64,000 nucleotides of DNA from Ignavibacteria bacterium (GTDB lineage Bacteria > Bacteroidota > Ignavibacteria > Tepidaquicellales > OLB5), in NCBI GenBank assembly GCA_020852705.1, contig JADZAP010000040.1:1-64000 (forward strand). The letters are read 5' to 3'. The notes beneath the pieces are model-generated. The model did no database searches. It was not told the DNA's origin and saw only the letters and a program-made list of their open reading frames with translations. Positions 1 through 64,000 of this stretch are shown here, one piece after another (within the stretch, counting starts at the first letter, position 1; each line of letters begins with the position of its first letter). Both the position numbers and the translations under genes were made by a program.

Positions 1-1
1 C

Positions 2-55
2 AGAATAGAAGCAGGCAGTTTTACCGAGACAAAGAAGATGCTTTTAGTTAAGTAA
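2..55 (+). CDS. 3' end of a T9SS-secreted protein (partial)
   Basis: The window opens inside a gene. Frame 2 reads RIEAGSFTETKKMLLVK followed by TAA. This is the last strand of the type IX secretion C-terminal sorting domain, nearly identical to the ends of complete genes further on (FTETKKMLLIK at the protein ending at 4740). The body of the protein lies outside the window, so its function cannot be stated. A terminator hairpin follows about 35 bases later. Confidence 0.8.
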   Translation, partial: RIEAGSFTETKKMLLVK

Positions 56-90
56 TTTGATTTAATAAACAATATAAAAATTGTTTTACA

Positions 91-124
91 AAACCCGGTT
101 TTAGAAATAAAGCCGGGTTTTTGT
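91..124 (+). terminator. Rho-independent terminator
   Basis: The arms aaacccgg (91-98) and ccgggttt (113-120) form an 8-bp GC-rich stem followed by a T-rich run. It sits just after the stop codon of the partial T9SS gene. Confidence 0.8.
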
Positions 125-469
125 TTGAACTTTTGTTTAAATTATTTAATAAGCAATTCTTATAAATAAATACACATCTGCCCAAAATATAGTAACAGTA
201 TTTAACACAAATTACACTAATTATACTAATTAACACGAAATATAATCCCAAAATGCTATTTCTTGTTTTGAAAAGCATTAGAGCTCACAAAGTTGAATTT
301 TGAAGATTGATATTTATCATAATAGAAAACAATTAAAGAATATCCGGAAAAATATTAAATAGCATGAATTTTGATATTGTGCCATACCTTTTAGAAAGCA
401 GTGAAATAAATAATATGGTTTTACATTTTTTTAAATTGAAACTAAGTTAAAATTTTTATAATCTTGTAA
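125..469. other. Intergenic region with a short 9-bp tandem repeat
   Basis: No gene is supported here. The stretch is very AT-rich. At 205-240 it holds four consecutive 9-base units close to ACACTAATT (ACACAAATT, ACACTAATT, ATACTAATT, AACACGAAA). The promoter of the Kelch gene at 470 must lie here, but no clean TTTG/TAnnTTTG pair was found. Confidence 0.6.
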
Positions 470-1864
470 ATGCTGTATAAAGCTGCGATAATTTTAATGT
501 ATTTTATTTTGGGGCTAACCCTGCACTCTCAGGATAGTCCCTATTTTATTATAAATAAAAACGAACCTAAATCTTATCCTCTGCAATTTGCAGGTGATAC
601 AAATATATATGTGCAGGGTATATGGAGCAATTTAAGCAATCTGCCAAATGCTTTAATGGGTACAAATACATATTATGATTCCTTAGGAGCCAGAATATTT
701 ATTAGTGGAGGGTTAGGGTTAAATTCTGTACCAAATGATACCTGCCGTTGGTTTAATATTTCCACTGGTACATATCAGCAGGCAGCATTGCTTCCTGAAG
801 GAAGGTGGTCAGGTAAATTAGTTAAAGTTAAAAATGACCTGTATCTTGTTGGCTCAATTGATTCTTTTTTTACAAATCCTGATGGAATAATCTATAAGTA
901 TTCCCTTTCATTAAACCAATGGTCAGTTTGTGATACAATGCCCGCACCTTATTTGCAGGAGTGTGCTGTTTGTGTAATTAATGATAGTCTTATTGTAACT
1001 GTTGGAGGTTCTGAGAACGGTTTTTCTAATCCGAGGAATTTAGTAAGGGTATATAATCCGGCACTAAATCAGTGGATTAATACAAATGTATTTCCAATAA
1101 ACATAACAACAGCACATGCTGAGTTTAATATTTCAGAAGGTGATTCATCCGTATTTGTATTTGGGGGATACAGCTCGGGTAATCTGAATACTGTATATAA
1201 AGGAAAAATTTATTATAATAATTCAGATACTTTAAAATTTGCCTGGCAGCTATTTTGCAATACTCCGCTTAATACAGGCACATACAGAGTTGCAGGTACA
1301 AGATGGAAAGATTATATGTTATTTGGTCCTTCAATGTCAGGCAGTACAAGTATAAACAGTATATGGGGATTGAGTTACGTTGGGGGTTACGGTTACTGGA
1401 CAGGTTTTCAGCCGGGTTCACCTGATACGGCAGGAAATATTGCAACATTTTCTGCACTTAGCGGAAATGATTCAAATTATTTTTATTTATTTGGAGGATA
1501 TAAAAATCCGAATATATTGAATACGGTTTCAAAATATTCATTTATTACTCCTCCTCCAATTGGAATTTGGGGAAATCATGATGTTGTTCCGGAAAAATTT
1601 AAACTTTACCAAAATTATCCAAATCCGTTTAATCCACAAACTAAGATTAAATTTGAAATTCCTAAATATAGAACAGATACAGATATAACTTTAAAAATAT
1701 ATGATATAAGCGGAAGATTAGTTGCTGAATATATATTAAGCAACTATAAATACGGAATATATGAAATTAGCTTTAATGCATCAAATTTATCAAGCGGAAT
1801 ATATTTTTATACTTTAAGTTCCGGTGAAGAAAAAATCTCAAGAAAAATGATTATATTGAAATAA
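470..1864 (+). CDS. Kelch-repeat beta-propeller protein, T9SS cargo
   Basis: Predicted secreted protein of 464 residues. An N-terminal signal peptide (MLYKAAIILMYFILGLTLHS) is followed by Kelch-like blades, recognisable by repeated glycine pairs and a later Trp (VGGSENG, VFGGYSSG, LFGGYKN). The C-terminal ~85 residues form a type A T9SS sorting domain (QNYPNPFNPQTKIKFEIP ... SGIYFYTLSSGEEKISRKMIILK). The known role of this tail is export across the outer membrane and attachment to or release from the cell surface. The ligand of the propeller is unknown. It is the first of three tandem Kelch/T9SS paralogues, suggesting local duplication. Confidence 0.85.
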   Translation: MLYKAAIILMYFILGLTLHSQDSPYFIINKNEPKSYPLQFAGDTNIYVQGIWSNLSNLPNALMGTNTYYDSLGARIFISGGLGLNSVPNDTCRWFNISTGTYQQAALLPEGRWSGKLVKVKNDLYLVGSIDSFFTNPDGIIYKYSLSLNQWSVCDTMPAPYLQECAVCVINDSLIVTVGGSENGFSNPRNLVRVYNPALNQWINTNVFPINITTAHAEFNISEGDSSVFVFGGYSSGNLNTVYKGKIYYNNSDTLKFAWQLFCNTPLNTGTYRVAGTRWKDYMLFGPSMSGSTSINSIWGLSYVGGYGYWTGFQPGSPDTAGNIATFSALSGNDSNYFYLFGGYKNPNILNTVSKYSFITPPPIGIWGNHDVVPEKFKLYQNYPNPFNPQTKIKFEIPKYRTDTDITLKIYDISGRLVAEYILSNYKYGIYEISFNASNLSSGIYFYTLSSGEEKISRKMIILK

Positions 1865-1887
1865 CTATAATAGTTAACTAATTTTCT

Positions 1888-1920
1888 TATTGCATACCCC
1901 ATTTTCTTTAGTTAATTTTG
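1888..1920 (+). promoter_or_regulatory. Bacteroidetes-type promoter for the second Kelch gene
   Basis: TAATTTTG at 1913-1920 fits the Bacteroidetes -7 consensus TAnnTTTG. A TATTG element about 20 bases upstream (1888-1892) is a plausible -33 box. The following leader carries a strong Shine-Dalgarno-like GGGGGAGG (1944-1951) ahead of the ATG at 1960. This is inferred from the consensus; no transcription data exist here. Confidence 0.5.
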
Positions 1921-1959
1921 GCTAACTGAACAATTATCAGTTATGGGGGAGGTTGCAAA

Positions 1960-3267
1960 ATGAAAAAGAGATTATTGTATTTTCTTTTATCCTTATTAAT
2001 TTCAAACATATTAATTACATATTCACAGGTAAAACAACCTAATCAATGGTGCGGAAATTTTCCGTCATTACCGGGCAGCGGTACATTATGGGGGCATGCA
2101 TCAGTGGTAAAAGGTGATACGGTATATGTTGCCGGGGGTTCATCTACCGGTGCACCGAGTACCAATTTTTATAAATATTCCATAAGCGGAAATGTATGGA
2201 CAACTGGATTGGGAACACCAATTGCAAAATCGGGCGGGGATTTAGTGGCATGCGGTAATAAGATATATTACATTGGCGGAGGCAGTTCCACAATAAATAT
2301 TGGTACACCCGAAACTTTTGTTTATAATATATCAACAGGTCAATGGAGTGCATTGGCAAATATACCAACACCTGTTACAGGAAACGTTGCTGAGTGTTAC
2401 AGAGACAGTATAATTTATTGTATGCTTGGCGGCTGGAATACTTATGAAAGACTTATACAGGTATATAATGTAAACACTAATACATGGAGCCAGGCAACAC
2501 AAATTTCATCAGGCAACGGCAGAAGAAGTTTTGCAGGCGGAATTTTGGGGAATAAATTGTTTGTATGTGCAGGTTTTTCAGGATCATTCAGGAATGATTT
2601 TTGGATTGGCACCATTAATCCGGCAAATCCGCTTCAGATAACATGGGTACAGAAGCCAAATATTTCAGTTGCTACAAGCCGCCCGGGCGGAACTGCAATT
2701 TTAGGAAAGTTTTATGTAATTATGGGTGAAATAAACGGAGGGTCGGGAAATGATTCAGTTGCAATTTGGGATACCACTATAAATGCATGGAGCTATAAAG
2801 ATGGAAAGCCCATAAGAACAAATAATCTTAACGGGTCAGTTTCTGCTAGTATAACATATTGCAATAATATTCCGGGTGTAAAGATTTGGTGTGCGGGTGG
2901 TTCAATACAGGGGCAAACTAACAGGCCTCTAGATGTTTTTGCAGATACATGCTTATTAAATTGTTCTGATCCGCTAACAGGCATACAGGGAAATATGTTG
3001 CCGGCAGTATATAAACTTGAACAAAACTATCCAAATCCGTTTAATCCGCAGACAAAAATTTCATTTGAAATTCCGGTAAGTACTGTAGTTAAAATTACAA
3101 TAACCGATATTTTAGGCAAGGAACTAAGTATAATTAAAAACGAATTTTCTAATTCTGGTTCTTATGAGGTTTTATTTGATGGTACAGGATTTTCAAGCGG
3201 TATATATTTTTACAAGATGGAAACAGGAGATTTTAGCGCATCCAAGAAGATGGTATTAATAAAGTAA
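1960..3267 (+). CDS. Kelch-repeat beta-propeller protein, T9SS cargo
   Basis: 435 residues with a signal peptide (MKKRLLYFLLSLLISN...). The body has Kelch-like repeats with GG-plus-aromatic signatures (YVAGGSSTG, YYIGGGSST, CMLGGWNTY, WCAGGSIQG) and ends in a T9SS sorting domain (EQNYPNPFNPQTKISFEIP ... FSASKKMVLIK). It resembles the genes before and after it in layout and motif spacing. Predicted to be an extracellular propeller; its binding partner is not deducible. The strong GGGGGAGG site eight bases before the ATG supports this start. Confidence 0.85.
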   Translation: MKKRLLYFLLSLLISNILITYSQVKQPNQWCGNFPSLPGSGTLWGHASVVKGDTVYVAGGSSTGAPSTNFYKYSISGNVWTTGLGTPIAKSGGDLVACGNKIYYIGGGSSTINIGTPETFVYNISTGQWSALANIPTPVTGNVAECYRDSIIYCMLGGWNTYERLIQVYNVNTNTWSQATQISSGNGRRSFAGGILGNKLFVCAGFSGSFRNDFWIGTINPANPLQITWVQKPNISVATSRPGGTAILGKFYVIMGEINGGSGNDSVAIWDTTINAWSYKDGKPIRTNNLNGSVSASITYCNNIPGVKIWCAGGSIQGQTNRPLDVFADTCLLNCSDPLTGIQGNMLPAVYKLEQNYPNPFNPQTKISFEIPVSTVVKITITDILGKELSIIKNEFSNSGSYEVLFDGTGFSSGIYFYKMETGDFSASKKMVLIK

Positions 3268-3369
3268 AAACAGGCAGTTGTAAAAATAAAATTTTCAGCT
3301 AACCAATTAACGGTATAGCAATATCGTTACAAGGTAGTTAATTTTAAGTAATTTAATCAAGTGATAAAA

Positions 3370-4740
3370 ATGAAAAAATTAATTACCCTCCTTTTATTTA
3401 TTGTCAATTTTGGGATAATCATTGCTCAAAACCAGGACTTTGACGATAAATCTTCATATTCAAACTCATACACACCGCCGGTTCTGCAGTATCAGTTATC
3501 GGGAATATGGACAATTTTAACAAATTCACCTAATTCTGTTTCAAGAAGCTGCTGTGCTTATGTTGAAATAAGCGGTGTGCCGTATTTGTATCAATTTGGA
3601 GGCGGTAACTCGAATACTGAATTAAAAAGGGTAGCCCGTTTAAATCTACAGACAAATACATGGCAAAATAATTATTCCACTATGCCGTATCCAATTTCTT
3701 CTGGAACAGCAATTCCAATGAACGGGGGAACAGAGATATATGTATTTGGCGGTAATTATCCAAGTTCACTTGGTAAGACATTAAAATATAATGTTTCATC
3801 AAACAGCTGGCAAACATTAAATAATATGTCAACAAAAATAACAGATGCGTTGGTAGTAAAATACAATGAATCAAAGATTATTGTTATTGGCGGAGGTGAT
3901 GGATATTTTGGGAATTCTTCACTAAAAACAAATAAGGTACAGGTTTTTAATATTGCCGGAAACAGCTATTCGTATTCAAATAATCTCCCTTTACCAATTT
4001 CAATGCTTGGAGGGGGTATATACAGAGATACTATAATTACAATAGGAGGATACACAGGCGGTAATGCAATTGCAAACTGTTACAAGGGTGTAATAAATCC
4101 AAATGACATGAGTATCACATGGAGTCAGATTAGTGATTATCCGGCAGGTTCAGTAACGAGACCTGCATCTTATGTTGCGGTAAAAAATACAGGAGTTGGT
4201 ATAATGTGTACAGGCGGTGCAATTGGAGGAACTGACCCTACTGATCAAACACATTTCTGGAATTTTTGCACACAATCCTGGCAGGGAGGTCTTCCTGATA
4301 ATACACAGGCAAGATCAAACTATAAAGCTTGCGGTAAAGGTTATGATGTAATTTATACTGTTGGAGGTTACCAGACAAATAACAGTTCTAATCGTACCGA
4401 AAAGATCACTTTTCAGACTATTGAAGGACCCTGTATGAATATGGTTGGTTTAGAAAACGGAAATAATACAATTCCTTCAAATTATGAGCTTAAACAAAAT
4501 TATCCCAATCCATTTAATCCGGAAACAAAGATCAGTTTTTCACTTCCGCAGGGTGGATATGTTAAACTTACAGTAAGTGATATAACAGGAAAAATTCTGG
4601 ATGAACCTTTAAGCAAGATATTAACAGCAGGAAATCATACAATTTCATATAATGCATCAATGCTCCCAAGCGGTATATATTTTTATACTTTATCAGCATC
4701 AGGGTTTACCGAAACAAAGAAAATGCTGTTAATTAAATAA
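3370..4740 (+). CDS. Kelch-repeat beta-propeller protein, T9SS cargo
   Basis: 456 residues from the ATG at 3370, which begins a good signal peptide (MKKLITLLLFIVNFGIIIA). An in-frame GTG at 3361 would add only three residues and is less likely. Kelch-type blades are visible (YQFGGGNSN, YVFGGNYPS, VIGGGDGYFG, TIGGYTGG, YTVGGYQTN), followed by a T9SS domain (KQNYPNPFNPETKISFSLP ... FTETKKMLLIK). Third member of the tandem Kelch set; a hairpin terminator follows the stop. Confidence 0.85.
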   Translation: MKKLITLLLFIVNFGIIIAQNQDFDDKSSYSNSYTPPVLQYQLSGIWTILTNSPNSVSRSCCAYVEISGVPYLYQFGGGNSNTELKRVARLNLQTNTWQNNYSTMPYPISSGTAIPMNGGTEIYVFGGNYPSSLGKTLKYNVSSNSWQTLNNMSTKITDALVVKYNESKIIVIGGGDGYFGNSSLKTNKVQVFNIAGNSYSYSNNLPLPISMLGGGIYRDTIITIGGYTGGNAIANCYKGVINPNDMSITWSQISDYPAGSVTRPASYVAVKNTGVGIMCTGGAIGGTDPTDQTHFWNFCTQSWQGGLPDNTQARSNYKACGKGYDVIYTVGGYQTNNSSNRTEKITFQTIEGPCMNMVGLENGNNTIPSNYELKQNYPNPFNPETKISFSLPQGGYVKLTVSDITGKILDEPLSKILTAGNHTISYNASMLPSGIYFYTLSASGFTETKKMLLIK

Positions 4741-4763
4741 AAAATTTAAAAATTTGAGTTTTT

Positions 4764-4800
4764 GCCTCAAAATTAGCAATTTTGGGGCTTTTTTATTTAT
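4764..4800 (+). terminator. Rho-independent terminator
   Basis: gcctcaaaatt (4764-4774) pairs with aattttggggc (4778-4788), with one G-T pair and a 3-base loop, followed directly by a run of T. It separates the Kelch block from the FG-GAP gene. Confidence 0.8.
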
Positions 4801-4871
4801 AAATTTAGGATTGTAATATTATTTAAAAAATATTATAATATGGCTATCAATAAATAATATTTCCCATAATA

Positions 4872-6644
4872 ATGAGATTAAAATTTTTACAATTTTTCTT
4901 TTTTGTATTTATTTTTCTGTTTTCAAACGTTTATTCTCAAACATATCAGAATATAGCCCAACAAATAGGCATTAATTCAACCTATTTTGATGATTACTAT
5001 ATACCGGGTGGCGGTGCAGGCTTTGCTGATTTTGATAATGATGGTGATATAGACCTATTAGTAGCAAGCCGAACGCATTTTATTATGTACCGCAACGATA
5101 ATGGAATATTCACCGATATAACTTCGCAATCAGGAATTAATTTTACAGGTGATTGTTTAAAATCAGTTGTTTGGGGAGATTTTAATAATGATGGCTGGAG
5201 AGATGTATATCTAACAAGCTGGTATTCAGGGAGCAGACTATACAAGAATAACGGAAACGGAACATTTAGTGATATTACTGCTTCATCAGGAGTTTCAATT
5301 AATTTCAACTATCAAACTACCACGGCAGCGTGGGGAGATATAAACCGTGACGGATTACTTGACCTTTATGTTGGAAATTATGGAAATATAGAAAATGCCG
5401 GAGAGCAGCCAAATTATTTTTTTAAAAATAACGGAAACGAAACATTTACAGATATTACAGAATCATCCGGTGCAAAAGACAGTTTATATAAAAAACCTCT
5501 TGCAATTGTGATTTTTGATTTCAATATGGATGGATGGCAGGATATTTATATTGCAATGGATAAGCATCAAAGATCAACTTTGTTTAAAAATCTTGGCAAC
5601 AGTACTTTTCAGGATGTTACTTATTCATCAAATACCATGTGTTATTTTGATGCAATGGGAATTGCTGTTGGTGACTATAACCATGATGGATTACTTGATA
5701 TGCATGTGAGTAACGGACCTCCGGGAAATGCAACATTTAAAAATAACGGAAACGGAACATTTACAGATGTAGCAGTTCAAACAAATACGACAATAAATAA
5801 AGAATGCTGGGGCAACAGTTTTATAGATTACGATAATGACGGCTGGTGCGATTTGTATGCAACGGCATCTGCTGGTATTGATATGTGTGATGTTTTATAT
5901 AAAAATAATCAAAACGGAACGTTTTCTAATATAGGCTTTAGTATAGGAATTGGGGACTCAACATTTAGTTACGGGGTTGCAAAAGGAGACTATAATAATG
6001 ATGGATATCCGGATATAATGACTACGATGTCAAGGGATTCAGTTGCACATTTTTATAAAAACAGCGGAGGTACAAACAACTGGATAAAACTTAAATGCAT
6101 TGGTGTACAGTCAAATAAAGATGCAATTGGTTCAATAGTTACAACTTATGCAGGGGGAGTTATTAACAGACAGGTAATACTTGGCGGCAGCAGTTATTTA
6201 AGCAGTGATGATGTTGAGCTGATATTTGGAATAGGCAGTAATCAGCAAGCTGATTCAATTGTAATATTATGGCCAAGCGGAATTATTGACAGGTCAATTA
6301 ATATACAGAAAAATAACAGATATACTGCATTGGAAGGAAGCGGAGTAATTGGGATTACTCCAATAAGTTCAGAAGTTCCTTCATCGTTTTCACTTTCTCA
6401 AAATTATCCCAATCCGTTTAATCCGGGGACAAAAATTAAATTTTCAATAAAGTTCACAACAAAAGTAAATCTTTCGGTTTTTGATATGACAGGAAAGCTG
6501 GTTGAAACATTAATTGATCAGAATTTAATTCCGGGCACTTATGAATCTGATTTTAACAGCAGAAATCTTTCAAGCGGAGTATATTTTTACAGACTGAATG
6601 CGGGTGGATTTACAGAAACAAAGAAAATGTCATTTATAAAATAA
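4872..6644 (+). CDS. FG-GAP/VCBS-repeat protein with ASPIC/UnbV domain, T9SS cargo
   Basis: 590 residues. A signal peptide (MRLKFLQFFFFVFIFLFSNVYS) is followed by repeated calcium-binding-like motifs of the FG-GAP/VCBS class (DFDNDGDIDLLVA, DFNNDGWRDVYLT, DINRDGLLDLYVG, DYDNDGWCDLYAT, DYNNDGYPDIMTT). About residues 400-490 match the ASPIC/UnbV (CRTAC1-like) domain (IGSIVTTYAGG ... ILWPSGIIDR). A T9SS sorting domain ends the protein (QNYPNPFNPGTKIKFSI ... FTETKKMSFIK). Such proteins are extracellular propellers; no enzymatic role can be read. Near-identical 33-base segments encode two of the repeats. Confidence 0.88.
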   Translation: MRLKFLQFFFFVFIFLFSNVYSQTYQNIAQQIGINSTYFDDYYIPGGGAGFADFDNDGDIDLLVASRTHFIMYRNDNGIFTDITSQSGINFTGDCLKSVVWGDFNNDGWRDVYLTSWYSGSRLYKNNGNGTFSDITASSGVSINFNYQTTTAAWGDINRDGLLDLYVGNYGNIENAGEQPNYFFKNNGNETFTDITESSGAKDSLYKKPLAIVIFDFNMDGWQDIYIAMDKHQRSTLFKNLGNSTFQDVTYSSNTMCYFDAMGIAVGDYNHDGLLDMHVSNGPPGNATFKNNGNGTFTDVAVQTNTTINKECWGNSFIDYDNDGWCDLYATASAGIDMCDVLYKNNQNGTFSNIGFSIGIGDSTFSYGVAKGDYNNDGYPDIMTTMSRDSVAHFYKNSGGTNNWIKLKCIGVQSNKDAIGSIVTTYAGGVINRQVILGGSSYLSSDDVELIFGIGSNQQADSIVILWPSGIIDRSINIQKNNRYTALEGSGVIGITPISSEVPSSFSLSQNYPNPFNPGTKIKFSIKFTTKVNLSVFDMTGKLVETLIDQNLIPGTYESDFNSRNLSSGVYFYRLNAGGFTETKKMSFIK

Positions 6645-6658
6645 TTATAATTTTTAAA

Positions 6659-8005
6659 ATGAAATTAACCAAAATATTAAACTTAACAGCATTTATTATT
6701 TTTATTGTTATTTTTAATAAATGCAGTGATGAAAATGTAAGCCAGTCAAATCAAAATACATCGCCATCTGTACCTGCCTCTCAGATAGATGCAAAGTATG
6801 CATTGGATTGGCTGGATATTGAGTATCAAATAGTTGCTGACCAGCATGACGATAGTCCACCGCCACCATCAAGATTGATTGGTTACACCTGCGTAGCAAT
6901 ATATGAATGTGTTGCTCCGGGTATACCGCTTTCAAGATCATTGAGCGGGCAGCTTAATGCAATGCCCCCAATGCCACAAATAGATAAAACTAAGGAGTAT
7001 GACTGGCCAACGGTAATTGCTGCTGCAATGCGACCTGTAATTAATGTTTCTTACGATACATTATTTCCTTCAGCGGTAACATTGGTAAATAATCATTATA
7101 ATAGTGTGATTACCGAAAGACAAGCAGCAGTATCACAGGATGTTATTGACAGATCAATAGAGCATGGGTTGGCAATAGCAAACGTTATTAACAACTGGAT
7201 ATTAACAGATGGTTATACTGAGACCAGAAATATGGTTTATGTACCGCCTCCACGGTCACAAAATCCCGCTAACTGGGAGCCGGTGAATCCGGGTGATATG
7301 GCTAATGAACCATATTGGGGAATTTTGAGACCATTTGTTATTCAGAATCCTGAACAATTTTATGTTGATCCGCCACCATTTAGCACTGATACTAATTCAG
7401 TAATGTACAAAGATGCGATGGAATTGGTGCATATTGCACAGGGACTGACAGCAGAAGAAAAAAGAATTGCAAATTTCTGGAATGATAAAGTAAGAACCGG
7501 AACTCCCGGAGGGCACTGGGCAAAGATAATGAATCAGGTAGCCAAACAGCTTAATTTAAAGTTAGATAGAGTTGCACAAATGTATGCCTATATGGGTCCT
7601 ACAATTGCGGATGGATTTATTGTCTGCTGGCGTGCAAAATATCATTATAATCTTTTAAGACCGCAGACATATATATATGATTATATAACTCAAAACTGGT
7701 TTCCGTATTTAATAACTCCATCTTTCCCATCATATCCATCAGGTCATTCAAGTTTATCAGGAGGAACTGCGGAAGTTATGCATGAATTATTTGGTGACGT
7801 ACATTTTACAGATTATACACATAATGAAATAGGTTATATTCCCAGATCTTTTGATACTTTTTATCAAGCTGCTTATGAAGCAGCATATTCGAGACAATAT
7901 GGAGGAATTCATTTCAGATTTGATTCAGATAACGGAATTCAGTCAGGTAAATTATTAGGAAGATATGTACTTAATCATATTCATTTATCTATGATATCGC
8001 AATAA
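6659..8005 (+). CDS. Vanadium-dependent haloperoxidase-like PAP2 protein
   Basis: 448 residues of the vanadium haloperoxidase / type 2 phosphatidic acid phosphatase superfamily. The three signature motifs are complete: K327-x6-RP (KYHYNLLRP), PSGH (SYPSGHSS) and SRx5Hx3D (SRQYGGIHFRFD). In the family these bind vanadate or phosphate and supply the catalytic His residues. The N-terminus is hydrophobic and ends at a Cys (IFNKCSDEN), suggesting a lipoprotein or secreted protein, though the lipobox is not canonical. It starts 14 bases after the FG-GAP gene and is probably co-transcribed. Sequence alone cannot decide between haloperoxidase and phosphatase activity. Confidence 0.85.
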   Translation: MKLTKILNLTAFIIFIVIFNKCSDENVSQSNQNTSPSVPASQIDAKYALDWLDIEYQIVADQHDDSPPPPSRLIGYTCVAIYECVAPGIPLSRSLSGQLNAMPPMPQIDKTKEYDWPTVIAAAMRPVINVSYDTLFPSAVTLVNNHYNSVITERQAAVSQDVIDRSIEHGLAIANVINNWILTDGYTETRNMVYVPPPRSQNPANWEPVNPGDMANEPYWGILRPFVIQNPEQFYVDPPPFSTDTNSVMYKDAMELVHIAQGLTAEEKRIANFWNDKVRTGTPGGHWAKIMNQVAKQLNLKLDRVAQMYAYMGPTIADGFIVCWRAKYHYNLLRPQTYIYDYITQNWFPYLITPSFPSYPSGHSSLSGGTAEVMHELFGDVHFTDYTHNEIGYIPRSFDTFYQAAYEAAYSRQYGGIHFRFDSDNGIQSGKLLGRYVLNHIHLSMISQ

Positions 8006-8020
8006 ATTTTATTTAATAAA

Positions 8021-8052
8021 AAACCCCGTCAAAATTTAGACGGGGTTTTTTT
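8021..8052. terminator. Bidirectional terminator
   Basis: aaaccccgtc (8021-8030) and gacggggttt (8039-8048) form a perfect 10-bp stem around an 8-base loop. There is a T run on the + side and an A run on the other, so it can serve both converging genes (ends at 8005 and 8066). Confidence 0.85.
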
Positions 8053-8065
8053 TATTCTGAATATT

Positions 8066-8875
8066 TTAACTAGTACTTGTTGTTTTTTTGAATAAATTAA
8101 AAACAGAACTCTTGACATATTCTTTTTCAGTTATTAACCATAAAGCAAGAATTGCAGCATAACTGCCGCCGCGTTCAATCCATTCAAATACGGGCCAATG
8201 GGGATAAAATAATTCGCTTCCTGCTTTCCAAACAAAAAGCATAATCAAAACCGGTCTTATCGGTTTTATTAAAACCGTAAATGCAGCAATTATTTCAAAC
8301 ACTCCTGCAATTTGAGCGGTGATAGCAGGATTTGAAAATCCCAGTGAGGAATATTGACTTATTAATCCCTGTTTTTGAATAACATTAAGCCATCCGTGAC
8401 CGGCAAGCAATAAAAAGACAGTAAACCGTAAGCATAAAGCAACTCTATGCAAAGTATCAGGATCAGCTTTTATATCAGGTTCAATTTTTTTAAACCAGCC
8501 TTTAAACTTGTTTCCTAAACCGTAAAGCAACAGCATAGCAAGGGGAATACCGAAGTTTCCGGCTCGTTCAATAAATTCTGCAAATGGTTCAGATGAAAGA
8601 GGTCTAAGCAAAGCAGTAAAAATACCCCAAAAAACCAGCCAGCCCGGTATAATTCTAATTGGATAAACCAGCATTATTAAACCCATTAAAATATCAAATG
8701 AACCTACTACAGGCATTAGGCGGTATGCAGTTATTTCACCAATTCCGAATACACCAAAATAATTGCACCAAATTTGTTTGGTAATGATGCCAAATACACC
8801 ATGTCCAATAAAACACATAGCAATGGCAATTTTGAAAATGTAGAATAATTTTTTTTCTAAACTTAGATTCTTCAT
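8066..8875 (-). CDS. DoxX-like membrane protein with internal duplication
   Basis: 269 residues, mostly hydrophobic, with about eight predicted membrane helices. The two halves look like copies of one four-helix DoxX-type unit. IGHGVFGIITKQ ... GSFDILMGLIMLVYPIR ... FIERAGNFGIPLAMLLL in the first half parallels AGHGWLNVIQKQ ... GVFEIIAAFTVLIKPIR ... WIERGGSYAAILALWLI in the second. DoxX-family proteins are linked to quinone or redox functions in some organisms, but no specific role can be assigned. It lies 14 bases downstream of the M20 amidohydrolase, at the distal end of the polysaccharide transcription unit. Confidence 0.7.
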   Translation of the reverse strand: MKNLSLEKKLFYIFKIAIAMCFIGHGVFGIITKQIWCNYFGVFGIGEITAYRLMPVVGSFDILMGLIMLVYPIRIIPGWLVFWGIFTALLRPLSSEPFAEFIERAGNFGIPLAMLLLYGLGNKFKGWFKKIEPDIKADPDTLHRVALCLRFTVFLLLAGHGWLNVIQKQGLISQYSSLGFSNPAITAQIAGVFEIIAAFTVLIKPIRPVLIMLFVWKAGSELFYPHWPVFEWIERGGSYAAILALWLITEKEYVKSSVFNLFKKTTSTS

Positions 8876-8889
8876 GAATGAAAAAAAAT

Positions 8890-10071
8890 TTAGTTATTAT
8901 TAAGCCAATTCCAAGCCAGATAAGCCATAAAGGCAGCCCCCTGAGATATTAGTTTTTCATCAAGATTAAGTGTAGATGTGTGCAGTCCAGAAGTATTACC
9001 TGCACCAATCCAATAAAAAGAACCCGGACATTTTTTTAAATAATATGCAAAATCTTCTGCAAACATAAATCTTTCACCCGCGAAAACATTTTCTTTCCCT
9101 AAAAATTCAATTGCTGATTGTTTTGTAAAAGCTGTTTCTTTAGGTGAATTAATTAATTCAGGGTAACCTTTAGAAATTTTAAAATCGTATGTTGCTCCGC
9201 CTGATAAGCAGATACCTTTAATTGTGCGCTCAATAAGCTTTAAAATGTTTTTACGCAGTTTTTCATTCAGAGTTCTAACAGTTCCAGCAAGATTAACTTT
9301 TTCAGGAATTACATTGTTTATTGTACCCCCGGATATTTTACCAATAGTTATTACAGTTGGTTCATACGGGTTGGTATATCGAGAGACAATAGTTTGTAAA
9401 GCAAGTATTAATTGCGATGCAATTACAATTGGATCAATTGCTGACTGAGGCTTAGCGCCATGCCCTGCTTTGCCTTTAATGGTTATATAAATTTCATCTT
9501 GAGAAGCCATCATCACTCCCGGGTAAAAACCGACTTTTCCGGCTGGTTTTCCTGGCAGGATATGTTGACCGAATATAACATCTACCTTAGGGTTTTTAAG
9601 GATACCATTTTTAATTAAGATTGAAGCTCCGCCCGGGTTTTTCTCTTCAGCAGGCTGAAAGATAAATTTTACTGAACCCGAAATTTGATCTTTAAGATCA
9701 TTAAGTATTAATGCAGCGCCATAAACCATTGCTGAGTGCGAGTCATGTCCGCAGGCGTGCATTATTCCCGTATTTTTAGATGCAAAGCTAAGACCGGTAT
9801 TTTCCTGTATTGGCAGGGCATCAATATCGGCTCTTAATGCTAAACATTTACCTTTTTGTTTTCCATTTATTACAGCGTACAGACCTGTTTGGGTAATCCT
9901 TTTTACGTTTGCAATTTTTTTGTTCTTTAGCTTAGTAAAAAGCAGTCTTGTTGTTTCAAATTCATTGAATGAAAGCTCAGGATTTTGGTGAATTTGCCTT
10001 CTTAATATAACAAGCTCTTTGCTGTAAAATTTTGCTAAGCTTTTAATTTTATTTTGAATATTTATGCTCAA
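8890..10071 (-). CDS. M20 family metallo-amidohydrolase
   Basis: 393 residues, the usual length for the M20D amidohydrolases (hippurate / IAA-amino-acid / N-acyl-amino-acid hydrolases). Metal-site motifs are visible: LRADIDALPIQE, MHACGHDSHSAM and FQPAEEKNPGGA, plus the C-terminal FAEDFAYYLKKCPGSFYWIG. There is no signal peptide, so it is probably cytosolic. The family hydrolyses amide bonds of acylated amino acids; the true substrate is not deducible. It begins only two bases after the Wzi-like gene stops, so the two are likely co-transcribed. Confidence 0.88.
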   Translation of the reverse strand: MSINIQNKIKSLAKFYSKELVILRRQIHQNPELSFNEFETTRLLFTKLKNKKIANVKRITQTGLYAVINGKQKGKCLALRADIDALPIQENTGLSFASKNTGIMHACGHDSHSAMVYGAALILNDLKDQISGSVKFIFQPAEEKNPGGASILIKNGILKNPKVDVIFGQHILPGKPAGKVGFYPGVMMASQDEIYITIKGKAGHGAKPQSAIDPIVIASQLILALQTIVSRYTNPYEPTVITIGKISGGTINNVIPEKVNLAGTVRTLNEKLRKNILKLIERTIKGICLSGGATYDFKISKGYPELINSPKETAFTKQSAIEFLGKENVFAGERFMFAEDFAYYLKKCPGSFYWIGAGNTSGLHTSTLNLDEKLISQGAAFMAYLAWNWLNNN

Positions 10072-10073
10072 AA

Positions 10074-11765
10074 TTAATAATCTATTTTAAAGCTTCCCCA
10101 AAAGATATTTTCGCCAAATTTGATATTGCTTTTTGTAAAATCAAAATTAGTACGCTGATATTTTATTGAAATATGATACTGCCTGATTGGTTCAAAATCA
10201 AGTTCAGCAATTATAATATTTCTGTTTAACCTTGTACCGTTTAAAAACTTATTTGCTCTTAAAAAATCATTACTGCCGTTCAAAATATTTGAACCAACGT
10301 TTATAAAATTACCAAGACTATCATAATAATTTAAACCTGTTCGCTGTAATTTAAATGTAACTGCCAGCCGCAGGATGCTGCCAAAAGCATAGCTTAATTT
10401 GAAAGCATGTTCATCTGAATTAGGGTTTAAAGCATGTCCAATAGGCAGGTTCCAGTTTGTGTATGAATTATTTATTTCTCTGTGCGCATAAACAAACGGA
10501 TCTATATGGGTAAATTCATAGGTCAAAGCAAGGTTTGGTATCATAGCAGCATTCTGCCAGTTGAAACCGGCTTGAAATGCAAATTTATTATCATTTCCTT
10601 TGGCAGAATCATTACTTAAGGTTTCAAAATTCAGATCATCAATTAGTAAACTTCCCTGTAAGGAAAAATTTCTAACAGGGAAAAGCTGAAAATCAGCACC
10701 AAGCAGTGTATTGTTTGAATTTTTTCCGGGCAATTCTGTATTCATATCAGCAGATGTTAAAAAACTGATTGGATTAATGAATGCAAAATTTAAAGGGACA
10801 TTGCTGTATACAACCATTTCATTAAAACCTATTTTAAATGTATTATTAAAAAATGGACCTAACTCCAGTCTGTGAAACACCAAATATTTTGAAGATAATT
10901 GTGCACCGGCAGAATCGTTGCCTGTTATGCTGGAGTGGAAGAATGAATACCTGATTTTTTTATAATGCAGGTCAAGCTTTAAGAAATCAAATGGCGCTGA
11001 ATTTTTATTTGATAAAAATAATTTATCAATATAACCCGGACCAAATGATAATGCTTCTCTGCCTGCTGTTAATGCAAGCCATTCAGTTTTAGTTGCATAT
11101 CTTAAATATCCTTCGTAAGTATCAAATGTCTTATTGCCTTCACTGGTATATTTTCGGTTAGATGTAAGTATAGGATCGGTAAATGCTGTTTTCTGAGCAT
11201 CTGTTGATGTACCACCCAAGCGTACACCGTTTGAAAGTCTTAAATAATATCCAACAGAATTGAAAAATGTACCTCTTATTCTGGTGCCAAGCTCTCCTAG
11301 CAGAACATGTGGTTTTCCAGCAGAATCGCCTTCCAAACCAATATACCTGATGCTTCCAATTGCATCCCAGAAAAAAGAGACATTAGAGTCAGCAGTGGAA
11401 TACAGATATTTCTGTTTATTTGTAAAAAGCTCCCCAATACCTTTTTTAGAAAAAAAGTTTGATGAATTTTTCATAGTGCCAAACATATCGTATTCAAATT
11501 CTGCAGTATAAAACTTTAAAAGAGCTTTATCGGTTTTTGAAAGTTTTGATTTTTTATTTGTAATTTCAAGTAAAAGATTAGCTGCTTCTTTTCTGGAAAT
11601 TGGTCCCATTGTAGGGGAATAATTATCAGTTACCTTATTAGTGTACATTCTTTCAAAAAACCCATATACAGGATTTGAAAGCGGAATAAGTTCTACCTGA
11701 GAATACAATGAACAGTTTAAAGCTATAAACAAAACAAAATTAAATAAGTATTTAAACTTTCCCAT
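10074..11765 (-). CDS. Wzi-like capsule assembly outer-membrane protein
   Basis: 563 residues. A signal peptide (MGKFKYLFNFVLFIALNCSLYS) is followed by a short helical region resembling the start of Bacteroidetes Wzi-family proteins (PLSNPVYGFFERMYT). The rest has alternating polar/hydrophobic strands typical of an outer-membrane barrel (GYYLRLSNGVRLGG, ALTAGREALSFGPGYID), and the last residue is aromatic (FKIDY). Wzi proteins bind capsular polysaccharide at the cell surface. Its position at the end of the sugar-nucleotide gene cluster supports the call, although a generic porin-like protein cannot be excluded. Confidence 0.7.
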   Translation of the reverse strand: MGKFKYLFNFVLFIALNCSLYSQVELIPLSNPVYGFFERMYTNKVTDNYSPTMGPISRKEAANLLLEITNKKSKLSKTDKALLKFYTAEFEYDMFGTMKNSSNFFSKKGIGELFTNKQKYLYSTADSNVSFFWDAIGSIRYIGLEGDSAGKPHVLLGELGTRIRGTFFNSVGYYLRLSNGVRLGGTSTDAQKTAFTDPILTSNRKYTSEGNKTFDTYEGYLRYATKTEWLALTAGREALSFGPGYIDKLFLSNKNSAPFDFLKLDLHYKKIRYSFFHSSITGNDSAGAQLSSKYLVFHRLELGPFFNNTFKIGFNEMVVYSNVPLNFAFINPISFLTSADMNTELPGKNSNNTLLGADFQLFPVRNFSLQGSLLIDDLNFETLSNDSAKGNDNKFAFQAGFNWQNAAMIPNLALTYEFTHIDPFVYAHREINNSYTNWNLPIGHALNPNSDEHAFKLSYAFGSILRLAVTFKLQRTGLNYYDSLGNFINVGSNILNGSNDFLRANKFLNGTRLNRNIIIAELDFEPIRQYHISIKYQRTNFDFTKSNIKFGENIFWGSFKIDY

Positions 11766-11775
11766 AAATTATTTG

Positions 11776-12351
11776 TTAATTTTTATGATGTTCTTTAAAA
11801 CGCTCCCTAAGCTCTAGAATTACATAATGAAATATAATAGTGTGGATACTTTCTGCAGTACACATTTCATTTAAAGGAACGTGGAGCTTGTGATGAGCCA
11901 TTTTATACAACTTGCCGCCATCATATCCTGTAACACCAATAGAAATGAGATCATGCTGATTAGCCCACTCAATAGCTTTAATAATATTAGGACTGTTACC
12001 CGATCCGCTGATAGCAATAACAATATCACCTGGTTTTGCATACGTTATTAACTGCTGTTCAAAAATTGAATCATATCCTTCGTCATTAGCTTGAGCAGTT
12101 AAAAATGGTGTATTATCGGTTAAGCTTAATGCTTTAAGCCGAACTGAGTGCCCGGGATGAAGTTTTGTACCTTTTGCTAGATCTTGAGCTAAATGCGAAG
12201 CATTTGCAGAACTTCCTCCGTTACCAATTACAAAAACAAATTTATCATTTTTGTAAGCATCAAATAACAGATCAATAAAATTATTTATCTCATCTGAGTT
12301 TACTGTATCAACAGCATCATAAAGCATTTTTTTATAGCTAAATAAATCCAT
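11776..12351 (-). CDS. gmhA: SIS-domain sedoheptulose-7-phosphate isomerase (GmhA-like)
   Basis: 191 residues, the length of GmhA. The SIS-fold phosphosugar site is clear (VIGNGGSSANASHLAQDL; AISGSGNSPNIIKAIEW), as is the C-terminal helix signature (CTAESIHTIIFHYVI). GmhA converts sedoheptulose-7-phosphate to D-glycero-D-manno-heptose-7-phosphate, the first step of ADP- or GDP-heptose synthesis. The heptose-type GHMP kinase two genes upstream, the next enzyme of the pathway, supports this. It lies 10 bases before the Wzi-like gene. Confidence 0.85.
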   Translation of the reverse strand: MDLFSYKKMLYDAVDTVNSDEINNFIDLLFDAYKNDKFVFVIGNGGSSANASHLAQDLAKGTKLHPGHSVRLKALSLTDNTPFLTAQANDEGYDSIFEQQLITYAKPGDIVIAISGSGNSPNIIKAIEWANQHDLISIGVTGYDGGKLYKMAHHKLHVPLNEMCTAESIHTIIFHYVILELRERFKEHHKN

Positions 12352-12397
12352 TCAATTAAGTATTAGTTATTTACAAAAATCACGATAAATATAATAT

Positions 12398-12436
12398 TAC
12401 ACAATGAAATAATAGTGTAAAGGTAAAATAGTGTAA
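12398..12436. repeat. Small inverted/direct repeat in the gmhA upstream gap
   Basis: ttacac (12398-12403) faces gtgtaa (12415-12420) as an inverted repeat. The right arm recurs as aatagtgtaa in a second direct copy ending at 12436. It lies between the epimerase stop and the gmhA start, so it could be a regulator site or a weak hairpin. Confidence 0.3.
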
Positions 12437-12444
12437 ATAAATAA

Positions 12445-13560
12445 TTAATTCTCTGCTTTTCTAACAACATTAAGGTTTTTCATTGTTTTTTCTGCATAAT
12501 CAAGAATATCCTGAATATCAGTTTGTTTTTTTAGATAATCAATATATTCCTTTACACTGTCTTCAGCAGTTCTTAAAGGTGACCAGCCAAGTGATTTTAA
12601 TTTAGAAATATCACTGCATGCGTTTCTAGTATCCCCAAAGCGGTATTCACCGTTAATTTTGGCGATAATCTCTTCTTTTCCAAATGCTTTGGCAACTACT
12701 TCTGAAAATTCCTTCACAGTATAAGCTTTACCTCCGCCAACGTTAAAAGCATTATAGTTTGCTCTGCTATCCTGCATCACAAGTATATTTGCATCAACAA
12801 CATCATGAACATTTACAAAATCACGCATCATCATGCCATCTTCGTAAACAGTTGGAGCTTTATCAAAATAATAACTTAAGCTGAATATTCTGCAGGCGCC
12901 GCTGTACATATTGTAAAACGATTGTCTGGAACCCTGCACAATAGAATACCGCATAGCAACAGAGGGTATTTTGTATCTTTCACCAAAATTCAATGCCATC
13001 AATTCCTGTGAGTATTTTGAAATTGCATACTGATTTGGAGGGCATGCATATGTTTCAGGTGTCCAAATATATTTCAGTTTATTTCCTTCGGGATCAGTAA
13101 AATCCCACTGACCTTTTTCTAATTGTTCATTTGTTCTTCTTTTAGGATAGTAGAATTTATCATTAATATCTTGATAAATTCCTTCACCATTTACAAATTG
13201 TGAGGATGCAACTATGATTTTTTTAATAGGCAGTTTTTTTGCAACAGCTATTTCGTAAATTAAGGCAGTACTTACAGAGTTAACATGAAAAAAAGTTGAA
13301 AAATCAGGAAGGTAGTCCTGATAAGCTGCAAGATGAAAAATATAGTCAATGCCGTTTAGTGCTTTTTCGATTGTTTCTTTATCGCGAACATCTCCAAGGA
13401 TAAATTCAGCATCTTTGGGAATGTAATCTGGCATTCCCTTTAAATGAACGGGTTTTTGTAAATTATCAAGAATTCTTACATCGTAACCAATTTTTAGCAG
13501 TCTATCAACAGTATGTGAGCCAATAAACCCTGCACCACCAGTAACCAGAACTTTTTCCAT
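12445..13560 (-). CDS. NAD-dependent nucleotide-sugar epimerase/dehydratase
   Basis: 371 residues of the extended short-chain dehydrogenase family. The N-terminal Rossmann motif is GGAGFIGSHTVDRLL and the catalytic YxxxK is present (NQYAISKYSQE). The length and the substrate-side C-terminal half fit nucleotide-sugar epimerases or dehydratases. It starts six bases after the GHMP kinase stop. In this context a GDP-heptose or related sugar is a reasonable substrate, but this is inference from neighbours. Confidence 0.82.
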   Translation of the reverse strand: MEKVLVTGGAGFIGSHTVDRLLKIGYDVRILDNLQKPVHLKGMPDYIPKDAEFILGDVRDKETIEKALNGIDYIFHLAAYQDYLPDFSTFFHVNSVSTALIYEIAVAKKLPIKKIIVASSQFVNGEGIYQDINDKFYYPKRRTNEQLEKGQWDFTDPEGNKLKYIWTPETYACPPNQYAISKYSQELMALNFGERYKIPSVAMRYSIVQGSRQSFYNMYSGACRIFSLSYYFDKAPTVYEDGMMMRDFVNVHDVVDANILVMQDSRANYNAFNVGGGKAYTVKEFSEVVAKAFGKEEIIAKINGEYRFGDTRNACSDISKLKSLGWSPLRTAEDSVKEYIDYLKKQTDIQDILDYAEKTMKNLNVVRKAEN

Positions 13561-13566
13561 AAAATT

Positions 13567-14556
13567 TTACTTTATATCGTATCTTGTTTGATCAAAAATA
13601 ATCTTACTTCCGTGTTTTTCAAGATAAAAGGGAAGCTCCCTGTATTGATTTAAAGCTCTGCGTAAATTATCCTGTTTATCTCTTTCGCAATATACAAGTA
13701 AAAATCCTCCTCCTCCTGCTCCTGAAATTTTTGCACCAATTGCTCCGCCATCCATTGCCAGAGAGTGCATGCGGTCAATTTCTTCATTTGAAACATTTGA
13801 TGCGAGATGTTTTTTAAGTTCCCAGTTTATGCGCAGGTTTTCTCCCACTCTGTTAATATCAAATGAATTAAGACCGTCAAAAGTATCATAAGCCAGTTCT
13901 TTGATTTTATTGTGAAATTGTAATTTATTAATAACATTTTTGCTCTGTTCTTCAAGTATAGAAGCTGCTTTTCTTGTTGTTGAAGTAAAAAAAAGCAGAA
14001 GATTTGAACCAAGTTTCCGCTTGATTTCAGTTGTCATATTAATATTTTCAATTTCAACGGATTCATCTTTACAGAATTTGAAAGATCTCAGTCCGCCGTA
14101 TGCTGCAATATATTGATCTTGCTTTCCTATAGGTCTTCCAAGAATTTCAATTTCAATTTTGCAGGCTTCCTGAGCCAGCCTTTCAGATGTAACAAGAACA
14201 CCTTTGTATTGGTAAAATGCATGAAGTAATCCAACGGTTAAACTGCTTGATGAACCTAAACCGGAACCTTCTGACGGAATATCAGCAACCATCATAACTT
14301 CAAATCCGTTTGTCATTCCTGTGAGTAATGCAGCTTCCTTTACAAGTTCATGCTTTATTTCCTTAATTGAATTTACAATTTCTTTACTTGAATAATCTAC
14401 ATAAATTAGATCATCAAATCTTTCTTTAACAATCACATAAATATATTTATCAATTGCAGTACTAACAACAAAACCTTCATTTGGAATATAATAGTTAGAA
14501 AGATCCGTTCCGCCTCCTGAAAGGCTTATTCTTAGTGGTGTTTGAGATATTATCAT
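13567..14556 (-). CDS. hddA: GHMP kinase, D-glycero-D-manno-heptose 7-phosphate kinase-like
   Basis: 329 residues. It starts with the sugar-kinase motif (ISQTPLRISLSGGGTDLSNYY), carries the GHMP ATP-binding loop (PSEGSGLGSSSSLTVGLLHA) and the C-terminal GAKISGAGGGGFLLVY. The N-terminal 'TPLRISLxGGGTD' pattern is typical of HddA / fucokinase-type enzymes. With the GmhA-like isomerase nearby, the likely role is phosphorylation at C1 of heptose-7-phosphate. Its ATG overlaps the upstream stop codon (TAATG), suggesting translational coupling. The matching phosphatase (GmhB) and nucleotidyltransferase (HddC) are not in the window. Confidence 0.8.
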   Translation of the reverse strand: MIISQTPLRISLSGGGTDLSNYYIPNEGFVVSTAIDKYIYVIVKERFDDLIYVDYSSKEIVNSIKEIKHELVKEAALLTGMTNGFEVMMVADIPSEGSGLGSSSSLTVGLLHAFYQYKGVLVTSERLAQEACKIEIEILGRPIGKQDQYIAAYGGLRSFKFCKDESVEIENINMTTEIKRKLGSNLLLFFTSTTRKAASILEEQSKNVINKLQFHNKIKELAYDTFDGLNSFDINRVGENLRINWELKKHLASNVSNEEIDRMHSLAMDGGAIGAKISGAGGGGFLLVYCERDKQDNLRRALNQYRELPFYLEKHGSKIIFDQTRYDIK

Positions 14557-15134
14557 TAATCCTTTATTACTTTACCAAATGAATTATCAGGAATAAATTT
14601 ATATTTATTACCCTCTGAATCAACAGCAGAATTATTCAAATCAAATTTTAACTTTTCGCCGGTTATTGAAATCCAGTATTTAAAACTTGCAGGATTTCCT
14701 GTAACAAGAGCAAAATCAGGAACAGATTTTGTAACAACTGCACCTGCGCCAATTAAACTATAGCATCCAATAGAAATTCCGCAAAGGATAGTTGCATTAG
14801 CTCCAATGCTGGCACCCTTTTTGATTAAAGTTTTTAAATAGCTGCCTGAGTGTCTTTTACTTCTTGGGAACATATCATTTGTAAATACAGCATTGGGTCC
14901 TAAAAAAACATCATCTTCAATAGTTAAACCTTCCCACAAAGAAATTCCGTTTTTAATTGTAACCCGGTTTCCAATTTTAACACCACTTTCAACAAAAACA
15001 TAATCACCTAAATTACAGTCTTCACCAATTGTTACATTGTTTAAAACATGTGCAAAAGCCCATATTCTGGTTTTTGCACCAATGTTAACTGACTCAACTA
15101 AAGCTTTAGGATGAACAAAATAATTACTTGCCAT
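14556..15134 (-). CDS. Hexapeptide-repeat N-acetyltransferase (WbpD/WlbB-like)
   Basis: 192 residues of left-handed beta-helix acyltransferase. Irregular hexapeptide repeats (IGAKTRIWAFAHVLNNVTIG, GVKIGNRVTIKNG) and the region LGPNAVFTNDMFPRS fit the family that N-acetylates 3-amino sugars on UDP-GlcNAc-derived nucleotides or dTDP-3-amino-hexoses. The oxidoreductase just upstream and the PLP aminotransferase two further genes upstream would supply the 3-amino sugar. It overlaps the kinase start by one base. Confidence 0.85.
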   Translation of the reverse strand: MASNYFVHPKALVESVNIGAKTRIWAFAHVLNNVTIGEDCNLGDYVFVESGVKIGNRVTIKNGISLWEGLTIEDDVFLGPNAVFTNDMFPRSKRHSGSYLKTLIKKGASIGANATILCGISIGCYSLIGAGAVVTKSVPDFALVTGNPASFKYWISITGEKLKFDLNNSAVDSEGNKYKFIPDNSFGKVIKD

Positions 15135-15151
15135 TTTTTATACTGATTGAA

Positions 15152-16180
15152 TTACTTACAAGATGCTTCCAAAAGTTTAACTACTTCACAACCAATTTTA
15201 CCATCATTAATTAATGGTTTATTGTTAATAATTGAATTAATAAATTCCTGACACTCTAATCTTAATGGTTCATGTTGTTCTAATGGTATCACGGTTATTT
15301 CACCGGATTGGTATGACAATGCACCGGAGTCAGCAGCTTTACTTTTAATTCTATTATCATTTCCCAATCCAAACAATTTAAGTTTTCCATCCAGTGCCAG
15401 CATTTCATCATAAACTAATGTTCCTTTTGTCCCAAAGATTTGCATCAATCGTACTTTATTAGAGGATATCCATCCTAAATGAATATGAGCAGTAACCCCG
15501 CTTTTAAAATCAAGATCAATATGTACATTGTTAGTAATTATTTTACTTTTATTTGACTTTTTGGTATTAAAGGCACCAAACGGATAGCTGCTTCTCTTAG
15601 AAATAATTTTTTGCGGAGCTTCACCTAATAGATGTAAAATTATAGAAAAATCATGAGGACCAAGATCCCAGATTACATCAACTTCAGTTTGAGGAGGACC
15701 AAGATTTATCCTGTCAGAGGTTATATGAAGAACTTTACCAATAACATTTTTTCCGAGTAATTCTTTAATTTTTCTTACAGCAGGTGCAAACTGAAAAACA
15801 TGCCCAACCGCAAGTTTTTTATCAAGCTTTGATGCAGTGTAAACCATAGATTCAGCTTCAATCGAATTTAGAGCCATAGGTTTTTCAACAAAAACATGTT
15901 TTCCTAAAAACATTGCTTCTTCAGCAAGTTCTTTATGAGTAGAAACTGGAGTTGCAATAACAACAGCATTAATTGATTTATCTTTAAGAATATCGCGAAA
16001 ATCTTTTGTTGTTTCCACAGAAGGGAATTCTTTATTTATGAATTCAAGTCTGCCCGATTTGAGGTCGCTAACAGTTTTAAGGCGACAATTTGGAATAGAA
16101 AGAAAGTTTCTAACAAGTTTTGGACCCCAGTATCCAGTTCCAATAACACCAATAGTTACAATTTTTCCGGTTTTATTGAT
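15152..16180 (-). CDS. Gfo/Idh/MocA sugar dehydrogenase with no standard start codon
   Basis: Nucleotide-sugar 3-dehydrogenase of the WlbA/WbpB type by context. Reading back in frame past the first GTG at 16018 (VETTKDFRD) recovers the whole Rossmann N-terminus: IGVIGTGYWGPKLVRNFL ... VSDLKSG. Translation therefore must begin near 16160-16180. The body carries VFVEKPMALN (the EKP motif) and WDLGPHDFSIILHLLG. No ATG, GTG, TTG or CTG exists in frame between the upstream stop (16184-16186) and 16018. The best candidates are ATC at 16180-16178, with an AGGCGG-like site about ten bases before it, or ATT at 16162-16160. The full product would be about 342 residues, the normal family length. Either a rare start codon, readthrough of the upstream TAA, or a sequence error explains this. 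Confidence 0.75.
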   Translation of the reverse strand: MNKTGKIVTIGVIGTGYWGPKLVRNFLSIPNCRLKTVSDLKSGRLEFINKEFPSVETTKDFRDILKDKSINAVVIATPVSTHKELAEEAMFLGKHVFVEKPMALNSIEAESMVYTASKLDKKLAVGHVFQFAPAVRKIKELLGKNVIGKVLHITSDRINLGPPQTEVDVIWDLGPHDFSIILHLLGEAPQKIISKRSSYPFGAFNTKKSNKSKIITNNVHIDLDFKSGVTAHIHLGWISSNKVRLMQIFGTKGTLVYDEMLALDGKLKLFGLGNDNRIKSKAADSGALSYQSGEITVIPLEQHEPLRLECQEFINSIINNKPLINDGKIGCEVVKLLEASCK

Positions 16181-16183
16181 ATT

Positions 16184-17644
16184 TTATACACCGCCTTTTC
16201 CTAAAATCATAACAGGAATTGTTTTAAATAAAATTTTGAGATCGAGCCACAATGTTTGATTATCAGCATAGTATAAATCAAGTAAAACCGAATCGCTAAA
16301 TGTAACATCTTCTCTGTTTCTAGCAATAATCTGTGCAAGTCCGGTAATCCCGGGGATTACTTTATATTTTAATTTGTGCCAATCTTTAAAATGTTCGTAT
16401 TCATAAGGAAGACAAGGTCTTGGACCTACCAAACTCATATTTCCAATAAAAACATTCCATAATTGAGGCATTTCATCCAGACTGAATTTCCTTAAAAACT
16501 TACCAATAGCTGTAACCCGTGGATCATTCTCGAGCTTTTTATAACCTTTATTAGAAGTGATAAGCTTTTCAAGATGTATTTCATGTATTTTAGTGTCATT
16601 GTTAGCAAACATTGTTCTGAATTTAGCCCATTTAAATGTTTTACCGTTCTTACCAATTACAAAAGTCTTATAAAATACAGGACCTTTTGATGTAAATTTA
16701 ATTAATAATGAAACAATAATCCAGAAGGGTAGTAAAAGAATAATTAATATTCCCGATACGATTATATCAAATATCCTTTTGAATTTTTCCGAATATAAGG
16801 GTGAAATCTTTGGAGAAACTGAAATAACTTTAAGGTCATGATACTCACCTTCATCAAGTTTAGCAGTAATAATATCAAAATGATTAGAAACAAGGTTTAC
16901 TTGGCAATTAGTTAACTTGCATTTTTCTATAAGGTCAAGAAGTTTTTTATTTTCAATATTTTGAATTGTAATGAAAATTTCATCAATTTCCTGCTCCTCA
17001 GTTATTTCCAGTAAGTCATCCATTGTGCCTATGACCGGAACACGGTTAACGATTGAATTTAGCTTTGCCTTATTTTCATCGATAAAACCAATAAGCTCTA
17101 TATGATAGTGAGGTTTTACAGTCAGAATTTCTGAAAAGAAAATACCTAAATTTCCAGCGCCAACAGCAATTGCTCTACGAGTAATGAATTCTTTTATATT
17201 GCCGCCGACAAAATTTGCCCTTAGTAATCTTCTTAAAAAAAGAATTCTTGTAATAAATAATAAGGCAAATGATACAGAAAAATATATTATAACCTGTGCA
17301 CGAGAGTCATGAAGGGTTTCGCGGGTTTTTACAATAAATATAAAAATTATTATAAGGATACTGTTTATTAATAATCCTTTAAGCATTAAGAGAGTTTGCT
17401 CTCCAATACGTAAAAAATATTTATGTTTGTAAAGCTGATAATAACGGAAGATAGGTATAATTAACACTGCCCCAATGATAAAAATAATCATTTTTTCAAT
17501 AAATATGATATCTGTAAAGTAAATCTGTATTTGAGGGACTGTGAAGTATAATGCTAAAATAAATGCAATGGAAGTGCAAAACAGGTCATTAATTACCAGT
17601 ATAAGTTTTTTAGCACCCCACTTTTTTATAAAATCATCAAGCAT
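16184..17644 (-). CDS. Polyprenyl-phosphate sugar-1-phosphate transferase (undecaprenyl glycosylphosphotransferase)
   Basis: 486 residues. Four to five N-terminal membrane helices (residues ~15-135) lead into a soluble nucleotide-binding-like region (RRAIAVGAGNLGIFFSEIL). This is followed by the bacterial sugar transferase domain (FKRIFDIIVSGILIILLLP; KWAKFRTM; LRKFSLDEMPQLWNVFIG; MSLVGPRPCLP; VIPGITGLAQI). The family starts repeat-unit assembly by moving a sugar phosphate onto undecaprenyl phosphate at the inner membrane. It follows the aminotransferase by 32 bases and lies in the same frame as the oxidoreductase behind it. Confidence 0.92.
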   Translation of the reverse strand: MLDDFIKKWGAKKLILVINDLFCTSIAFILALYFTVPQIQIYFTDIIFIEKMIIFIIGAVLIIPIFRYYQLYKHKYFLRIGEQTLLMLKGLLINSILIIIFIFIVKTRETLHDSRAQVIIYFSVSFALLFITRILFLRRLLRANFVGGNIKEFITRRAIAVGAGNLGIFFSEILTVKPHYHIELIGFIDENKAKLNSIVNRVPVIGTMDDLLEITEEQEIDEIFITIQNIENKKLLDLIEKCKLTNCQVNLVSNHFDIITAKLDEGEYHDLKVISVSPKISPLYSEKFKRIFDIIVSGILIILLLPFWIIVSLLIKFTSKGPVFYKTFVIGKNGKTFKWAKFRTMFANNDTKIHEIHLEKLITSNKGYKKLENDPRVTAIGKFLRKFSLDEMPQLWNVFIGNMSLVGPRPCLPYEYEHFKDWHKLKYKVIPGITGLAQIIARNREDVTFSDSVLLDLYYADNQTLWLDLKILFKTIPVMILGKGGV

Positions 17645-17676
17645 TTATTATAGAAATAAAATAATGATAAATTATT

Positions 17677-18786
17677 TTAAGAATAAAAATTCTTTATAGT
17701 TTCACAAACATAACCAATCATTTCTTCGGTTAATTCAGGATACATTGGGATAGAAAGTATTTCTGATGCAAATTTTTGTGCAACCGGAAAATCATTGGGC
17801 TTATATTCCAAATATGAATATGCTTTCTGCATGTGCAGTGGAAGCGGATAATGAAGCCCGTTTTGAACACCATTTTTATTTAAATGCTCAATAAGTTTTT
17901 CACGGTTTTTAACTCTGATAATATATAAATGATACACAGGATCAACATATTCGGGGTGGTAAGGTGTAACAATCTCTTCAATACCCATTTTTGCAAAAGT
18001 TTCAGTATATAATTTTGCATTTCTTTTACGCATTTCAGTCCATTTTTGAATATACTTCAACTTCACATTTAATACCCCAGCCTGAATTTCTTCCATTCGG
18101 TAATTATGTCCTTCAATATCATGTAAATATTTTTCGGTAGAACCGTGTTGCCGGAATTTAAGCATGAAATCATATAAAGAGTTATCATTTGTTGTTACAC
18201 CGCCTCCTTCACCATAAGCACCAAGATTTTTACCGGGATAAAAACTAAATGTACCAATGTTTCCAATGCTTCCAACTTTTTTACCTTTGTATTCTGCAAG
18301 ATGTGCTTGTGAGCAATCTTCAACTACATAAAGTTTATTTTTCTTAGCAATTTCAAGTATTGAATCCATTTCAGCGGGTTGTCCATAAAGATGAACAGGT
18401 ATAATTGCTTTAGTTTTTGGTGTTATTGCTGATTCTATTTTATTTACATCAATATTGTAAGTTTTTTCATCATTATCTACAAAAACAGGTTTAGCAGAAC
18501 ATAAAGATACACCTTCGGCAGTTGCAATAAATGTATTAACAGGAACAATCACTTCATCGCCATGCTTAATTCCCAATGCGTGTAATGCAACATGTAATGC
18601 ATCTGTTCCGCTGCTTAAGCCAACTGTATAATTAACATCTTGCATTTTAGAAAAATCACCTTCAAATTTTTTTGTTTTTTTACCGCAAATATACGCGGTA
18701 TTATCTAAAACATCATTAATTTCCGCAAAAATTTCATCTTTTATTTCATGGTATTGAGTTTTCAAATCAACAAATGATACATTCAT
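17677..18786 (-). CDS. DegT/DnrJ/EryC1/StrS PLP-dependent sugar aminotransferase
   Basis: 369 residues, standard for the family. Features are the N-terminal NVSFVDLKTQYHEIKDEI, VGLSSGTDALHVALHALG (PLP phosphate region), VVEDCSQAHLAEYKGKKVG and the lysine-containing GTFSFYPGKNLGAYGEGG. It transfers an amino group to a keto nucleotide sugar. The Gfo/Idh dehydrogenase and hexapeptide acetyltransferase downstream point to a 3-acetamido sugar (WlbA-WlbC-WlbB / WbpB-E-D logic). It is the first gene of the polysaccharide run, with a GAAGGAAA site upstream of the start. Confidence 0.92.
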   Translation of the reverse strand: MNVSFVDLKTQYHEIKDEIFAEINDVLDNTAYICGKKTKKFEGDFSKMQDVNYTVGLSSGTDALHVALHALGIKHGDEVIVPVNTFIATAEGVSLCSAKPVFVDNDEKTYNIDVNKIESAITPKTKAIIPVHLYGQPAEMDSILEIAKKNKLYVVEDCSQAHLAEYKGKKVGSIGNIGTFSFYPGKNLGAYGEGGGVTTNDNSLYDFMLKFRQHGSTEKYLHDIEGHNYRMEEIQAGVLNVKLKYIQKWTEMRKRNAKLYTETFAKMGIEEIVTPYHPEYVDPVYHLYIIRVKNREKLIEHLNKNGVQNGLHYPLPLHMQKAYSYLEYKPNDFPVAQKFASEILSIPMYPELTEEMIGYVCETIKNFYS

Positions 18787-18910
18787 TAAAACAAAATTTC
18801 CTTCTAATAATTAAAATTTATAGTAATATTTAAAAAATAGCAAAAAATTAAGATTTTTAATACCCAAAAGAGAATCTGAGTATAAAATAAATACATTACA
18901 AAACTGCAGT

Positions 18911-19747
18911 TTATGTGAATTGTTTCCGTTTATTGAGATAGATTGAAATAATTACGGAAAATAACAGAATTGAAATTATTACTAGTAATGAAATAAAAAC
19001 AGGAATATGCCAAGTTGGATTAATAATAGGCAAAATCATTTTAACACCAACGTATGTAAGTATAATTCCTACACCTTTTTTAACAAATTCAAATTTATGA
19101 GCTACAGCTGAGAGCAGAAAATACATTGACCTAAGTCCAAGGACTGCAAGAATATTAGATGAAAAAACTATGAATGGATCGGTTGTAATGGCAAAAATTG
19201 CAGGTATGGAATCAATAGCAAAAATAAGATCAGTTGATTCAATTACAAGCAGACATACAAATAAAGGAGTTGCATAATTTAGACCATCTTTTTTGATGAA
19301 AAAATGTTCTCCATGGTAATCAAGTGTTACTTTGTAAAATCTTTTAAATAATCTTAAAACCTTGTTGTTTTCAGGATGAATGTCCTTTTCTTTACCAAAA
19401 GTCATGTGGAAACCTGAATAAATAAGTATAGCTCCAAAGAAATAAAGTACAAATCCAAAATGTGATATTAATGCAGAACCAAGTAATATAAAAATACCGC
19501 GAAGTATAATAACGCCAATGATTCCCCAGTTCAAAACTCTTAACTGCTGATGCTGAGGTATTTTGAAATATTTGAATAATACTAAAAATACAAAAAGGTT
19601 ATCTACGCTTAAAGATTCTTCAATAATATAACCAGTAAGGAATTCAATAGCTTTTTGATGTCCTAAATAATAATAAACACCGGCATTAAATGCTAAGGCA
19701 ACACTTATCCAAAATAAAACCCATTTAATAGCTTTTTTAGGAGACAT
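18911..19747 (-). CDS. TerC/Alx family integral membrane protein
   Basis: 278 residues and about eight hydrophobic segments. The TerC-family signatures are present: ESLSVDNLFVFLVLFKYF (acidic residues inside a membrane helix) and ESTDLIFAIDSIPAIFAIT, plus LGLRSMYFLL. Members are linked to metal (Mn) export or tellurite resistance; the substrate here is unknown. It stands between the polysaccharide locus and the small lipoprotein, starting 30 bases after the latter stops. Confidence 0.88.
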   Translation of the reverse strand: MSPKKAIKWVLFWISVALAFNAGVYYYLGHQKAIEFLTGYIIEESLSVDNLFVFLVLFKYFKIPQHQQLRVLNWGIIGVIILRGIFILLGSALISHFGFVLYFFGAILIYSGFHMTFGKEKDIHPENNKVLRLFKRFYKVTLDYHGEHFFIKKDGLNYATPLFVCLLVIESTDLIFAIDSIPAIFAITTDPFIVFSSNILAVLGLRSMYFLLSAVAHKFEFVKKGVGIILTYVGVKMILPIINPTWHIPVFISLLVIISILLFSVIISIYLNKRKQFT

Positions 19748-19777
19748 AGTATAAATACAGAATTTTAAGTAAGAGAG

Positions 19778-20290
19778 TTACGGAATGTTTTCGTAAGGTG
19801 CAGTAAACTTAAAATCACCGGTTTGGTTATCCCATTTTAATAATGCATCATCGCTTGTTCCTTTACCTGTTTCATTTGCCATTACAATATTTATTTCGAG
19901 GGGCTTTTTAGTTGTATCAAACCGTATAACATAACCGTTTTTGGCATCCACCTGTTCAATAAGGTTACCTTTAGGTGTTGAAAGTTTATCTTCCATTTTT
20001 AATATAACTTTCCATCCTTCATCATCTTTTTGTATAAAACTTCCTTTTCTGATCCAAAAGCTGTTTGCTGTTTGTTTCATCACAACAGCAGCAATAGCTG
20101 ATTGTTTGCCATTACCCAATAAATCTCCTTTAGCAATTATTTTTACTTCATCACCATACAAGGTAAGGGCAAATTTTTTTTCTTCATCAATATTTGTTAA
20201 ACTTGATTGATTTTGATTTGCATTTTTCCCGCATGAATTAATCAGCATTAAAACAGCAAAAAGCGGCATAAAAAAGAGGTATTTTTTCAT
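19778..20290 (-). CDS. Predicted lipoprotein of unknown function
   Basis: 170 residues. The signal sequence MKKYLFFMPLFAVLMLINSCGKN has a clear lipobox-like NSC. The mature part is polar with a beta-rich look (KIIAKGDLLGNGKQSAIAAVV; WKVILKMEDKLSTPKGNLIE), and the segment GDLLGNGKQSAIA resembles one repeat of a VCBS-like module. No known family was recognised. Divergent from ftsY, with 148 bases between the starts. Confidence 0.7.
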   Translation of the reverse strand: MKKYLFFMPLFAVLMLINSCGKNANQNQSSLTNIDEEKKFALTLYGDEVKIIAKGDLLGNGKQSAIAAVVMKQTANSFWIRKGSFIQKDDEGWKVILKMEDKLSTPKGNLIEQVDAKNGYVIRFDTTKKPLEINIVMANETGKGTSDDALLKWDNQTGDFKFTAPYENIP

Positions 20291-20411
20291 TTTAATATAG
20301 ATATATCTTCAAATATACCCAAATATTGAATTAGGATAAAGGAAAAGTTTTTTCTTAATTTAAACAATTATGTTTTATGTATTATTCCTTTTTAAATTCA
20401 CAGTTAATAAT

Positions 20412-20419
20412 TAACTTTG
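20412..20419 (+). promoter_or_regulatory. Bacteroidetes -7 promoter element for ftsY
   Basis: TAACTTTG is a perfect match to TAnnTTTG. It lies 19 bases before the ftsY ATG, implying a very short leader. No clear TTTG -33 box was found; the corresponding position is a T-rich run. Confidence 0.45.
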
Positions 20420-20438
20420 TACATATTTAACATAAATT

Positions 20439-21362
20439 ATGGGACTTTTTGATAAATTAAAGAAGGGTCTGGAAAAGACCCATCAGAATATATTCAATAA
20501 AATTGACCGTCTGGTTAATGCTAAATCTGAAATAGATGATGATTTTCTTGATAACTTGGAAGAAATTTTATTAAGCAGTGATGTTGGTGTAAATACATCA
20601 GAAAAAATAATAATTAATCTTAAAAATCGAGTAAAAGAGGAAAAATACGAACGCACTGATCAGTTGAAAGCAATTTTAAGGGATGAGCTGAAAAAAGTAT
20701 TTATAAGCGGAAATGAAGAAAACAATAAACCGTTTGCAGTAGATAAAAAGCCTTTTGTTATAATTGTTGTTGGCGTAAACGGTGCAGGCAAAACTACATC
20801 TATAGGGAAACTTGCATATAATTATAAAAATGCAGGTTATACTGTATTAATTGGCGCAGCAGATACATTCCGTGCAGCAGCTAATGAGCAGCTTGAAACA
20901 TGGGCACAAAGATCAGGAACAGAAATAATACAATCAGTACAAGGCAGTGATCCCAGTTCCGTAGTTTACAATACAATACAGAGCGGTATCGCTAAAAATT
21001 ATGATATTGTTATTATTGATACAGCAGGCAGACTGCATACAAAAGTTAATTTAATGGAAGAATTGAGCAAGATAAAGCGGGTAATTCAGAAACAACTGCC
21101 TGAAGCACCGCATGAAGTACTGCTTGTATTAGATGCAACAACCGGACAAAATGGTATGGTTCAGGCAAGGGAGTTCAGCCAGTCAATCCCGCTGAGCGGA
21201 CTTATTTTAACCAAGCTTGATGGTACTGCGAAAGGCGGTATTGTTTTAAAAATAAGCAGTGAATTGAAAATACCTGTAAAATATATAGGCGTTGGTGAAC
21301 AGATTGATGATTTGCAGGTTTTTAATAAAGAAAGTTTTGTTAAAGCTTTGCTAGAAGATTAA
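20439..21362 (+). CDS. ftsY: Signal recognition particle receptor FtsY
   Basis: 307 residues. FtsY is the SRP-receptor GTPase that docks ribosome-SRP complexes at the inner membrane. The NG domain is complete: a helical N region (residues ~1-90), G1 VGVNGAGKTTSIGKL (~residue 112), AADTFRAAANEQLETWAQR, DTAGRLHTKVNLMEEL, TKLDGTAKGGI and the C-terminal GVGEQIDDLQVF. It lacks the long acidic A domain of E. coli FtsY, as in many bacteria. MutL follows 67 bases later on the same strand. Confidence 0.96.
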   Translation: MGLFDKLKKGLEKTHQNIFNKIDRLVNAKSEIDDDFLDNLEEILLSSDVGVNTSEKIIINLKNRVKEEKYERTDQLKAILRDELKKVFISGNEENNKPFAVDKKPFVIIVVGVNGAGKTTSIGKLAYNYKNAGYTVLIGAADTFRAAANEQLETWAQRSGTEIIQSVQGSDPSSVVYNTIQSGIAKNYDIVIIDTAGRLHTKVNLMEELSKIKRVIQKQLPEAPHEVLLVLDATTGQNGMVQAREFSQSIPLSGLILTKLDGTAKGGIVLKISSELKIPVKYIGVGEQIDDLQVFNKESFVKALLED

Positions 21363-21429
21363 TAAAATATTAGCGAGCGAATGATTTTTTTATATATTTA
21401 GAGTTAATAAATCCTTCAAACTATAAAAG

Positions 21430-23325
21430 ATGCCAAATCAAATAAAAATTCTGCCGCAGTTTATAGCTAACCGTATAGCGGCAGGTGAGGTTGTTGGCAG
21501 ACCTGAGGCCGTTGTAAAGGAATTAGTTGAAAACTCAATAGATGCCGGTGCAAAAACTATTCAATTGCACATTAAGGATGCAGGCAAAGCTTTGATACAG
21601 GTTATTGATGACGGCTGCGGTATGAATGAAGATGATGCAATTCTCAGTTTTCAAAGGCATGCAACAAGTAAAATTGCAAAGCCGGAAGATCTTGAAAATA
21701 TTTTAACACTTGGTTTCCGCGGAGAAGCACTTGCTTCAATTGCAGCAGTTGCACAGGTTGAACTTAAAACCCGAACAGCAGAGGATGAGCTTGGTACATT
21801 AATTAAAAATCACGGAAGCGAAGTAGTTGAACACTCAAAAGTAAAATGTGAAAAAGGAACTTCAATTGCAGTTAGAAATTTATTTTACAATACACCTGCC
21901 CGCAGAAACTTTTTAAAAACCAATCAAACTGAATTTAAACATATTTACGAAACATTTGTAAGACTAGCTGCTGCTAATTACGGAATATCTTTTTCATTTA
22001 TTAATGAAGATGAAGAAATTTTTGATCTTAAAGAAAGTGACCTTATTGAAAGATTAAAAAGCATATATGGTAAAGAAGCAGCGGAAAATCTGCTTGAAGT
22101 TGAATATTCAAATCAGCTTATATCACTTAAGGGATATATTTCAAAACCAAGTTTTACAAAAAAGAACAAGCAGGACCAAAACCTGTTTTTGAATAATCGT
22201 TATGTTGTAAATAAAGCTCTTTCTTTTGCAGTACACTCCGCATATGAAGACCTTGTAGATAAAGGTGATTATCCAAATTTTTTCCTGTTCCTTTCGCTTG
22301 ATCCTTCAAAATTTGATATAAATGTCCATCCTTCAAAACTAGAAGTAAAATTTGAAGAAGAGCGTGCACTTTTCAGTTTTATCAGAAAAGGGGTGCGCAG
22401 CACATTGGGAAAAAATGATCTGATAGTTAAAGTAAAAATTCCTGAAACAGCATTAGGTGAAATTAATGAAACCAATCAACAGATAAACACAAATATATTT
22501 AAATCGTCACAGTTTACAAACAAATCCCCAAACATCAGTTCACAAAGCGGAGGTTTCAGCTTTAAGAAATATGAAAGTTCAAACATCAGCAATGACGAAT
22601 TAAATTCAGCAGATCGCCCTATTATTCATGAAATGTTTGGAAGCAAAGAAAAACCCGCCTATTTAAATATTGATACTGTGGCTGAATCTGACTCGCAAGA
22701 TGCGCTTGAAAAAAAGATGTATAAACATCAGGATACAGATAGTCTTGTAAGTAAAAATGAAATTTGGCAGTTTCAAAAGAAATATATTATGTATCAACTT
22801 GAAAGTACTTTAATGATAATTGATCAGCATGCAGCACATGAAAGAATCCTTTATGAACAAGCACTTGACAGACTGAACAGCAATGCAAATTTAACCCAGC
22901 AGCTTCTTTTGCCAATTTATGTTGAATTAAATCCTGTTGATTTTGAAGTTACCAGATCGGTTGAAACAGAGCTTCGTTCGCTGGGATTTGATATTGAACT
23001 GCAGAGTAAAAGAAAAGTTAAAATAAAAGGTATTCCCTCTGATGTAAGAATTGGCGATGAGGGAAAGATATTGCAGGAGCTGATAAACCAATATAAAGAT
23101 TATGATATTAAACTGAACCTTGAAAAGCGTGATAACCTTGCAAAATCGTACGCATGCAAGCATGCAATTAAGGCAGGTGATTTTTTAAATGAAAATGAAA
23201 TGCTGAATTTAATTGATAAGCTATTTTCAGTCAAAATGCCTTATGTTTGTCCGCACGGGAGACCTACAATAGTAAAATTAAGCATGGATGAGCTTGACAA
23301 GATGTTTTACAGAACAGGTATATAA
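21430..23325 (+). CDS. mutL: DNA mismatch repair protein MutL
   Basis: 631 residues. The GHKL ATPase motifs are all visible: ELVENSIDAGAKTIQ, DDGCGMNEDDA, TLGFRGEALASIAAVA and the KGTSIAVRNLFYNTPAR loop. After a variable linker (~residues 350-430) the C-terminal domain carries the endonuclease metal motif DQHAAHERILYE (~residue 464), ACKHAIKAG and CPHGRPT (~residue 606). It is therefore predicted to be a nicking MutL of the type found in species without MutH. Its stop abuts the stop of the convergent HAD-like gene with no base between. Confidence 0.96.
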   Translation: MPNQIKILPQFIANRIAAGEVVGRPEAVVKELVENSIDAGAKTIQLHIKDAGKALIQVIDDGCGMNEDDAILSFQRHATSKIAKPEDLENILTLGFRGEALASIAAVAQVELKTRTAEDELGTLIKNHGSEVVEHSKVKCEKGTSIAVRNLFYNTPARRNFLKTNQTEFKHIYETFVRLAAANYGISFSFINEDEEIFDLKESDLIERLKSIYGKEAAENLLEVEYSNQLISLKGYISKPSFTKKNKQDQNLFLNNRYVVNKALSFAVHSAYEDLVDKGDYPNFFLFLSLDPSKFDINVHPSKLEVKFEEERALFSFIRKGVRSTLGKNDLIVKVKIPETALGEINETNQQINTNIFKSSQFTNKSPNISSQSGGFSFKKYESSNISNDELNSADRPIIHEMFGSKEKPAYLNIDTVAESDSQDALEKKMYKHQDTDSLVSKNEIWQFQKKYIMYQLESTLMIIDQHAAHERILYEQALDRLNSNANLTQQLLLPIYVELNPVDFEVTRSVETELRSLGFDIELQSKRKVKIKGIPSDVRIGDEGKILQELINQYKDYDIKLNLEKRDNLAKSYACKHAIKAGDFLNENEMLNLIDKLFSVKMPYVCPHGRPTIVKLSMDELDKMFYRTGI

Positions 23326-24255
23326 TTAATTTATAAGAATTTCAGGTAATTTATTTATTGAATTAACCATAAATGCAATTCCCTTAAGTTCATTTTTACC
23401 AAGGTATTTTTTAACCCAATCAGGAGTATGTTTCTGCACTTTTTGTATTACTTTAAGATTGCTGAATTGCGGGTTATTGAGTCTAAGATACAAAGGAAGA
23501 GCAAGATCAAGTGAAAATACATCACCAATAACATAATCAGGTTTTTCTTTAAGCAAAATATTATAATAATTTTTTCTGCGAAGATTAACTTTGAAGTTGC
23601 CCTGAATTTCAAAAAATTCGGGAACGTCTTTGAATTCTGTGTCAATAATGAATTTTTTGGCATCGCCAACTGCAATTAGTCTTCCTTTAACTATATCCCT
23701 TTCATTAGACATTTTATGACCCGTTTTTCTGAAAAGGTGTTCAATCTTTTCTGTTTTTGAGTTTGATACTACAGTTATTTCAATGCCGTTTTTATTAAGT
23801 TTTGATATAATTTCTCCTGCAGTTTCAACAGGTTTTAATTTTCCTTCAAGTTTAAATTGAGATGTAGATTTTATAAAGCAATCATTTGAAAATTCTGCAA
23901 GAGACATCTTTGCTTTTTTATTTACTGCCTCTTTAATTGCAGCAATATTTTGCTTAAAATGTGAAATTGACTGCTTGCTTGAAGTTCTGTCAATATAATC
24001 AAATATTGCATTATTATCGCCAAACGGGTCTTCCTGATAATAAACAGAAAGATAATTATTGTTAAACCACCCGAATTCATAAGGGGTATTATTCATTTCT
24101 TGCTTGCACTTATTTAACAAATTATCAACTTCATTAGGTGTAAAGCCGGTTAAGCCGGCAACTGCATTGATAATATAATTCCATACAAATTCAGCTTCAG
24201 CATCCTGGTTTGTCCACACACCGTCAAAATCAGAAATTAATTTTATAATAGCCAT
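23326..24255 (-). CDS. HAD-like hydrolase domain protein
   Basis: 309 residues. The N-terminal LISDFDGVWTN fits HAD motif I (DxDGxxT), although the second Asp falls in a DFDG context. A later EITVVSNSKTEKIEHLF fits motif II (VxSNS), followed by a Lys-containing region and DYVIGDVFSLDLALPLYL, near motif IV (GDxxsxD). The insertion between motifs I and II is helical and long (~120 residues). Predicted to be a soluble phosphatase-like enzyme of unknown substrate. Confidence 0.65.
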   Translation of the reverse strand: MAIIKLISDFDGVWTNQDAEAEFVWNYIINAVAGLTGFTPNEVDNLLNKCKQEMNNTPYEFGWFNNNYLSVYYQEDPFGDNNAIFDYIDRTSSKQSISHFKQNIAAIKEAVNKKAKMSLAEFSNDCFIKSTSQFKLEGKLKPVETAGEIISKLNKNGIEITVVSNSKTEKIEHLFRKTGHKMSNERDIVKGRLIAVGDAKKFIIDTEFKDVPEFFEIQGNFKVNLRRKNYYNILLKEKPDYVIGDVFSLDLALPLYLRLNNPQFSNLKVIQKVQKHTPDWVKKYLGKNELKGIAFMVNSINKLPEILIN

Positions 24256-24335
24256 TATTTACTTTTTAAATTACTGTAAATGTATTATTTTATAGGATTA
24301 ATACTCAAAAATACAATTATTTATGTATTAATTTA

Positions 24336-25619
24336 ATGCAAGAATACAGTTCAAATAATTTAATAGGTGGTTTGCGTAATAATTCAATGGAGACAAAAAA
24401 TTTCAACCAAAGTTCAAAAAAAATTTCAATTATTGTAATAGCAGCAGCATTAGGTTATTTTGTTGATATTTACGACCTGATTTTATTTAGTATAGTCAGA
24501 ATAGCTTCATTAAAATCACTTGGTATTTCCGGTGATGCATTGCTTTCAGATGGAGTTATGCTGTTGAATATGCAAATGGCTGGTATGTTAATTGGCGGAA
24601 TATTGTGGGGAATTCTTGCTGATAAAAAAGGAAGAATTACAGTTCTTTTTGGCTCAATAATATTATATTCACTTGCAAATATTCTGAATGGATTTGTTAC
24701 AGATATACACCAATATTCTTTTCTTAGATTTTTTGCGGGAATTGGCTTGGCTGGTGAACTTGGTGCTGGTATTACACTTGTAAGTGAAGTTATGTCCAAG
24801 GAATCCCGAGGATATGGAACTACATTGGTAGCTTCTATTGGAATATTTGGTGCAGTTGTTGCATTTTTAGTTACGGATCTTTTTGACTGGAGAAATGCTT
24901 ATTTTGTTGGAGGCGGGTTGGGACTTTTGTTATTGTTTTTAAGGATTGGTATTTATGAATCGGGTATGTTTAAAAATATCAAGAATGATAATATCAGCAG
25001 AGGGCAGTTTCATCATTTATTTACTAATCAGAAGAGATTTATAAAATATTTAAAATGTATTTTTATTGGTGCTCCGATTTGGTTTGTTGTTGGTGTTTTA
25101 ATGACTTTCAGCGATGCATTTGCTAAACAACTTGGAATTGAAGGCGTTGCCCCTGCAAAATCTGTATTGTTTTGTTATATTGGCTTTATTATAGGTGATT
25201 TATTAAGCGGATATTTAAGTCAATACATGAAAACAAGAAAAAAAATTATTTTTTACTTTATAATTGCAACAAATATTCTAATTACTATATTCCTTTTCTT
25301 TAATTATTATGGCACATTTTATTTTTATACTATTTGTTTACTGCTTGGTACAAGTTGCGGTTATTGGGCTGTTTTTGTTACCAATGCCTCTGAACAATTT
25401 GGAACAAACTTAAGAGCAACTGTTACCACAACCGTACCAAATTTTATAAGGGGTTCGGTTGTTCCATTAACACTTTTATTTCATTATTTAAAGGATTCAG
25501 TTGGTATAATTTATTCTGCTGCAATTGTAGCCAGTATATCCTTATTATTAGCGTATATTTCTGTCGTAAGTTTGGAAGAAACTTACGGTAAAGATCTTGA
25601 TTATATTGAAAATATTTAA
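24336..25619 (+). CDS. MFS transporter
   Basis: 427 residues with about twelve hydrophobic helices. The A-like loop motif GGILWGILADKKGRITVLF lies between helices 2 and 3, and FFAGIGLAGELGAGITLVSEVM matches helices 4-5 of the sugar-phosphate/metabolite:proton symporter branch. The substrate cannot be assigned. A second in-frame ATG at 24387 (METKNFNQ) is an equally good start and would remove a 17-residue polar extension. Confidence 0.85.
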   Translation: MQEYSSNNLIGGLRNNSMETKNFNQSSKKISIIVIAAALGYFVDIYDLILFSIVRIASLKSLGISGDALLSDGVMLLNMQMAGMLIGGILWGILADKKGRITVLFGSIILYSLANILNGFVTDIHQYSFLRFFAGIGLAGELGAGITLVSEVMSKESRGYGTTLVASIGIFGAVVAFLVTDLFDWRNAYFVGGGLGLLLLFLRIGIYESGMFKNIKNDNISRGQFHHLFTNQKRFIKYLKCIFIGAPIWFVVGVLMTFSDAFAKQLGIEGVAPAKSVLFCYIGFIIGDLLSGYLSQYMKTRKKIIFYFIIATNILITIFLFFNYYGTFYFYTICLLLGTSCGYWAVFVTNASEQFGTNLRATVTTTVPNFIRGSVVPLTLLFHYLKDSVGIIYSAAIVASISLLLAYISVVSLEETYGKDLDYIENI

Positions 25620-25700
25620 TTTATAAACAAATGTGAAATATATACTTATTGATTGTTTTCAACTAATTTAAATAGCATTTAAGTTTGTAAATTATTCATA

Positions 25701-25708
25701 TATCTTTG
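25701..25708 (+). promoter_or_regulatory. Candidate Bacteroidetes -7 element
   Basis: TATCTTTG matches TAnnTTTG and lies 57 bases before the ATG of the beta-helix gene. A TTTG occurs at 25684-25687, but the spacing is shorter than usual, so only the -7 element is supported. Confidence 0.35.
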
Positions 25709-25765
25709 CCCTTAATTAAAATTTTAATTTTTTTTAAATTAAATTTAATATTATAAATTATTTTT

Positions 25766-27247
25766 ATGAAAAAAATTTTTATAACTGTAATTCTGTTATT
25801 TAACTTTATTGTTTATGCAGATTATACTACACCAAATACATCAGTAAGCTGGAATTTGAATGACTTAGTTACAAATTCAGGAGGTACCGTTACTTTTTCG
25901 AGCGGAATATATTTTATAAATTCAAACTTAACAATTGCGCAAAGTGATACTTTAAAAATTTTAAGCAATGCAACTATAAAAATTGCATTAGATGTAATTT
26001 TTCTTGTGAACGGCACATTTATAGTAAATCCTCAGGATTCAGTTAAGCTAACATCAATTGATACCACACAAAAATTCAAAGAATTACGGCTTGACGGGGC
26101 TGGTGTAAACTGTTCTTTTAATAAATTGATATTTGAATATAGTTATAATGGTTTCAGACTGCTGAATGTAAGTCCGGTATTTACAAACTGCACTTTCAGA
26201 TATAACTGCAACGGAAATCCATCTACAACAGTACCAGCTCTTAATTTATTCACATGCAGTCCAATAATACAAAATTGTTTATTTTACAGAAATCACCGTG
26301 CAGCTATTGCAGGAGGTTCAAATATACCCAATGCACCTAAAATATTATACTCTCAATTTATAGAAAATGATCTGCTAAACGGAAATGTACCGCAGATAAA
26401 TCTGGGTCAATCCGGTAGCGGTACCACCATTGTTAGGGGTTGCACTATTATTGGTTCGGCAATTCAATCAGGCGGAATAGCATCACTGCCAATTGGAACA
26501 TTGAATATTATAATTGAAAACAATGTTATAAAAAAGAACAGATATGGAATTACACTTACAAATGCTAATACAAATGCAATTATAAGAAATAATATAATTG
26601 ATAGTAATAATATTCAGGGTTTGCCTAATTTAGGCGGAAGCGGAATTAATATTAACGGAAATAGTACATTAATTGCACTTGTTTCCAAAAATTCAATCCG
26701 CGGAAATTTATGGGGAATTACAATTCAAGGTACAGCAAAGCCGGTTTTTGGTAATCTTGCTATAAATGATACAAATTACATTGGGTTAAACTATATATGG
26801 GGTAACGGCAACAGCGGTAGAATATATGATTTATACAATAATACTCCGGATTCAATTAAAGCAGAAAATAATTTTTGGGGTACCGGTTTGCTTGATTCAA
26901 TTGAAGCACATATATTTCACAAACCTGATAGCACAACATTAGGTTTTGTTGATTATTTACCTATTTTTATTCCTGTTGGTATACAGGAAATTACAAATGA
27001 GTTTCCTGTTGAATTTAAATTATATGATGCTTATCCTAATCCGTTTAATCCGCAAACTAACATAAAATTTTCTATTACGCAAAAAGGATTTACTTCGCTT
27101 AAAATATATGATATTACGGGTAAAGAAGCAGCGGTGTTAATTAATGATGAATTGAACCAGGGGACATATAGCTTTAAATATAATGCTTCCGAACTAGCAT
27201 CAGGAATATATTTTTACAAGCTTCAACAGGGAAGTTTTTCTGTTTAA
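25766..27247 (+). CDS. Right-handed beta-helix protein, T9SS cargo with frameshifted tail
   Basis: 493 residues as read. A signal peptide (MKKIFITVILLFNFIVYA) is followed by parallel beta-helix style repeats rich in Asn ladders (IIENNVIKKNRYGITL, IIRNNIIDSNNIQG), similar to NosD/pectate-lyase-like surface proteins. A T9SS sorting domain follows (DAYPNPFNPQTNIKFSI ... ASGIYFYKLQQGSFSV) but stops early at a TAA at 27245. The codons aaa aaa ctt gta ctg tta aaa taa (KKLVLLK, stop) follow in the shifted frame at 27247-27270. One inserted base in the T/A run at 27242-27252 would restore the normal end. Either a recent frameshift that impairs secretion or a sequencing error. Confidence 0.8.
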   Translation: MKKIFITVILLFNFIVYADYTTPNTSVSWNLNDLVTNSGGTVTFSSGIYFINSNLTIAQSDTLKILSNATIKIALDVIFLVNGTFIVNPQDSVKLTSIDTTQKFKELRLDGAGVNCSFNKLIFEYSYNGFRLLNVSPVFTNCTFRYNCNGNPSTTVPALNLFTCSPIIQNCLFYRNHRAAIAGGSNIPNAPKILYSQFIENDLLNGNVPQINLGQSGSGTTIVRGCTIIGSAIQSGGIASLPIGTLNIIIENNVIKKNRYGITLTNANTNAIIRNNIIDSNNIQGLPNLGGSGININGNSTLIALVSKNSIRGNLWGITIQGTAKPVFGNLAINDTNYIGLNYIWGNGNSGRIYDLYNNTPDSIKAENNFWGTGLLDSIEAHIFHKPDSTTLGFVDYLPIFIPVGIQEITNEFPVEFKLYDAYPNPFNPQTNIKFSITQKGFTSLKIYDITGKEAAVLINDELNQGTYSFKYNASELASGIYFYKLQQGSFSV

Positions 27248-27299
27248 AAAAACTTGTACTGTTAAAATAATAAGTATCTTTAATTTTAAGTAATATATA

Positions 27300-29828
27300 G
27301 TGAAAATACGGAAATTAATTTTACCGTTTACAATCATTTCAGTAATAATGGCAGCAATTTTTTTGATAATTAATTTTGAAGCTAATTATTCTGAAAAAGA
27401 TGAAGTAGAAATGGAAGGTATTCCTGCTGATGAGTGGTTTGTTAAACAAAGGGCTTTCCCTTTTGATGAAATACCGGAAGGAAAAATAACTGAAGCTATA
27501 GAACAGTTAAAAAATATGCCTGTATATTCAACAGATAATTCATTCCCTTGGGTATTGGCAGGTCCTACTAACATTGAGGGAAGAATAACTGTAATAAAAA
27601 TTCACTCTTCCAATCCGCAAATAGTTTATGTTGGCACCGCCAACGGAGGATTATGGAAATCAACTAACTTTTGCCAAAGCTGGCAATCAGTATTTGATAA
27701 TCAGAATACTTCATCAATAGGATCTCTTGCAATTGACCCGGTTAATCCAAATATTATTTATTGCGGTACAGGCGAATCAAATGCACTTAGAAGCTACTAT
27801 CCCGGAACAGGACTTTATAAATCCACTAATGCGGGTACAACGTGGGTTCTTTCCGGGCTGCCCGATAGCTATTCAATCGGAAACATATCGGTTAATCCTT
27901 TAAATAATCAGGTAATTTATACTGCAGTACTTGGTTCATTGAGGCGAAAAACAACAGCGAGGGGTTTATATAAATCAACAAATGCCGGTGTTAGCTGGAA
28001 CCAATCATTATATATAGCTGATTCAGTTGGTGCAATTGATGTATTACTTGATCCATCTAATCCAAATAAGGTTTTTACAGCAATGTGGGAGCTAATGCGC
28101 CGTGAAGATTATATTAAATACGGCGGACCTAAGACCGCATTATATTTATCAACAAATGCAGGTACAAACTGGAATGTAGTTAACGGAGGTTTTCCGAGTA
28201 ATGCAAATGACCTTGGCAGAATATCTATGGATATATGTGCTTCAAACTCTATGATAATATATGCACTTACTGCTTATGCAAACGGTAACTCAAGAGGTTT
28301 ATATAAATCTGTTGACGGTGGAAATAACTGGAATTTAATTAACTCATCTGTTGCAGCATCATCAAATTATGCATGGTTTAACAGGATATGCAGTGTTAAT
28401 CCATCAGATGCAAATAATGTTTACTGCGGCGGACTTAATATGTCCCGCAGCACAAACGGTGGTGTAAGTTTTTCTACAATAAGTGCATCTCATGTTGATC
28501 ATCATGCTTTAGCAATTGCACCTTCAAACCCAAATTTTGTAGTTAACGGAAATGACGGAGGGATTGATTATTCAACAAATGGCGGAATTTCCTGGCAAGC
28601 AACTAACCAACTGCCAATAACACAATTTTATGCTGGAGATATTGACAACAATAACCCAAATACATTAATAGGCGGAGCACAGGATAACGGTACAAACAGG
28701 ACATTTGGCGGAATTGGATCTTGGTCAACTATTAATGGCGGTGATGGATTTTATTGTTTGATTGATTATCAAAATCCGCAGCGCGTTTATGCTTCATCGC
28801 AAAACGGGGGATTAGTAAGATCAACAAACGGGGGCTCCAGTTTTGTTGGGGCTACTTCAGGGTTAGATTTAACCTATACTAACTGGAGCACACCTTATAT
28901 TATGGACAAAAATAATCCGCTTGTGATGTATTGCGGAACATACAAAATACATAAAACCACAAATGGCATGCAAAACTGGTCAGCAATCAGCCCGGATCTT
29001 ACAAATGGACATGTTCAAAATATGGGAACAATTACAACGGTTGATGTATCAAAAAGCAGCCCGAATGTTATTTACTGCGGAACTGATGATGCAAATGTGT
29101 GGGTAACAACAAATGGAGGCGGAAACTGGGTGAAAATTAATTCGGGGCTGCCATACAGATGGGTTACAAGAGTAACAGTCCATCCAACACAGGCAAATAT
29201 TTGCTACGTTACTCTATCCGGATACAAAGTGGATTCAACAGGAGCACATGTTTACAAAACTACTAATTATGGTTCAACATGGAGCGATATTTCTACAAAT
29301 CTACCCAATGCCCCTGTTAATGATATTTTGATTGACCCGCTTAATTTTAATACTTTATATATTGCAACTGATGTTGGTGTAATGATTAGCGAAAATGACG
29401 GAGCAAACTGGTCTTTATTCAGTTCGGGAATTCCTTCAAATGTTCCATGTCATGATCTTACACTTCAAAACAGTACCCGTAAACTTGTTGTTTGGACTCA
29501 TGGAAGGAGTGCATTTTCAACAAACCTGCAGCCAGTTGGAATAATAGGGAATACCGAAACCGCGTCAGGTTACAGGTTAGAACAAAATTATCCAAATCCG
29601 TTTAATCCGCAAACCAATATAAAATTCCGGATACAAAATGATGGAAAAGTTAAATTAATTATATATGATGCGCTTGGAAAGGTTGTAAAAATACTTGTAA
29701 ATGAAAATAAAATTGCCGGAAGCTATAATGTTTTTTTTAATGCTGCAAATCTATCAACAGGTGTTTATTTTTACAAGCTTGAGTCTGGTAATTTTAGTGA
29801 GGTAAAGAAAATGCTGTTTGTTAAATAA
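27300..29828 (+). CDS. Sortilin/BNR-type beta-propeller protein, T9SS cargo
   Basis: 842 residues starting at GTG (27300). One N-terminal membrane/signal segment is followed by many BNR / VPS10-like Asp-box repeats of the form STNAGxxW (YKSTNAGTTWVLSG, YKSTNAGVSWNQS, YKSVDGGNNWNLI, TTNGGGNWVKI). WTHGRSAFSTNL is typical of the end of sortilin-like propellers. A T9SS domain ends it (EQNYPNPFNPQTNIKF ... SEVKKMLFVK). Similar bacterial proteins are annotated as glycosyl-hydrolase BNR or VPS10 proteins; no catalytic sialidase residues were identified, so binding rather than catalysis is the safer guess. Confidence 0.85.
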   Translation: MKIRKLILPFTIISVIMAAIFLIINFEANYSEKDEVEMEGIPADEWFVKQRAFPFDEIPEGKITEAIEQLKNMPVYSTDNSFPWVLAGPTNIEGRITVIKIHSSNPQIVYVGTANGGLWKSTNFCQSWQSVFDNQNTSSIGSLAIDPVNPNIIYCGTGESNALRSYYPGTGLYKSTNAGTTWVLSGLPDSYSIGNISVNPLNNQVIYTAVLGSLRRKTTARGLYKSTNAGVSWNQSLYIADSVGAIDVLLDPSNPNKVFTAMWELMRREDYIKYGGPKTALYLSTNAGTNWNVVNGGFPSNANDLGRISMDICASNSMIIYALTAYANGNSRGLYKSVDGGNNWNLINSSVAASSNYAWFNRICSVNPSDANNVYCGGLNMSRSTNGGVSFSTISASHVDHHALAIAPSNPNFVVNGNDGGIDYSTNGGISWQATNQLPITQFYAGDIDNNNPNTLIGGAQDNGTNRTFGGIGSWSTINGGDGFYCLIDYQNPQRVYASSQNGGLVRSTNGGSSFVGATSGLDLTYTNWSTPYIMDKNNPLVMYCGTYKIHKTTNGMQNWSAISPDLTNGHVQNMGTITTVDVSKSSPNVIYCGTDDANVWVTTNGGGNWVKINSGLPYRWVTRVTVHPTQANICYVTLSGYKVDSTGAHVYKTTNYGSTWSDISTNLPNAPVNDILIDPLNFNTLYIATDVGVMISENDGANWSLFSSGIPSNVPCHDLTLQNSTRKLVVWTHGRSAFSTNLQPVGIIGNTETASGYRLEQNYPNPFNPQTNIKFRIQNDGKVKLIIYDALGKVVKILVNENKIAGSYNVFFNAANLSTGVYFYKLESGNFSEVKKMLFVK

Positions 29829-30028
29829 ATGTTATGGTAAAACTTGCTCAGTTTATCCATAAAATGATAAAAATATAACATATTATTCTTATTTTCTTAC
29901 ATTTTTTAAGAAAATTTATGGTTTTTAGCTAACCATTTACCCTATTTATTTTATCAAATTTTTATTGTTTTAGGATTTTTATTTGATTATTTTACAGATT
30001 ATTCCAAAAAATACATTTTAAACCGAAA

Positions 30029-32452
30029 ATGAAAAGCTATAAAAAAACAATTTACACGTTTTTTACACTGATAGTATTGTGCGTTATTGGTTATTTTTCT
30101 TTTAACGCATTTAACTTTCAACCAGACCAAACTACAGAACAACAGCCCAAATATTCAAAAGTAAGAATATTTGCTGTTAACGAAAATGATTTTAGAAAAA
30201 TAGAAGATGCAGGTCTTCATATAGACCATGCAATCACTAAACCAGGATTGTATTCAGAAACATGGCTTTCTGAGTATGAAATTTCTTTATTAAGTCAATC
30301 AGGAGTTCCTTACGAAACTTTAGTAGATGATTGGCAGACATATTATGATAATCTTCCGAAGATGAATACCGCGGAAATTGATGCTCAGATGCAGCAAACT
30401 TATGAAAAAGATAATATTACTCACTCTATTTACGGTACAATGGGCGGGTATATGAAATATGATGAAGTAGTTGCCAAGCTGGATTCAATGAGAATGTGGT
30501 ACCCGCAATTTATTTCAGCTAAATGGTCAATTGGCACAACTTATGAAAACAGAACTCAATGGGTTGTAAGGATTACAAAAAACCCTGATGCCCCGACAGG
30601 CAGACCTGAAGTATTATATCATGCACTTATTCATGCACGTGAACCGGAAAGCATGGAAACACAATTTTATTATTTCTTCTGGCTGTTTGAAAATTATAAT
30701 ACAAACCCAATAGCAAAATATATACTTGATAACAGAGAAATATACTGGATGCCGGTATTTAATGTTGATGGTTATGTTCATAATCAAACAACAAATCCAA
30801 ACGGGGGCGGTATGTGGCGAGCTAATAAACACTTAACAAGTCCACCCAGCTTAACTTGCGGTCCGGTTGATCCTAACAGAAATTTTGGTACTTATCAATT
30901 CTGGAATTCATCAAATAATGGTTCAAGCACAAATTCCTGCAGCGGTGGTCAAGGTACATACAGAGGTACTGCACCATTTTCAGAGCTTGAAACTCATAAT
31001 GTTATGAATTTTGTAAACTCCAGAAATTTCAGGACTGCATTCAGCGCTCATACCTACGGTAATTATTTAATTAAACCATGGTGCTGGCAGGACCCAATTG
31101 GTACCCCTGATGATGCGATGTATAACGTATTTCTTGCGGATATGTCTGCAACAAACGGGTATACTACCGGATTTCCTTCACAAACTGTAGGTTATAAAGT
31201 TCGTGGCGGAACTGATGACTGGTATTACAATGATTCAGGGCACACAAAGATATTTTCATTTACTCCTGAAACCGGTAACAGCTTCTGGCCTCCTCAGAAT
31301 GAAATTATACCTCTTGCACAGGGTATGTTGTTTTCTAATCAATATATTTCATTAATTGCAGGTCCTTATGTTAGTCCGACAAGTTTGGCGTTCAATCAGC
31401 AAAATTATACTCCAGGGCAGTCAGGTACATATAAAGTAAGATTCAGGAACAAAGGTGTTATGACGGCAAATAATGTTAAGGTAATTTTAACACCCGGAAA
31501 TTCAAATGTTACAATTCCCACACAGCAATATACTTATGCTAGTTTACCAACATTTGCACAGGATAGTGCATCATTTAATTTTACTGTTTCCGGTACAGCA
31601 CCAAATAACTGCGGAATTCCGGTAATACTTACAATTAAACTTGATACTACCACAATATATACTAAAACTGAATATATACTTGTTGGCACGGGAACTGTTA
31701 CATTTAATGATAACGGGTCAACCTTTTCTAACTGGACAACAAATGGAAGCTGGAATACTACAACAGCACAGTATGTATCAGCACCTTCATCATTTACAGA
31801 TAGTCCGGGCGGAAATTACGGTAACAATATTAATACAAATATGACCCTTTCAACCCCTGTAAATGTTTCAACAACACCTGTGGTATATTTATCATTCTGG
31901 CATAGATATGCAACAGAAGCAGGATATGACTTCTGTTATGTTGAAGTATCAAGCGATAACGGTTCTACTTGGAATCAAGTTGCTTCATTTAACGGAACAA
32001 TGACTACATGGACACAGTTAACTTATGACATTACAAATTATGCCAATGCAACAACACAGTTAAAAATCCGTTTCAGGTTAACTTCGGATGCTGGCGTTAC
32101 AGGTGATGGCTGGTACATTGATGACATAAAACTTACAAATTACTGCGGAAGTTTAGTAGGTATACCGGGTAACAATAATGGTATTCCCATCAGGTATGCA
32201 CTGGAGCAGAATTATCCTAATCCGTTTAATCCGGTAACAAGCATAAAGTATCAGCTTCCAAAATCATCGCAAGTAAAAATTACAGTGTTTGATCTGCTAG
32301 GCAAAGAAATTGCAGTTCTGGTAAACGGTAATGTTGAAGCAGGATACCATACAGCAGAATTTGACGGCAGCAATTTTGCAAGCGGTTTATACTTGTATAA
32401 AATAGAAGCTGACGGATTTACTGACGTAAAAAAGATGATGTTAGTTAAATAA
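30029..32452 (+). CDS. M14 zinc carboxypeptidase, T9SS cargo
   Basis: 807 residues. After a signal segment and a ~100-residue propeptide-like region, the M14 catalytic domain has the zinc site H202-A-R-E205 (HAREPESME), H341 in FSAHTYGNYL and catalytic E414 in FTPETGNSFWPP, plus VDPNRNFGTYQFW. It is followed by an immunoglobulin/CARDB-like region (~450-560) and a jelly-roll region (~565-715, WHRYATEAGYDFCYVEVSSD). The T9SS domain follows (EQNYPNPFNPVTSIKY ... FTDVKKMMLVK). Predicted to be a surface or secreted exopeptidase that trims peptides outside the cell, next to an M43 endopeptidase. Confidence 0.93.
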   Translation: MKSYKKTIYTFFTLIVLCVIGYFSFNAFNFQPDQTTEQQPKYSKVRIFAVNENDFRKIEDAGLHIDHAITKPGLYSETWLSEYEISLLSQSGVPYETLVDDWQTYYDNLPKMNTAEIDAQMQQTYEKDNITHSIYGTMGGYMKYDEVVAKLDSMRMWYPQFISAKWSIGTTYENRTQWVVRITKNPDAPTGRPEVLYHALIHAREPESMETQFYYFFWLFENYNTNPIAKYILDNREIYWMPVFNVDGYVHNQTTNPNGGGMWRANKHLTSPPSLTCGPVDPNRNFGTYQFWNSSNNGSSTNSCSGGQGTYRGTAPFSELETHNVMNFVNSRNFRTAFSAHTYGNYLIKPWCWQDPIGTPDDAMYNVFLADMSATNGYTTGFPSQTVGYKVRGGTDDWYYNDSGHTKIFSFTPETGNSFWPPQNEIIPLAQGMLFSNQYISLIAGPYVSPTSLAFNQQNYTPGQSGTYKVRFRNKGVMTANNVKVILTPGNSNVTIPTQQYTYASLPTFAQDSASFNFTVSGTAPNNCGIPVILTIKLDTTTIYTKTEYILVGTGTVTFNDNGSTFSNWTTNGSWNTTTAQYVSAPSSFTDSPGGNYGNNINTNMTLSTPVNVSTTPVVYLSFWHRYATEAGYDFCYVEVSSDNGSTWNQVASFNGTMTTWTQLTYDITNYANATTQLKIRFRLTSDAGVTGDGWYIDDIKLTNYCGSLVGIPGNNNGIPIRYALEQNYPNPFNPVTSIKYQLPKSSQVKITVFDLLGKEIAVLVNGNVEAGYHTAEFDGSNFASGLYLYKIEADGFTDVKKMMLVK

Positions 32453-32476
32453 TTTATTATTATTTTTCAGAATATT

Positions 32477-32506
32477 AAAGCCTGCTATTATAAAGCAGGC
32501 TTTAAT
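32477..32506 (+). terminator. Terminator-like hairpin
   Basis: aaagcctgct (32477-32486) and agcaggcttt (32494-32503) form a perfect 10-bp stem with a 7-base loop. The downstream T run is weak (tttaatatt), so termination efficiency is uncertain. Confidence 0.65.
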
Positions 32507-32550
32507 ATTAAATATGATTTTTAATAAAACTCTTTTTTTATAACAAGCTA

Positions 32551-34506
32551 ATGACTAAAAAATTATTACTTTTTACAATCTTTATTTCAGCTTTGCTTAT
32601 TACAGTATTGCTTTTTGAAAATGGTGAAACAAGCTCAATAAACAGCAATAGTTTTACACAAAACACAGAGCTTAAAAGAACCTGCGGCACAATGGATTAT
32701 CTTGAAATGCAGTATAAAATGGATCCGGCTTATAAACTTAGGTTTGCTGAAATGGAAAAGATTGCTGAAAAATATATAAAAGAGCATTCAGAAAAAGATG
32801 GTGACAATACAGTTATAACTATCCCAGTAGTTGTGCATGTAGTTTGGAACACTGCAATTCAGAATATTTCAGATGATCAGATATTTTCTCAAATTGATGT
32901 TCTGAACAAAGATTTTAGAAGATTGAATACAGATACTATAAATACGCCGGCACCATGGAAATCTATTGGAGCTGATTGTCAAATAGAATTCAAAATGGCA
33001 AGAAGAGATCCTTTTGGGAATCCAACATTAGGAATAACCAGAACTCAAACTAGTATAACAGAGTTTGGTCAAAATACTGCATTAAAATTCACATCACAAG
33101 GCGGACATGACGCCTGGGATAGAGATAAGTATCTTAACTTGTGGGTTGCAAATCTTGGCAGCCAGTTATTAGGATATGCCACATTTCCCGGTGGAAATCC
33201 CGCTTTAGACGGGGTTGCAATAGGTTTCAATTATTTTGGAACTGTTGGAATTTTGCAGCCGCCATATAATAAAGGCAGAACGGCTACGCATGAAATTGGA
33301 CACTGGCTATGGCTTTATCACATCTGGGGTGATGATAACGGTTCATGCTCAGGCACTGATTTAGTGGGCGATACACCAAATGAGGCATCTGAATTTTACG
33401 GATGTCCCAGCTATCCAACAACTGACGCCTGCAGCCCGAGTAATCCGGGAGTTATGTTTATGAATTATATGGATTACACTGATGATGCATGTATGAATCT
33501 GTTCACAATGGGGCAGCTTGGCAGGATAAATGCAGCATTAAACGGACCCAGACTTCCTATTCAAAGTTCAAACGGATATATTAATGTAAGCGGAATGCCG
33601 ATATGTTCATTTAAAGCAGATAGTACCAATATTCAATATAATAATCCAGTTCATTTTACAGATGAATCCGCGGGCATTCCCACATCGTGGCAATGGACAT
33701 TTACAGGTGGCAATCCATCAGTTTCAAATTCCCAAAATCCAACAGTAACATACAATACTCCGGGAATATATACTGTTAAGCTCAGAGTAAATAATAGTTT
33801 TGGCAGCGATTCATTAACAAAAACTTCTTACATAAGGGTGCGGGGTGATGCAATGTTACCATTTACCTTAATAAATCCGGTAACTTTTACACGTGTAGGA
33901 GTTAACAGTTCGGATACATCAAGGGTTTTATTTAACTGGATAAAATCTTCTGCAAGCAATTCAGTTAATTATAAGCTTAATCTTCGTAAAATTGGCGGTT
34001 CTTCTGATTATATTTTCATTGCAAACAATAACGGAATTGATTCAACAGTTGGGATAAGAAACAGCAGGTTAGATTCAATTGCGATACAGATGGGCGTTAC
34101 AGGAGACTCGGTGAGATGTACGTGGAGAGTGTGGGCATACAACGGTTTAGACTCATTGCAGTCGGTAAATGCAAATATAATAACATTAGTCAGATCACCA
34201 ATAGGAATTCAGATAATTTCATCTGAAGTTCCGCAAAAATTTGCTTTATATAATAATTATCCAAATCCATTTAATCCGGTAACAAATATTAATTTTGATA
34301 TACCAAATCTTGGTAATAACAAAAAGGTTCATCTTGCTGTTTATGATATACTTGGGAATTTAATAGAGATGATTGTGAATAAAGAAATGGAAGCAGGTAA
34401 ATATTCCGTTGACTGGAATGCAGGCAGTTATGCTAGCGGTATTTATTTCTACAGACTTAATGCAGGTGAGTTTACCGATACAAGAAAAATGATACTTGTT
34501 AAATAA
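32551..34506 (+). CDS. M43 (pappalysin-like) metalloprotease with PKD domain, T9SS cargo
   Basis: 651 residues. After a signal segment and an N-terminal region of ~80 residues, the metzincin zinc site is H247-E-I-G-H251-WLWLY-H257, followed by the Met-turn region MFMNYMDYTDDACM. The usual Gly of HExxHxxGxxH is Trp254; M43 proteins of this phylum often vary there. A PKD domain (~residues 345-430; FTDESAGIPTSWQWTFTGG) and an extra beta domain precede the T9SS tail (NNYPNPFNPVTNINFDIP ... FTDTRKMILVK). Predicted to be an extracellular endopeptidase. Confidence 0.93.
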   Translation: MTKKLLLFTIFISALLITVLLFENGETSSINSNSFTQNTELKRTCGTMDYLEMQYKMDPAYKLRFAEMEKIAEKYIKEHSEKDGDNTVITIPVVVHVVWNTAIQNISDDQIFSQIDVLNKDFRRLNTDTINTPAPWKSIGADCQIEFKMARRDPFGNPTLGITRTQTSITEFGQNTALKFTSQGGHDAWDRDKYLNLWVANLGSQLLGYATFPGGNPALDGVAIGFNYFGTVGILQPPYNKGRTATHEIGHWLWLYHIWGDDNGSCSGTDLVGDTPNEASEFYGCPSYPTTDACSPSNPGVMFMNYMDYTDDACMNLFTMGQLGRINAALNGPRLPIQSSNGYINVSGMPICSFKADSTNIQYNNPVHFTDESAGIPTSWQWTFTGGNPSVSNSQNPTVTYNTPGIYTVKLRVNNSFGSDSLTKTSYIRVRGDAMLPFTLINPVTFTRVGVNSSDTSRVLFNWIKSSASNSVNYKLNLRKIGGSSDYIFIANNNGIDSTVGIRNSRLDSIAIQMGVTGDSVRCTWRVWAYNGLDSLQSVNANIITLVRSPIGIQIISSEVPQKFALYNNYPNPFNPVTNINFDIPNLGNNKKVHLAVYDILGNLIEMIVNKEMEAGKYSVDWNAGSYASGIYFYRLNAGEFTDTRKMILVK

Positions 34507-34531
34507 ACTCATAAAATATTCATTAATATTT

Positions 34532-34560
34532 AAACCCCATATTTAATATGGGGTTTTTTA
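34532..34560 (+). terminator. Rho-independent terminator
   Basis: aaaccccatat pairs with atatggggttt around a 3- to 4-base loop, followed by a T run, just after the M43 protease stop. Confidence 0.8.
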
Positions 34561-34633
34561 ATATAATTTTTTTAAAAATTAATTTTCTGATATGTATTTT
34601 ATTAATAAGTTGTAATACTTAAATTGGAAGCGG

Positions 34634-35785
34634 ATGAAAATTTATATAGTAATATTATTTATAATTTATATTACGGGATGCAGCGGGATAACAGTTGAAA
34701 AAGATATAAAACCTGAGCCTAATGACTGGGTGATGGCCGGAGGAAGCCCCGCGCAGCATAATTTTTCAAAATATGTTTTAAACCCGCCGCTTAATATAAT
34801 GTGGGAGTATAACATTGAAGGCGGAGTTGGACCGGCAGGTATAACTGCAAGTGATGCAGTAGTTTTTGTTAACGCTCTGCAAGGAGATTTGTTTACATTT
34901 GATGTTCTTTCAGGCGGAAAGATTGGAGCATTAAAATCTCTTGGAAAAGATTGTTCTACAGCGCCGTTGATTATGGGTAATAATATAATATTTACATTTG
35001 CCGGAGATAAAAAAACCTCAGCAGCTTCTTATAATATAACATCGGGAAAATTTAACTGGCAAAAACGATTTGGAGATATCCAAACTTCACCAATATTATT
35101 TGAAAATTATATTTATTTTAATACCATTGCCGGTAAATTTTATAAGATTGATCCTGCTACCGGCAGAAAACAATGGGTTTATAATTCAAAATCACAAGTT
35201 CACTCCACATGTGCAGTAAGCGGCAATATTGCTGTATTTGGTACAGATAAAGGTGCTATTATTGCAGTAAATATTTCTGATGGTAAAGAACTTTGGCGAT
35301 TTGAATCCGGACAGCCTGTTATTTCTACTCCATTAATATTTCATGATAATGTTTATATCGGCTGTAATGATTCCATTTATTATTCGTTAAGTATTAAAGA
35401 AGGAAAAGCTAACTGGAAGTTAAACCTTCACTCAAAGATAATAAGCGGGTCTGCAATTGACGGTTCTGGGAATTTTATTACGGGTTGTGTAGATGGCAGT
35501 GTTTATTCAATTTCTCAAGACGGAACAATTAACTGGAAATTTGAAACAAAAGGTGTAATTACTTCAAGTCCTGTTGTTTCAGGAAATAATGTTTATGTAT
35601 CTTCTTATGACAGTTATATTTACACACTGAATGTTTCAACTGGAAGGTTGGTTTGGAAAAGTCCAATGCTTGAAAATAAAGTTAAAACTCAGCCGGTTAT
35701 ATGGCGTGAATTTCTTTTTGCAGCTGCCGATGAGATTGTTTATTGTTTTACCAGTAAAACTGTGAATAATAATGACGGAAAATGA
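34634..35785 (+). CDS. PQQ-like beta-propeller lipoprotein (BamB-type fold)
   Basis: 383 residues. The signal sequence MKIYIVILFIIYITGCSG has a good lipobox (ITGC). The body is a run of PQQ-type Trp-docking blades: TSGKFNWQKRFGD, ATGRKQWVYNSKSQVHS, SDGKELWRFESGQPV, KEGKANWKLNLHSK, GTINWKFETKGVITSSPVV and STGRLVWKSPML. The fold is shared by quinoprotein dehydrogenases and BamB. No enzymatic residues are evident, so a scaffold or binding role is likelier. It overlaps the next gene by four bases (ATGA), so the two probably work together. Confidence 0.85.
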   Translation: MKIYIVILFIIYITGCSGITVEKDIKPEPNDWVMAGGSPAQHNFSKYVLNPPLNIMWEYNIEGGVGPAGITASDAVVFVNALQGDLFTFDVLSGGKIGALKSLGKDCSTAPLIMGNNIIFTFAGDKKTSAASYNITSGKFNWQKRFGDIQTSPILFENYIYFNTIAGKFYKIDPATGRKQWVYNSKSQVHSTCAVSGNIAVFGTDKGAIIAVNISDGKELWRFESGQPVISTPLIFHDNVYIGCNDSIYYSLSIKEGKANWKLNLHSKIISGSAIDGSGNFITGCVDGSVYSISQDGTINWKFETKGVITSSPVVSGNNVYVSSYDSYIYTLNVSTGRLVWKSPMLENKVKTQPVIWREFLFAAADEIVYCFTSKTVNNNDGK

Positions 35786-36345
35786 AGTGTTTATATTTAA
35801 TATTGTATTTTATTTTAATTTCTGATTTGTATTCTCAGCAGGATTCATTGACATTAAAATATAACTTTATTGATTCATATCCGCAGAATGCAGAAATTAA
35901 ACTAAATGGTGAATTTTTAGGCAGCACACCATTTTATTTTACATGGAAAGACACCATATTCCCAAAACAACTAAAGTTAAACCTTCCGGGTTTTAATGAA
36001 ATAAATGAAGATGTTTTATCAAATGAAATAATAAATAAAACATATAAGCTTAACCCTAGTGGTAAATACATTGTTAATAATTTGGTAAATGAAAACAAGG
36101 GATCATATTTTAAAGTAAAAAGAAAGCCACTGCCAATAATATTATCATCATTAATTACAGCAGGAAGCGGATTTTTTGCATATTATTTTAAATCATTGGC
36201 AAATGAAAATGCAAAAGAATATGATATTAGCGGGGATAAAACTGCAATTGATAGAAAAAAGAAATATGATCTTATTGGCGGAATTTCTATTGCTGTAATG
36301 CAGGTTGGATTTGGTGCATTAATTTATTTTCTATTCATAGAATAA
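35782..36345 (+). CDS. PEGA-domain membrane protein
   Basis: 187 residues with a signal peptide (MKCLYLILYFILISDLYS). The PEGA-like segment is DSYPQNAEIKLNGEFLGSTP, a small beta domain often found on cell-surface or regulatory proteins. Two C-terminal hydrophobic segments (LPIILSSLITAGSGFFAYYF; GISIAVMQVGFGALIYFLFI) suggest membrane anchoring. Function unknown. Translation is coupled to the PQQ-propeller lipoprotein by an ATGA overlap. Confidence 0.7.
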   Translation: MKCLYLILYFILISDLYSQQDSLTLKYNFIDSYPQNAEIKLNGEFLGSTPFYFTWKDTIFPKQLKLNLPGFNEINEDVLSNEIINKTYKLNPSGKYIVNNLVNENKGSYFKVKRKPLPIILSSLITAGSGFFAYYFKSLANENAKEYDISGDKTAIDRKKKYDLIGGISIAVMQVGFGALIYFLFIE

Positions 36346-36437
36346 TTTTTTTTGAAAGATTATTCCCGTATTTATAATATTAAAGTATTAGATTACCGGT
36401 GTTGTGAAGTAAAATTTAAAGCAAGTTTACTTTTTAA

Positions 36438-37457
36438 TTATTTGTAAGCAAAATATTTTGAAATTACCGGAAAACTTTCATCATACCTGTATTGTATATT
36501 AAAATGACCAGCATTAAATTCCTTATGAATAGATTTTATTCCAATTTTGTTAAGTTTACCAGCAAAAATACGTGCCCCGGAATATAGCCGGAATTCATCT
36601 TTAATACCGCAATCAATATATATTAACTTTAACTTCTTTAGGTTTACTTTATACTTTGTTACCATTCTAACAGGGTCATGTTTAAGCCATTTATTCCAAA
36701 TTTCAGGAATAATTTCTGCTGTGTAAATATCAAATGGCAGGTCAAAATTATATTCCCTGCGCTTTGGGTTTGGAGAGTAACACGATGACATACCAATTAT
36801 ATTAAGTATATTATGAAATTCATTACCTTTTGGCTGCTTAATATTTAATTCTGATTTAATGAAATTCTGAACAGCTTTATGACCACTGCCATATTTCTGT
36901 ATATCAATGATGAAATTTGCAAAATCAGGCATATAGCAGTATTCAAATGCAGAATCACCTGAGTGAGTTGCCATTAAACCAAAAACACCGGGGTTACGCA
37001 TAGCAAGCCACATTGCGCCATACCCGCCTGATGATTTGCCTGCAATACATCTTGAAGCAGATTGTGGCAGAGTCCGGAAATTATTATCAATAAACGGAAC
37101 AATTTCTTTTACTATATAATCTTCATATTTACCTGTAGCAGTGGAGTTAACATACTGTGATCCTCCGTATTTTGTGAAACAATCAGGCATAACAACAATC
37201 ATTTCATTTATTTTGCCCGAGGCAATTAGCCTATCTATGCGCTGCTGAATATTTTCAGAAAAAGGTGAAAGATTCATATTAAGCGCTCCGTAACCTGTGA
37301 ATCCAGAAATAAGGTAAACAACAGGAAAACGTTTACCGTTATTTTTTTTGTATGATTCAGGCAGATAAACCAATACACTGCGTCTAAAAGGATCGCCTAG
37401 CGGATTATTTTTTAAAACTTTGCTTGTATGTTCTAAAACCCTTATTTCGCTTTTCAT
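36438..37457 (-). CDS. Esterase D/putative esterase family alpha/beta hydrolase
   Basis: 339 residues. The nucleophile elbow is GKSSGGYGAMWLAM (GxSxGG), with an N-terminal VLVYLPESYKKNNGKRFPVVYL typical of the esterase D / feruloyl-esterase-like family. A His near the C-terminus (FNAGHFNIQYRYDESFP) is the likely catalytic base. No signal peptide is visible, so it is probably cytosolic. The substrate is unknown. It starts four bases after surE ends and is the last gene of the minus-strand run. Confidence 0.85.
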   Translation of the reverse strand: MKSEIRVLEHTSKVLKNNPLGDPFRRSVLVYLPESYKKNNGKRFPVVYLISGFTGYGALNMNLSPFSENIQQRIDRLIASGKINEMIVVMPDCFTKYGGSQYVNSTATGKYEDYIVKEIVPFIDNNFRTLPQSASRCIAGKSSGGYGAMWLAMRNPGVFGLMATHSGDSAFEYCYMPDFANFIIDIQKYGSGHKAVQNFIKSELNIKQPKGNEFHNILNIIGMSSCYSPNPKRREYNFDLPFDIYTAEIIPEIWNKWLKHDPVRMVTKYKVNLKKLKLIYIDCGIKDEFRLYSGARIFAGKLNKIGIKSIHKEFNAGHFNIQYRYDESFPVISKYFAYK

Positions 37458-37461
37458 ACTA

Positions 37462-38247
37462 TTATAAATTAATTTTCCAGTTTCTAATTACTTCAAATGT
37501 ATTATAATCAGTTAAATCAAAATGCAGGGGAGTGATTGAAACATAATTATCATTAACTGCAGCTACATCAAACTCAATTGAGCTATCTCTATACAGCATG
37601 TGTCCGGTTAACCAGTAATAATCTCTGCCGTTTGGGTCAGCCCTAACTTCAAATGTATCTTCCCAATAAGACCTACCCTGTTTGGTAACCAATACACCTT
37701 TTATTTCATTTGCAGGAACATTTGGAATATTCATATTTAAAAGTGTTCCTTCATTCAGGTTTATTTTATCATCTTCCCACATCTGCTTAATGATATTTGA
37801 AGTAATCTTTGCAGGTTCAATAAAATCAGACTTGTTAAATGTTGTAAGTGATACAGCTATTGAAGGTATTTTAAGAATTGTTCCTTCAGTAGCAGCAGAA
37901 ACAGTTCCTGAATAAATTATATTAATTGCAGTATTAGCACCGTGGTTAATCCCAGATACAACTAGATCAAACTTAATATCTTTAAAAAAATGCAGGACCC
38001 CAATTTTAACAGCATCAGCAGGAGTACCTTCAACAGCTATCCCAAAAAATTTTCCGTCAATATAATGCTCATAAGTACGAAGCGGATAAAAAATTGTAAT
38101 AGAGTGACCCACTGCACTTTGCTGCCTGTAAGGCGCAGAAACATATACATTGGCATAAGTTTTTAGTTCTTCAACAAGTCTTTGCAGTCCCGGTGCTTCT
38201 ATTCCATCATCATTGGAAACTAATATATTGGGTTTTCTTTTCGTCAT
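37462..38247 (-). CDS. surE: 5'/3'-nucleotidase SurE
   Basis: 261 residues, the normal SurE length. The metal-site residues are in place: ILVSNDDGIEAPGLQRL (paired Asp), SAPYRQQSAVGHSIT (Ser) and VVSGINHGANTAINIIYSGT (Asn). SurE removes phosphate from nucleoside monophosphates and is linked to stationary-phase survival. It follows obg by 50 bases on the same strand. Confidence 0.95.
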   Translation of the reverse strand: MTKRKPNILVSNDDGIEAPGLQRLVEELKTYANVYVSAPYRQQSAVGHSITIFYPLRTYEHYIDGKFFGIAVEGTPADAVKIGVLHFFKDIKFDLVVSGINHGANTAINIIYSGTVSAATEGTILKIPSIAVSLTTFNKSDFIEPAKITSNIIKQMWEDDKINLNEGTLLNMNIPNVPANEIKGVLVTKQGRSYWEDTFEVRADPNGRDYYWLTGHMLYRDSSIEFDVAAVNDNYVSITPLHFDLTDYNTFEVIRNWKINL

Positions 38248-38297
38248 ATTACAAATGATTATTAATGCTTATTTATTTTAACTTTTAATAAAATAAA

Positions 38298-39332
<1,035 letters not shown>

Positions 39333-39354
39333 TTATTTATTCTGAAAAAGTTTG

Positions 39355-40587
39355 TTATTGTTTTTCAGGGAAATCACTTTGTAATATATCAACAAACTTT
39401 ACCGCTTCATTAGAATATAAATCTATTTTATTTTTCTTAAAGTGGTTTTCTATTATTACAACAGCTTCAGCCCAATTATTTTTATCAAGTATATTATTCA
39501 CTGTTTTTAAAAACTCATCCTCATTTTTTCTGAATAATTTCTTAATAATTTTCTTTTTGTATGATGTTTCACAGAAAAGATCATCTATAAGTTTGATTCG
39601 TTTATCCGCTTCAGAAATCTGTGATGGGGGTGTAATTTCATTAAACTGTGATGCAAATAACAGGTCATCAGAGTATAAAACATCATCTGCCGGTAAGTTA
39701 TATTTTTGTGATTTATCCAAAACTGGTGATTTAGCTTCCTGTTCGCGTATCAGTTTAATGTTAACCTCCGGTTCTTCAAATATTATTTCTCGATCGGCTT
39801 TAAGAATTTTTTCAATTTCCCGTTCTGCATTATCACGGTTGGTATATTCAGTTTTAGCTTTTGAAATAATCTGCATTACTTTATCGTCAGCATCGTTATA
39901 ATCTTTATTTTCTTTTGTCAGTTTCTTGCTTTCAGGGTTCATTAGTTCAACAGCTTCCTGAATGAATATCTCATCACTGAAGAAAGTATCTATTTTCTGT
40001 TTTATTTCATTAAAGCCCTTATCAGCAAAGTAAGCTGAAAGAATCTTTCGGGGCAGTTTTATGTTTACAGGGTTATTTGTACCAAGATCATGGAAAAAAT
40101 AATACAGCAGTTTTACTAAGTTCATTCGGTGAGCCTGTGAACGTGATCCGGATATTTCTTTGTAAATGTTGCTATTTACTTCGTCTAAAAGAAGTTCAAT
40201 TTGCGTAACGGAAATAACTTCAAGGGAATTTAGAGAAATAAAATCTTCAATATTAGTAATATAATACCCGTAAAACTGGAAATATTTAAGTCTGTTTAAA
40301 ATATACGAAGTTGGACGTGTTTCTATTTCGCCAAATAAAAATTTAATCAGTGTGTTTTTAGGTTTAATGATATAATTGATGTTAAATACCACAGCTTTTT
40401 CAAGCACGTCTTCAAAATCTTTTTTATCAATTGGTATGTTATGTTTAGGGATATAATTTTCAAGAAAACTTTTTATAAAGGGAGGAAGAGCAGAGCTCCA
40501 TATTTGCTCAAATGTTATTCTGCCTGCAGGAAAGGAAACCATAGACAAGTAATCATTGAATTTCCTTTTTGCAAAATCTTGGAACAT
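39355..40587 (-). CDS. Unrecognised protein, 410 residues
   Basis: No known family was recognised. The sequence is soluble, rich in Lys, Glu, Ile and Asn. It has an aromatic-rich globular N-terminal ~210 residues (ITFEQIWSSALPPFIKSFLE, YILNRLKYFQFYGYYI), then a charged middle part with a likely helical/coiled stretch (~245-300) and a helical C-terminus. No signal peptide or membrane segment. An AGGAGGAAA-type ribosome site lies 13 bases before the ATG. Its placement between sdhB and obg suggests a housekeeping gene of the clade rather than an accessory one. Confidence 0.65.
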   Translation of the reverse strand: MFQDFAKRKFNDYLSMVSFPAGRITFEQIWSSALPPFIKSFLENYIPKHNIPIDKKDFEDVLEKAVVFNINYIIKPKNTLIKFLFGEIETRPTSYILNRLKYFQFYGYYITNIEDFISLNSLEVISVTQIELLLDEVNSNIYKEISGSRSQAHRMNLVKLLYYFFHDLGTNNPVNIKLPRKILSAYFADKGFNEIKQKIDTFFSDEIFIQEAVELMNPESKKLTKENKDYNDADDKVMQIISKAKTEYTNRDNAEREIEKILKADREIIFEEPEVNIKLIREQEAKSPVLDKSQKYNLPADDVLYSDDLLFASQFNEITPPSQISEADKRIKLIDDLFCETSYKKKIIKKLFRKNEDEFLKTVNNILDKNNWAEAVVIIENHFKKNKIDLYSNEAVKFVDILQSDFPEKQ

Positions 40588-40694
40588 AAAAAATTTATTT
40601 TCCTCCTATCAGGCAGCAATGAAACGGTATAACCAATAACATTAACGTGTTTGTATTACCAGAAAATGAACTATAAAATTTACCGTAGATTTTA

Positions 40695-41402
40695 TTACAA
40701 TTCGCGGTTAGAAAGTTCTTTTTTAAGCTGTGAAATATGCCAAGTAACATTGATATCCTTTGGGCATGCTTCAACACAATTGAAAATTGTATGACATCTC
40801 CATATTCCGTCAGGAGTATCAATGATATCAAGTCTTTCATCTGCAGCTTCATCGCGGGTATCAAAAATAAAGCGGTACGCTTTAACAAAAGCAGCAGGAC
40901 CTAAATAATTATTATTTGACCAAGTGCTTGGACAGCTTGTAGTACAGCATGCACAAAGTATGCATTTTGCAGACTCAAACAGTTTTTCAGCATCTTCATT
41001 TGACTGCAGTCGCTCACAATCTGCTGATACGGGATTGTTGTTTATTAAATATGGAATAACAGCTTTATTTTTTTCATAAAAATCTGTCATATCAAGGATA
41101 AGATCTTTAATAATAGGAAATGCAGGCAAAGGCTCAATAATTATAGGTTTTTTTGTATTCAGGTTTTTAAGCAGGGTAGAGCATGCCAGATGGTTTTTTC
41201 CATTTATCCGCATACCATCACTGCCACAGATACCATGAGCACAGGAACGTCTAAAGGAAAGACTGCCGTCATGCTCCCATTTTATCTTGTGGAGGCAATC
41301 AAGCACAGTCATGTTTTCTTGTGCTTCAAACCGGTATTCTTCAAAATGAGGTTCTTTGTCAGTTTCAGGGTTAAATCTCTGTATTTTAAATGTAACTTGC
41401 AT
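40695..41402 (-). CDS. sdhB: Succinate dehydrogenase / fumarate reductase iron-sulfur subunit
   Basis: 235 residues. The [2Fe-2S] Cys set is CAHGICGSDGM...HLAC, the second cluster is CILCACCTTSCPS and the third lies in CHTIFNCVEACPKDI. SdhB passes electrons from the flavoprotein to the membrane anchor and quinone in the citric acid cycle. It follows sdhA by 66 bases on the same strand. No membrane-anchor gene (sdhC/sdhD) lies next to it. Confidence 0.95.
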   Translation of the reverse strand: MQVTFKIQRFNPETDKEPHFEEYRFEAQENMTVLDCLHKIKWEHDGSLSFRRSCAHGICGSDGMRINGKNHLACSTLLKNLNTKKPIIIEPLPAFPIIKDLILDMTDFYEKNKAVIPYLINNNPVSADCERLQSNEDAEKLFESAKCILCACCTTSCPSTWSNNNYLGPAAFVKAYRFIFDTRDEAADERLDIIDTPDGIWRCHTIFNCVEACPKDINVTWHISQLKKELSNREL

Positions 41403-41468
41403 ATCTTATAAAATTTTCTTGTTTATTTGTCAACTATTGACTTTAAATAACAGTATTACTGCGATAAA

Positions 41469-43226
41469 CTAATACTTTCTTTCCATGGGTTCAAATTGAG
41501 TTTTGATAACTTTTTTGTAATCAATATTTGTGCTGCCATTATCATTTTTAGTAATAAAAGTATGTTTCATCCAGTTAACATCATCACGTTTAGGAAAGTC
41601 TTCGCGAGTATGGGCACCTCTTGATTCATGCCGATTTAGAGCACTTTCGTTAACAGATTCTGCTATATCAAGTAAATTCCCAAGCTCAATTGCTTCAATA
41701 AGATCAGTATTAAATACTTTGCTCTTATCCTGAACGGTAATATTTTTATACCTTTGTTTATATTCCTTAATATGCTCTTTGTTTTCCAGCAAATCTTTTT
41801 CGTTTCTAAAGATACCGCACTTATCCATCATGCTCTGCTGAAGTTCGCGTCTTATCACAGCAACTTTTTCGCTGCCAGTTCTTGCAAGCAGTTCATTAAT
41901 TTTTGAGCGCGTACGCTCGGTTGGATCTATTTTGAATTCATGATGCTTAGCTTTTGGTAGATATTCAGCAATTCTTTTGCCCCCTCTTCTGCCAAAAACA
42001 ACAATATCCAGCAGTGAGTTTGTGCCTAGTCTGTTAGCTCCGTGAACAGATACACAGGCACACTCCCCAGCAGCATAAAATCCATTAACAACATTTCCTT
42101 TAGTATCAGCAAAAACTTCTGTATCATAATTTGTTGGAATTCCGCCCATAGCGTAATGTGCAGTAGGCTGAATAGGAACACACTCTTTTGTTGGTTCTAC
42201 ACCAAGATATGTTCTTGCAAAACCGGTAATTTCAGGAATTTTTTCATCAATAATTTTTTTACCTAAATGAGTTAGATCAAGATTGATATAATGAGTGCCA
42301 TCGCTTCCGAGAATCCCTCTGCCTGCTCGAATTTCAGAAATTATTGCACGTGATACCAAATCTCTAGGAGCTAGATCTTTGACTGAGGGTGCATAAACCT
42401 CCATAAAAGGTTCATTAGCATTGTTGCGTAGAATTCCGCCTTCGCCTCGAGCAGCTTCTGAAACCAGAATGCCTAATCTCCAAAGTCCTGTAGGATGGAA
42501 CTGGTAAAACTCCATGTCTTCTAGAGGAAGACCAGCCTGATAAACCATGGCGCAACCATCACCGGTGCCAACGTGAGCATTAGAAGTAATTCTGAATGCC
42601 CTTCCATATCCTCCTGTAGCAAACATTACAGCTTTTGCCTGAAAAACATGTATCTCTGAAGTTGCCATATCAAATACTGTAAGACCTTTACATATACCAT
42701 CTTCAATAATAAGATCAGTCAGAAAAAACTCTGAGAAGAACATAATATTATTTTTTATGCAGTTCTCATATAATGTTTGCAGCATAACATGACCTGTTCT
42801 ATCAGCACTGTAGCAAGAGCGTTTAACAGGTATGCGTTTGCTGTTTGGGTCATTGGGGTCAACAGGTTTAGTATGCCCCCCAAACTTTCGCTGTGCAATT
42901 TTACCTTCTTTTGTACGGCTAAACGGCATACCCATGTGCTCAAGCTCAATAATGGCACGAGGTGCATCTTTGCACATAATTTCAATTGCGTCCTGATCAC
43001 CAAGGTAATCGCTTCCTTTTACAGTATCAAACGCATGATTAAGCCAAGAATCTTCTTCTTCATTTGAAAGGGCTGCACAAACACCTCCTTGTGCTGTTCC
43101 GGTGTGTGAACGGGTTGGAAAAACTTTGGATATTACAGCGGTTGAATATTCTTTGGGTATTTCTACAGCAGCGCGAAGACCTGCTCCGCCTGCGCCAACA
43201 ATCACAACATCAAATTTGTGTATCAT
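41469..43226 (-). CDS. sdhA: Succinate dehydrogenase flavoprotein subunit
   Basis: 585 residues. The FAD-binding N-terminus is VVIVGAGGAGLRAAVEI; the covalent FAD histidine lies in PTRSHTGTAQGGVCAA; the active-site regions FYQFHPTGLWR, RGEGGILRNNA, HYAMGGIPTNY and HGANRLGTNSLLDIVVFG are all intact. The C-terminal SHESR-like region (ALNRHESRGAHTREDFPKRD) is typical of SdhA. It catalyses succinate oxidation at the cytoplasmic side of the inner membrane together with SdhB. Confidence 0.96.
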   Translation of the reverse strand: MIHKFDVVIVGAGGAGLRAAVEIPKEYSTAVISKVFPTRSHTGTAQGGVCAALSNEEEDSWLNHAFDTVKGSDYLGDQDAIEIMCKDAPRAIIELEHMGMPFSRTKEGKIAQRKFGGHTKPVDPNDPNSKRIPVKRSCYSADRTGHVMLQTLYENCIKNNIMFFSEFFLTDLIIEDGICKGLTVFDMATSEIHVFQAKAVMFATGGYGRAFRITSNAHVGTGDGCAMVYQAGLPLEDMEFYQFHPTGLWRLGILVSEAARGEGGILRNNANEPFMEVYAPSVKDLAPRDLVSRAIISEIRAGRGILGSDGTHYINLDLTHLGKKIIDEKIPEITGFARTYLGVEPTKECVPIQPTAHYAMGGIPTNYDTEVFADTKGNVVNGFYAAGECACVSVHGANRLGTNSLLDIVVFGRRGGKRIAEYLPKAKHHEFKIDPTERTRSKINELLARTGSEKVAVIRRELQQSMMDKCGIFRNEKDLLENKEHIKEYKQRYKNITVQDKSKVFNTDLIEAIELGNLLDIAESVNESALNRHESRGAHTREDFPKRDDVNWMKHTFITKNDNGSTNIDYKKVIKTQFEPMERKY

Positions 43227-43255
43227 TATAAGTTAAATGAATAGTTTTTACAAAA

Positions 43256-44857
43256 TTAATTTAAATCTCTGATAGCTTTTAAAAGATCTGCCTTCTTTTT
43301 ATTATCTTCGGGTGAATATGTGTAAATACTTTTAAGATCCATATAGTATAGCATGGCATCATATTTTTTTCTTTCCTTGCATGCAATCATACCAAGCAGA
43401 TAAGGAAGATCAGGGTAATAAGTTGACCCGTAATTTGTCATTTCCATATCGTATGCTTTTTCGGCATATTTTTTAGCAGTTCGTAAATCATTTAGATATT
43501 TATAATATATTAATCCAAGCTGTATATAAGCTTGAGTGTAATTAGAATCTTTTTTTAGGATCTTTTTATATTCTTTAACAGCTCTGTTATACTTGCCCAT
43601 GCTTTCATAAATTGTACCTATCTGGTATCGCAGATAAATATCAGCAGTATCTTTTCTTGACATTTTTTCATAGAATTCGAGTGCTTTCTTATATTCTTTT
43701 CCCGTTGTATATGCACTTGCCAAACTTGAAGATAACTGGCTAAGTAAGCTGTCATTTTGAAAGCGGGTTTTTATGGTATCATACAGATTTTCTGCCTTTG
43801 GAAAATTTTCGCAATATACATAAAGATCCATCATATCTCTGTAAACATTAAAAGAATCAGGTGCTATTTCAAGGCATTTTTTATAGAAAGTTTCAGCTTT
43901 GGAAAAGTTCAATCTTGCAATAGAATCCTGTTTAACAATGAATGTATCAAGTGTCTTCATTGTATCCTTTTGTTTAACGTAAATCCAGTTATATGTTGCT
44001 TCCTGTTTGTAATTGCCGGCTAAGCGCAGATTTGAAAAATATAAACTTTCTTCCCGTTTCTTTTTTGCCTCGGGGTTATTATCTATATTAGCTAAATCAA
44101 CAGAATTCATGAAGTTTACGAAACTGTTTATTGCAATTGCAAAATTCAGGTTGCCAAACCCGGAATATGTATATGTTGTAATGCCAACAACTTCACCTTT
44201 TTTATTAAACAGTGCACCTCCGGAGTTGCCTGGAGAAATTGCAGCAGTTATTTGCAGGACCTTTTCAAAATTCTTTTCAATAGGTGCATAAGTTACAGGA
44301 TCTGAAAATGATACTTTTTCATTTTCGCGGATACCCGCTATTATTCCCTGTGATATAGTATATTCATATCCTAAGGGACTTCCTATTGCGAATACTTCCT
44401 GTCCGGTTTTCATTGCATCTGAGTTACCAAATTTTATTACGGGAAATTTATGCCCGTTTGCATTTTTAATGCGGATAATTGCCATATCATTTTTTTCATC
44501 AATAATAAGAAGCTCTGCATCGTAGAATGTACCGTCACTTGTTTTAACAATAAGACTATCTATACCATCAACAACGTGATAATTTGTTCCGATAAGACCA
44601 TCTTCACTGAAGATAAATCCTGAACCGTTAAGCAGGGTAGTATCTATGGTTGTGAATGAATAATATGAATAATAATTATCGGTGTGATACCAGATGGAAA
44701 TTAAAGCAGGTTTATTCATTTCAATTATCTGCTCTGCATTAAAAAATGCAGTATCTACCAATAAATGATCTTGGTTTGTAAGGTTATTCTTATTTTGTGC
44801 TTTCAGACTGAATACAGTAAGAATAATAAATGCTGCGGTAAAAAGATATTTTATCAA
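43256..44857 (-). CDS. Trypsin-like (S1C) serine protease fused to TPR repeats
   Basis: 533 residues with a signal peptide (MIKYLFTAAFIILTVFSLKA). The protease half (~50-260) carries the HtrA-type triad: H94 in IGTNYHVVDG, D124 in KNDMAIIRI and S212 in ISPGNSGGALFN. Where HtrA would have PDZ domains, this protein has tetratricopeptide repeats (~310-520; AETFYKKCLEIAPDSFNVYR, YLRYQIGTIYESMGKYNRA, AYIQLGLIYYKYLNDLRTA). Predicted periplasmic or surface protease whose TPR part recruits partners. It ends 29 bases before sdhA begins. Confidence 0.88.
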   Translation of the reverse strand: MIKYLFTAAFIILTVFSLKAQNKNNLTNQDHLLVDTAFFNAEQIIEMNKPALISIWYHTDNYYSYYSFTTIDTTLLNGSGFIFSEDGLIGTNYHVVDGIDSLIVKTSDGTFYDAELLIIDEKNDMAIIRIKNANGHKFPVIKFGNSDAMKTGQEVFAIGSPLGYEYTISQGIIAGIRENEKVSFSDPVTYAPIEKNFEKVLQITAAISPGNSGGALFNKKGEVVGITTYTYSGFGNLNFAIAINSFVNFMNSVDLANIDNNPEAKKKREESLYFSNLRLAGNYKQEATYNWIYVKQKDTMKTLDTFIVKQDSIARLNFSKAETFYKKCLEIAPDSFNVYRDMMDLYVYCENFPKAENLYDTIKTRFQNDSLLSQLSSSLASAYTTGKEYKKALEFYEKMSRKDTADIYLRYQIGTIYESMGKYNRAVKEYKKILKKDSNYTQAYIQLGLIYYKYLNDLRTAKKYAEKAYDMEMTNYGSTYYPDLPYLLGMIACKERKKYDAMLYYMDLKSIYTYSPEDNKKKADLLKAIRDLN

Positions 44858-44880
44858 ATTGTTTGTAGTTGGTTAATTGA

Positions 44881-44929
44881 CCTCATCCCCTAGCCCCCTC
44901 TCCTATTATGAGAGGGGGGAGAACTGAGG
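44881..44929. repeat. GC-rich palindromic repeat
   Basis: ccccctctc (44894-44902) and gagaggggg (44910-44918) form a perfect 9-bp stem with a 7-base loop. Outer arms cctca (44881-44885) and tgagg (44925-44929) extend the palindrome. Its C/G content is far above the surrounding DNA. It resembles the dispersed cctca..ccctagccccctctcc intergenic repeats known from several bacterial genomes. It lies between the enoyl-CoA hydratase and the protease gene. Confidence 0.75.
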
Positions 44930-44985
44930 AGTAAAATTTTAGTTTTGTTAAATTATATAATTTGCAAAATGCAAATTATTAATTT

Positions 44986-45786
44986 TTACTTATGTTTCCA
45001 TTCAGGTTTCCGCTTTTCAACATAGGCATTCATACCTTCTTTCATATCATCGCTAGCAAAAAGAAGGTAAAATGCTTTACGCTCATACTCTAAGCCTCCC
45101 TCAATTGTTGTATCATACGATTTCATTATTGCATCTTTAGCCATCTGCAGAGCCAATTGAGGCATTGAAGCAATTTCCTTTGCCAGTGCCTGTGCTTCTT
45201 CCAGATAAACTTCATCATCTGCAAGGCGTGTTACAAGCCCTGCTTCAAACATTTCCCGGGCACTATACATTCTGCCGGTTAAAATCATTTCCATAGCTTT
45301 TGCCTTGCCTATGGCACGTGTTAAACGTTGAGTGCCGCCTGCACCTGGAATAATACCAAGTTTAATTTCAGGCTGACCGAATTTTGTGCAATCGGCTGCA
45401 ACAATCATATCACAAGCCATTGAGAGCTCACACCCGCCTCCTAGTACAAATCCACTGGTTGCGGCTATTATAGGTTTTTTAACTTTACGAATTTTATCCC
45501 AAACTGCAAACTGATTGCGTATATACATATCAATAGCAGATTGTGTTGCCATTTCTTTAATATCAGCCCCGGCAGCAAACGCCTTTGCATTTCCGGTAAT
45601 AATAATACATCCAATTTCGGAGTTTTTATCAAATTCAGAGAGCACATTAAGAAGTTCACCCATTAACTCAATATTCAGTGCGTTAAGGACATCAGGACGG
45701 TTTAACTGGATTTGTCCAACTTTAAGTCCCTTAGGGTTTTCTATCTTTGTTACTATTATATTTTTATAATCGGGTAGTTTTGACAT
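44986..45786 (-). CDS. Enoyl-CoA hydratase/isomerase family protein
   Basis: 266 residues of the crotonase fold. Features are FAAGADIKEMA (oxyanion-hole region), GFVLGGGCELSMACDMIVAA (catalytic-helix region with Glu), GQPEIKLGIIPGAGGTQRLTR and the Glu in EAGLVTRLADDE. The pattern with both catalytic Glu regions fits a true enoyl-CoA hydratase of fatty-acid or amino-acid degradation. No other beta-oxidation gene lies nearby. Confidence 0.92.
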   Translation of the reverse strand: MSKLPDYKNIIVTKIENPKGLKVGQIQLNRPDVLNALNIELMGELLNVLSEFDKNSEIGCIIITGNAKAFAAGADIKEMATQSAIDMYIRNQFAVWDKIRKVKKPIIAATSGFVLGGGCELSMACDMIVAADCTKFGQPEIKLGIIPGAGGTQRLTRAIGKAKAMEMILTGRMYSAREMFEAGLVTRLADDEVYLEEAQALAKEIASMPQLALQMAKDAIMKSYDTTIEGGLEYERKAFYLLFASDDMKEGMNAYVEKRKPEWKHK

Positions 45787-45861
45787 AAAACCTGTGAAAT
45801 TTGCTTATTTATAGCACAAAAGTAAGGAATTTGAGGGATAGTTACAATGAGAAAAGATGAG

Positions 45862-46521
45862 TTAATTGCAATAATCTAATTGTTGTTTAATATAGCATAA
45901 ACAACCATCAAGCCAATTTTTTACTGTTTTATCATTTAAATTATTTAAATGTGAATCAGTTTTACCATCTTGCCATTTTGAAGCCATTGCAAAATGAAAT
46001 TTTTGAATTTTAAATTTTGAGGATTTAGTGGTATCAAACAAATCTCTAGATTGTTCCAACTTTAAAAGGCTGTTGAAATCATCAATATTTTGGGCAACTA
46101 TTTCAGTTCTTGGGTGAACTTGCCAATGAGGTTGAGCATGAATACTACTCAAAGTATTTGTCCATTCGGCTCTAATTATAAGTTCACTTATATCATTCTC
46201 AAAATTAAAAATTTTTATATTAACAGATTCTAAATCATATGTAAAGTTTTTAGCCGTAATTACTTTTTCTTTAAAATTTATAGATACATTAATCCAAAAG
46301 CATTTATAAAATTTTACTGTTTTTATTAACGTACCAGATTCAATAGGAAATTGATTTTCTATCGCACCTTTTTTTGCAACTGAAGAATAAAACTCTTTAT
46401 TGTCTAGATAAGGGATAATCTCAATTTCAGTCGTGTCAGAGTACTTTCTTAATATTGAAGCACATAAATTAGCAACTTTATCTGGATTTACCATTTTATA
46501 ACTCAAAATTTTTGATTCCAA
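45862..46521 (-). CDS. Unrecognised protein paired with a DNA methyltransferase
   Basis: 219 residues, no family recognised. The first half is beta-rich (IKTVKFYKCFWINVSINF). The second half has a cluster of His, Trp and Pro (HAQPHWQVHPRTEI, KIQKFHFAMASKW), and the C-terminus is WLDGCLCYIKQQLDYCN. The His-rich spacing could hold a metal or a catalytic site, but this is speculation. It overlaps the end of the methyltransferase gene by 26 bases in another frame, so the two are co-transcribed and probably act together, for example as a restriction or defence partner. Confidence 0.6.
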   Translation of the reverse strand: MESKILSYKMVNPDKVANLCASILRKYSDTTEIEIIPYLDNKEFYSSVAKKGAIENQFPIESGTLIKTVKFYKCFWINVSINFKEKVITAKNFTYDLESVNIKIFNFENDISELIIRAEWTNTLSSIHAQPHWQVHPRTEIVAQNIDDFNSLLKLEQSRDLFDTTKSSKFKIQKFHFAMASKWQDGKTDSHLNNLNDKTVKNWLDGCLCYIKQQLDYCN

Positions 46522-48853
46522 ATAATTGTAAGATTATTTCATAAAGGTTTTTATAGTCAATAATTTGGCCTAATGATAGTTTTTTCCCAATTTCTTTTAA
46601 TTTTGTGAATTCCTGGGTATTAAATAAAATAAATAAATTAGGGATTGGGATTTCATGACAAAATTTACTAGAAAGATACCATGAATTAGATGATATTTGT
46701 TTTGAATAAATATATAAAAGTTCATTAAAAAAATTGCAGTTAAAAATTGCAATATATGCGTAATACATATCATCTGTAAAATCTTTTTTAGGTAACCATC
46801 CATGTCCACGCTCAATGATAAAATCTCCTTTTTTATCAAAGGCAAATGAACCTGCATTACCAAATTCTGTAGAAACTATTTTTGGTGATTTTTGTACTAG
46901 CCATTTTCTTTCTCTTGTCAAATCCCACCATTTATATTTATTCTCAGTTACTTCCTTTCTGTTCTTTAAGAAATTCCTATTAGGTTTTAATCGATATTGA
47001 TAAAAATAACTTGCTGTTTTTTGTAAATCAGTTTCTCTAGTAATTTCTTTTAACTCTTCACCATAAGGATACCATATATAATCTACAATTTTTAATCTTC
47101 CATAGTTAATTGCTTGATTAGTAATAGCAGGTCTAAAATATTTCTTTTCATCACTAGATAATTTTGAATGAAACAATTTATCAATTAGAAATACAGAGTT
47201 TTTCCCAGTACGAACTCCTTGTCTTATTTGGAAAATATCCTTAATTCTTACAAGAGAGTTGGATAAAATTCTTTTTTCTAATTCTTGTCTTAACTCGTAG
47301 GATTTATATGAAATTGGATTAATGTGGGATGAATTTAAATTTATATTGTAAACGCTGTAAGTTTTTTCGCTAATTGGCAGTAAATTGTTATTTCTGAAAA
47401 TTCTTAAGCCACGTATAGCATCAGAAGCTGAATGCAATTCATTTTTTGCCCATAAAATAGTTGTCTGATTTTTTGTATTTGAATTACTTTTTTTTGCTAC
47501 TATAATGCTAGCATCCGTCAAAGCTCCATAAAATAGATAACTACCTAATTTTCCTATTAGTTTTATTTTCAAATTTGATACTAATGTTTCTCTTAATTCA
47601 TTATAAGAATCCGCATTTAACAATGAAGAAGGAATTACACAACCGAATATGTTATCTTCATTTAATGATTGATATGCTTTCCATAGAAATGCACTTGCTA
47701 AATTTGGATTCTTTTTATAATTTAAATCTAATATTTCTCTTACTACATTTCTTTGATTTTCTTCAAGGTTTTCCCAGGAAATATATGGTGGATTCATTAA
47801 AAGTAAATTGACATTATCTGGCCACTTTTCAAGTAATGAATCAATAACAGTCGTTAAATTAATTTCAATATTGTTAGTGCCCCAATCATTTTTTTCGAAG
47901 TTTAAGATAAACTTTGCCATATCGATTGCTATCGTTGAAATATCCCAACCGATGCAAATTATTTTACCTTTAAAATTGTTTATCCTTAATTGTCTAATTG
48001 CTTCTTTAAGAAATTCTCCAGACCCACATGCAGGGTCAAAAATGGTAATAGTTTCAGGAAATTTATTTTCAAAATATTTTAAACATTCTTCAACAATACT
48101 TCTTGTTAAAAATGAAGGAGTAAAATAAACTCCTTTATTTGTAACAGTATCACTTTTTACTTTAGTAGCTGGTAAATCCCATAGTTGAGTTTGTGTATTT
48201 AATATAGCTTCAAAATGCGCTTCTTGGAATAATCTACCTGATGAATGCCTTAAAATTAAATTCAAATCTGGTTTCAAATTACGACTAGTAATGCCATTAT
48301 TTATTGTTTTAATTAAAATGTTTAATGCATCATTTTTATTAGTTGTTATTATATCTTTGTTGATTTGTTCTAATCCCCATTTATCTAGATCAAAGTTTTC
48401 GCTGTCTTCATTAGTTGCAGCAAGCAAATATAATAAAGCTTTTAGGCTTTCTTTTCCATCGGTTTTTTCTAAAAGATTTTGTAATTGTCTGAAAATTTTC
48501 ATAATAAAATTAATTATGGAATTTTCTTTAGTCGGGTTTATTAATCCAAGGTATTTGTAAAATAAATTTAAATTTTCTGAGATATTATTGTATTCGTATT
48601 CTTCAACGTTATTTTTATCCCATCTATAAACAAATACTTTCTTATTGTCAAAATTAATAAATGATTCAACATCTGACGACCATGAATAATTTAAATATTT
48701 TTCTTTATTAAGTTCATTTTTAAAGTCAATGCAAAAGCTATTATTCCCACCATTTAATAATATAAATTGTTCAGGGGTATAGTTAAAAAGCCTTAAAGGA
48801 TATAAACCTAGCGAATTTTGCCATTTTTCAATATTTTTTATTCCATTTTGCAT
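46496..48853 (-). CDS. Eco57I/TaqI-like N6-adenine DNA methyltransferase
   Basis: 785 residues. A ~240-residue N-terminal region of unclear fold comes first. The methyltransferase core follows: GVYFTPSFLTRSIVEECL, motif I FDPACGSGEFLKEAI (~residue 272) and motif IV MNPPYISW (~residue 353). A TaqI/Eco57I-like target-recognition part starts near residue 535 (IRQGVRTGKNSVFLID) and continues to the C-terminus. No PD-(D/E)xK nuclease motif was found in the N-terminal part, so it does not look like a complete type IIG enzyme. Predicted to methylate adenine in a specific site; cleavage, if any, may need the overlapping partner gene. Confidence 0.85.
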   Translation of the reverse strand: MQNGIKNIEKWQNSLGLYPLRLFNYTPEQFILLNGGNNSFCIDFKNELNKEKYLNYSWSSDVESFINFDNKKVFVYRWDKNNVEEYEYNNISENLNLFYKYLGLINPTKENSIINFIMKIFRQLQNLLEKTDGKESLKALLYLLAATNEDSENFDLDKWGLEQINKDIITTNKNDALNILIKTINNGITSRNLKPDLNLILRHSSGRLFQEAHFEAILNTQTQLWDLPATKVKSDTVTNKGVYFTPSFLTRSIVEECLKYFENKFPETITIFDPACGSGEFLKEAIRQLRINNFKGKIICIGWDISTIAIDMAKFILNFEKNDWGTNNIEINLTTVIDSLLEKWPDNVNLLLMNPPYISWENLEENQRNVVREILDLNYKKNPNLASAFLWKAYQSLNEDNIFGCVIPSSLLNADSYNELRETLVSNLKIKLIGKLGSYLFYGALTDASIIVAKKSNSNTKNQTTILWAKNELHSASDAIRGLRIFRNNNLLPISEKTYSVYNINLNSSHINPISYKSYELRQELEKRILSNSLVRIKDIFQIRQGVRTGKNSVFLIDKLFHSKLSSDEKKYFRPAITNQAINYGRLKIVDYIWYPYGEELKEITRETDLQKTASYFYQYRLKPNRNFLKNRKEVTENKYKWWDLTRERKWLVQKSPKIVSTEFGNAGSFAFDKKGDFIIERGHGWLPKKDFTDDMYYAYIAIFNCNFFNELLYIYSKQISSNSWYLSSKFCHEIPIPNLFILFNTQEFTKLKEIGKKLSLGQIIDYKNLYEIILQLFGIKNFEL

Positions 48854-48932
48854 AATTATGTAAAATAGTGATTAATTTAATTACTTTTAAGTTATTAAAT
48901 CAAATATTAGTATAATTTATTTTTTATGTGTA

Positions 48933-49235
48933 TCATTTCAAGATATTTTTAAATTTCTTCATCTTATCCTTTTCGCCCTCTTCAATAATTTCCAGCTTTC
49001 CTAAAAACTGTACATTTGCTTCGCCCTCGATCTTCACTCCACCCTTAATTGTTACATTTGAATTTTTACCAAACACAACATTTGCACCTTTGCCAATTAT
49101 AACTTTAGGTTTTGCCTGTTCTGGCTCTATTACCTTGTAAATAGTTGAGCAGTAGCTGCATTTTATTTTACTCTCACCAAGATCAGTGAAATCATGTGAG
49201 CCGCATTGTGTACATTCATATTTTTGTAATTGCAT
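48933..49235 (-). CDS. Zinc-ribbon protein with short beta-solenoid-like stretch
   Basis: 100 residues. Two CxxC pairs (CTQCGSHDF and CSYCSTIY) form an N-terminal zinc ribbon. Then come four short strands with a regular hydrophobic/Gly/Asn rhythm (VIIGKGANVVFGKNSNVTIK, GGVKIEGEANVQFLGKLEI), like a mini beta-solenoid, and a charged tail (EEGEKDKMKKFKNILK). Function unknown. A GGAG site with good spacing supports the start. Confidence 0.7.
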   Translation of the reverse strand: MQLQKYECTQCGSHDFTDLGESKIKCSYCSTIYKVIEPEQAKPKVIIGKGANVVFGKNSNVTIKGGVKIEGEANVQFLGKLEIIEEGEKDKMKKFKNILK

Positions 49236-49307
49236 AAAACTCTCCTTTTTATCTTATTGGCGAAATAATACATTCATCAAACAAATTGCAAGAAAATTGG
49301 TGCAAGA

Positions 49308-50150
49308 TTATTTTATCCCAGGTAACAAATGATACAGATAATTTAAAGCACCATCAGTTTCATCCCAAAATCTTTTATAAATTTCTTTAAATTCATAGGC
49401 TTCCACCTCACCTCCTGATATTACACCAATGTTATGGGATAAAAATTCTTTTAGCGGAAACTTTTTTGAGCCTGCTAACAGTTCAAGGGCAACATTTGGA
49501 AAATTTTCTATACCGGATTTCAGATATCGGGATGCATTATCAAAATCAAATTTTTTATAATAAATTAAACCCAAGCTGTAAAAAAATTCAGGAGATATAT
49601 CATCATTATAAATATTGTAAAGCTCAATAATTTTTTTAAGTTTATTCTGTAAAAAGCAGCATTCAGTTAGAAGGTATCTAGCGCCCATGTTATCTTCCGG
49701 ATTTACATTGATAATAAAGTTCAGCAAACCTGATGCCTTTTTTAAGTTACCTGCATACATGCTTTGCAAAGCCCAGTTAAAATATCCTCTTAACAGTTGC
49801 CTGTTTTCAACTATTCCCCAAGGCAATTTATCTGATTTAGAATTAAAATTTTTTGGAATAACTGACTCAACAATTTTGAATGCTTTAAAGTATGATTCCT
49901 TACTGCGTTTTAAATTCTGAATTTTTTCATAATAGTAACCAAGTGCTAAATATGCTTCAATATGATCATCCGGAAACTTATCCGCTAAGCGTTTCATTAT
50001 AACTACTCCTTCTAAAGGCGAAATTTGTAAAGTTTCTAATGCATATAAATATTCCTCATGAATTTCTGAAATTTCTTTTGGTAAGACCAATTCCCATTCA
50101 TTTTCTGAAATTTTTTCCAGCTTTAGATTAGTGTTGATTTTATTTTCCAA
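49308..50150 (-). CDS. TPR-repeat protein
   Basis: 280 residues, no signal peptide. Degenerate tetratricopeptide repeats are seen (EAYLALGYYYEKIQNLKRSKE, WALQSMYAGNLKKASGLLNF, YSLGLIYYKKFDFDNASRYL). Such folds act as protein-protein scaffolds. It ends in a stretch of unknown function and starts six bases after the EamA transporter stops, so both are probably in one transcript. Confidence 0.75.
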   Translation of the reverse strand: MENKINTNLKLEKISENEWELVLPKEISEIHEEYLYALETLQISPLEGVVIMKRLADKFPDDHIEAYLALGYYYEKIQNLKRSKESYFKAFKIVESVIPKNFNSKSDKLPWGIVENRQLLRGYFNWALQSMYAGNLKKASGLLNFIINVNPEDNMGARYLLTECCFLQNKLKKIIELYNIYNDDISPEFFYSLGLIYYKKFDFDNASRYLKSGIENFPNVALELLAGSKKFPLKEFLSHNIGVISGGEVEAYEFKEIYKRFWDETDGALNYLYHLLPGIK

Positions 50151-50156
50151 TTCAAA

Positions 50157-51044
50157 TTATTCTATAATTAGTGTCTTTTCTCTTTTACTGAAATTTCGCC
50201 AAATTATAGCTCCAAAGATTATAATACCCCCCGCAATTGAATAGATTGAAGGAGTTTCTCCAATACCAATAAATACCCAAATTGGATTGAATATAGCTTC
50301 CAGTGTAGCAATAATCATAGACTCAGTAGCTGATACGTATTTTATACCTTCATTAAAAATAATATAACTTACCCCGATTTGAATAGCTCCCATATAAAGC
50401 AATATAAAAAATTGTTTAAGATCAAGTGAAAGTTCGGGAAAAATAATAAAAAATGCTATAACTGCCACAAGTGCATTACCAATAACTATATTATGAAGCG
50501 TGTTATCATTTTTATGCACAATCTTTTTGTATTTTACCAGCAGACTGAACATAGCAAAACATATTCCTGAACAAATTGCAATCAGGTTTCCGTATATATT
50601 TCCAAGCTCTAATTTGCCAAAAAAAAACAGTATCATTCCGCAGATACAAATAACAATTGTAATAATGTTTTTTGTATCAAATTTTGTTTTCATAAATAGC
50701 GGTTCCAGAACTACAAGGTATATTGGGGCTGTGAACTGCAGAAATATTGCATTTGCTGCTGTTGTCATTTTGGTTGCAATTACAAAAAGAATCAAAATGC
50801 CTGCATAAAATATTGCTGCAAAAATTGATACTTTATCAAATTCAAATTTAAGTTTTTGCTTACGAAAAATTGAAATTCCCAGTATTGTAATAGCAGCAAT
50901 TAAAGAACGGTAAAATGAAATCTGAAATGCATTAATTGTCAGGTATTTAATAAAAAATCCACTTGTGCTCCAAAGGAATGCAGTAAAGGAGATATAGATG
51001 AGGCCTTTTCGGTGCTGAGGGATTTTTTTTAGCAAATCTTTCAT
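50157..51044 (-). CDS. EamA/DMT-family membrane transporter
   Basis: 295 residues with about ten membrane helices in two EamA halves: ISFTAFLWSTSGFFIKYL ... FLQFTAPIYLVVLEPLFM and GICFAMFSLLVKYKK ... ATLEAIFNPIWVFIGIGE. The family exports or imports small metabolites and amino acids; the substrate is unknown. The C-terminus ends in a basic tail (RNFSKREKTLIIE). Confidence 0.88.
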   Translation of the reverse strand: MKDLLKKIPQHRKGLIYISFTAFLWSTSGFFIKYLTINAFQISFYRSLIAAITILGISIFRKQKLKFEFDKVSIFAAIFYAGILILFVIATKMTTAANAIFLQFTAPIYLVVLEPLFMKTKFDTKNIITIVICICGMILFFFGKLELGNIYGNLIAICSGICFAMFSLLVKYKKIVHKNDNTLHNIVIGNALVAVIAFFIIFPELSLDLKQFFILLYMGAIQIGVSYIIFNEGIKYVSATESMIIATLEAIFNPIWVFIGIGETPSIYSIAGGIIIFGAIIWRNFSKREKTLIIE

Positions 51045-51435
51045 TTTGCAATATCCTTTAAATTTAATAGTAAAACAATGAAAGTTGCAGGTGATAAAAC
51101 CTTTAAAATAGTCAAATATTATGTTGCTATATAGCTTATGTTATTTTTTAATTAGTATTATTGCTGGTACAATAAGATTTGATTTTGATTGAACACGACT
51201 TTTATCAAGTGTATATTCCTATTTATTTTTTCATTTGGAAATTGAGTTGAAAAAAATAATTTTAGTGAAATTAAATGTACCGTTTAAACCCGGTTTCAGT
51301 TCAATTTTGGAGGTATATAACGATGGTTATCAAAATTTCAAGAAAGTTTACAAGTTATTAACACTTGAGCAATTACTGCTGTTTTTTAATTCATTATTTA
51401 ATTTCACTTTAATACGATATTGAAATAAGTGTACT
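51045..51435. other. Intergenic region with a 13-bp inverted repeat
   Basis: No gene is supported; a 62-codon reading frame at 51235-51423 lacks a ribosome site and any family resemblance. agtgaaattaaat (51264-51276) recurs inverted as atttaatttcact (51396-51408), 119 bases apart. The region separates the EamA transporter promoter from the 3' end of the SBBP protein gene. Confidence 0.5.
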
Positions 51436-53085
51436 TTATTTAATTAAAATCATTTTTCTTGCCTGAGAGAAATTATTAGCAGTTAATTTACAAAAATATA
51501 TACCAGCTGCTAACCCTGAAGCGTCAAAATCTATCTCATAAGTTCCTGAATTTAAATTTTCATTTATTAATGTTTTTATTTTTTTACCATTAACATCAAA
51601 TATATTCAATATAGTAAGTACGCCACTAGCAGATGACTCTGTATTAAAGGGTGGTATAATAAACTTGATTTTGGTTGATGGATTGAATGGATTTGGATAA
51701 TTTTGTTCAAGTGAAAATTTTTGGGGAATTTCAGATGAGATTGGCTGAATGCCAATAGTTGAACTGTATTTGATTGTTATAAAATCGGTATTGTTTGGAT
51801 TATCGCTGCCGCCAGTTACAAAAACATTTCCTTGGTTATCAACAGTAATTGCATTACCGCTGTCAAATTCATTACCAGTTCCGTTATAAGTTTGTACCCA
51901 TTGCTCTGCACCTGCAGAATTATAACCTATAGTAACAATATTTTGCGGATTACCTGCACCATCACCAACAATTCCGGTAACATATACATTTCCATTAGCA
52001 TCAGGTGCAACCCAATTACAATAATCATTACTTGCACCGGGTCCGGAGAATCTTGCAGCCCATTGCTGCACACCGGAATTATTATATTTAATAGTACAAT
52101 AATCATCGCCTGTTCCAATACCGGCACTATTTCCTGTAACATACACATTTCCTGCAGGATCGAGTATAATATTCCATGCTTCATCCCAGCCGTCAGGTCC
52201 GTCGTATCTAGTCTCCCATTGTTGTATTCCTGAATTGTTATATTTAATTGTGCAGTAATCTCTTTGTGTTCCAATTCCAGTACTGTAACCAGTAACATAA
52301 ATGTTGCCTTGTGCATCAATTGCATTTGATGAAGGGAAATCTTCCCCGTTCCCGGGACCGTTATAAATTACAATCCAAACTTGATTTCCATTTGAATCAT
52401 ATTTAATGGTAATATAATCCTGGTCACTTCCGGTTTGTGTAACTGCCCCTGTTACATAAATATTGCCGCTGTTATCAATCTGGATAGAGTTACCGTAATC
52501 ATCATTGTTATCAGAACCGTTGAATCTTTTTAACCATACCATACTCCCGGATTGATTTATTTTTATTGTGCAAATATCATCACCGGAAGTAATGCCTTTA
52601 CTGTAACCGGTAATGTATACGTTACCTGAATTTTCAACCTGTAATGAATAAACTTCATCAACACCGTTACCCGAACCGTTGTACCGGTAAACCCATTGCT
52701 GAACCCCGGAGGAGTTATATTTAACAACACAGTAATCAAGTCCAGAGCTGGTACCTGTACTTGCTCCACTAACATATACATTACCTGAATTATCAGATTT
52801 TACAAGGTAAGCATCATCTAAATTATTACCGGTACCGTTGTATCTGGCAACCCATTGAGTAATTCCATTACTGTTATATTTAACAACAGTGAAATCTTTA
52901 TTTGAGCCACTTCCTGTGCTTGCACCTGCTACATAGATATTACCGGAAGCATCAACGTTAAGTGATGTCGCTTCATCGTAGCCATTACCTGTTCCATTAT
53001 AACGCTCGTCCCAAACTGTATTAACCTGAGCAAATAAAGAAATGGTTAAAGATATACTTAATAAAAATGAAATTATTATTTTCAT
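51436..53085 (-). CDS. SBBP-repeat beta-propeller protein, T9SS cargo
   Basis: 549 residues from the ATG at 53085, which begins the signal peptide MKIIISFLLSISLTISLFA; an upstream in-frame ATG at 53142 would add an implausible 19-residue leader. The body has seven full repeats of ~52 residues of the SBBP type (CTIKYNNSGIQQWETRYDG ... DPAGNVYVTGNSAGIGTG). An eighth is split between the N-terminus (WDERYNGTGNGYDEA...) and the end (DFITIKYSS), as in closed propellers. A T9SS domain follows (EQNYPNPFNPSTKIKFIIP ... FSQARKMILIK). Predicted extracellular; ligand unknown. Confidence 0.88.
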   Translation of the reverse strand: MKIIISFLLSISLTISLFAQVNTVWDERYNGTGNGYDEATSLNVDASGNIYVAGASTGSGSNKDFTVVKYNSNGITQWVARYNGTGNNLDDAYLVKSDNSGNVYVSGASTGTSSGLDYCVVKYNSSGVQQWVYRYNGSGNGVDEVYSLQVENSGNVYITGYSKGITSGDDICTIKINQSGSMVWLKRFNGSDNNDDYGNSIQIDNSGNIYVTGAVTQTGSDQDYITIKYDSNGNQVWIVIYNGPGNGEDFPSSNAIDAQGNIYVTGYSTGIGTQRDYCTIKYNNSGIQQWETRYDGPDGWDEAWNIILDPAGNVYVTGNSAGIGTGDDYCTIKYNNSGVQQWAARFSGPGASNDYCNWVAPDANGNVYVTGIVGDGAGNPQNIVTIGYNSAGAEQWVQTYNGTGNEFDSGNAITVDNQGNVFVTGGSDNPNNTDFITIKYSSTIGIQPISSEIPQKFSLEQNYPNPFNPSTKIKFIIPPFNTESSASGVLTILNIFDVNGKKIKTLINENLNSGTYEIDFDASGLAAGIYFCKLTANNFSQARKMILIK

Positions 53086-53180
53086 GGAATATGATAAATA
53101 ATTGTTAATTATTTTAATATAAAATTCATATAAATATAACAAATAATGATGAATAATTTATTAATATATTATAGTGAATA

Positions 53181-56100
53181 TCATATTGTAGTTAATTTTG
53201 AGATAAAATTGCGAATTTCGGTTATTTTTCGGGAAGGATTTTCATAAGTAGTTATTTTGAACTGTACAGAAAGTGATTTTTTACCTTGTTTAACCCTGGA
53301 TGTATTTTTAAAATTTTTATTAATCATTCCAAGAACTTTTTCAAAAAAGCCGCTTGAAAAAATACCTTCGTTATTCAAATCAAAAAATAACTCAAGAGAA
53401 TTACCTGATATATTTATTTTCTCAAATCCAAGAGAGGATAGTATGAGCTTAACTTCAATAATGCTAAATAAAGCTTCAACAGCTTCAGGAAGATTTCCGA
53501 ACCGGTCTATAAACTCATCTTTGTAATCTTTCAAATCGTTAAATGAATTAGTATTTGAAAGTTTTTGGTAAAGCTCTAACCTTATGTTTTCATCTTCAAT
53601 ATAAGTTTCCGGAATATACATGCTTATATCAGATTCAACAACAACATTTTTTATCTTTGGTTTTTTATTTTCTGAAAGTTTTTTGATTGTTTCTTGGTGT
53701 AATGTTTCCGGAGGCAGAGTATCTTTGAGCTCCTCCAGAGCTTCGTCAAGTATCTGCATATACATATCAAAACCAATTTCACCAATAAATCCGCTTTGTT
53801 CTTTTCCGAGCAGGTTACCAGCTCCGCGGATTTCAAGATCTTTTAAAGCTAGATTCATTCCGGAGCCAAGTTCTGTAAATTCTTCAAGAGCATGCAGTCT
53901 TCTAATTGCCTGTCTTGTAAGAGAACTTTGTGCAGGTGTGATAAGGTAAGCATAAGATTTTAAATTTGATCTTCCGACTCTGCCTCTTAACTGATAAAGC
54001 TCTGCAAGTCCAAAATTATCAGCATGGTTAATTATAATAGTATTTACGCTTGGTATATCTAGTCCTGACTCAATTATCTTTGTGCAAAGCAATACATTGC
54101 TTTTCTTTACAAGAAAGCGCATCATTACATTTTCAATCTGAGAAGGGGACATTTGACCGTGAACTATTGAAACTTTTGCAAAAGGAACAAGCTCTTCTAT
54201 AATTTCTGCAAGTTCCTCTAATTTTCCAATTTTATCATTTACAAAATATACCTGTCCGTTTCGCTGAAGTTCGCGAGTTATTGCATTTGATATTACTTTT
54301 TTATCAAAATTAATTATCTCGGTATGAATTGGCTGCCGGTTTTTTGGAGGGGTATTTATTATAGAAAGATCACGTGCACCAAGCAGACTGAAATTTAATG
54401 TTCTTGGAATAGGTGTTGCTGTTAATGTAAGAACATCAACATTTTCTTTAAGAAATTTAAGTTTCTCTTTTGCTTTAACACCAAAACGCTGTTCTTCATC
54501 AATTATCAGAAGTCCCAGGTCTTTAAAATGCACATCAATTGAAAGCAGGCGGTGAGTACCAATTATAATGTTTATCTTACCTGTCTCCAGCTTTTCTAAA
54601 ATTGCTTTTTGTTCTTTTTTTGATTTAAACCTTGAAAGATGCTCAACCTCAGTTGCCCATGGTGAAAGTCTATCTTTAAAAGTATTAAAATGCTGTTCTG
54701 CAAGAATTGTTGTTGGAACCAAAACAGCGGCTTGTTTATTATCTACCACTGCTTTAAATGCTGCGCGTACTGCAACTTCGGTTTTTCCGAAACCTACATC
54801 TCCGCAAACTAACCTATCCATCGGGTGATTAGATTCCATATCAGTTTTTATATCTTCAGTTGCACTTGTTTGGTCAGGAGTATCTTCGTAAATAAAACTA
54901 GCTTCAAGTTCTTTTTGCCACACAGAATCAGCAGAAAATTTGAAGCCTTGCTGTGATTTACGTTTTGAATACAGTAAAATCAGATCTCTTGCAATTTCCT
55001 GAATTTTTTTCTTGGTTTTCTGTTTAATTCGGTCCCATTCATTACCGCCAAGCTTGTTTAGTTTAGGTGTAACTCCTTCCTGTGCAGAAAATTTTTTTAT
55101 CATGTGCAGTGAGTTAAGATTCACAAACACCATATCATTATCTTTATACAGCAGTTTAACGGCTTCCTGCTCAACGCTTCCTGTTGTTAGTTTTTTTAAA
55201 CCTGCATATTTGCCTATACCATAATTTTGATGAACCATAAAATCACCATAATTTATGGTACTTAATTCTTTAAATGTAATTCCAGTAAATTTCTTTTTCT
55301 TTTTTGCAGGTTTAAAATAACGGCTGAATACCTGATGCTCTGTATATAAAACTGTTTTAGCTGAGGGTAATATAAATCCTTCATGAAATGAGTTATCCAG
55401 AAATTTAATTTTATTAAGCTCTAATTCATTTAAAATTTCATTCAGCAGTTCTTTTATTCGTTTTAGCTGAAATTCATCAGAACAGCTTATAAATATATCG
55501 TTTTCAAGCTGAATGAGTTCTTTAAGATTTTCAGCAAAAAGTTTTACATTACTGTTAAATAAGGGTTGCGCTTTGGAATTAAAAAATATTTCTATTAACT
55601 TTTCCTTTTCAGTATCTTGGATTGAAACATTTTTTACTAGAGGAAAACCGGAAAAATATGAACATTCAAAATTTTTAATTTTGAAATATATCTCAGGAAA
55701 GTTTTCCTTAATAAGATCCGGTTCATCAAGCAGAAAAACCGTTTTTTCTTTAAAGTAGTCAATTAATTTTTCAGTTGAGCTATTATATGAATTAAGCACA
55801 TTATCAGAGGGAAATATTTCAACACTGTTCAATTGTGCAATTGAGCGCTGTGTTACAGGGTCAAACTCTCTGATAGATTCAATTGTATCGCCAAAAAATT
55901 CAATTCTTACCGGTTGATTAAGATTTTCAGGAAATATATCTATTATTCCACCGCGAATAGCGAAATCGTTTTCTTCTTCAACAATCTTTTTTCTAGTAAA
56001 ATTAAATTCACGAAGTTTTGTTAAAAGATCATCAAAACAATACTGGGTATTTTTTAAAAGAGAAACTGTGTTTTTTTTAAAAACTTCTTCTGTAATAATA

Positions 56101-56456
56101 ATTTTATTTAGAGCTTCGGGGGATGTTAATAGTAAAAATTTCTTTTCAGAAGAAATGTTTTTAAGGGTTAATGAGAGAGGTGAAACTTCGGGTTCATATT
56201 CTTCATCAAAAGCACCAAGATATAAAGATAATGTATCGGTGCCAATCAGCAGATTTAGATCATCTTTTAACTTAAAAAGTTTATTTTGGTCACCTGAACA
56301 AAATACTGTTGTATTATTAAGCTCAAAAATTTGTGCAGTAATAAATGCATTTAATGAACCCCGAACACCGTTAAAGAACATAGCTTTTCCGCAGGAATTT
56401 TCAATTTCCCGGAAATTATCAGATGAAAAAATCTTATTTCTCAGGTTCTGAAGCAA
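53181..56456 (-). CDS. mfd: Transcription-repair coupling factor Mfd
   Basis: 1091 residues. Domain order: UvrB-homology N-terminal part (~1-330, GGIIDIFPENLNQPVRIEFFG), RNA-polymerase-interacting domain (~390-480, YGDFMVHQNYGIGKYAG), then a RecG-like helicase with Walker A CGDVGFGKTEVAVRAAF, DEEQ box LLIIDEEQRFGVKAKEKL, TATPIPRTLNFSLLG and QLRGRVGRSNLKSYAYLIT. The C-terminal TRCF domain (~residues 930-1080) follows. Mfd removes stalled RNA polymerase at DNA lesions and recruits UvrA. The gene for KsgA lies 38 bases upstream on the same strand. Confidence 0.96.
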   Translation of the reverse strand: MLQNLRNKIFSSDNFREIENSCGKAMFFNGVRGSLNAFITAQIFELNNTTVFCSGDQNKLFKLKDDLNLLIGTDTLSLYLGAFDEEYEPEVSPLSLTLKNISSEKKFLLLTSPEALNKIIITEEVFKKNTVSLLKNTQYCFDDLLTKLREFNFTRKKIVEEENDFAIRGGIIDIFPENLNQPVRIEFFGDTIESIREFDPVTQRSIAQLNSVEIFPSDNVLNSYNSSTEKLIDYFKEKTVFLLDEPDLIKENFPEIYFKIKNFECSYFSGFPLVKNVSIQDTEKEKLIEIFFNSKAQPLFNSNVKLFAENLKELIQLENDIFISCSDEFQLKRIKELLNEILNELELNKIKFLDNSFHEGFILPSAKTVLYTEHQVFSRYFKPAKKKKKFTGITFKELSTINYGDFMVHQNYGIGKYAGLKKLTTGSVEQEAVKLLYKDNDMVFVNLNSLHMIKKFSAQEGVTPKLNKLGGNEWDRIKQKTKKKIQEIARDLILLYSKRKSQQGFKFSADSVWQKELEASFIYEDTPDQTSATEDIKTDMESNHPMDRLVCGDVGFGKTEVAVRAAFKAVVDNKQAAVLVPTTILAEQHFNTFKDRLSPWATEVEHLSRFKSKKEQKAILEKLETGKINIIIGTHRLLSIDVHFKDLGLLIIDEEQRFGVKAKEKLKFLKENVDVLTLTATPIPRTLNFSLLGARDLSIINTPPKNRQPIHTEIINFDKKVISNAITRELQRNGQVYFVNDKIGKLEELAEIIEELVPFAKVSIVHGQMSPSQIENVMMRFLVKKSNVLLCTKIIESGLDIPSVNTIIINHADNFGLAELYQLRGRVGRSNLKSYAYLITPAQSSLTRQAIRRLHALEEFTELGSGMNLALKDLEIRGAGNLLGKEQSGFIGEIGFDMYMQILDEALEELKDTLPPETLHQETIKKLSENKKPKIKNVVVESDISMYIPETYIEDENIRLELYQKLSNTNSFNDLKDYKDEFIDRFGNLPEAVEALFSIIEVKLILSSLGFEKINISGNSLELFFDLNNEGIFSSGFFEKVLGMINKNFKNTSRVKQGKKSLSVQFKITTYENPSRKITEIRNFISKLTTI

Positions 56457-56494
56457 ATAACAAATTAATTATCTAATCCTGTTCAAACTATTTC

Positions 56495-57277
56495 TTAAAT
56501 GCTTAAATTATTACTTAGTTCTATAAATTTATCTATAGAAAGGTTTTCAGCTCTTAGAGAAAGATCAATACCGCATTTGCTTAAATCAACATTTAAATTT
56601 TTAAGTGAGTTTCTCAGAGTTTTTCTCCTGGTGTTAAATGCTGTTTTAACAAGTTTTCTGAAAAAACTAAAATCATTGATTTCATTTTCTTTTGAAATAT
56701 TAAAATCTAAATAAATTATTCTTGAATCAACTTTTGGTTTAGGATAAAAGCAGTTTCTTGAAACTTTAAATAAAAGTTTTGGTCTGCATATTACATTTAA
56801 AATAACAGTGGGAATGCCATACTCCTTGCTGTTTGGTTTTGCTGTAATACGCTGTGCAACTTCCTCCTGAATCATAAGTTGTGCATCATTTATTATATTC
56901 CGGTTATCTGCAAGTTTAAATATTATTGGAGTTGTTATATTATAAGGAATATTCCCTATAATTCTAAGTTTATTATCTCCATCTTTCAAATCTTTAAGGT
57001 TAATTTTTAGAAAGTCTTTATTAATTATCTGTAAATCCGGGAAATTGTAGTTAAGGATACCGCAATTAACACTATCAATTTCAATAACTTTCACGATTCG
57101 GGATTTCATAAGTAAATGTTTTGTTAAAGAACCTTTTCCGGGACCAATTTCTAATATTTGATCTTCTTCATTTATCAGAAAAGTATTAACAATATTTTTA
57201 CTTATATTTTCATCAATAAGATAATTTTGACCAAGTGATTTTTTAGGTCTTGGATTATTTGGTTTAAGTTCAGGCAA
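56495..57277 (-). CDS. rsmA: 16S rRNA dimethyladenosine transferase KsgA/RsmA
   Basis: 260 residues. The SAM-binding motif LEIGPGKGSLTKHLL and catalytic NIPYNITTPIIFKL are intact, preceded by the typical PKKSLGQNYLIDENI. The C-terminal rRNA-binding part includes FFRKLVKTAFNTRRKTLRNSL. KsgA dimethylates two adjacent adenines near the 3' end of 16S rRNA in ribosome maturation. It starts seven bases after the penicillin acylase gene ends. Confidence 0.96.
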   Translation of the reverse strand: MPELKPNNPRPKKSLGQNYLIDENISKNIVNTFLINEEDQILEIGPGKGSLTKHLLMKSRIVKVIEIDSVNCGILNYNFPDLQIINKDFLKINLKDLKDGDNKLRIIGNIPYNITTPIIFKLADNRNIINDAQLMIQEEVAQRITAKPNSKEYGIPTVILNVICRPKLLFKVSRNCFYPKPKVDSRIIYLDFNISKENEINDFSFFRKLVKTAFNTRRKTLRNSLKNLNVDLSKCGIDLSLRAENLSIDKFIELSNNLSI

Positions 57278-57284
57278 GATAAGT

Positions 57285-59882
57285 TCAGGGATTTAAAATG
57301 AGCAGGCTGTAATTTCTATCCAGCATTTCAAACTCGTTCATAAAATTTTTACGATAGTCGCCATAGCTCCACATCCTTGACTGGTCATTATAATGTTTAT
57401 CAACCGGCTGTCCCGACTGTCCGGTTGAATTAATTGTTAAAGGATGCTCTATATCCGCCAGATTTACTATCATTCGCATTGATGCACCAACAACAGTATT
57501 AAATTCACCTTTTAAAATAACATCACTGAAACGGTATTCAGTATTATTTACACTCGTCTGGTCGCCGCCTGTTTCAAACGGACCGATATTAAATGTTTTA
57601 TCAAGTGAACCAATATTACCCATTGGGTGATAAAACTTTACGTTATGAACAATTCCCCACAACCATGAATTTGGATCATTGTTGTTAAATTTTATTTTCA
57701 AAAACTCTGAAGCTTGTTCAATACTTTTTTTTACTATATCAAATTTAGATTCTTTATTAGGAGTATTAATATTATCGAACCATACATTATTATAATTTTT
57801 AATAATTAATTCTAATGAACGATAAGGCAGATTTTGAATTGTAATAAAATCATCAAAAACGTCAGAGCCAAGCTCATCTTCAAAAGTATTTTTAATTAAA
57901 AAAATCAGGAAAGTATTATAAATTGTGCCTGCAGAATTATCTTTTTTCATTTCACCGTTCCAGTTTTGTAAAGTTTTGACCATTGTTTCAATTTCTACTC
58001 CTGAATTGATGGAAAATGCAGTATCAAAACAAAATTTGCAAATATTTTTTGCGTAAGGTGATTCGTAGCTGTTAGCAAGAAGCTTAAAATCTTCCTGATC
58101 AAAAACCGTTTTATGCACTAAGTAGCTATTTATTTTATCGAATCTTGAAGACGGTTCCCATAAATATGAAATATAAAATTTTTCATGTTTATCTTTTAGC
58201 CATGTAAAAGGATTGGTATTTGCTGTTACTATATAACCTTCGGGAGGATTGAAAACCTCTGGTAATTTATCAAATTCAACAAATCCCTGCCAGTCAAGTT
58301 CATTTTCGCCGGGGAAAATATAACTGAAATTTGTATTGGTCTTTCTGATTGGTATCTTTCCGGCAGCGTGGTAACCAATATTTCCTGAAATATCAGCATA
58401 AATAAAATTTTGAGCAGGAGCATTAAAATCCTTTAATGCAGAAGTAAATTCCTCCCAGTTTTTTGAAGTATTGATTCCGTAAAAACATTTTACTTCATCA
58501 CTTAATTCAAAACCAGTCCATCGGAAGGTCATTAGTTTATCTTTATAGAATTTATCATTATTTTCATTCATGTCAGCAAAACCTCTGAGTTTTAAATCTG
58601 AAATAACGGGACCAATTTTTGTTATGTAAATAACAATATCAGTTTCCATTGAATCTTTAACTATGATCTTTTCTTTGATAGAATCAAGCTGAACCGATTG
58701 ATTGTTATAAATATATTTTCTTGAATTTGATGAGTCTCGTTTTAATATAATAAAATCATTATCATCATTCATAAGATTTGTTAAACCCCAGCTTATGTAT
58801 TTATTGTTACCAATAACAATTCCAGGAATACCGGGAAATGACATTCCGCGAACATCAAGTGTACCGCCTTTAAGGTAAATTTCATACCATCTTGAAGGGG
58901 CTTGCAGCGCAAGATGAGGATCATTAGCAAGTATTGGTTTGCCTTTTAATGAGCGGCTGCCAGAAACAACCCAGCTGTTGCTTCCTGTATGAGATACATT
59001 AATATTAAAAAATTTTCTGTATTGCCGGTCAGATTCAAAAAAATTATTGCCCAATTGAGCAACTTCTTTTAAATAATTAACATTTTCATTTTCAGCAGAA
59101 TTATTAACATCGGAGTTTAAGTTTAAGCCAATCTCATTGTTTTCTGATTTTTTCCTGAATATCTTTTTGTTTGCTGAAATATCATTTGTTGCATCTGTTG
59201 AGTCAAGTTTTTCTTCAACCGGCTTGCTGTAAATTGATATATTTGTATCAGGAAATATTTCGGCGGTTTTTTCAATGCCGGTTTTATTTAAAACCTCACC
59301 CATAATATAGTCTGTATACCAGGCAATATTAAGATCCCAAGCCATCATTCTTGCCAGCATAAGTGATTGTTCCGGTTTCCATAGTTCGGGGCGGTAATTA
59401 AGTGCATCAAACTCAATAGGCAGGTTTTTATAATTAGTTTCTATAAATTTGTTAACCCCTGCTGTATAAGAAGCAAGTATTTGCTGTGATTGAGGACTGA
59501 TATTTTTATACCAATAATATGCAAAACGGTAAATACCAATTGTCTTAAAAAGTTTATCAACTTCAATTAGTTTACTTCCAAATATTTCAGAAAGTCTGCC
59601 TTCAGCGACTCTCCTGGTTAAATCCATTTGCCAGAGTCTGTCTCTTGCATGAAGGTAACCTTGTGTAAAATATACATCTTCTTGATTTTGAGCAAAAACC
59701 TGAGGAACCCCAAAATCATCAAAATATACTTTTACAGGTTGTTTTAAGCCCGAAACAGCAATATTGCCGCTGGATTGATAAAAAGATTGTTTTGAAATAT
59801 TATTAAACAATAAGCCAAGAATAATAATTAAAGGGATTATTACAATAAGCAGACCTAGAAACGTTTTAGCAAATTTATTCAT
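57285..59882 (-). CDS. Penicillin acylase family N-terminal nucleophile hydrolase
   Basis: 865 residues. An N-terminal membrane/signal segment (FLGLLIVIIPLIIILGLLF) is followed by the alpha chain with the family start VYFDDFGVPQVFAQNQEDVYF and RLWQMDLTRRVAEGRLSEIFG. The autoproteolytic junction and nucleophile is S301 in HTGSNSWVVSGSRS; further on ANDPHLALQAPSRWYEI fits the family. These enzymes cleave amide bonds, including penicillins and N-acyl homoserine lactones; the natural substrate here is unknown. Likely periplasmic. It is first in the transcript acylase-ksgA-mfd. Confidence 0.92.
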   Translation of the reverse strand: MNKFAKTFLGLLIVIIPLIIILGLLFNNISKQSFYQSSGNIAVSGLKQPVKVYFDDFGVPQVFAQNQEDVYFTQGYLHARDRLWQMDLTRRVAEGRLSEIFGSKLIEVDKLFKTIGIYRFAYYWYKNISPQSQQILASYTAGVNKFIETNYKNLPIEFDALNYRPELWKPEQSLMLARMMAWDLNIAWYTDYIMGEVLNKTGIEKTAEIFPDTNISIYSKPVEEKLDSTDATNDISANKKIFRKKSENNEIGLNLNSDVNNSAENENVNYLKEVAQLGNNFFESDRQYRKFFNINVSHTGSNSWVVSGSRSLKGKPILANDPHLALQAPSRWYEIYLKGGTLDVRGMSFPGIPGIVIGNNKYISWGLTNLMNDDNDFIILKRDSSNSRKYIYNNQSVQLDSIKEKIIVKDSMETDIVIYITKIGPVISDLKLRGFADMNENNDKFYKDKLMTFRWTGFELSDEVKCFYGINTSKNWEEFTSALKDFNAPAQNFIYADISGNIGYHAAGKIPIRKTNTNFSYIFPGENELDWQGFVEFDKLPEVFNPPEGYIVTANTNPFTWLKDKHEKFYISYLWEPSSRFDKINSYLVHKTVFDQEDFKLLANSYESPYAKNICKFCFDTAFSINSGVEIETMVKTLQNWNGEMKKDNSAGTIYNTFLIFLIKNTFEDELGSDVFDDFITIQNLPYRSLELIIKNYNNVWFDNINTPNKESKFDIVKKSIEQASEFLKIKFNNNDPNSWLWGIVHNVKFYHPMGNIGSLDKTFNIGPFETGGDQTSVNNTEYRFSDVILKGEFNTVVGASMRMIVNLADIEHPLTINSTGQSGQPVDKHYNDQSRMWSYGDYRKNFMNEFEMLDRNYSLLILNP

Positions 59883-59991
59883 TTATATATATACAAATAT
59901 AACCATATTACATTTGAACTTAAATTCTTATTTTAGAACCGTATATAAAAAAATTATAATCCATCTCAAAAATAATTATTGGGAGATAAAT

Positions 59992-61065
59992 ATGAAAAAA
60001 TCAGTATTTTTAACAGCCCTATTTATAATATTAAGCAGTTCTGCATATTCTCAAGTTGATTTCAAAAAAGGTTCTGTATCTGATGTGCTTGCAATGGCAA
60101 AGGAACAGAAAAAGTTAGTTATGGTTGATGTAATGACAGACTGGTGCAAATGGTGTATTGAGCTTGATAACAAGGTGTATGCCAAAAAGGATGTATATGA
60201 GTTTGCAAATGCAAACCAGATAAATTATAAAATTGATGCTGAAAAAGGTGAAGGTATAGATTTTGCAAAAAAATACAAGATAGCTGGATTTCCTTCTATC
60301 CTTTTTCTTGATGGTGAGGGAAATGAAATTGACAGAATTTACGGCTACGTTCCTGCAAAAGATTTTCTTGAGATGATGAAAGATTATAATAAAGGAGTGA
60401 ATACATTTACCTATCTTAAGAGTGAGGTTGAAAAAAACCCAACAGATATAGATGCTTCTTTAAAACTTGCTGATAAATATTTAATGTACAGCGAAAACGA
60501 TAAAGCAAAAGAGCTGCTGAAAAAAATAATAGATATGGATGGTTCTAATGCAAGCGGAAAAACAGATGATGCAAAATTTAGATTAATAAGTTTTTCTGAA
60601 AAAGATGAGAAAATTAATGAATTAAAAGCATTTATTAAAGATAATCCCGCTAGTGATCAATTGAAAGATGCCAATATAACACTTGCTGAAACCTATTTTT
60701 ACGAAATGAATGATCTTGAAAATTCAGAGCAGGTTTTCAAAAATCTTTTAAGTAATTATCCTGGAGATGAATTTGTGAACTCAAGCTATGGAACGTTTAT
60801 GAATCAGCGTGCAATGGGTTTAGCCGATAAGGGAACCGGAGAGGAAGATTATAAAAAAGGTTTAAGTTTTATTAAAACTGCTTTAGATTATGTATCCGGG
60901 TCAGTGAATGAAGGGAGTTCGTATTATATACAATCAAAACTATACTATAATCTTAAAGATTATTCCAAAGCAAATGAATCAATAGATAAGGCTATAAAGA
61001 TTTTTGACAGAAAACTGTACCGTGAACAAAAGGATAAAATAGAAAAACAATTATCAGAAATGTGA
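59992..61065 (+). CDS. Thioredoxin-fold protein with TPR repeats
   Basis: 357 residues from the ATG at 59992, chosen because a GGGAG site lies eight bases upstream and a signal peptide follows (MKKSVFLTALFIILSSSAYS). The thioredoxin-like domain (~residues 20-140) has the redox motif C52-K-W-C55 in MTDWCKWCIEL and cis-Pro region IAGFPSILFLDGEG. Then come tetratricopeptide-like helices (~155-340). Predicted periplasmic thiol-disulphide protein; partner unknown. It overlaps the next gene by one base (TGATG). Confidence 0.88.
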   Translation: MKKSVFLTALFIILSSSAYSQVDFKKGSVSDVLAMAKEQKKLVMVDVMTDWCKWCIELDNKVYAKKDVYEFANANQINYKIDAEKGEGIDFAKKYKIAGFPSILFLDGEGNEIDRIYGYVPAKDFLEMMKDYNKGVNTFTYLKSEVEKNPTDIDASLKLADKYLMYSENDKAKELLKKIIDMDGSNASGKTDDAKFRLISFSEKDEKINELKAFIKDNPASDQLKDANITLAETYFYEMNDLENSEQVFKNLLSNYPGDEFVNSSYGTFMNQRAMGLADKGTGEEDYKKGLSFIKTALDYVSGSVNEGSSYYIQSKLYYNLKDYSKANESIDKAIKIFDRKLYREQKDKIEKQLSEM

Positions 61066-61481
61066 TGAAAAGAACTGTTGTTTATGTATTCAAAGTCTTT
61101 GCATTAATTGTATTCTTTGCTATTGTTTACCAATTAGTTAACAGTTCGTTGGATATTTACAATAACTTTGCGTATGATAAAGCTGTTCTTAGGTCAACTC
61201 CTTATGGTTACATTCCTCTTCTGGATAATCCGTTTAATTACAACAGTGTGAATTCAAATGTTAAGGGCGGAGATTATGTATATGTTGAAAATTGGGAATC
61301 TGCTGATAACGGAAGAATAGTTTTTGCAAAAGTAAGATCAAAATTAAATACCGGTTATATAAATAACCGGCTATTAGTAGAAGCAAATATTAATATAATA
61401 CCTATATTTTCTGTATTAATGCTTTTTGGTATATTCACATATATTTTAAGAAAACTTTTTTTTAGACTTCATATAATTTAA
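61065..61481 (+). CDS. Small two-helix membrane protein, function unknown
   Basis: About 138 residues from the ATG at 61065; a GTG three bases earlier is also in frame. There is a membrane helix at each end (VFKVFALIVFFAIVYQLV; NIIPIFSVLMLFGIFTYIL) and a small soluble domain between them that looks beta-rich (GDYVYVENWESADNGRIVFA). No family was recognised. Its overlap with the thioredoxin-TPR gene suggests coupled translation. Confidence 0.6.
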   Translation: MKRTVVYVFKVFALIVFFAIVYQLVNSSLDIYNNFAYDKAVLRSTPYGYIPLLDNPFNYNSVNSNVKGGDYVYVENWESADNGRIVFAKVRSKLNTGYINNRLLVEANINIIPIFSVLMLFGIFTYILRKLFFRLHII

Positions 61482-61508
61482 TTTTAAAAACTATAAATAA
61501 GTTAAAAA

Positions 61509-61766
61509 TTGTATTCTGCAAAAATTAAAGTAACATTACGAAAATCTATCCTTGACCCGCAGGGTAAAGCAGTTGAGCACTCTATTCAAAGTTTAGGATA
61601 TAATAATATACTTGATACCAGAATTGGTAAATATATTGAACTTAAAATTAACACTTCATCTGATGAAGAAGCCAGAATTATTACAGATGAAGTTTGCAAG
61701 AAACTTCTTGCAAATCCCGTAATGGAAGATTATAATTTTGAGGTTGCAAATATAAACGATAAATAA
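61509..61766 (+). CDS. purS: Phosphoribosylformylglycinamidine synthase subunit PurS
   Basis: 85 residues, normal PurS length, apparently starting with TTG (61509). Features are AKIKVTLRKSILDPQGKAV, SLGYNNILDTRIGKYIELKI and CKKLLANPVMEDYNFEV. PurS links the amidotransferase PurQ to the synthetase PurL in purine synthesis. PurQ follows 14 bases downstream; purL is not in the window. Confidence 0.93.
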   Translation: MYSAKIKVTLRKSILDPQGKAVEHSIQSLGYNNILDTRIGKYIELKINTSSDEEARIITDEVCKKLLANPVMEDYNFEVANINDK

Positions 61767-61780
61767 GAAATATAATATAA

Positions 61781-62467
61781 GTGAGTAAAGCAAAGTTTGG
61801 CGTTGTGGTTTTTCCGGGTTCCAATTGTGACCATGATGCATATAATACATTAAAAAATATATTAAATCAGGATACTGAATACCTATGGCATAAAAACAGT
61901 ACAATTGGAAACAGGAATGTAATCATATTGCCAGGCGGATTTTCATACGGTGATTACTTAAGGTGCGGTGCTATTGCAAGGTTTTCTCCCATAATGAAAG
62001 ATGTCATAAGGCATGCTTCAAATGGCGGGATAGTAATTGGGGTGTGTAACGGATTTCAGATACTTTGTGAAGCAGGATTGCTGCCGGGTGCCCTGTTGCG
62101 TAATGCCAGCCTGAAGTTTGTATGTAAAAATGTCAAATTGAAAATTGAAAACAAAAATTCCATTTTTACCAGTGCATTTTCCGAAAATCCAGAATTCAAA
62201 ACCGGCAAACTGACTGTACCGGTTGCTCACGGTGACGGCAATTACATTTGTGATTCAGATACTCTTAAAATGCTTAATGAAAACAATCAGGTTGTTTTTA
62301 GGTATGAAACAAATCCTAATGGCTCAACTGATAATATTGCAGGGTTAATGAATAAACAGGGAAATATTCTTGGTATGATGCCTCATCCAGAAAGAGCAAG
62401 TGAGCAAATAGTTGGTCTTAATGACGGAAGATACCTGTTTGAAAGTGTAATAAATTCAATAAATTAA
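61781..62467 (+). CDS. purQ: Phosphoribosylformylglycinamidine synthase subunit PurQ
   Basis: 228 residues starting at GTG (61781). It is a class I glutamine amidotransferase: nucleophile Cys in [19 protein letters not shown], His/Glu in MMPHPERAS, and the PurQ-specific start [17 protein letters not shown]. It supplies ammonia to PurL for FGAM synthesis and acts with PurS upstream. Confidence 0.96.
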
Positions 62468-62512
62468 CTTATTTTTTTTTAAAAAAAAGACGGAAACTGT
62501 TTTACATATTTT

Positions 62513-62573
62513 TTTATTAGCAGTAAATTTATATTTAACTTAAAGTTTAGCCAGTAAATTATTTAACTTAAAA
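62513..62573. repeat. Imperfect tandem repeat upstream of tatA
   Basis: CAGTAAATT-TATTTAACTTAAA occurs twice, at 62521-62544 and 62552-62573 (period 31 bases), each preceded by ttag. A small hairpin tccgc/gcgga (62579-62583/62592-62596) and a GGAG ribosome site (62600-62603) follow before tatA. It could be a paired regulator site or a duplicated promoter segment. Confidence 0.5.
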
Positions 62574-62609
62574 TTAAATCCGCAAAATTAAGCGGAAATG
62601 GAGTAAAAT

Positions 62610-62795
62610 ATGTTCGGTTTAGGACCGCAGGAAATTATTCTGATTTGTATTGTAATACTGGTTCTTTTTGGGGCAAAAAAGATTCCCGAGCTAATGTCAG
62701 GTCTTGGCAAAGGCATGCGTGAATTCAAAAAAGCTTCTAAAGATATTGAATCTGAAATAAGCAATACAACTTCAGAGGAGAAGAAGACAAGCTGA
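62610..62795 (+). CDS. tatA: Twin-arginine translocase subunit TatA/TatE
   Basis: 61 residues: a short N-terminal region (FGLGPQEI), one membrane helix ([11 protein letters not shown]), the hinge [20 protein letters not shown] and a charged amphipathic tail. TatA oligomers form the channel for folded proteins with twin-arginine signals at the inner membrane. tatB and tatC are not adjacent. gatA begins 25 bases downstream. Confidence 0.94.
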
Positions 62796-62820
62796 ATATA
62801 TCAGCTATTGGGAATTAAAT

Positions 62821-64000
62821 ATGTATAATGATTACGCTGCTTTGAAAAAAGAGCTTTATGCCGGTAATGTTACCTGCACTGAAGTTGTAAGGTATTATTT
62901 AGATAATATAAACAAAGGAAAGCATTTAAACGCTTTCCTTTTAGTGTTAGAAACGGAAGCACTTAGACAAGCCTCTGAAATTGACTTAAAAATAAGATCC
63001 GGAAATGCAGGTAAACTTGCAGGAATGGTAATTGCCGTAAAGGATGTACTTTCATTGAAAGGCTATAAACTTACCTGTGGTTCAAAAATACTGCAGAATT
63101 TTGAAGCTCTTTATACAGCAAGTGCTATACAGCGGTTAATAGATGAAGATGCAGTAATTATAGGTAAAACAAATTGTGATGAATTTGCAATGGGTTCATC
63201 TAATGAAAACTCGGCATACGGAAATGTTCTGAATCCGGCAGATAATTCCTGTGTTCCGGGCGGTTCTTCGGGAGGCAGTGCTGCAGCAGTAGCTGCTGAT
63301 ATGTGCATGGTATCAATTGGTACAGATACAGGCGGCTCAATTCGGCAGCCAGCTTCATTTTGCGGTGTGGTAGGCTTAAAACCTACATACGGAAGGATAT
63401 CACGTTACGGACTTACTGCTTTTGCATCATCATTTGATACAATTGGTCCGTTTGCAAGAAATGTTAGTGATGCGGCACTTGCACTTGAAGTTATGTCTGG
63501 TTTAGATAAAAATGATTCTACTTCTGCCAATAAAAATAAGGAAGATTATATTTCAAAAATACATGAATTTTCTGCAGGAAAAATCAAGGTTGGTATAATT
63601 GCTGATCTTGATGAATCTGGGTTACAGCACGAAATTAAAGAAAGTATGAATAAAGCTGTTGAACAAATTAAATCATCTGGTGCAGAAATAATCCCAATTG
63701 AATTGCCAAATTTGAAATACTCCATACAAGCATATTATATTTTAACTACAGCCGAGGCATCAAGCAATCTTGCCCGATACGATGGGGCGAGATACGGTAC
63801 AAGGTCAAAAGATGCAAAAGTTCTTGAAGATATGTATGTGAACTCAAGGTCTGAAGGATTTGGAATGGAAGTAAAGCGAAGAATTATGCTTGGAACTTAT
63901 GTGCTTTCACACGGTTATTATGACGCATATTATAAAAAAGCACAAAGATTAAGAAGACTGATAAAGAATGATTTTAAAAAGGTGTATGATAAAGTTGATT
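62821..64000 (+). CDS. gatA: Asp-tRNA(Asn)/Glu-tRNA(Gln) amidotransferase subunit A (partial)
   Basis: The first 393 codons are present; the gene runs off the right edge (family length about 480). The amidase signature is complete: GMVIAVKDVLS (catalytic Lys), PGGSSGGSAAAVAADMCMVS and GTDTGGSIRQPASFCGVVGLKPTYG (the two Ser of the triad). GatA releases ammonia from glutamine for transamidation of misacylated tRNA together with GatB and GatC. Neither of those is in the window. Confidence 0.95.
   Translation, partial: MYNDYAALKKELYAGNVTCTEVVRYYLDNINKGKHLNAFLLVLETEALRQASEIDLKIRSGNAGKLAGMVIAVKDVLSLKGYKLTCGSKILQNFEALYTASAIQRLIDEDAVIIGKTNCDEFAMGSSNENSAYGNVLNPADNSCVPGGSSGGSAAAVAADMCMVSIGTDTGGSIRQPASFCGVVGLKPTYGRISRYGLTAFASSFDTIGPFARNVSDAALALEVMSGLDKNDSTSANKNKEDYISKIHEFSAGKIKVGIIADLDESGLQHEIKESMNKAVEQIKSSGAEIIPIELPNLKYSIQAYYILTTAEASSNLARYDGARYGTRSKDAKVLEDMYVNSRSEGFGMEVKRRIMLGTYVLSHGYYDAYYKKAQRLRRLIKNDFKKVYDKVD

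Follow-up and report, generated by a model that had tools for sequence, protein, structure and literature searches.

Organization of the locus

The stretch of DNA analyzed here (the window; 64,000 nucleotides of a contig from an Ignavibacteria bacterium) carries a pair of adjacent ORFs on its minus strand, a methyltransferase gene upstream and a small gene downstream, flanked by genes for an enoyl-CoA hydratase (44986-45786) and a small zinc-ribbon-like protein (48933-49235); their features are collected in Table 1. Both ORFs, together with the motifs quoted for them in a first-pass annotation of this DNA, were confirmed in the ORF list with translations, and both are kept in six other loci. 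Since their order and sequence are conserved in those loci, and since comparison of the two closest copies shows purifying selection on each of them (dN/dS of about 0.12 for the methyltransferase and 0.31 for the small protein), neither represents a chance ORF.

The overlap of 26 bases that had been reported between the two genes depends on a TTG start for the small gene and is probably a start-codon artefact. An ATG at 46494 lies one base past the methyltransferase stop codon (TAA-A-ATG), leaving no overlap; the same stop-to-ATG spacing is seen in a related locus of genome G613 (TAG-A-ATG), and the ATG matches the starts of relatives, with the sequence M[VA]NP in the window and in genome G464. 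Judged from this junction, the shared spacing and the aligned starts, the small protein is more likely to have 210 residues without overlap. A near-perfect AT-rich palindrome at 48845-48866 spans the start codon of the methyltransferase gene, as a possible, putative autoregulatory operator. Beyond the other end of the pair, a GC-rich hairpin at 44886-44918 (CCCCCTCTCCTA/TATGAGAGGGGG) belongs to a dispersed repeat of 40-50 bases, with many copies in this genome and its congeners.

Table 1. Features of the two-gene locus, in window coordinates. Residue numbers of the small protein follow the 219-residue form, here and in the text.
Feature	Coordinates	Strand	Remarks
Left flank	45787..45861	.	Alignable to the empty sites of congeners until about 45845, directly before the stop codon of the small gene
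Small partner gene	45862..46494	-	210 aa from the likelier ATG; conserved in 7 loci
Small gene, TTG-start form	45862-46521	-	219 codons
HFAM motif, small protein	45985..45996	-	Residues 176-179
HxQPHW motif, small protein	46123..46140	-	Residues 128-133
R-x-E-W motif, small protein	46162..46173	-	Residues 117-120
N6-adenine DNA methyltransferase gene (predicted)	46496..48853	-	785 aa: N-terminal extension, catalytic domain and target-recognition part
Recognition segment, apparently replaced	46886..47065	-	About residues 597-656; differs between two otherwise ~78% identical relatives
NPPY, catalytic motif IV	47783..47794	-	Residues 354-357; NPP[YF] in 7/7
DPACGSG, AdoMet-binding motif I	48017..48037	-	Residues 273-279
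N-terminal extension	48149..48853	-	Residues 1-235; conserved nuclease residues absent
FQEAH motif, family signature	48215..48229	-	Residues 209-213, ahead of the FTP motif; FQEA invariant in 7/7

Catalytic region and N-terminal extension of the large protein

The large protein matches the Pfam families N6_Mtase (5.8e-19) and Eco57I (1.7e-9), as well as type II methyltransferases in PADLOC, and its residues 240-782 align to M.BseCI, the closest solved relative (PDB, 2.6e-26). Methylation activity is likely, because the FTP-type motif, motif I (DPxCGS) and motif IV (NPP[YF]) are intact in all seven members of the family. Over the aligned region the protein resembles the M.BseCI/TaqI-like gamma-class adenine methyltransferases in both catalytic motifs and recognition part; it differs in its additional N-terminal extension of 235 residues, and in having a small partner that, in the libraries searched, resembles no known endonuclease. 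Type II endonucleases are often unrecognizable by sequence.

The extension, which is absent from M.BseCI, gave no family match. Its invariant residues are mainly hydrophobic or aromatic, and the sole charged position conserved in the seven members ahead of an RHxxGxLFQEA motif is D/E at 150. A conserved D/E/K set of the PD-(D/E)xK kind was not found in residues 1-195 of these members, whereas four viral type IIG-like controls carry PD-x(n)-(D/E)xK N-terminally, and hhalign gave a probability of 2% or less for alignment of the large-protein N-terminus with those controls. For both reasons the large protein is unlikely to be a complete type IIG enzyme. The first-pass annotation had seen no PD-(D/E)xK nuclease in it, and had named a nuclease domain in its N-terminus as the finding that would point to such an enzyme; the comparison of seven members and the controls bears out its view. 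The extension may represent a degenerate nuclease-derived domain.

Enzymes of type IIG (Eco57I, MmeI) and PglX of BREX likewise carry a gamma-class methyltransferase behind an N-terminal domain, with specificity in the same chain. The pair departs from type IIG in the missing PD-(D/E)xK set and in its separate, conserved small protein. In BREX, PglZ and a BrxC-type ATPase accompany PglX. The earlier suggestion of a BREX-like affiliation is not supported, as neither PglZ, BrxC nor any other BREX gene was seen with any copy of the pair, scores of the large protein against PglX models are far below cut-off, and at three loci (window, G067 and G654) only the two genes lie between unrelated genes. 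The catalytic part also shows weak similarity to MAD2, the methyltransferase of MADS, a multi-gene system of which no other gene is present at the window locus. A MAD2-like methyltransferase was observed separately on a viral contig (L013:6858-9029; NCBIfam MADS2 4e-166, below cut-off).

A family of small partner proteins

The seven small proteins share 14-55% pairwise identity and nine invariant residues (W76, R117, W120, P131, H132, W133, H176, W183 and W203); position 119 is E or D, and His occupies position 191 in six of the seven. "His-rich", as the protein had been described, is loose, the conserved set comprising R117, E/D119, H132 and H176 along with five Trp. To judge from this pattern, the conserved residues look more like an active site or a Trp-containing ligand pocket than like a generic adaptor, with the first four as candidate active-site residues.

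Neither the small protein nor profiles built from four and from five members gave a usable match in Pfam, NCBIfam, PADLOC, PHROGs or PDB; the small protein matched no PD-(D/E)xK, HNH, GIY-YIG or PLD family and no helix-turn-helix, and an AlphaFold2 model from the single sequence was unusable (pLDDT 34). From these profile searches and this model, its fold or catalytic family is left unassigned, and it appears to represent a family previously unclassified in the libraries searched. A match to PHROG 3767 (E 0.0013), obtained with one of the seven members over residues 35-117 and lying outside most of the conserved motifs, was discounted.

The HxQPHWH sequence of the small protein resembles HxPPHFH, and a DUF4160 profile alignment falls on that motif, so that its P-H-x-H pattern could be taken to indicate a TumE- or DUF4160-type unit akin to toxin-antitoxin systems. 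We consider this highly improbable, as profile-profile comparison by hhalign gave probabilities of only 1.8% (DUF4160) and 0.2% (TumE), no such Pfam match appeared up to E 10 for any of the seven members, and both size and partner differ; homology to these families is accordingly not supported. DUF4160 proteins are themselves common in the source genome and its congeners (26 of 59 genomes, with up to six matches per genome).

A second possibility assigns methylation to the large protein, and perhaps also restriction by way of an N-terminal domain that is degenerate or unusual; the small protein would then tune the activity, the specificity or the expression of the large one. The extension does occupy the place of the type IIG nuclease, an insignificant profile alignment (1.4% probability) touches it, and strict linkage of the two genes, as described below, would suit any subunit. 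Nevertheless, an accessory or regulatory role is unlikely given that residues 1-195 of the seven members lack a conserved acidic/lysine set, that the small protein has a conserved R/E/H/H set which looks more enzyme-like than adaptor-like, and that it gave no helix-turn-helix match.

A different type of partner is exemplified by R.PabI, which has a half-pipe fold and acts by base excision. Searches of the small protein against PDB, R.PabI structures included, returned only unrelated weak matches up to E 10, and it differs from R.PabI both in lacking detectable homology and in that no Tyr is conserved among the seven members. The two systems are nevertheless alike as low-G+C, mobile methyltransferase pairs with a partner unlike any known restriction enzyme (PMC10273834). 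R.PabI was shown to be a restriction glycosylase that excises bases and has a new fold, and so provides a precedent in which the unrecognizable partner of a mobile methyltransferase carries new chemistry (PMC10273834).

Linkage and distribution of the pair

Six further loci carry the pair, four of them in genomes from the same phylum as the window and the other two on alphaproteobacterial plasmids. A sample of 395 genomes of the phylum yielded one further full-length methyltransferase (G067; 39% identity) with a relative of the small gene directly after it, 391 genomes of the window's class yielded three more pairs (G613, G654 and G464), and the plasmid collection contributed those of Sinorhizobium mexicanum and Sphingomonas sp. 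NY01. The genome samples cover the window's phylum, so that distribution outside it is known from plasmids alone. In all seven loci the methyltransferase gene precedes the small gene, the two touching or overlapping, which upholds the initial description of a two-gene unit.

Whether homologues of the small protein occur mainly beside this methyltransferase had been put forward as a check on the pairing, and the counts are uniform: every match of the small-protein profile lies beside it in the 391 class genomes (4/4) and in 394 phylum genomes (1/1, only G067), as do both matches of the Sphingomonas small protein in the plasmid search (2/2, only the two plasmids already named), with none apart from it. 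Within the collections searched, the small protein is thus confined to the neighbourhood of this methyltransferase. Two weak profile matches (E about 0.002), one in G532 and one in G605, were fragments within larger frames and were taken as chance, and further queries of the plasmid and phage collections revealed no relatives besides the two plasmids. The distance matrices of the two families correlate (Spearman 0.83, a value reached in 27 of 5040 permutations), with some contribution from shared host history. We found no description of the methyltransferase/small-protein pair in the open-access literature.

Mobility and genomic surroundings

The cassette has a G+C content of 26.4%, compared with 32.6% for the window, and is near the low extreme of the window's 3-kb windows, the lowest of which it covers. 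In four congeners (G002, G009, G011 and G012) the same site is empty, with about 105-200 bases between the neighbouring genes, and in two others it holds different genes. G008 (L039:1112-4077) has a C5-cytosine methyltransferase followed by a GHKL-ATPase/REase_II-like protein, and G010 (L040:1454-5458) a NACHT-type STAND protein of 1334 residues, without a PADLOC match. The GHKL-ATPase protein is like type II restriction enzymes of PADLOC and has a weakly Shedu-like C-terminus, and the C-terminus of the STAND protein appears by eye to be a restriction-type nuclease domain. No target duplication was resolved at the insertion site. The site between the enoyl-CoA hydratase and zinc-ribbon genes is a defence hotspot in congeners; the first-pass statement that no other mobile or defence gene is nearby is therefore correct inside the window but misses the character of the site. 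Beside the hotspot lies a gene of 280 residues (49308-50150), of repeat type (TPR-like, by eye), which seems strain-specific, since in congeners the zinc-ribbon and transporter genes on either side are no more than about 100-300 bases apart.

Two of the other copies lie beside defence-related genes. The G464 pair is downstream of a DruE-like helicase gene (1e-193), at a gap of about 950 bases, and the S. mexicanum pair lies convergent to genes of the PDC-S28 and nSTAND3 types. The pair does not fit Druantia, of which DruE is the constant component: a DruE-like gene lies beside the G464 copy, and none is present in the window, nor next to the pairs of G067, G654, S. mexicanum or Sphingomonas. 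The G464 region (L056:27-5464) encodes, ahead of the DruE-like helicase, a protein of 220 residues that has zinc-finger-like Cys/His motifs, an arrangement that possibly constitutes an unusual Druantia type. The pair stands alone between unrelated genes at three of the loci (window, G067 and G654), from which it follows that two genes should suffice for function.

A solitary regulatory methyltransferase, co-transcribed with a gene of some other role, would account for the fact that no recognized nuclease is adjacent. Such a non-defence function is quite improbable for a pair that is linked in 7/7 loci across phyla, patchily distributed and low in G+C, that lies where congeners have other defence-type systems, and that has copies beside defence genes.

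Proposed function and source of specificity

The reading we favour, with a probability of about one half, is that the pair constitutes a restriction-modification-like cassette spread by horizontal transfer; its methyltransferase would both mark self DNA and determine specificity, with the small protein as effector. It draws on the uniform gene order in seven loci, the confinement of the small protein to this methyltransferase and the matching distance matrices; on the low G+C content, the occupation of the same site by defence-type systems in congeners and the DruE or nSTAND3/PDC-S28 neighbours; and on a large-protein N-terminus devoid of a nuclease set, together with a recognition segment that is swapped while the core of the small protein stays. 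Weighing against it are the lack of a match to any nuclease or enzyme fold in the profile searches of the small protein, the divergence of the small protein's N-terminus, and a family of only seven sequences. What the comparisons establish is the linkage and mobility of the two genes, the intact methyltransferase motifs, the missing type IIG nuclease signature and the defence-type surroundings in relatives; methylation, defence function, effector role and shared specificity are what we infer from them.

As proposed, the large protein would methylate adenine at a specific site using its BseCI/TaqI-like domain for catalysis and its C-terminal part for recognition, thereby marking self DNA, and the small protein would serve as restriction effector, recruited to or licensed at unmethylated sites that the methyltransferase recognizes. 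As in enzymes of type IIG and type I, specificity would be a property of the methyltransferase chain, but the effector would be a separate protein. If the small protein is indeed the effector, it would represent a new family of restriction effectors, the system would be among the smallest that modification-based defence allows, and the replaceable recognition segment of the methyltransferase would make the pair retargetable.

The methyltransferases of G613 and G654 are about 78% identical save for a recognition block of ~60 residues, where identity falls to 10-35%, a pattern suggestive of a replaced recognition segment. Their small proteins retain 65-90% identity in the best-conserved stretches of the core and C-terminus, and 20-50% in the N-terminus and loops. 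More generally, one small-protein motif set is kept across partner methyltransferases with different recognition segments. The simplest inference from the replaced segment, the retained core and this common motif set is that the methyltransferase provides specificity and that the small protein acts with it; since the N-terminus of the small protein also diverges between G613 and G654, it may have some independent specificity.

These comparisons also bear on a classical type II arrangement, in which the small protein would work alone, as an ordinary site-specific endonuclease that recognizes the methyltransferase's site independently but has diverged too far to be identified. Sequence similarity among type II endonucleases is low and their subunits are of about 18-42 kDa (PMC4081073), the small gene adjoins the methyltransferase gene, and its product evolves the faster of the two. 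However, endonucleases of unrelated specificity are generally dissimilar in sequence (PMC4081073), yet the small family keeps its single motif set, and it lacks a match to any of the four nuclease families named above; on balance we regard this arrangement as rather unlikely. Within the favoured reading of a restriction-modification-like cassette, a more specific form is put forward tentatively, as possible but well short of probable: a split two-protein system in which the methyltransferase is the sole carrier of specificity, the effector has a new fold or active site (R/E/H/H with a Trp-rich pocket) and acts on unmethylated targets, and a segment swap retargets the system with the effector unchanged. 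The G654 copy is preceded, directly upstream, by a class A beta-lactamase-like gene (L055:8363-9187) that scores below family cut-offs and is possibly shortened.
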